Under the pieces are notes generated by a model. It made no database searches, was not told where the DNA came from, and was given only the letters and a program-made list of their open reading frames with translations. Position numbers and translations under genes: made by a program. Shown piece after piece: positions 1 through 24,956 of a DNA stretch of 24,956 bases (its first letter is position 1; each line of letters starts with the position of its first letter). This DNA comes from Acidobacteriota bacterium (GTDB lineage Bacteria > Acidobacteriota > Terriglobia > Bryobacterales > Bryobacteraceae), in assembly GCA_026394095.1 (NCBI GenBank), contig JAPKYY010000176.1:1-24956 (forward strand), in the 5' to 3' direction.

Positions 1-87
1 ATCCCGGTGAAGATTGGTAAGGAAATTCCAGTCGACTCCAAGGGTAACGATGTCAAAACACCGGCACCGCCCCCAGTAAAGAAATAA
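1..87 (+). CDS. C-terminal end of an unidentified protein (partial)
   Basis: The first frame is open from the window edge to a TAA at 85-87 and encodes 28 residues, a hydrophilic tail rich in Lys, Pro and Val that ends PAPPPVKK. The gene starts outside the window. The tail resembles a disordered, basic C-terminus and gives no family assignment. It lies on the same strand as the tRNA gene that follows 56 bases later. That this is coding rests only on the open frame running to a stop, with plausible codon use. Confidence 0.5.
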   Translation: MPVKIGKEIPVDSKGNDVKTPAPPPVKK

Positions 88-96
88 GGCCTAAAG

Positions 97-126
97 TTGA
101 TGGCTGACCTCAGGCCATCGTAGTAA
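97..126 (+). promoter_or_regulatory. Possible promoter for tRNA-Leu
   Basis: TTGATG at 97-102 and TAGTAA at 121-126 are separated by 18 bases and could be -35 and -10 elements, placing a start near 133, about 11 bases before the mature tRNA. The -10 match is weak. The tRNA could instead be transcribed from the upstream gene. Confidence 0.25.
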
Positions 127-143
127 ACTGAAGGCTGTCACCT

Positions 144-228
144 GCGGAGGTGGCGGAATTGGCAGACGCACTAGCTTGAGGTGCTAGCGGGTAACACCGT
201 GCAGGTTCAAGTCCTGTCCTCCGCACCA
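144..228 (+). tRNA. tRNA-Leu (anticodon GAG)
   Basis: A complete tRNA fold is readable. The 7-bp acceptor stem pairs GCGGAGG at 144-150 with CCTCCGC ending at 224. The anticodon stem CTAGC/GCTAG encloses the loop TTGAGGT, giving anticodon GAG. A long class II variable arm follows, and the T-loop contains GGTTCAAGTCC. The discriminator is A225 and the CCA end is encoded at 226-228. The D-arm sequence TGGCGGAATTGGCAGACGC and the long variable arm are typical of tRNA-Leu, which reads CUC/CUU codons here. Confidence 0.96.
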
Positions 229-234
229 AATCTT

Positions 235-270
235 AAGGCCGTCGCATCCCATCGATGCGGCGGCCTTTCT
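235..270 (+). terminator. Intrinsic terminator after tRNA-Leu
   Basis: An inverted repeat at 235-248 and 254-267 forms a 14-bp stem with one G-T pair around a 5-base loop. It is followed by a short T-rich stretch (TTTCTC). It lies 6 bases after the tRNA CCA end, so it should end the tRNA transcript and separate it from the downstream protease gene. Confidence 0.8.
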
Positions 271-272
271 CA

Positions 273-308
273 TTGGACAGGGCCGCCAGCTGTGACATAA
301 TCACGCGA
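273..308 (+). promoter_or_regulatory. Promoter of the C25-like protease gene, predicted leaderless
   Basis: TTGGAC at 273-278 and CATAAT at 296-301 are separated by exactly 17 bases, a good housekeeping sigma-factor match. A start 7 bases after the -10 box falls on position 308, the A of the ATG. No Shine-Dalgarno sequence precedes that ATG. Together these predict a leaderless mRNA. The alternative is a longer transcript from the tRNA promoter that reads through the terminator. Confidence 0.5.
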
Positions 309-1753
309 TGGCACGCTTGAGCGATTCTCCTGATGGAATGCCCTACCCCTTTGGAATCTCTGCAGCCAGTGGCCGGCCGCTCTCGAGCCTCAAAGATCGG
401 GTCTCATCTCTGGTGAAAGAAAAAGAGGGCGAGCCTTCACTTTCCCGGCTTCATCTGGACCTTCGACTCAAGACCAAATTGGGGACGATTGTTCGGGAAA
501 AGAACAATCTCAAACAGACCGGCTGGGCCGTGGTTTATCCCTACGAGCTGGATGATCAGATCAAGCAAAACTTGGACCCGCTGATTCAACATCGCCGGGC
601 ACAGGTAAACAATGACAAGCTTTTTCAGGTGTTTGATGGCGAAAGGGGTTATCTTCCGGACGATACGGCAGAATCCTGGCTGCGGCGCCGCGGCGTGACT
701 CTCAATATCGTGAACCCGAGCCTGGGTGTGCCCTATTACATTCTGCTCGTTGGCTCAGCCGAGCAAATTCCGTTCAGTTTCCAATACTCGCTTGATCTGT
801 TTTGGGCCGTAGGACGGCTCTGGTTTGACGAGCCAGACGGCTTTCGGGCCTACGCTGAATCTGTTATCCGCTACGAGACGATGGCTGAAGTTTCCGTCCG
901 GAAGCAGGTAGCCTTATTCGCTCCCCGCCATAGGGAGGACGAGGCCACCCAGTTGTTTGTTGTAGACGTTGCGGAGCCCTTTGCAGGAGAAAACCCTGAT
1001 TTGTTTCTGAACCAGGTAGACGGAGTGCAAGTAAAACCCTTTATCGAAGCGGCAGCCACACGTCAATCGCTGTTCAATCTGCTGGACGGTTCTTCTGGGA
1101 TCGGCCAGCCGGCCCTGCTATTCAGTGGTGGCCACGGTTTGTATTTTTCTCCTGAAGACCCCAAACACGAGACCTCGACCGGAGCACTGCTCTGCCAGGA
1201 CTGGAGCGGCCCTGGCAAGTTGGCTCGTGAGGATTACTTTGAGGCGTCGGATCTTCCCCAAAACGCCAGGATTCACGGTTTGATTCACTTCATGTTCGCT
1301 TGCTATGGCGGAGGGTGGCCCCAGTTCGATACGTTTCGCGACTTCAACGACCCTGAAGCGCAGATCAGCCCCCGCCCAAGGATTGCGAAATTGCCTCAGA
1401 CTTTGCTTTCGCATCCGAGTGGAGGGGCATTGGCGGTTTTGGCCCATATCGACCGCGCCTGGGCCTATTCATTTCGAGCGGGGAGCCTGGCCCAGACCCA
1501 GGGTTTCAGCAGCATTCTGATCAATCTCATGAGCGGGGATCGCATCGGGGAAGCCTGCGATGCTTTCAATCTGCTTCAAGCCTCCAGCCAGCAAGCCCTG
1601 AATCAGCTTCTACCGAAAGTTGTGAGAGACGAAGCCGTAAACGAAGTGACGCTTGCCAACAAGTGGGTGGCTCTGAATGATGCGCGAAGCTACGTCGTGC
1701 TTGGGGATCCGGCTGTGCGGCTGCGCGTGGAAGACATGGCCCCCGCGCAATAG
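308..1753 (+). CDS. C25/gingipain-like (clan CD) cysteine peptidase homologue
   Basis: A 481-residue protein with the His-Cys dyad arrangement of clan CD cysteine peptidases. A hydrophobic strand leads into SGGHG with His276, and a second strand leads into FACYGGG with Cys332. Near the C-terminus is the motif VLGDPAVRL (464-472), characteristic of the gingipain C25 family, where mature domains usually contain LGDP. The N-terminal ~130 residues are hydrophilic and without a recognisable domain. There is no signal peptide or membrane segment, which is unusual for C25 enzymes because they are normally secreted; a cytoplasmic role is therefore inferred. The gene follows tRNA-Leu and converges on the CHAT/TonB-receptor operon with only 5 bases between stops. 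A CHAT-type caspase-like protein is the alternative reading, but the LGDP motif favours C25. The substrate is unknown. Confidence 0.7.
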   Translation: MARLSDSPDGMPYPFGISAASGRPLSSLKDRVSSLVKEKEGEPSLSRLHLDLRLKTKLGTIVREKNNLKQTGWAVVYPYELDDQIKQNLDPLIQHRRAQVNNDKLFQVFDGERGYLPDDTAESWLRRRGVTLNIVNPSLGVPYYILLVGSAEQIPFSFQYSLDLFWAVGRLWFDEPDGFRAYAESVIRYETMAEVSVRKQVALFAPRHREDEATQLFVVDVAEPFAGENPDLFLNQVDGVQVKPFIEAAATRQSLFNLLDGSSGIGQPALLFSGGHGLYFSPEDPKHETSTGALLCQDWSGPGKLAREDYFEASDLPQNARIHGLIHFMFACYGGGWPQFDTFRDFNDPEAQISPRPRIAKLPQTLLSHPSGGALAVLAHIDRAWAYSFRAGSLAQTQGFSSILINLMSGDRIGEACDAFNLLQASSQQALNQLLPKVVRDEAVNEVTLANKWVALNDARSYVVLGDPAVRLRVEDMAPAQ

Positions 1754-1758
1754 CGGCT

Positions 1759-2571
1759 TTAGCGGCCCACGGGAGCTTGTCCTGGAAATGAGGCTATCGA
1801 GTCGATTCCGCCTTGACCGAATCGAATTCGCAGCACGAACCCGGAAAGCTCCAGTGCCTTTCGACTGCCTCCAAAATCGACGGTATTGACTTCCAGGATT
1901 CCTCGCTTGCCTGCGATATCGGGACAATTCACTTTCGAAGGGACAATATCAAATGCCAGTTGCTCACCCTTCCGGACCTGTTTGGACTTCACTTCACAAC
2001 TGAGCCCGTCTTCATAACGGAACGACAAATCCACGTATGCATCGGTGTCGAAAGACGGATTTACCAGAGCGATTGCGCTTTGAAACTGGCCCGAATTGTC
2101 GAAAGGCACTAGAAACCGGCTCACGAAGCGGGAACTGAATGGCACTGTCGTGTCGATGGCGGGGCGGTCTTGCGCTTTGTACGTCATGACGACGTATCCG
2201 GCCAGAGCATCGCTGGAGTTGACCTCGGCCCAACCGAAAAGAGTATTGTCTGCACAGCCCTCGCCGGATGTTTCGAGGACGTATTGCTTGTTCGGGTCGA
2301 GGGTTGAGGCAACTGAAGTTTTTGGCAAAAACAGTTCGTCCCTACTCGAGCGGACTTTCAGCGTCCGACCCAGCACTTGCTGCCCCGGGCCCTGCGAATT
2401 CGGCCAGAACTTGACACTGAATTCGATGGGTTTGGCTGTGGCATTCAAGAGAATAATCGTGGTTGTCCAGTCACAACCATCCGGGATGTGTGGAATGACA
2501 GCATCGGCATAGAAGTTCTGCGCCCATGCGCCCGTCGCGAGCAGGAACAAAAGTTGTATCGTTTTCGTCAT
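1759..2571 (-). CDS. Small secreted protein, beta-rich, function unknown
   Basis: A 270-residue protein with a clear signal peptide: MTKT, a hydrophobic core of about ten residues, then AWAQ, with cleavage near residue 18. The mature part is rich in alternating hydrophobic/polar stretches and aromatic residues, suggesting two beta-sandwich-like halves (about 20-140 and 145-260). It has four cysteines (33, 106, 192, 216), enough for two disulfides outside the cytoplasm. I do not recognise the family. The ATG at 2571 is preceded by GAGGAA with 5-base spacing. It is the last gene of the minus-strand operon, 13 bases after the barrel gene, so a shared surface or periplasmic role with that receptor is inferred. 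Confidence 0.75.
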   Translation of the reverse strand: MTKTIQLLFLLATGAWAQNFYADAVIPHIPDGCDWTTTIILLNATAKPIEFSVKFWPNSQGPGQQVLGRTLKVRSSRDELFLPKTSVASTLDPNKQYVLETSGEGCADNTLFGWAEVNSSDALAGYVVMTYKAQDRPAIDTTVPFSSRFVSRFLVPFDNSGQFQSAIALVNPSFDTDAYVDLSFRYEDGLSCEVKSKQVRKGEQLAFDIVPSKVNCPDIAGKRGILEVNTVDFGGSRKALELSGFVLRIRFGQGGIDSIASFPGQAPVGR

Positions 2572-2584
2572 GATGTTCCTCGAA

Positions 2585-5500
2585 TCAGAATGAGTATTTG
2601 AGTACCAGTTGCAGGGTCCGGGCCGGGACAGTTGTATCGACAGATCCGCCGAATCCGGGGCCTTCGAGAAAACGGACTGGGCTTCCGAAGTTCACCCGGT
2701 TCAGTGCATTAAACAGTTCCGCCCGTAGAAGAACACGATGCCCAGCCTCAGACACGCTTAAGGACTTTGTCAGCGCCAGATCGAGCGACCCAAGGCCAGC
2801 CGCGCGGAACGTGTTTCGGCCCACCGCCCCATCTCTACCATCGAGCGCCAGCATTGAAAGCGGGTTCACCCCCGGTGCCAGCGCGACGCGGATGCGCCGG
2901 TCGCTCGATGCGGTGCTGAGGCGGGCGGTGGAAACAAGGCGGTCGGTGAGGTTGCCGTCCCGGTTGATGTCGAAGGTGCTGTTGATTGTGTAGGGCTGGC
3001 CGGTTTGCATGGTGAGGATTCCCGACAACTGGAAGCCGCGGACTTCCGAGACAAAATGGCTGACGCTGCGCACCCGCATATCAAAACCCGAAGAGCCGCG
3101 CTCTGATGGTGTCCTGCTGTTCTGGGGCAGGGCGAAGCTTCCTGCTGTGTCGAAAAAGTCTGAAGCGTCGTCGATCGCATGGGAGAACGTGAAAGCGGAC
3201 CCAAACTGGAAGCGACCCTTGTGTTTTTTTAGTTCCAATTGCAGCGAATGGTAGGTGGAAGTTGCACTGCTTTCGAAAATCGTGGGAGCGATAGTGAAGG
3301 AATTGGCAACTCGCAAATCCTGAGGCGGGCGCATCACGCCACTCAAGGATGGAAAGGCGACAGCGGTGCCGGTCTGGCCCACCACCGGCTGGACATCAGA
3401 ATCGAACTGGATCAGGCTTCGGCCCAATCCTCCTTGCGGCGTAGAAACACGAAACAACGAAACACCCCGCGTCCCTACATAGGCGGCGGACACAAAGATG
3501 CCAGACGTGAGATTCGTATCCACCGTAAGCGAGTATTGATAAGAGCGGGGATTGCGGATCTCCCTTGACGGCAGAACCAGATTCAGGCCGGGGAAGGTAG
3601 GGGAAAGAGCGCCGCGCAGGCTGTAGAGATTCAGCGCCAGCAATCCCAAGGCGCTCGTCCCTTCCTTGAGCGAGTTGAGTGTGCCCGGTTGGATCACATC
3701 GAGATTCGGCTGCTTCGCGCGGACGGCGGGATTGGCCAGATTAAAGAGCATCGGTGCTGAATCGTCTTGCGGGGAGAAGTTGACAAGATTGAGCGGGACA
3801 AAATCGGGGAATGCACTGCGCGACTGGTTGATGACAACTCCGGGAGCCGGGCTCGAGTAGGTTCCGAAGCCAGCCCGCACAGACCACTTACCGGTGGCAG
3901 GAGTCCAGACCAGACCGGCACGCGGATGAAGCGCAAGTTTATCTGGACCGAAGCCCACCCGGTAGTCTGGAATGTTCTCGAAAAAGTTGGTGAGGCCGAT
4001 CGAGGTAGTGCCGCCACCGCTGCAACGGCCAGGGCAAGACAACTGAAGTGTCCTGGCTTCGGCCGTCAGGTCGGCCTTGTTGAAGGCGTTTTCGAGCTTG
4101 TTACCCGCGGTTGCGGGCACGGTGTTCAATTCATACCGCAGCCCGATAGTGGCGCGAAGGTTTGGCAGCAGTTGCATACTATCCTGTGCAAAGAAACTGT
4201 ACTGGGTAAAGCGCACACCGAGGGATCGATCCTGCCTGGAGGTGGCGAGTGTCTGAAAGAATCCGGTGGGTACTCCTGCCGCCGCCAGCGTGGTTGGCGA
4301 GTAGGCATCCTGCGAGAGAACTTCACCCGATGAAAGCAGCGGCAGCAAGCCCCCTGGGTTACGAAGCCCCCCGAACTCTGCCAGTGGGCGGGCATTCCGG
4401 TCGAGCACGCTATCGATCCGGGTATGACGGATATCAAAGCCCCCCATCAACAGATGGGGGCCGCGTACAAGCGTAATTGTGTCGGCCAGCTGAAAAGTAT
4501 TGTTAGCCCGGCGCTGCGGAAAGTTGTAGACGTCTACCCCGAGCGGGCTGTAGCCTGCCATCTTCAGTTGCCCAAGAGGACCAGTGAGTTCCTCTGTATC
4601 GTCCCCTTTGTAGCCGAGCCCGCCTACCCGCGTAGCAGAAACATACTGGGGATCCTTTCCAGGGGTAGTGATGTCCAGCAGGAGAGGAGCGTTGAGCAGG
4701 AACGGAGTGCCGGGCAGCAATCGCGATCCCCGAGGCGATCCCTGCCCATTGTCGAAGTGAGAGCTTGTGCGCCCAAATGAGAAACGCAGAGACTGGGATG
4801 AGATTCGCTGGGAGTGCGTGTTGAAAAAGAACGCGACGTTCTGCGTTTGTAGCTTGGGGGCTACTGAGGAGTAGAGGCCTTCTCCGGTGACAGGCAGAAC
4901 ACTGTGCTCGCCGGTCCTGTTGTAGCGGCCGCTGATTTCCTGGTTCTCGCTGAGTTTACGGTCGATCTTAAACGATCCAATCCAGGCCGTGGCATCGGCT
5001 GGCAGTACGGTGGAGTAAGTGTTGGGTCCATAGGGTCCCGACGGACGGTTCGGAAAAGGGTAAAGGCTGAAGATTGCATTTCCGGGTAGCGAAGCGGGCG
5101 TGAAGTCCTTGTTGGTTGATGCCGAGCCGAGCCGGGAGAACCCGGTTCCTCCAGTGCCAAAGATCCCGCGCTCGGCGATTGTAGGCACAGCAAAATCGTG
5201 AGCCTCCCGGCCGGAAACGGCCAGCCGCTCGATGCTGGCGAAAAAGAAGGTTTGGTTCTCTTCTTTGCGGCGAGTCAGTTTGAGTGGCCCTCCAAACACT
5301 GCCCCGGTTTGCAGACGAGTTCGAGGAGCGGTTTGGACGGCGGGATTTTCGAGCAGCCTGGGGCTGCCATCCACCCGCACCACTCGGCCTCCGCTCTGCA
5401 GAGGAAGCTGTGCAGGGCCCGCGTTCCCGGTAAAGTCAAAGAAGTCTCGGGCGTTCAGGCTGCGGTTATTGAAAAAGCCATACAAGGTGCCATGGACTTC

Positions 5501-6508
5501 GCTGCCGCCATATTTCGACAGGACGTTTACATTTCCCGCCAGATTGCGGCCAAAGCGGGTATCGCCAATAGACGAGATCACTTGAAACTCGAGAATCGAT
5601 TCGATCGGCTGAGGCACCAAAGCCACAAATCCCTGGCGGCGCACGCCTACGTCTTCTTCGTTGTTGTCTGAGCCGTCAATGCTGAAGCTGTTGTCACGGC
5701 TTCGTAGTCCGTTGATGGTGAATTGTCCGGAGGTGCCTACGCTTGCGCTGATTCCTGGCCCAGGGTGGTTTCTGGTGGCAGGAGCGGGAAGCACGCCCGG
5801 ACTCAGGAGAGCAAATTGGTCAAAGGTTCGGATTCCCGGCAGAGGCAGCTTCTCGATGAGCGATGCGCCAAAGACTCCGCGCCGTGTGGCTTCAGCAAGC
5901 TCCGGATGACCTTGGGGAGTGTAGCTTGCACCACTTGGATTCTGCGGCGGGACAGACTGCGGGGAGGATTCGTCCTCCTCGGGCGCTGAGTTATTGGATG
6001 TAAGGTGAAGGGAAGTCCAGCGCGAAGCCAGGATGTCGCGATCGGGGGCCTTTTTGATACTGGCTGATACCACGCGGATGTACTGCGGATCGAGGATGTT
6101 CAACGAATTGCTCTGTTTGATGGAGACCAAAGTATCCGACTGAGGTTTGTATCTCCCCATGGTGATTTCCAGTTTGTAGGTAGTGCCTGGAATCAAACCT
6201 GGAAGGTGGAAGATCCCATCGTCCTTCAACTTGTTGCTACAAACCCTCGATCTTGCGCCAGACGTGTCGGAGGCGCAGAGCTGAGCTCCTTCCAGATTTG
6301 GCAAAAGAGTTTTCCGGAAGGATTGAAAGGAGAAAATCGAAGGCCACGGGCAACTCTTGATATCCGCCTTCGAATCGATAATACAGCCCCGAGCGCCGCC
6401 ACCTTTTTCGGCTTGAGCAAATCCGTTGTCCTGCGCTGCATGCAAAACAAACAGAAATAAGAGCCATCTTGCTGAGAAGAATTGGCGCTCAGAAAGAGCA
6501 GAAGTCAT
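2585..6508 (-). CDS. TonB-dependent receptor-like outer-membrane protein (Oar-like)
   Basis: A 1307-residue outer-membrane protein. The order is: signal peptide (hydrophobic WLLFLFVL core, cleavage near GFAQ-A); a carboxypeptidase-regulatory-like beta domain at about 40-165; a linker; a plug domain at about 210-335 (RTFDQFALLSPGV, then INGLRSRDNSFSIDG); then a large beta-barrel ending in Phe (LVLKYSF), the usual outer-membrane insertion signal. Such Oar-like receptors are expanded in Acidobacteriota and are assumed to import or bind large substrates; the ligand is unknown. I chose the ATG at 6508 because it overlaps the CHAT stop as ATGA and leaves a proper signal peptide; a GTG 30 bases upstream would add ten residues. 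No obvious TonB box was identified, so energy coupling is uncertain. Confidence 0.9.
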   Translation of the reverse strand: MTSALSERQFFSARWLLFLFVLHAAQDNGFAQAEKGGGARGCIIDSKADIKSCPWPSIFSFQSFRKTLLPNLEGAQLCASDTSGARSRVCSNKLKDDGIFHLPGLIPGTTYKLEITMGRYKPQSDTLVSIKQSNSLNILDPQYIRVVSASIKKAPDRDILASRWTSLHLTSNNSAPEEDESSPQSVPPQNPSGASYTPQGHPELAEATRRGVFGASLIEKLPLPGIRTFDQFALLSPGVLPAPATRNHPGPGISASVGTSGQFTINGLRSRDNSFSIDGSDNNEEDVGVRRQGFVALVPQPIESILEFQVISSIGDTRFGRNLAGNVNVLSKYGGSEVHGTLYGFFNNRSLNARDFFDFTGNAGPAQLPLQSGGRVVRVDGSPRLLENPAVQTAPRTRLQTGAVFGGPLKLTRRKEENQTFFFASIERLAVSGREAHDFAVPTIAERGIFGTGGTGFSRLGSASTNKDFTPASLPGNAIFSLYPFPNRPSGPYGPNTYSTVLPADATAWIGSFKIDRKLSENQEISGRYNRTGEHSVLPVTGEGLYSSVAPKLQTQNVAFFFNTHSQRISSQSLRFSFGRTSSHFDNGQGSPRGSRLLPGTPFLLNAPLLLDITTPGKDPQYVSATRVGGLGYKGDDTEELTGPLGQLKMAGYSPLGVDVYNFPQRRANNTFQLADTITLVRGPHLLMGGFDIRHTRIDSVLDRNARPLAEFGGLRNPGGLLPLLSSGEVLSQDAYSPTTLAAAGVPTGFFQTLATSRQDRSLGVRFTQYSFFAQDSMQLLPNLRATIGLRYELNTVPATAGNKLENAFNKADLTAEARTLQLSCPGRCSGGGTTSIGLTNFFENIPDYRVGFGPDKLALHPRAGLVWTPATGKWSVRAGFGTYSSPAPGVVINQSRSAFPDFVPLNLVNFSPQDDSAPMLFNLANPAVRAKQPNLDVIQPGTLNSLKEGTSALGLLALNLYSLRGALSPTFPGLNLVLPSREIRNPRSYQYSLTVDTNLTSGIFVSAAYVGTRGVSLFRVSTPQGGLGRSLIQFDSDVQPVVGQTGTAVAFPSLSGVMRPPQDLRVANSFTIAPTIFESSATSTYHSLQLELKKHKGRFQFGSAFTFSHAIDDASDFFDTAGSFALPQNSRTPSERGSSGFDMRVRSVSHFVSEVRGFQLSGILTMQTGQPYTINSTFDINRDGNLTDRLVSTARLSTASSDRRIRVALAPGVNPLSMLALDGRDGAVGRNTFRAAGLGSLDLALTKSLSVSEAGHRVLLRAELFNALNRVNFGSPVRFLEGPGFGGSVDTTVPARTLQLVLKYSF

Positions 6509-8703
6509 TGTTGGCTTCCACCCTTGAGGCGGGACCACCAGTCCAACTGCCTCTCGATCTGCATCGCCTCGATCAGCACTCCGCCTGCTTTCGGCCTGGC
6601 AAAGCCAACCGTATGGCTAGGGCTGGGCGGGCCTATGGCAAAAACTCTCGATTCCTGCGGGCTCGTATCTGTAGCAGATCCGGAGTGAATACTATATTTG
6701 ATGCCGTCTGCTAAGAAGATACCTTCGATGCTTACCGATTTTTTCCCATCGCTTCTACTAAAACCGAGCAAGCTAAAAACAAATGGGTCATCATCGGTTC
6801 CGTTCTTCAGCACAGGCCCATTCAATAAAAATTTGTCGACATTGGTCCATGTCAGCCGAAACAGATTTTCCGGATTGCTGCCAATTGCGGAACCCAGATT
6901 TCGAAGAATCCAAGCGACACTGGAGCCCTGCGAATCGAATTGAACCGTGAAAAAAATACGAGAAGTGCGAACGCCTGGCATGGGCCCGTTATAAAGGATA
7001 GCCTCGGGCAATTGACCTGCCTGAAGCGGGATTCCAATCGGACCTGAAGGCGGTTTCAGGGTTGAGCATGGAGAGGGAAGGCAAGTCCAATTCTTGAGCA
7101 CCTGTTGATCTCCAACAGCCCAGTCAAAAGGTTCCGAGACTAAGGTCGTTGCCTTGTCTTCTGTGGAAACCCAGCGGATCCAGAAGGCCAAAATAAGGGC
7201 GGCCGCGATCCCTGAAACAATCAGCCACTTGTTCGCCGGAGGCCGCCTGGTCAGCTCCGTCCAGAGTGTAGCCAGATCCTGCTGGTTTTTCTCATCGAGG
7301 GTCTTTAGCTCTTCGGCCTCGCGAACAATAGGAATAAAGGGAGCGGCTACGGTTAGCTTGTAGGCGTCTTTGGTAGTGCCGTTGAGGAATCGCCCCACAC
7401 GGCTGGCGCACCCACCAATCTGGGTGTCGTCGAGTCCACTGGCCGTTCCTTGCAGAGTAGAGGCGGCAAGGGCAATCACCTCCAAAGCCTTGCTGATCTG
7501 TTGTGGGTTCATCCGGTCTACAGCGGCCTTGATAAGGGCAGCTTCTTTGCCGCCTTGTTTTCGCAGTTGAAGGAGCTCTTCGCTTAATGTGAGTTGCGGC
7601 TGGCTGCCTTGTTCCTGCTGGGTAGTATCCTGAAACAGCCGGCCATCAGCCACGCGCATGAAGAGGGTGGGTATGCCGGAACCGCTGTCTTTCTTGTTCA
7701 CCAGCGAAGCCCGCGCGATGTTGCAAGCCCGGTCGACAACGCCAGAGGTGAGCAATTCTTTGTAGAAGCGAACCGAGAAATCACGTGCAGTGTCGAGCGC
7801 CACAATGTCCCGCATGGCGACAACAGCGGGCATATCCGCCTTCACCAATTGCAGCCCCAGACCCTGGAAGGCGTCCTCACCACTCCGCGCTGCACTCTGG
7901 CAACTGCACAGAACTGCCAGCCGCAACGCTTTGCCGCCGTCACAACTGGAAATCATACGAGCAAAGTCACGATCGGTTACTTCGTAATCTGTCTCATAGC
8001 CCTGAGCCGCTTCAGAGCTTGCCTTCTCGAGATACAACTCGGCGGTAGGCGCATCTTCCTGCGGGACAAAACGGCCGTGGGCAATCAGATGCAGGATGTG
8101 ATAAGGCTGCTTCTCAACCATTGCGCGATCGAGTTCCTGTTCGATCGCCGTGAGACTGCACGGCCTTGGGACGACACCCACTACACCAGAGTATTTCTTA
8201 ACTGCTTCCTCGATCGCCCGCAGTTCCACGGCGGGATCAAACTGGGGCTGGTCGCCCGGAGCCGCAATCGCTACCAGGACCCTGACCGGGCCTTCGTCCA
8301 CCTCTATCTCGGAGAAGCCGAGTTGGGGAATGGTTCGGGAGAAGGGAGTGTCAGAGTCAGCCGCCAGGACGTTGAAGGGTAGTCCCTGCTCGGTTTCCGG
8401 CTTACGCAGTAATTCCCAGGGGGCCAAATGAAAATGGGGGGCGTCTTCGAAAATGGATAAGCGAACCCGGCGCTTGGGATTTTTGTCGAAAGCGGTCCTC
8501 CAGAAGTCTCGTAACTTACCCTGGAAGAGCCAGTTGTAGAGAGCCTCCCCGGCCTCCTTGTCATCAAGGCCAGCCCAGGAAGGCAGAGGGTTTGCGGCCT
8601 GCTGACAGCTTTTGTTTGCGATGTTTGCCCCGCTCAAGGTAACCGACCCGTCTTTCTCGATTTCGATGTTGAGCATTTCGTAAGAATCGTTAGGGGTCGA
8701 CAT
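6505..8703 (-). CDS. CHAT-domain protease with a transmembrane anchor and C-terminal extracytoplasmic domain
   Basis: A 732-residue protein. Residues about 80-350 form a CHAT (caspase HetF associated with TPRs) domain: APWELL at 94-99, the pseudo-repeat ending in a RTIP motif, HLIAHG with catalytic His209, and LCSCQSA with catalytic Cys268. A helical segment (370-490) leads to one transmembrane helix (493-511, WLIVSGIAAALILAFWIRW). Residues 512-732 form a beta-rich domain resembling a jelly-roll, presumably in the periplasm. There is no signal peptide, so the protease should be cytoplasmic, with the C-terminal domain outside as a possible sensor. The ATG at 8703 gives the first residues that look like domain sequence but lacks a Shine-Dalgarno; an upstream GTG at 8895 is possible. 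The region encoding the C-terminal domain is visibly AT-richer. First gene of the operon with the barrel gene. Confidence 0.85.
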   Translation of the reverse strand: MSTPNDSYEMLNIEIEKDGSVTLSGANIANKSCQQAANPLPSWAGLDDKEAGEALYNWLFQGKLRDFWRTAFDKNPKRRVRLSIFEDAPHFHLAPWELLRKPETEQGLPFNVLAADSDTPFSRTIPQLGFSEIEVDEGPVRVLVAIAAPGDQPQFDPAVELRAIEEAVKKYSGVVGVVPRPCSLTAIEQELDRAMVEKQPYHILHLIAHGRFVPQEDAPTAELYLEKASSEAAQGYETDYEVTDRDFARMISSCDGGKALRLAVLCSCQSAARSGEDAFQGLGLQLVKADMPAVVAMRDIVALDTARDFSVRFYKELLTSGVVDRACNIARASLVNKKDSGSGIPTLFMRVADGRLFQDTTQQEQGSQPQLTLSEELLQLRKQGGKEAALIKAAVDRMNPQQISKALEVIALAASTLQGTASGLDDTQIGGCASRVGRFLNGTTKDAYKLTVAAPFIPIVREAEELKTLDEKNQQDLATLWTELTRRPPANKWLIVSGIAAALILAFWIRWVSTEDKATTLVSEPFDWAVGDQQVLKNWTCLPSPCSTLKPPSGPIGIPLQAGQLPEAILYNGPMPGVRTSRIFFTVQFDSQGSSVAWILRNLGSAIGSNPENLFRLTWTNVDKFLLNGPVLKNGTDDDPFVFSLLGFSRSDGKKSVSIEGIFLADGIKYSIHSGSATDTSPQESRVFAIGPPSPSHTVGFARPKAGGVLIEAMQIERQLDWWSRLKGGSQQ

Positions 8704-8738
8704 AGGAGGGCGGGGATACCGGCTTTGTATTGGTTTGG

Positions 8739-8744
8739 ATTGTA
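8739..8744 (-). promoter_or_regulatory. Weak -10 candidate upstream of the CHAT operon
   Basis: Read on the minus strand, TACAAT lies about 35 bases before the chosen CHAT start codon. No convincing -35 box is present at 16-18 bases. The position is right for the operon promoter, but the assignment rests on one hexamer. Confidence 0.2.
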
Positions 8745-8799
8745 ACATCTCTCCCATGCGGGCGCGGCTGAGTTTTCCACTTCCCTTTCCAAAACTACC

Positions 8800-8826
8800 T
8801 AAGACTTTCTGTGGTCGATTCGATAA
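8800..8826 (+). promoter_or_regulatory. Sigma-28 (FliA)-like promoter candidate upstream of cheW
   Basis: TAAGACTT at 8800-8807 and TTCGATAA at 8819-8826 are separated by 11 bases. The flagellar sigma-28 consensus is TAAAGTTT-N11-GCCGATAA, so 5 of 8 and 6 of 8 positions match, with correct spacing. Initiation near 8833 would give a leader of about 100 bases before cheW. Sigma-28 often transcribes chemotaxis genes, which fits the context; no flagellar genes are in the window. Confidence 0.4.
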
Positions 8827-8930
8827 GGCAAAGGAAGCAGGATGTGCGCTGGTTTGCGGCGTCTGAATCACCCGGTTGGATCCGGGAGAATCCACACTCG
8901 GCCTTGAGCTGGAGAAAAAGGAATTTCACT

Positions 8931-9440
8931 ATGTCTACGGCAGTATTGGCGACCCCGACACGGACAAAAGAAGAGCGGGCAGGCAAGTATCTAGCATTCC
9001 ATCTGGGCCCGGAAGAATTCGGGATTCAGGTGCTGAAGGTGCGGGAGATTATGGGGATCCAGGAAATTACAGCTGTGCCACATACTCCACTGCACACCAA
9101 AGGAGTAATCAACCTTCGCGGAAAGGTGATTCCAGTTGTGGACTTGCGTTTGAAGTTCGGGATGCCGGAAGTGGCATATACGCAAAGGACCTGCATCATC
9201 GTGACCGAGGTTGAGGGAGAATCCGGGCCGATGATGATAGGCGCAGTAGTGGACGGGGTAAGCGAAGTTCTGAATCTGGCCGTGGCTGACATTGAAGACA
9301 CGCCGGATTTTGGAGGGGACGTTGCAACTACAGGCCTGCTGGGAATGGCCAAAGTGAAGGGAAAAGTGAAGATCCTGCTCGACATCGATCACGTGATGAC
9401 GCATCAGGACCTCAACGAATTGGGCAAGTTGTTGAGCTAG
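8931..9440 (+). CDS. cheW: Chemotaxis coupling protein CheW
   Basis: A 169-residue single-domain CheW, which bridges chemoreceptors and the kinase CheA in the signalling array. The characteristic order is visible: YLAFHLGPEEFGIQVLKVREI, then IPHTP-like TAVPHTP, then GVINLRGKVIPVVDLRLKFG at 58-77, then the second beta subdomain ending in LLDIDHVM. The ATG at 8931 is preceded by AAGGA with 8-base spacing; an upstream in-frame ATG at 8811 would add 40 residues of unrelated sequence and is not chosen. It is the first gene of the che operon, 61 bases before cheA. Confidence 0.95.
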   Translation: MSTAVLATPTRTKEERAGKYLAFHLGPEEFGIQVLKVREIMGIQEITAVPHTPLHTKGVINLRGKVIPVVDLRLKFGMPEVAYTQRTCIIVTEVEGESGPMMIGAVVDGVSEVLNLAVADIEDTPDFGGDVATTGLLGMAKVKGKVKILLDIDHVMTHQDLNELGKLLS

Positions 9441-9501
9441 GCGGGACAACTCAAGGCAGGCGCGAGCGGACACCACATCCATGGGGAAAGAAGAATCTGG
9501 A

Positions 9502-11470
9502 ATGAATTCGACTGAAGTAGAAGCACTGCTGGAGCGTGCAGCAACGCAAATCATGCTGGGCGAGAATGCCGAGACGGTTGCTACGCTTGCGCTCTTGAGC
9601 AGCATCTCGATTCCAGCTGAGGCTATGCAGCTGGTTGTGGAATTGCACGCTGTGGCAAAAGACAACGTCTCGGAGGAGAACCAGTGGGAGGATGAAGCGA
9701 GCCGGGCGCGGGTTGAGCAGGGGCTGGACCGGCTCAGGCAGATTCTCTCGGACTCAGCAAAAGGCAACGATCCTGTCGCGCAGAGGGTGGCAACGCCAGC
9801 ACAAGCTACATCGAGCGCACTCAACCAGGATCCGGAGCTGGTTGGAGACTTCATTCTTGAGGCGCGTGAACACCTGCAGACAGTCGAATCCGGGCTGCTG
9901 ATTCTCGAAAAAGAACCAACGAATCCAGAAACGCTGAACGCCGTTTTTCGCAGTTTCCACACCATCAAGGGCTTGGCTGGTTTCCTGGAATTCGCCCATA
10001 TCCAGGCCGTATCGCACGAGGTAGAAACGATTCTCGATCTGGCTCGTACGGGGCAGTTGGTGTTGAGTCCGAATCTGGTGGATTTGACGCTCGAGAGCGC
10101 GGATTTTGTGGGCAAGGAAGTTTTGCGGATTGAATCGCAGTTACACGGGCAGGATCCGGGTGAGGAGCAAGACCCGTGGTCGTTGCTGGACCGGGTAAGG
10201 AAGGTAATCGCTGGAGATCACTCGGCATCGGCAGAACCAAAAATCGAGACGCCGGCCAGGGTGGATGGGCCAAAGCCTGCGGCGCCGACGCCAGCTGTGG
10301 CTTCTGTAGCTCCAGTAGCTTCAGTAACCCCAGTGGCTTCTGTAAACCCGGTGGTTGAAGTGCCCCAACCCGAGATTGCCGCCAAGACAGCTGAGGAATC
10401 TGCGCCGGCAGGTACGGCAACAAGCCAGGATGCCAAGGCAAAGAAGGCAGTAGCGACCGACACACATGCGATTCGCGTAGACACAGCAAAGCTCGATTAC
10501 CTGCTCGACATGGTAGGCGAAATGGTGATCGCCGAATCGATGGTGCGTCTGGATCCGGATTTGAGTGGAACCAAGAACACGCGTTTACAAAGGAATTTGA
10601 ACCAGTTGCGCCGGGTGACCGAGGAAGTGCAGAAGGTCGCAATGGCGACGCGCCTGATCCCGGTAGGAACCTTGTTCCAGCGGGTAAACCGTTTGGTGCG
10701 CGACACCTCACGCAAGGCCGGCAAGATGGCAGATGTTGAGCTTGTAGGCGAAGATACGCAGCTGGACAAGACGATTATCGAGGAACTGACCGACCCAATC
10801 ATGCACATGGTGCGCAACTCGATCGACCATGGCATTGAGGCTCCGGCCGACCGGGTCCAGGCGGGTAAGCCGCAGTCGGGCCGAGTGCAACTCAAAGCCT
10901 ATCGTCAGGCCGACCACATCCAGATTGAGATTGTCGACGACGGCCGTGGCTTGAACAAAGACAAGATTCTGGCCAAGGCGCGCGAGCGGGGTCTGGTGGG
11001 AGACACAGTGAACATGACCGACTCAGAGATCTTCCAGTTGATCTTTGAGCCGGGCTTCTCGACTGCCGAAAAAGTAACTGACATTTCAGGCCGCGGCGTA
11101 GGGATGGATGTCGTGAAAAAGCAGATTCAGAAGCTGCGCGGCAAGATCGAAATCAAGTCCACACAAGGCGAGGGACCCACGTTTTATCTGAAGTTGCCGC
11201 TGACCCTGGCCATTGTCGATGGGCTGGTGGTTGGAGTGGGAAAAGAGCGCTACATTCTGCCCATTTGTCCTGATGGTGGATGAATTTATCGGCAAGCAGG
11301 AAGTGGTGATCAAGAGCCTCGGGGCAAGCATCAAGAACACGCCTGGAATTGCTGGCGGAGCCATCCTCGGTGACGGCCGCGTGGGGCTGATCCTTGACCT
11401 CGAAGCAATCTATGTCGAACGAAGCAAAAGAGCCGAAATCATCAAGGAAAGCCTGCTGACCGCATGCTGA
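9502..11470 (+). pseudogene. cheA: Chemotaxis histidine kinase CheA, disrupted by an internal deletion with frameshift
   Basis: Autophosphorylating kinase of the chemosensory array. From Met at 9502: an unassigned helical N-terminal region (1-105); HPt domain with phosphorylated His153 (SFHTIKG); an Ala/Pro/Val linker; dimerisation helices (about 325-400); ATPase domain with N-box Asn439 (HMVRNSIDHG), G1 DDGRG (479-483) and G2 GRGVGMDVV (530-538). The C-terminal CheW-like domain starts (LAIVDGLVV...YILP), then frame 1 hits TGA at 11281-11283. The true C-terminus continues in frame 2 (VLMVDEFIGKQEVVIKSLG to 11470). Compared with known CheA, about 60 residues are missing at roughly 11261-11268. 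The loss should break coupling to CheW and receptors. Met at 9481 is an alternative start without a Shine-Dalgarno; the 9502 start follows a purine-rich stretch. cheR overlaps its end. Confidence 0.85.
10297..10350 (+). repeat. Three 18-bp tandem repeats in the CheA linker
   Basis: Three consecutive 18-base units encode VASVAP, VASVTP and VASVNP (CheA residues 266-283), differing by a few bases each. They lie in the flexible linker between the HPt domain and the dimerisation domain. Such units can vary in copy number between strains by slippage without breaking frame. Confidence 0.7.
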
Positions 11471-12112
11471 AAGAATCCACCAGCAACTACCAGGCAACCC
11501 GGCTCAGCCCAAAGCTCTTTGCGGCGGTAAGGGATTATGCCTACCGCACGGCGGGCATTGAGTTGCAGGACGGCAAGCAGGAAATGGTTGCGGCAAGGAT
11601 ATGGAAGCGGGCGCGAACCCTTGGCTATGATTCGGCCGACGAATATTTTGGTGCCGTCTCGAGGGACAAGAGTGGCGATCTGCAGGTGGATCTGATTGAT
11701 GCCCTGACAACGAACTTCACGAGTTTTTTTAGAGAACCGGCGCACTTTGATTTTTTGCGAAATCAAATATTGCCCAAGCTGCGTGGACGAAATCAGTTCA
11801 CGATCTGGACGGCGGCAAGTTCGAGCGGCGAAGAGCCGTACTCGATTGCCGTAACGTTGATCGAGACTCTTGGCGAAGCTGCGTTTCGACAGGCAAAGAT
11901 TTTTCCCGTTGATCTTTTTGCGGAACATCATGATCTATTTTGACCGCCCGACGCAAGAGCGAGTAGTAGCAGCAATGACGGCAAAGCTCGAGCCTGGGGG
12001 ATACCTTTTTGTAGGGCATTCGGAGAGCTTGAACGGAATTTCACACGCGCTTGAGCATGTACAGGTGGCCATTTATAAAAAAGCGGGACAACTGGAGGAA
12101 CGTAGAGCATGA
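11464..12112 (+). pseudogene. cheR: Chemotaxis methyltransferase CheR, disrupted by an internal deletion with frameshift
   Basis: CheR methylates receptor glutamates using S-adenosylmethionine. The N-terminal part is intact in frame 1: helical CheR-N domain (about 12-75), TTNFTSFFREP (82-92) and the SAM-site strand IWTAASSSGEEPYSIA (114-129). Shortly after FRQAKI it runs into a stop at 11943. The C-terminus is in frame 2: FPLIFLRNIMIYFDRPTQ and the closing GGYLFVGHSES to 12112. Against known CheR about 80 residues are absent, including the ATDIS-type SAM-binding segment, at roughly 11897-11906. As read, the enzyme cannot bind cofactor. The ATG at 11464 overlaps the cheA stop by 7 bases. Sequence on both sides is well conserved, so the lesion is recent or an assembly error. 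Confidence 0.85.
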
Positions 12113-12140
12113 GAAGTCTAAATAAGGATGGGGAGAGCCT

Positions 12141-12635
12141 ATGTTAGCGGTCGGCGTTGGGGATATGAAGGTGAGCGCCAAGCAGGAAGAAACTCTGGTG
12201 ACTTATGGCCTTGGCTCATGCATAGGCGTAACAATCTGGGATCCGGTGAGCCGGGTGGGAGGTCTGCTTCATTTCATGTTGCCTGAATCGCAGAACGATC
12301 CCGTTAAGGCCAAAGACCATCCTGCGCTTTATGCAGACACCGGAATCCCATTGCTCTTCAAGAGTGCCTATCAGTTGGGTGCAGACAAGAAGAGACTTCT
12401 GGTTAGGGTGGCTGGAGGGGCGCAGGTGCTGGATGGCGATGGAGTATTCAACATCGGCAAGCGCAATTACCTGGCAATGAAAAAGATTTTTTGGAAAGCC
12501 GGAGTTATGATTCACGCCGAAGAGGTGGGGAGTAACATTTCAAGAACTTTGCGTCTCGAGGTCGGGACGGGAAAACTGCTTTTGCAGGAAGCCGGGGAGG
12601 AAGCGCGCGAGCTGGGTCTTCAGCGTTGCGCCTAA
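12141..12635 (+). CDS. cheD: Chemoreceptor glutamine deamidase CheD
   Basis: A 164-residue CheD, which deamidates receptor glutamines and binds CheC/CheX-type phosphatases in other bacteria. The catalytic Cys27 lies in GLGSCIGV and His44 in GGLLHFMLP, with the VRVAGGAQVLDG and FNIGKRNY motifs following, as in the family. The length is normal. The ATG at 12141 is preceded by GGGGAGAG with a short spacer. It follows cheR by 28 bases. It could act on the receptor at 15180. Confidence 0.95.
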   Translation: MLAVGVGDMKVSAKQEETLVTYGLGSCIGVTIWDPVSRVGGLLHFMLPESQNDPVKAKDHPALYADTGIPLLFKSAYQLGADKKRLLVRVAGGAQVLDGDGVFNIGKRNYLAMKKIFWKAGVMIHAEEVGSNISRTLRLEVGTGKLLLQEAGEEARELGLQRCA

Positions 12636-12689
12636 GCCAATGAAGCAATACAAAGTTGAGCCAGGCAGGAATGAAAGGAAACAACTCTA

Positions 12690-13133
12690 ATGGCATTCGA
12701 CGTAATGATTGTCGACGATTCTCCGGCGATGCGCCGCTTTATCCGCCGAGTGATCGAAGTATCAGGTTTTGGTGTGGGACGTTATCTCGAGGCCGGCAAT
12801 GGAGAAGAGGCCCTGAAGCAGTTGGAGCATGAATGGGTTGACATTGTGTTGACCGATATCAACATGCCGAGGATGGATGGCGAGGAACTGGTAACGGAAA
12901 TGCGGAAGCAGGATCATCTGATGGCGATTCCCGTCATTGTGATCTCAACAGATGCAACCGAGGCCCGAATCGGCAGGCTCAAGCAATTGGGCGCGCAAGG
13001 CTATGTGACCAAGCCCTTTGCCCCGGAGCGACTGCGAGAAGAGATAGAGACAGTGTTGGGGGTAACTCCAGAAGGCGCACTGGTGGGAGCCGGGATGGGG
13101 ATGGACGGAGGCGATGATGAGTTTAGTTTTTGA
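12690..13133 (+). CDS. cheY: CheY-like single-domain response regulator
   Basis: A 147-residue receiver domain protein that carries the phosphoryl group from CheA. Acidic pocket Asp9/Asp10 (VMIVDDSPAMRR), phospho-acceptor Asp56 (VLTDINMPRMDG), switch Ser86-Thr87 and Lys108 (VTKPF) are all present. About 25 residues beyond the receiver fold form a Gly/Met-rich tail ending DDEFSF, unusual for CheY. The ATG at 12690 follows AAAGGAAA by about 10 bases. The 3' end overlaps cheX by 17 bases, indicating translational coupling with its likely phosphatase. Confidence 0.93.
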   Translation: MAFDVMIVDDSPAMRRFIRRVIEVSGFGVGRYLEAGNGEEALKQLEHEWVDIVLTDINMPRMDGEELVTEMRKQDHLMAIPVIVISTDATEARIGRLKQLGAQGYVTKPFAPERLREEIETVLGVTPEGALVGAGMGMDGGDDEFSF

Positions 13134-13593
13134 TCGGCCCTTATTGAGCGAGCAACTTACGATGGCAGCGACAGAGGTGCTCGAGACGATGTTTTTCGCA
13201 TCTGTAGATACGGCAAGTGATGAGGCTGAATCCCCGGTTGGCGACCGGATTGGTGCCTCGCTGGACTTTCATGGTGCTTGCGCCGGGCGCCTTGCCTTAT
13301 CGCTGGACCGGGCGACAGCCGAGGGTCTGGCATCCAACTTTTTTGGAGGCGTAGGCGAGGGTGGGGCAGAAGAAGATAGCCAATCGGTAATGGTTGAGTT
13401 GACGAATATGGTTTGCGGGGCGATGTTAAGTCACCTCGACCGAAACTCAATTTTTTGTCTGGACACACCAAAGCAGCTTGAACCGGGACAGGAGCCAACA
13501 GGAGAAATCGTTCGAGACCTGAGCCTCGAAGATGGATTGCTGCGGTTGGCCTTTTCCCTGCAGGAATCAGCGCCAAAGGTGGATGCGCATTAA
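13117..13593 (+). CDS. cheX: CheX-type chemotaxis phosphatase
   Basis: A 158-residue CheC/CheX/FliY-family protein that would dephosphorylate CheY-P. The family catalytic motif ExxN is seen as Glu94-Leu-Thr-Asn97 followed by MVCG in a helix, with flanking strands of the CheX fold (GASLDFHGACAGRLAL, about 46-63). I prefer the ATG at 13117 because GGAGG ends 5 bases before it; the adjacent ATG at 13114 is only 2 bases from it. It starts inside cheY and its TAA directly abuts the ATG of cheB. CheC is less likely because only one catalytic motif is present. Confidence 0.82.
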   Translation: MSLVFDRPLLSEQLTMAATEVLETMFFASVDTASDEAESPVGDRIGASLDFHGACAGRLALSLDRATAEGLASNFFGGVGEGGAEEDSQSVMVELTNMVCGAMLSHLDRNSIFCLDTPKQLEPGQEPTGEIVRDLSLEDGLLRLAFSLQESAPKVDAH

Positions 13594-14712
13594 ATGTCAC
13601 TGTCAGCAAGCCAGACCGGCCGCCCCATTCGCGTCCTGATCGTGGATGACTCAGCTGTTGTGCGTCGATTGCTGAGTGAGGCATTGTCCGGACAGCCAGA
13701 CATCGAAGTAGTCGGGACAGCACCTGATCCCTTTGTCGCTCGCGACAAGATTCTTGAGCTGAGTCCGGACGTGCTCACCCTCGACATCGAGATGCCGCGC
13801 ATGAATGGACTCACCTTCCTCAAGCGTGTAATGCACTACCAGCCGATGCCGGTAATTATCATTAGCTCGCTTGGGCAGGCGGGATGTTCGGCCTCGGTTG
13901 AGGCGCTTCGACTTGGGGCAGTGGACGTGTTGGCAAAGCCACATGGCCCATATTCTGTAGGCGAGCTCAGTGCCCAATTGGCCGGGAAAGTACGCCTTGC
14001 GGCGGCAGCTCAGGTGCGGCGAGACCCGGCAGCGCGAAGAGAAACCGGGCTAGCGAGTCTGCCCCCCAGAGGCGCCTCGGGCGCCTGGTGCCGTCATCTG
14101 GTGGCGATTGGATCCTCAACGGGCGGCACACAAGCGGTGGAAGCTGTACTGCAGGGATTTGGGGCAGATTGCCCGCCAATTGTCGTAGCGCAACATATCC
14201 CTTCAGGCTTCAGCAGGGCTTTTGCCAAGCGGCTCAATGAGGCTTTACCAATGGAAGTAAAAGAAGCCGAAGACGGCGATGCTGTGTCTGCTGGCAGAGT
14301 GCTGATTGCCCCTGGCAATTTTCACATGCTGGTCAAGAAGCAGGGCGGGGCCTACTCGGTGATGGTAAAAGACGGCCCGCTGGTTTGCTATCAGCGGCCG
14401 AGTGTAGATGTTCTGTTTGGATCGGTTGCACAAGCGGCGGGGCCGGACAGTGTGGCGGTGATTCTGACAGGCATGGGAAGCGACGGTGCGCTTGGGATGA
14501 AGCGGATCCGGGATGCAGGTGGCTGGACGATTGCACAGGACGAAGCAAGTTGTGTGGTCTACGGCATGCCGCGGGAAGCAGTGAAGGCAAATGGGGTCGA
14601 AGAATCGGTCAGTCTGAGCCGGATCTCGGCGGCCATCGACGAGGGGCTGAAGAAGCCGCGTAAGTCAGCGGTAAGTTCAGCACTACCCTACCAAAAATCT
14701 TCGGCGATTTAG
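13594..14712 (+). CDS. cheB: Chemotaxis methylesterase/deamidase CheB
   Basis: A 372-residue CheB with both standard domains. The receiver (10-125) has Asp18/Asp19, phospho-acceptor Asp64 (TLDIEMPRMNG) and Lys115. The methylesterase domain (about 165-355) has the Ser-His-Asp triad: Ser175 in IGSSTGG, His201 in AQHIPSGF and Asp297 in GMGSDGA. It removes the methyl groups that CheR adds to receptors, providing adaptation. The start abuts the cheX stop with no gap; AAAGGTGG lies upstream within cheX. It is complete, in contrast to cheA and cheR. Confidence 0.97.
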   Translation: MSLSASQTGRPIRVLIVDDSAVVRRLLSEALSGQPDIEVVGTAPDPFVARDKILELSPDVLTLDIEMPRMNGLTFLKRVMHYQPMPVIIISSLGQAGCSASVEALRLGAVDVLAKPHGPYSVGELSAQLAGKVRLAAAAQVRRDPAARRETGLASLPPRGASGAWCRHLVAIGSSTGGTQAVEAVLQGFGADCPPIVVAQHIPSGFSRAFAKRLNEALPMEVKEAEDGDAVSAGRVLIAPGNFHMLVKKQGGAYSVMVKDGPLVCYQRPSVDVLFGSVAQAAGPDSVAVILTGMGSDGALGMKRIRDAGGWTIAQDEASCVVYGMPREAVKANGVEESVSLSRISAAIDEGLKKPRKSAVSSALPYQKSSAI

Positions 14713-14787
14713 ATTTCTTCTCAAAGGAAGACTATCTGGGCCGATACGAGTGTTAACCCGAATGGGTTGTGAGAAGAGAGGAGAACA

Positions 14788-15126
14788 ATGAATTTTTATA
14801 AGCAACTAGTAACTGTCTGCCTTCTGGCCTTGCCAGTAGCAGCCGAGACCAAAGTGAGTCACGCCGATGCCGTTCGAAATGCGGTGAAGCGTACCAATCC
14901 TGAATACAGCCCGATGGCTAAGCAGATGCGGATCCAGGGTGACGTAGAAGTGGAAGTGAAAATTTCTGAAAGTGGCGATGTGTCGGACGTGAAGGTAGTA
15001 ACCGGAAACCCGATGCTTTCAGCCCCGGTAGTTAAGGCGATGAAGGAATGGAAGTTCACGCCCTTCAATGAAGATGGCAAGCCGGCACCGGCAGTAGCAA
15101 GTTTGCGGTTTACGTTCAAACAGTAA
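14788..15126 (+). CDS. Small secreted protein with a TonB C-terminal domain
   Basis: A 112-residue protein: signal peptide (MNFYKQLVTVCLLALPVAAE, cleavage after VAA), then a TonB C-terminal fold over about residues 38-112, with the family pattern GDVEVEVKISESGDVSDVKVVTGNPMLSAPVVKAMKEWKFTPF and a terminal strand. Full TonB has a membrane anchor and Pro-rich spacer; both are absent, so this domain should be free in the periplasm or the N-terminal segment may remain as an anchor. GAGGAG precedes the ATG by 4 bases. It sits between cheB and the receptor gene, 75 bases after cheB, an unusual place. TonB energy transduction on its own is unlikely; a periplasmic binding role is inferred. Confidence 0.85.
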   Translation: MNFYKQLVTVCLLALPVAAETKVSHADAVRNAVKRTNPEYSPMAKQMRIQGDVEVEVKISESGDVSDVKVVTGNPMLSAPVVKAMKEWKFTPFNEDGKPAPAVASLRFTFKQ

Positions 15127-15179
15127 ACGCAGACTGAGAAGCGGGCAAGAGAGACAACACGGAGGTTGATAAGAAGGCA

Positions 15180-16820
15180 ATGCAAACAAGCGCAAGCAAA
15201 AAACTGATTGGCAGCGTAGGACTGCTGGTGGCTCTGGCCCTCGTCGTAGGCGGAGGAGCTCTGATGGTGAATTATCGCCTCGGCGATTTATTGCACGAGG
15301 TAATCACGGTCAAAGCGAAACTGCGGGATTCGGCCAGCAAGATCGGGCAGGAGGCAACCGAGATGGTGGCCTCCGAGCGCGGCCTGGCCTTCTCGATGAT
15401 GCTGCAGCAGACACAGCAGGCCGATGCGATGCGAGCCCGATTTACCAAGGCGCAAGAGGGCTTTCAGCGAGCGGCTGGCGATTACGCAGCAGGTGTCAAA
15501 AACACACCTGCAGCTGCAGATATCAGCAATCTGATTGCCACCTTTGAAACCTCCCGGCGTATGCACGACGAACTGCGCGGGATGATGGAGCAGCAGAAGA
15601 TGGATCTTGCAATTGCTCTGCTCAATGAAAAGCTCTTGCCGCAACTCTCCGGCCTGAGTGAGTCTGCAAGGAAATTGGCCGAATACCAGACGGCCCAGAT
15701 CGAAGAGCTAGGGCAAAGCGCAGCCTCAACAAGAGCGGCTGGATTCTGGATCGTACTGATCCTGAACCTTGTGGCTTTTGCCGTTGGAGCAGTGGTGTTC
15801 ATGATGGTCAAGAAGTTGACGGCAACGCTTCGCGATACGGTTTCGGAGTTGAGCAACAGCGCGCAGCAATTGAGCAATACTTCGTCAGAGGTAGGAAGCT
15901 ACAGCATGTCCTTGTCGAAGTCGGCAAGCGACCAGGCGGCTTCGCTCGAAGAAACTTCAGCTTCGACCGAAGAAATCCACTCGATGACACGCAGCAATGC
16001 GGATAACTCAAAACAGGCAGCCTCACGTATGCAGGAAGCAGCTCAAAAGGTGGAGGAAGCCAATAGTGCCTTGGCCGAGATGGTCAACAGCATGAATGAG
16101 ATCAGCTCGTCATCGAGCAAGATCTCGAAGATCATCAAGGTGATCGACGAGATTGCCTTCCAAACCAACATCCTGGCGCTCAATGCAGCAGTGGAAGCAG
16201 CGCGGGCTGGCGAGGCCGGAATGGGCTTTGCTGTGGTGGCCGATGAAGTACGCAACCTCGCTCAGCGCTCTGCTCAGGCAGCCAAAGACACTACCCAGTT
16301 GATTGAAGAATCGATTCAGAGCGCCACCAGCGGCAAAAACAAACTGGATCAGGTGGCAAGAGCCAGCGCCAGCGTAAACGATCTGGTGAAAGCCGTAGGC
16401 AGTCTGGTGCAGGAAGTCAGACTGGGCAGTGAAGAGCAGGAACGCGGCATCGAGCAAATCGCCAAGGCTGTAAGCCAGATGGAGCGAGTGACGCAACAAA
16501 TCGCAGCCAACGCCGAAGAAGGTGCAGCTGCCGGAGAAGAGCTACGCAAGCACGCATCGACTGTCGGCCGTACCGTGGATTCTCTCCAGGCTCTGGTTGG
16601 ACAAGACGCACTGCAACCAAAGGCAGCTGTGCGCAAACCAGTTGCCGCTCCGGGCCTGGCAGCCCTGTCAAGCAGCCGGCATGAAGTCGCACGGCCACCC
16701 AAGCCTGCAGCTTCCTCAAACAAATACCAACCTAGCTCACACTCAAGCCAAAGCTCAGGCGTTGGAGTCATGGACAAGAAGGACCCCTTCCCCATGGACG
16801 ACAGCTTCGAGGAGTTCTAG
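15180..16820 (+). CDS. Methyl-accepting chemotaxis protein
   Basis: A 546-residue transmembrane chemoreceptor. TM1 spans about 8-31; a helical periplasmic domain of the four-helix-bundle type spans 32-187; TM2 spans about 188-210. The cytoplasmic coiled coil has the highly conserved hairpin tip at about 320-365 ([20 protein letters not shown], then [20 protein letters not shown]), which contacts CheA and CheW. A canonical HAMP domain is not evident between TM2 and the coiled coil. The last ~65 residues are Ser/Pro/Ala-rich and end DDSFEEF rather than the NWETF-type CheR tether. Upstream GGAGG and AAGG stretches precede the ATG. It is the last gene of the operon, followed by a strong terminator. 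Confidence 0.95.
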
Positions 16821-16848
16821 GCTAAGTTCTGATCCTGATCTAAAACAC

Positions 16849-16890
16849 AACACCGCAAGCACGCGAAAAGTGCTTGCGGTGTTTTACTTT
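16849..16890 (+). terminator. Strong intrinsic terminator ending the che operon, possibly bidirectional
   Basis: A perfect 14-bp inverted repeat (16849-16862 with 16870-16883) around a 7-base loop is followed by TTACTTT. It begins 29 bases after the receptor stop. The convergent DUF503 gene ends at 16909, and on that strand the stem is followed by a weaker T-rich run, so it may also end the infB operon. Confidence 0.9.
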
Positions 16891-16908
16891 AGGGCCTGTT
16901 TTTGAATT

Positions 16909-17193
16909 CTAAAGATACTCGTAAACTGCATCTGCCAGGATGGGCCCAAGGAAATCGGAGGCGGTGCGCTCCACCGCCTCAAGCATTTGCTCACAATGGG
17001 CCCGGCTATTGGATACTGTAACGGCTGCAACCATGCCACGCTTCCACACATCCTGAAAGTCAATCTCCGCAACCGCCACGTTATGGCGATTGCGGAGTCT
17101 TTCTTTCAAACCTGTTACCCAGTGACGCTTGTCCTTGAGAGACTGAGCGTCGATGATATGCAACTCGAGGGTCAATACACCGATCGAAGGCAT
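16909..17193 (-). CDS. DUF503 family protein (YlxP-like)
   Basis: A 94-residue small protein matching the DUF503/YlxP pattern: IGVLTLELHIIDAQSLKDKRHWVTGLKERLRNRHNVAVAEIDFQDVWKRGMVAAVTVSN is the family core, with the invariant SLKDKR. The molecular role is not established; genes of this family typically lie beside infB and rbfA, suggesting a link to ribosome function. Here it follows infB by 16 bases and ends the operon; rbfA, often the next gene, is not present before the terminator. No strong Shine-Dalgarno precedes the ATG, consistent with coupling to infB translation. Confidence 0.85.
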   Translation of the reverse strand: MPSIGVLTLELHIIDAQSLKDKRHWVTGLKERLRNRHNVAVAEIDFQDVWKRGMVAAVTVSNSRAHCEQMLEAVERTASDFLGPILADAVYEYL

Positions 17194-17209
17194 TGCCGGG
17201 TGCCTGGAC

Positions 17210-20200
17210 CTAGTCCATTAGAGCTTCGACAGCCACACGTTCGTTGACGAAGGCTTCCATCTGGTCTCCGGGGCGGATGTCCTGGTAGTTGGCGATAGCA
17301 ATACCGCACTCAAAGCCCGTCTTCACTTCAGAAACATCGTTCTTGAAGCGCTTCAGGGTGTCGAGCTTGCCGGTATGAACTACTTCGCCATCGCGAAGCA
17401 ATCTTACGCTGCAGTCACGAGAGAAGGTGCCTTCAGTGATATAGCAACCGGCGACGGTGCCCACCTTGGTAATGCGGAAGACATCGCGTACTTCGGCCCG
17501 GCCACGGAAGACTTCTTTGTAGACGGGATCGAGCATACCGGCCATGGCCTTCTTGATCTGGTCGACCACCTCGTAGATGATCGTGTGCAGACGGATGTCG
17601 ACTTTTTCAGCGTCAGCCGTCTGAGTCGCACTGCGATCCGGACGAACATTGAAGCCGATGATGATGGCGTTTGAGGCCGAGGCGAGCAGCACGTCGGTTT
17701 CGGTGATGGCACCGACGCCGGTGTGGAGAACACGCACACGGACCTTTTCGTTCGATAGCTTGAGGAGGGTTTCGGCAAGCACTTCGGCCGAACCGCCCAC
17801 GTCAGACTTGAGGATGAGGTTGAGATCCTTGATCTCGCCTTCTTTAAGCTGCTGATGGAGAGCGTCGAGGCTGATGCGGGTACGGGCCATGGCGATATCG
17901 CGGGCCTTGGCTTCGCGATAAAGAACAATCTGCTTGGCCTTAGAGGTATCTGTAACCACCTGGAAGGTGTCGCCGACCTCGGGCATTTGCTCAAGACCAA
18001 GGACTTCGACCGGAGTTGCCGGTTCGGCTTCCTTGACCGGGCGGCCCAAATCATCAAACAGAGCGCGAACCTTACCGAAGACGGAACCGCAAATGAAGAA
18101 GTCGCCGACGCGAAGTGTACCGTTGCGGACGAGCACCGTTGCCACCGAACCACGGCCCTTGTCGAGCTGCGCTTCGAGGACGGTAGCCAGGGCGGGCCGC
18201 GAAGGATTCGCGCGGAGCTTGGCTTCGTTTACATCGGCCATGAGCAGAATCATTTCGAGAAGCAGGTCGATATTGAGACGCTGCTTGGCGGAGACCGGCA
18301 CCATTACCGTATCGCCACCCCAATCTTCGGCCAACAGGCCGCGATCGTTGAGTTGTTGCTTGATACGGTCGATCTGGGCGTCAGGCTTATCGATCTTGTT
18401 GATGGCAACAATGATCGGAACTCCGGCTGCCTTGGCGTGATCGATTGCCTCAATGGTTTGAGGCATGACACCGTCGTCTGCGGCGACGCAGAGGATAACG
18501 ATGTCGGTAACTTTCGAACCGCGGGCACGCATGCGGGTAAAGGCTTCGTGACCCGGCGTGTCGATGAAGACAATCTTGCGGCTGTTGTGCGTAACGGCAT
18601 AGGCACCGATGTGCTGGGTAATACCGCCAGCTTCACCACTGGCAACGTTGGCGCTGCGGATGGCATCAAGGAGCGAGGTCTTACCGTGGTCAACGTGACC
18701 CATGACGGTGACAACCGGAGCGCGGCGAACGAGTACGCCGTTGTCTTCGGCCATTTCGATATCCCAGGTGGACTCTTCTTCGAAGCTCATCTGGGTAGCG
18801 GTGGCACCAAAATTGGCAGCCAGCTCTTCGGCCATTTTGACGTCGAGCGGCTGATTGATGGTGGCAAAGATTTTCTTCTCTACCAGCTTCTTGATTACGA
18901 GATTGGTGCGGATGCCAAGCTTTTCGGAAAGTTCCTTGACGGTGATGCCTTCGGAAATCGTGATTTCCTTGTTGGCCGCCATGGACACTTCTTCTTCACG
19001 CTTACGCTGGGCAAAGAGGAGTTTACCCTCCTGCTCGAGTTCTTTCTCGCGCCGGATCTGTTCTTTGGACTTGGTCGGCTTGACCGCGTGACGACGACCG
19101 GGCTCGGTCGACGGCAGAACGGAAGCTTCAGGACGCAGCGGCGTGGGCGATGTAGGATGCTTGCCCGTGCGCAGAGGGGGGCGGCCCGCATTGTAGCCAC
19201 CGCCTGGGGTATAGCCTCCACCACCACCGCCATAGCCACCGGGGCCACGGGGTGCGGCGGCTCCGGGCATGGCCCGGGGCGGCTGGGGACGGCCAGGCAT
19301 GGCAGGACCCGGGGGACGCAAAGGGGCGCCTGGACGAGTGCCAACTGCTGGCTGCTGCTGACGAGCTTGAGATTGAGCGATCCGTTCGGCGAGCTTTGGA
19401 TCGGGCGGCACGATAGGCCGGCTGGTTTGCGGCTTGGGCGGACCAAAGCTTTGGCCACTACCCTGCAAGGGCGGGCGGCTCTGCTGTGGAGGCCGGGGCA
19501 TGGAAGGCGCCCCAGGGGTTACCCCGGCGCGGTTGCCTGCCAGAGGCTGATTGGCCTGAGGGCGGGGCATAGGCATGCCAGGCGCACCAACAGTGGCTGC
19601 AGGAGGAGCTGAGGGCGCACCAGGCGCCGCAGTGCTGCGCTGCGCAGGAATCACCTGGCCAGGCCGGGGTGCAAGCGGAATGTTCTGTGGAGGACGAGGT
19701 GCCTGAGGTGCAGCAGGGGCCGTCCGAAGCGGGGTGCCGGGAGCAATCTGCGCAGCAGGCATGGGAGAAGGCACGACAGTGCCAGGACGCGGAGCTGGCG
19801 GACGTGGAGCCGCTGGCACAGCCGGGCCAGGAGCGACCTGCATCGACGGCACTTGCTTCATGGGCGAAGAAGGCGCCGGAGCAGCCGGGCCGGGCACTGG
19901 AGGAGCCGGAGCGGGAGCAGGAATTGCTGGCGCAGGCGCCACTGGCGCGATTGTTGGAGTTGCCGCAAGCACAGGCGGCGCAACCGGGGTTGGAGTAGCC
20001 AGGACGGGCCGGATCGGCATTGAAGGTGCACCCTTGTTGCCAGCACTGGCAGCCAACGGCGGCATGAGCGGCGAACGAAGCGGGGGTGCCAGGGGCTGCG
20101 GCTTTTGAGGCTCGACAGGAGCGACTGGAGCATGAGCCACTGGGGCCGAGCTGGCTGGAGCCGGAGTCTCGGCTGCAGGTGCGGGAGCAGGCTTGGGCGG

Positions 20201-20557
20201 TGCTTCCTTGATTGCAGGTTTGGCAGTTTCCGGGGCGACGGTTGCCGGGGCCGCTGCAATCGGGGCAGTTTCAAGCAGACTCATCTGCTGGGCCGGTTCG
20301 GCATGATCACCGTGATCACTCGAATGGTCGTCATGACCAACAGGTTCATCTTCCTGTTGGGACTTGCCCCCTCGATTTTTCTTTGGACCTTGGGCCGCGG
20401 CTTCGGCAAGCAACTTCTGCTTGACGACAACGGCCACATCCGCTTCGATGGAACTCGAATGCGTCTTTATTTCCGAAACTCCCAAATCAGGCAGCAGGTC
20501 CAGAATTGCCTTCGGCTTGACTTCAAGCTCCCTGGCCAGCTCGTTAATGCGAATCAT
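17210..20557 (-). CDS. infB: Translation initiation factor IF-2
   Basis: A 1115-residue IF-2, the GTPase that places initiator tRNA on the small subunit and promotes subunit joining. An IF2-N helical domain ([22 protein letters not shown]) opens the protein. A Pro/Ala/Gly-rich low-complexity linker follows at about 60-490, with a charged segment and second IF2-N domain ([19 protein letters not shown]). The G domain starts near residue 615: [20 protein letters not shown]. Domains II to IV follow, ending [10 protein letters not shown]. The long linker makes it longer than most IF-2 proteins (E. coli 890). The ATG at 20557 directly starts the conserved N-terminus; an in-frame stop lies 9 bases upstream. 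No clear Shine-Dalgarno is seen. It follows nusA by 165 bases. Confidence 0.98.
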
Positions 20558-20722
20558 ATGGTGACGCTAGGTCGAATCCCTCTCAACGGTACTGTTCTTC
20601 TTAATCCATGGCTTGGCGCTTTCAATCAAAATGATTGCGTTCAGCCGTAATACGGTTGCCAGTCGTGCGCACGGTCGAAGATTCCAAGAGTTGAAGCAGA
20701 ACCTTCTTATCGTAACAAATCC
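20558..20722. other. 165-base gap between nusA and infB, no gene supported
   Basis: In many bacteria a ylxR gene sits here, but this gap is too short and no Cys-rich ylxR-like frame is visible. A stretch on the minus strand could read LLQLLESSTVRTTGNRITAERNHFD but has no start codon. No terminator or promoter is evident. The gap is probably untranslated leader for infB or the remnant of a lost gene. Confidence 0.5.
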
Positions 20723-22210
20723 CTAGGGCTTATCCGAATCGGTGGATTCAGGATTGGCTTCAGGGCTGACTTCTTCGGCGGTTTCGGCTGGAGCATCAGG
20801 CTCAGCCGCTGTCATAACTACTTCAGGTTCTGCGCTTGCCGTCTCATCGGATTCGGCCGGCGCAGCGAGGTCAGAGGCCTCGGGCTCCACTTCGGCAGCA
20901 TCAGCTGCCTCGGGCTCCCCAGACGTGGCAGCTTCAGATGAAGCTGCTTCAAACTGGGAGTAGAAGCCGTTGATTGCATTGTAAAGCGATTGGATAGACT
21001 CTTCGCCAACGCCAGGCAATTGCTCGAGTTCCTCGGGGGTGAGGGAACCGAGTTGCTCAACAGTCGCAACGTCAGCGCCTACCAGCGAGTCAATCAGCGC
21101 CTCAGGCAGCCCGTAGTCGGCCAGCACAGAAATTGGCGTACCGGAAGGGAGGATTTCGGACATGTTTGTCTCGACTTCCTGCCGCTTCTCTTCTTCGCTC
21201 TTGATGTCGATCTTCCAGCCAAGGAGCCGGGCGGCGAGGCGCACGTTCTGGCCGCGCTTGCCGATTGCCAGCGACAACTGGGTGTCATCGACGATGACTT
21301 CCATGTGTTTCTCTTCGGAATTCAGGATGGTGACACGGGCAATCTTTGCCGGGCTCAGAGCATGAGTGGCAAACTCGACCGGGTTCTCACTGAACTGGAT
21401 GATGTCGATCTTCTCGCCGCGCAATTCGCGGATGATGCTCTGAACGCGCATACCCTTCATGCCGACGCAAGCGCCAACACTGTCAACATCGCGGTCACGG
21501 CTGGAAACAGCAATCTTGGTACGCTCGCCGGCTTCGCGGGCACAGCTCTTGATCACAACGGTGTTGTCGTAAATTTCGGGAACTTCCTGCTCAAACAGAC
21601 GCATCACGAGTTCGCCGGCGGCGCGCGACACAACAACGCCTGCATTCTTGCCTGTCTTTTCGACAGCCTTGATTACGACGCGAACACGATCTCCGATTGA
21701 GAAGCTCTCGAGCTTGGATTGTTCTTTGGCCGGCAGACGCGCTTCGGTCTTGCCGAGGTCAACAACCAGATCCCGGGTCTCGATACGTTTGATCACGCAA
21801 TTGACGAGTTCGCCGACGCGGCCGGCAAATTCTCCGTAAACGTTTTCGCGCTCGGCTTCGCGCACCTTCTGCAAAATTACCTGCTTGGCGATCTGGGCAG
21901 AAATGCGGCCGAGGGCGTCCATCGGTAATTCCTGGCGAACTTCGTCGCCAATCGCGCCGGGAAGCTTATTCTTCTTGGCCTCGTCCACAGTCCACTCGTT
22001 GGTCGGGTCGACAACAGTCTCGACAATTTTGCGCAAAGCAAAAACCTGGATCCCCTTTTTGGGGTCCACTTCGGCGACCATTTCGCCTAAGTTTTTGAAC
22101 TGCTTGCGCGCAGCAAGAATGATGGCGTCTTTGACGGCGTCAAAAATGATCGTCGCCTCGATGCCCTTCTCTTTTGCCAGCATTTCAATGGATTGATAGA
22201 TCGTGCCCAA
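20723..22210 (-). CDS. nusA: Transcription termination/antitermination factor NusA
   Basis: A 495-residue NusA, which binds RNA polymerase and modulates pausing, termination and antitermination. The N-terminal polymerase-binding domain (1-130), S1 domain (about 132-200, GELVNCVIKRIETRDLVVDLG), two KH domains (about 205-345, with VGMKGMRVQSIIRELRGEKIDI and AIGKRGQNVRLAARLLGWKIDI) and helix-hairpin-helix-like region (LTPEELEQLPGVGEESIQ) are present. An acidic Ala/Glu/Pro-rich tail covers about 430-495. The start codon is TTG at 22210, supported by GAGGTGA 6 bases upstream and by the expected N-terminal length; a later ATG would remove part of the first helix. It follows rimP by 28 bases. Confidence 0.97.
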   Translation of the reverse strand: MGTIYQSIEMLAKEKGIEATIIFDAVKDAIILAARKQFKNLGEMVAEVDPKKGIQVFALRKIVETVVDPTNEWTVDEAKKNKLPGAIGDEVRQELPMDALGRISAQIAKQVILQKVREAERENVYGEFAGRVGELVNCVIKRIETRDLVVDLGKTEARLPAKEQSKLESFSIGDRVRVVIKAVEKTGKNAGVVVSRAAGELVMRLFEQEVPEIYDNTVVIKSCAREAGERTKIAVSSRDRDVDSVGACVGMKGMRVQSIIRELRGEKIDIIQFSENPVEFATHALSPAKIARVTILNSEEKHMEVIVDDTQLSLAIGKRGQNVRLAARLLGWKIDIKSEEEKRQEVETNMSEILPSGTPISVLADYGLPEALIDSLVGADVATVEQLGSLTPEELEQLPGVGEESIQSLYNAINGFYSQFEAASSEAATSGEPEAADAAEVEPEASDLAAPAESDETASAEPEVVMTAAEPDAPAETAEEVSPEANPESTDSDKP

Positions 22211-22238
22211 TGTGATTCACCTCAGTCAAATATCCCGG

Positions 22239-22703
22239 CTACCACTCGTACTTCAAATTGGCCTTCTGGATTCCTTCGAAGGCAACGACTAGCGTCTTGC
22301 CCTGCTCCAGTTCCAGCGTGACCTTTTCACCATCAAACGCCGCCAGCTTTCCCGTGAAACGGCGGCTCTTTTCAATGGCTTCCTTCAGCTCAATCTTGAC
22401 TTTACTGCCAAGAAATCGCTCATAATCCTTCGGCTTGATCAAGGCCCGCTCGACACCAGGACTGCTCACCTCAAGGGTATAAGCACCCCCGGGGATCAGG
22501 TCGCCCGCGTCGATAACTTCGCTAACAAGTCGCGATACTTTTTCACAGTCGTCGTGTGTCACGCCTGCGGGCTTGTCGAGGAATATACGAAAAACCCGGT
22601 GAATGCCGCCGCCCAGCAACTGGGCGTCGACTAACTCCAGGCCTTCTGATTCGACGATTCGCTCGACGATTTCACGAACTTGTTCCAAAGTTGTTGATTT
22701 CAT
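22239..22703 (-). CDS. rimP: Ribosome maturation factor RimP
   Basis: A 154-residue RimP, needed for maturation of the 30S subunit. The N-terminal domain (EGLELVDAQLLGGGIHRVFRIFLDKPAGVTHDDCEKVSRLVS) and the motif YTLEVSSPGVERALIKPKDYERFLG are characteristic, followed by the SH3-like C-terminal domain. The ATG at 22703 is chosen over an in-frame TTG 9 bases upstream. It is the first gene of rimP-nusA-infB-DUF503 and has a terminator-like hairpin in its leader. Confidence 0.96.
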   Translation of the reverse strand: MKSTTLEQVREIVERIVESEGLELVDAQLLGGGIHRVFRIFLDKPAGVTHDDCEKVSRLVSEVIDAGDLIPGGAYTLEVSSPGVERALIKPKDYERFLGSKVKIELKEAIEKSRRFTGKLAAFDGEKVTLELEQGKTLVVAFEGIQKANLKYEW

Positions 22704-22730
22704 TAGAATCAAAGCCTACAGAGAGACCAA

Positions 22731-22754
22731 TAAAAAAGTGGGCTTGCGCCCACT
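22731..22754 (-). terminator. Intrinsic terminator between tadA and rimP, possible leader attenuator
   Basis: On the minus strand AGTGGGC, a 4-base loop (GCAA) and GCCCACT make a 7-bp GC-rich stem (22754 to 22737), followed directly by six T. It ends the tadA transcript. It also lies between a promoter candidate at 22781-22809 and the rimP start at 22703, so it may act as an attenuator for the rimP-nusA-infB operon. Confidence 0.85.
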
Positions 22755-22780
22755 CAATAGGTAAAAGAACTCTCAACCAC

Positions 22781-22809
22781 AGTATACACCTACCGGCGCA
22801 TTTTGAAAA
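22781..22809 (-). promoter_or_regulatory. Promoter candidate for rimP-nusA-infB
   Basis: Read on the minus strand, TTTTCA (22809-22804) and TATACT (22786-22781) are separated by 17 bases. The -35 box matches 4 of 6 and the -10 box 5 of 6 consensus bases. Initiation near 22774 would give a leader of about 70 bases containing the terminator hairpin. The -35 box lies inside the end of tadA. Confidence 0.45.
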
Positions 22810-23245
22810 ACTCTACGAGAATCTCTGTGCATTCCGGACCCAAAATTCCCTCACTTATCTCTACGGAATGGTTCAGTAAGCCTGAGTCGGCGATCTGGAA
22901 CTTACTGCGAACGCCGCCAAAGCGTAAGTCTCTAGCCCCGAAAACAAGCCGGGCGATACGCGAATTTACTAGTGCCCCGGCGCACATCGGGCAGGGCTCG
23001 AGAGTGCAATAGAGGGTGGTGCCCTCAAGGCGATAGGTGCCCAATTTTGCTGCTGCAGCGCGCAAAGCGATGATTTCAGCGTGGGCGGTGGGGTCGTTTA
23101 GCTCAATGGGTGCATTTGAGCCTTCGGCGAGGAGTTCTCCACTGGAATCAACAATCACGGCGCCGACTGGAACTTCACCCCTCAATTCACCGGCTTTGGC
23201 CAGATTGAGGGCATGACGCATCCAGAACTCGTCGCGAGGGGTCAA
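22790..23245 (-). CDS. tadA: tRNA-specific adenosine deaminase TadA
   Basis: A 151-residue zinc deaminase that converts adenosine-34 to inosine in tRNA-Arg(ACG), an essential step in decoding. The zinc site is complete: His55 and catalytic Glu57 in HAE, Cys85 and Cys88 in PCPMC. NAPIELNDPTAHAEIIALR and the C-terminal ECTEILVEFFKMRR fit the family. The start is TTG at 23245, which overlaps the preceding stop as TTGA; an ATG at 23221 would remove DEFWMRHAL residues that are conserved with E. coli TadA. It is the last gene of the kinase-rhomboid-deacetylase-tadA operon. Confidence 0.95.
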   Translation of the reverse strand: MTPRDEFWMRHALNLAKAGELRGEVPVGAVIVDSSGELLAEGSNAPIELNDPTAHAEIIALRAAAAKLGTYRLEGTTLYCTLEPCPMCAGALVNSRIARLVFGARDLRFGGVRSKFQIADSGLLNHSVEISEGILGPECTEILVEFFKMRR

Positions 23246-23940
23246 AGAAGATCGCCCGCGAGGGGTTGCCTCTGGGTGAAGGCTTCGCCGTAGCGGACGC
23301 CGATTAGATCTCCGAAGCGCCGGGCTTCGCGTTCGACTCGGGCCAGCACCTCGGCCGGATCGGCAAACAGTGTAGTGTAGGTGGCAAGCGCAGCCATTTT
23401 CTTTTCAAAGCAGGACGTCACATCAACGACAAAGGACGGCAGCACGGCAGCACTACCGCTGGCAAAGACAACGCGGCCGGTGGAATGAGCCATCAGGTAG
23501 TTATCAAGACCGCTCAGCCCGGCAAGGTAGGCGGCGTTCTCAACCAGGAGGCTCGCCGCGAGCGAGTCTGGATGCCGGTCTTCGGGGTGCATGGCAACAA
23601 CAACCTGGGGACGCAGGCGTTTGAATTCCCCCGTCACAGTCATTCGCGACATGATGGTGTCTTCAAGGCGACCGTCAGGGAAACGCATGGTGCCGCGCCA
23701 GGTGACTCCGAGAATTTCTGCGGCGCGATCGGCTTCGTCGAGAATCGTATTGCCACGGGCAAGCGTGCCGGCTTCACCGGCCGTGAGATCGAGGATCGCC
23801 ACACGTTTGCCGGCAGCACTGAGCTTGGCAATGGTGGCCCCGCAGAGCAGCTCTGCTTCTCCCGGGTGGGGCAACATGAAGGCCACGTCAACCTCTGGCA
23901 AATTGTCCAGATAGTGACTGGCAAGTCGGGTCATTTCCAT
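23242..23940 (-). CDS. PIG-L/BshB1-like deacetylase with altered metal-site motif
   Basis: A 232-residue protein resembling BshB1, the zinc deacetylase that makes GlcN-malate from GlcNAc-malate in bacillithiol synthesis. The family pattern is clear over its length: DLTAGEAGT, PDGRLEDT, EDRHPDSLAAS with the zinc-ligand His123, PSFVVDVT, FEKKMAAL, and LIGVRYGEAF. The first metal motif differs: HPDD is replaced by His25-Pro-Gly27-Glu28, so the general-base Asp is Gly and the metal-ligand Asp is Glu. Activity as a normal deacetylase is therefore doubtful. The ATG at 23940 has AGGAG 5 bases upstream; one 6 bases later overlaps the rhomboid stop as ATGA. The longer ORF to 24033 is not chosen. I leave out the symbol because of the motif change. 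Confidence 0.75.
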   Translation of the reverse strand: MEMTRLASHYLDNLPEVDVAFMLPHPGEAELLCGATIAKLSAAGKRVAILDLTAGEAGTLARGNTILDEADRAAEILGVTWRGTMRFPDGRLEDTIMSRMTVTGEFKRLRPQVVVAMHPEDRHPDSLAASLLVENAAYLAGLSGLDNYLMAHSTGRVVFASGSAAVLPSFVVDVTSCFEKKMAALATYTTLFADPAEVLARVEREARRFGDLIGVRYGEAFTQRQPLAGDLL

Positions 23941-24602
23941 CGAAACTCCTGTCGTACGCGTCCACTCGGCCGGGTTGGCAGAATGCGGATGAGGGCCATT
24001 CCGGCCACAAATCCACCGATGTGGGCAAACCATGCGGTGCCGCCCTTGTCGCCACCGGCCATTGCTAGATGACCGAAACCACTAAAAAGCTGCACAACAA
24101 ACCAGTATCCGATCATGAGCATGGCCGGGACATCGATCGTGGTCGCAAAAATGAGAAAGAAAAATAGAGTATGGATCCGCGAACGCGGAAAGCGCACCAG
24201 ATAGGCACCCATGACTCCAGAGATGGCGCCACTAGCCCCGATTGCCGGCACCGCAGAGGTGGAATTGAATGCGACATGAAGCAGGCCTCCGGCAAGGCCA
24301 CAGAGCAGGTAGAAAATCAGATAGTTTGCGTGCCCGAGGATATCTTCGATGTTGTCGCCAAAAATCCAGAGAAACCAGACATTGCCGATAACGTGCATCC
24401 AGCCGCCATGCAAAAACATGGAGGTGAGAAGATCTACGAACCGGAAGTCGCGCGGGACAGTACCCCACTCGGCCAAAAAGTGATTGAGTGAGAAATCGTC
24501 GAGAGAGAGCTCGTAGAAAAAAGCAACCAGATTGACGAGGATCAGGCCCACCGTGACGAACGGTGTGCTGGCGCTTTGTTCTGAATCCCGAAGCGGGAAC
24601 AC
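23931..24602 (-). CDS. Rhomboid family intramembrane serine protease
   Basis: A 223-residue membrane protein with about six hydrophobic segments. The catalytic dyad is Ser124 in GASGAISG and His194 in AHIGGFVAG. His70 and Asn74 of HVIGNVWFLWIFGDNIED stabilise the oxyanion, and GGWMH upstream fits the family. It cleaves substrates within the membrane; the substrate is unknown. The start is GTG at 24602 (family N-terminus MxPLRDS), with GGAG 12-13 bases upstream. It is 4 bases after the kinase stop and overlaps the next gene, so all are one operon. Confidence 0.95.
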   Translation of the reverse strand: MFPLRDSEQSASTPFVTVGLILVNLVAFFYELSLDDFSLNHFLAEWGTVPRDFRFVDLLTSMFLHGGWMHVIGNVWFLWIFGDNIEDILGHANYLIFYLLCGLAGGLLHVAFNSTSAVPAIGASGAISGVMGAYLVRFPRSRIHTLFFFLIFATTIDVPAMLMIGYWFVVQLFSGFGHLAMAGGDKGGTAWFAHIGGFVAGMALIRILPTRPSGRVRQEFRWK

Positions 24603-24606
24603 TCGG

Positions 24607-24956
24607 CTAGATTCTCCTTCGAACTTCTTCCATCACACGACGTTCTGCGCGCGACATCAAGGCCTCGGCCTTATCGCGAGTTGAAATGCCACCGCGGGCA
24701 CCAATGGCGGTGCAGTTCAGAGCAGCCATGGCGTTTGAGAAATCGAGGATCTGCTGAATGTGCCAACCCGCCAGGACGCCGTAGCAAAAGCCGCCGTGGA
24801 AGACATCGCCCGCACCGGTGGTGTCAACGCAGTTGACGACAAAGGCCTGGCTGTAGTGGAACTTGCCATCGATGCGTGCCAGGGCTCCGTGTGCGCCCAG
24901 AGTCATCGCAGCACAGTGGATCTTGTATTCGTCCTGGATCAGCTGAAGAGCCTTGA
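24607..24956 (-). CDS. PfkB-family sugar kinase, C-terminal part (partial)
   Basis: The frame is open to the window edge, giving 115 codons of a C-terminus. The PfkB/ribokinase signature DTTGAGDVFHGGFCYGVLAG is present, with the Asp of GAGD as catalytic base. MTLGAHGAL, upstream, is the strand that precedes the nucleotide site. The N-terminal sugar-binding half lies beyond the window, so the substrate cannot be told. It ends 4 bases before the rhomboid start. Confidence 0.92.
   Translation of the reverse strand, partial: KALQLIQDEYKIHCAAMTLGAHGALARIDGKFHYSQAFVVNCVDTTGAGDVFHGGFCYGVLAGWHIQQILDFSNAMAALNCTAIGARGGISTRDKAEALMSRAERRVMEEVRRRI

Follow-up and report, generated by a model that had tools for sequence, protein, structure and literature searches.

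The window analysed here, a stretch of 24,956 nucleotides from an Acidobacteriota genome, carries a block containing exactly four genes: a C25-like peptidase on the forward strand, and a CHAT protein (P0001), an outer-membrane barrel and an apparently secreted protein on the reverse strand (Table 1). The start of the CHAT gene at 8703 falls inside the block. An earlier note on this DNA had been concerned with the CHAT and receptor genes, and both the C25-like peptidase gene and the block borders lie outside the coordinates it covered.

Table 1 Features of the block and its left border in the window (coordinates in window positions)
Feature	Coordinates	Strand	Details
tRNA-Leu(gag), left neighbour of block	144..228	+	ARAGORN
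Block	231..8773	.	8,543 bp, tRNA-Leu to cheW; contains all four genes
C25-like (gingipain-family, clan CD) peptidase	308..1753	+	481 aa; His276/Cys332
270-aa protein of unknown function	1759..2571	-	ORF; apparent signal peptide (by eye)
Oar-type TonB-dependent-receptor-like outer-membrane barrel	2585..6508	-	1307 aa; PF25183, PF00593
CHAT protease with predicted membrane helix	6505..8703	-	732 aa from the ATG chosen in the earlier note
ATGA overlap, CHAT stop / receptor start	6505..6508	-	sequence
C-terminal region, residues 513-732, presumed extracytoplasmic	6508..7167	-	beyond helix; Cys541/Cys546
Predicted membrane helix, residues 493-512	7168..7227	-	hydropathy; low-confidence model
CHAT domain (His209, Cys268)	7624..8574	-	profile span; dyad from alignment

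P0001 matched the CHAT profile PF12770 with 77.5 bits (cut-off 24), and the two residues that had been put forward as an intact catalytic dyad, His209 and Cys268, were indeed invariant across all 20 aligned CHAT domains, which comprised those of the window, of P0002 (a protein with the same architecture) and of 18 of the 33 other rows listed. Hydropathy, whose threshold was the only means by which membrane helices were called throughout this work, predicted one hydrophobic helix at about residues 493-512, in agreement with the single membrane helix claimed previously, and a helix at residues 492-512 also appeared in the structure model, where pLDDT was only about 40-51. The charges beside this helix (3 positive and 1 negative before it, 1 positive and 4 negative after it) favour a cytoplasmic location of the CHAT side, the corresponding charges of P0002 being ambiguous. 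For residues 513-732 no Pfam family match was found and neither of two predictions gave a usable fold: some strands were predicted, with pLDDT under 40 in the full-length model, and the mean pLDDT was 31 for residues 515-732 in the prediction made with P0002. Sequence comparison of P0001 with solved structures returned a single match, to a SAVED-CHAT chain, with an E value of 0.072. The C25-like peptidase matched PF01364 with 33.4 bits (cut-off 23), and in the alignment of 35 sequences, window included, His276 was kept in all 35 and Cys332 in 34; from the motif context, these residues probably form the catalytic pair. The same comparison with solved structures found nothing for this protein.

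The receptor matched PF25183 with 314.5 bits (cut-off 30) and PF00593 with 32.3 bits (cut-off 27). No STN signalling domain, by which a FecA-type transducer would be recognised, was found in it at E values up to 0.1. Its ATG at 6508 shares the last two bases with the CHAT stop codon TGA (6507-6505), so that the ATGA overlap reported earlier for the two genes is confirmed, and the gene for the 270-aa secreted protein starts 13 bp after the receptor. This 270-aa protein had no match in Pfam or NCBIfam. Divergent homologues of it were encoded in 18 of 60 other related genomes; in the 14 of these loci that were fetched, the surrounding stretch of about 1.5 kb contained neither a receptor gene nor a CHAT or C25 gene.

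The extent of the block was seen from a comparison with genomes of the same genus. Homology at base level with the closest genome (G003, locus L121) ends at window position 230 and restarts at 8774, and in 5 of the 7 other same-genus genomes the site is empty, with tRNA-Leu(gag) adjoining cheW at a distance of ~25 to 200 bp. In the other two (L126 and L127), which were left out of the empty-site count, ARAGORN called no tRNA at the site, and the stretches fetched showed neither a CHAT nor a C25 gene. The 8,543 bp were thus either gained in the window genome or lost in the others, and a gain would be the simpler reading. The Pfam profile scan named no integrase among the block genes, and no same-strand exact repeat of the tRNA 3' end of at least 9 bp was present in the window when suffixes of the tRNA were tested. 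Of 30 related loci only 3 had a tRNA gene, so the CHAT-C25 module does not habitually occupy tRNA sites. A pattern scan of a viral contig collection detected no relative of the C25-like gene, and PADLOC returned no match for any of the four block proteins. As for the che genes to the right of the block (window 9481-11943), CheA stops at 600 aa with no match to a CheW-like domain at its C terminus, and the CheR match covers just the first 72 positions of a SAM domain of 195; frameshifts or assembly errors may be responsible. A TonB C-terminal-domain protein encoded at 14788-15126 was considered as a partner of the block and rejected, because it sits in the che cluster and occurs elsewhere with the block absent: a small protein of this kind was present in the che cluster of 6 of the 7 other same-genus genomes (no match in L126), none of which has the block at this site.

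The gene neighbourhoods of C25-like relatives revealed which of the block genes recur together. The C25-like gene was present in 30 of 237 genomes of the family, its own included (E up to 1e-15), and in a scan of GTDB contigs the best 80 of 364 relatives came from Pseudomonadota, Cyanobacteriota, Chloroflexota, Planctomycetota and other groups. After joining both collections and dropping matches shorter than 330 residues and rows identical to one another over a stretch of 100 residues, 91 distinct C25-like sequences remained (three of them from locus L136 and two from L197), and a CHAT gene lay within four genes of 58 of these, window included, or 57 of 90 without it. Of the 80 loci from the best of the 364 relatives, 49 had CHAT within the same distance of C25, 40 had nSTAND1, 37 a hydrolase-like gene and 13 a kinase; a receptor occurred at 3 loci, in no case in the same operon. 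Genes in the fetched loci were called with a crude script that takes the longest ORFs, profiles built on the first loci served to label them, and six loci that lost their C25 call (L138, L173, L185, L186, L200 and L203) count as misses in the 49 of 80. The CHAT linkage expected by chance was very roughly 0.016 per locus, calculated from 8 CHAT genes in a genome of 5.05 Mb, a number that other genomes may exceed. The recurrent partner of CHAT is the C25-like peptidase, not the receptor. No CHAT gene was nearby in the remaining 33 of the 91 cases, 10 of which form a kinase-linked group. C25-like cassettes of another kind were seen at L089, L090, L091, L092 and L093, where a kinase gene lies directly upstream of C25 with no CHAT in view; the kinase of L089, the one that was scanned, has TPRs, and L090 belongs to the window's own genome.

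A receptor directly after CHAT was found for 1 of 99 distinct CHAT genes of relatives, and this one case was the window itself, so that conservation of the pairing in relatives, the test proposed in the earlier note, came out negative. The 99 genes were what remained of 111 after 12 with no downstream neighbour in view had been dropped; they are not a random set, the loci having been picked via C25 or P0001 with the best PF12770 matches added, a few of them from outside the family and several with flanks of only about 1.5 kb. Their downstream neighbours were on the same strand in 74 cases, among which we recognised 1 receptor, 10 nSTAND1, 8 hydrolase-like genes, 2 hydrolase-C25 fusions and 1 kinase, leaving 52 unlabelled. 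The 74 receptor matches in the 5.05-Mb genome correspond to about 65 genes, a lower bound because the scoring covered 65 of 116 candidates. Assuming 0.87 genes per kb and 64 receptors, about 1.1 (1.08) chance CHAT-receptor neighbours would be expected among the 99, with a probability of 0.66 of at least one. Co-occurrence is therefore at chance level, not beyond it, and the pairing alone is not statistically remarkable. Because 10 candidates per genome were scored in the search for receptor relatives, closer receptors may exist. What speaks for the pairing is the ATGA overlap, together with the fact that a single block contains the four genes.

These results bear on two alternative explanations. 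The first holds that CHAT and C25 form the functional module, and that the barrel, an ordinary nutrient receptor, and the secreted protein are passengers on the CHAT transcript. It agrees with a receptor complement large enough to yield about one chance neighbour per 99 CHAT genes, with the absence of a receptor from the operon of every other CHAT or C25 cassette examined and with a receptor that has no STN domain. The 4-bp overlap, the tight spacing to the secreted-protein gene and the grouping of the four genes in one block look instead like a settled operon, and the helix of the CHAT protein, with another segment behind it, would suit a protein working at the membrane. We regard this explanation as nearly as likely as the one preferred below. 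The second is the relay from the cell surface to a cytoplasmic protease proposed in the earlier note, taken as a two-gene system in which barrel and CHAT protein act alone and the C25-like gene is unrelated. The overlap, the operon and the predicted membrane helix fit it, but CHAT lies within four genes of a C25-like gene in 57 of the 90 other distinct cases and shares a block with one here, and the barrel pairing is not conserved; in this two-gene form the proposal is very improbable. From the general idea of a surface-to-protease relay, the predicted helix, the C-terminal segment, the receptor operon and, in addition, the shared block stand, whereas the conserved pairing does not.

For true orthologues of P0001, the negative result on pairing is weak, because its C-terminal half was recognised in one other protein, P0002, whose neighbours are not in view. 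Among 60 CHAT homologues this half was common only to P0001 and P0002, the two aligning pairwise at E 1e-13, and P0002 is encoded on a contig of 3,953 bp (JGI). When the C-terminal halves were used as queries in two protein searches, each yielded the query alone and missed the other member of the pair, indicating a low sensitivity. Profile searches based on both proteins found no further genome in three overlapping sets (236 other genomes of the family, 256 of the order, 395 of the phylum), nor was the architecture detected when GTDB contigs were scanned with a pattern. By hydropathy, a helix follows the CHAT domain in 10 of the 60 homologues, window included. Two same-genus CHAT proteins, L096:474-2249 (G004) and L018:1222-2904 (G007), have such a helix past the CHAT domain but differ in the part C-terminal to it; the former has no receptor gene behind it, and the latter has no downstream neighbour in view.

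The CHAT-C25 linkage extends to a larger cassette, in which the order CHAT>nSTAND1>hydrolase-like>C25 was observed at loci of Cupriavidus, Pseudomonas, Variovorax, Citrobacter and Buttiauxella. Other loci showed a CHAT gene with a NACHT-like and HEAT part followed by the hydrolase-like and C25 genes (the NACHT match of L080 has 24 bits, under the cut-off of 26.7), or CHAT-SIR2>nSTAND1 with C25. In two loci (L107:7756-11928 and L111:7739-10621) a single open frame immediately behind CHAT encodes both the hydrolase-like and the C25 part, and this fusion suggests that both parts act together. The assignment of the former to the alpha/beta-hydrolases is weak (PF00561, E 0.017-0.048; 13.7 and 15.2 bits, under the cut-off of 25.8). 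The geometry of the window is reproduced in the G003 cassette (L081), with CHAT(-), nSTAND1(-) and a convergent C25(+) 3 bp away, the nSTAND1 gene occupying the place that in the window is taken by the barrel and secreted-protein genes. In the tree, the window C25 grouped with those of L081, L100 and L103 (four rows) with an SH-aLRT of 87, below the starred 95. Hydropathy predicted a helix after the ATPase in 20 of 25 CHAT-linked nSTAND1 proteins; the first one always falls within residues 431 to 536 and is followed by several hundred more residues, and 2 of the 20 proteins have four helices. From these predictions, membrane anchoring looks common in the CHAT/C25 module, often in the inner membrane.

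Related gene groups also occur on plasmids. A conjugative Sinorhizobium plasmid has genes that RefSeq names 'C25 family cysteine peptidase', 'ATP-binding protein' and 'CHAT domain-containing protein', a Nostoc plasmid has C25 followed by two genes named CHAT, and a C25-like protein was found in 3 of 72,556 plasmid records. The Citrobacter cassette gave no megablast match in E. coli genomes. Doubled CHAT, nSTAND1 or C25 genes at L197, L119 and L097 look as if these modules expand by duplication. The CHAT/nSTAND1/hydrolase-like/C25 cassette, which ranges from Acidobacteriota to Enterobacteriaceae and Nostoc, is a candidate for defence, and this would hold even without the receptor. The window block has the core of this module, CHAT and C25-like genes in one cassette. 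It contains neither an nSTAND1 ATPase nor an alpha/beta-hydrolase-like gene, and we therefore consider it a variant, not a canonical member.

Our preferred explanation, to which we assign a probability of roughly 0.4 and which is accordingly tentative, is that the block is an acquired cassette representing an envelope-sensing variant of a widespread conflict module with two caspase-type proteases, CHAT and C25-like. It is supported by the empty sites in 5 of 7 same-genus genomes, the recurrent CHAT-C25 linkage and the two intact dyads, by the CHAT>nSTAND1>hydrolase-like>C25 order, the hydrolase-like/C25 fusions and the plasmid gene groups, by the L081 geometry and the grouping of the window C25 with L081, by the predicted helices on nSTAND1 and CHAT proteins, and by the neighbourhood of caspase and alpha/beta-hydrolase genes described by Kaur et al. 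2020 (PMC7159879). Against it, the receptor pairing was seen once in 99 cases, at chance level; no viral relative, integrase, tRNA-end repeat or PADLOC match was found in the searches above; the orientation of P0002 is ambiguous and the hydrolase assignment weak; and a module with no ATPase or hydrolase-like gene in its block could be reduced or dead. The main reason for proposing that the window version senses across the membrane is that the ATPase is missing while the CHAT protein has a helix and a segment of 220 residues beyond it. On the best reading, the sensor side of the module has been swapped for envelope proteins, and it is the CHAT protein that bears the membrane anchor.

An event at the envelope, such as phage adsorption or occupancy of the barrel, might then be sensed by the segment of the CHAT protein past the helix, with the barrel and the secreted protein helping in the sensing. 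This would switch on the cytoplasmic CHAT domain, which would cleave a target (perhaps the C25-like peptidase), and cell arrest or death would follow from the action of both proteases. Of these points, the gene content, the overlap, the dyads, the common block with its empty sites and the recurrent CHAT-C25 linkage are observations and the helix is a prediction, whereas the gain of the block, the membrane orientation, the sensing, the part played by the barrel, the order of activation and a role in defence are inferred. Taken further, the block could encode an envelope-spanning, inflammasome-like relay, leading from the barrel and its secreted partner through the periplasm to an inner-membrane CHAT protein and on to the cytoplasmic C25-like protease, the receptor replacing the ATPase sensor; we hold this elaborate version to be unlikely. 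As far as we know, the triggers of caspase-type immunity in bacteria act within the cell and are RNA, nucleotide signals or NLR-like ATPases. One variant of the CHAT/C25 module may read the cell surface and, if this is true, it would be the first known caspase-type response wired to an outer-membrane receptor.

Among described proteins, the cyanobacterial HetF resembles P0001 in having an N-terminal CHAT domain and one predicted membrane segment, and differs in its TPR domain and in acting in cell division and heterocyst development (PMC8406250). Against the HetF profile (NF045509), P0001 scored 34.6 bits, where the equivalog cut-off is 1200. Another membrane protein for comparison is DdvA (8rot), a transmembrane anti-sigma factor; no sigma factor was present among the 18 window genes scanned. 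A further alternative is that P0001, like HetF or DdvA, is a regulatory protease bound to the membrane, serving cell division, development or gene regulation and not part of a conflict module. The HetF match lies far below the cut-off, and both the absence of the block at the site in same-genus genomes and the linkage of C25-like genes to CHAT, nSTAND1 and hydrolase-like genes in patchily spread cassettes are unlike a housekeeping regulator; this alternative is unlikely. P0001 also differs from the TPR-CHAT protein (Csx29) of Craspase, having a membrane helix instead of a TPR match, and no CRISPR/Cas gene, such as gRAMP/Cas7-11, was found among the 18 genes. No SAVED domain was found in P0001, with no match to the PADLOC SAVED_CHAT profile at E values up to 0.01. 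Pfam and PADLOC, whose coverage of bacterial gasdermins is uncertain, named no gasdermin gene beside the protease.

The preferred explanation, a conflict module with an altered sensor side, has its closest parallels in systems already described. The Canu caspase-nuclease loci employ a caspase-fold protease in phage defence, and differ in that it is a MALT1-like caspase combined with a nuclease; the terms CHAT and C25 are absent from the main text of that paper (PMC12799240). In the VMAP and other NTP-dependent conflict systems, a caspase-fold peptidase is encoded beside alpha/beta-hydrolase genes, with NTPases, and Kaur et al. 2020 state that the caspase domains of VMAP systems always occur with a neighbouring alpha/beta-hydrolase gene, the terms CHAT, C25, TonB and outer membrane being absent from their main text (PMC7159879). 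Unlike these systems, the window block has no hydrolase or NTPase and includes an outer-membrane barrel, and the MoxR and vWA genes of the VMAP ternary system were not found among the 18 window genes scanned. In the openly licensed literature we found no description or test of the CHAT/nSTAND1/hydrolase/C25 cassette as such and no description of CHAT with a TonB-type receptor. Given the known caspase/hydrolase/NTPase systems on the one hand, and the lack of a description in this literature and of a PADLOC match on the other, we therefore call this kind of conflict module, built of caspase, hydrolase and NTPase, known and the barrel-bearing version present in the window a new variant of it.
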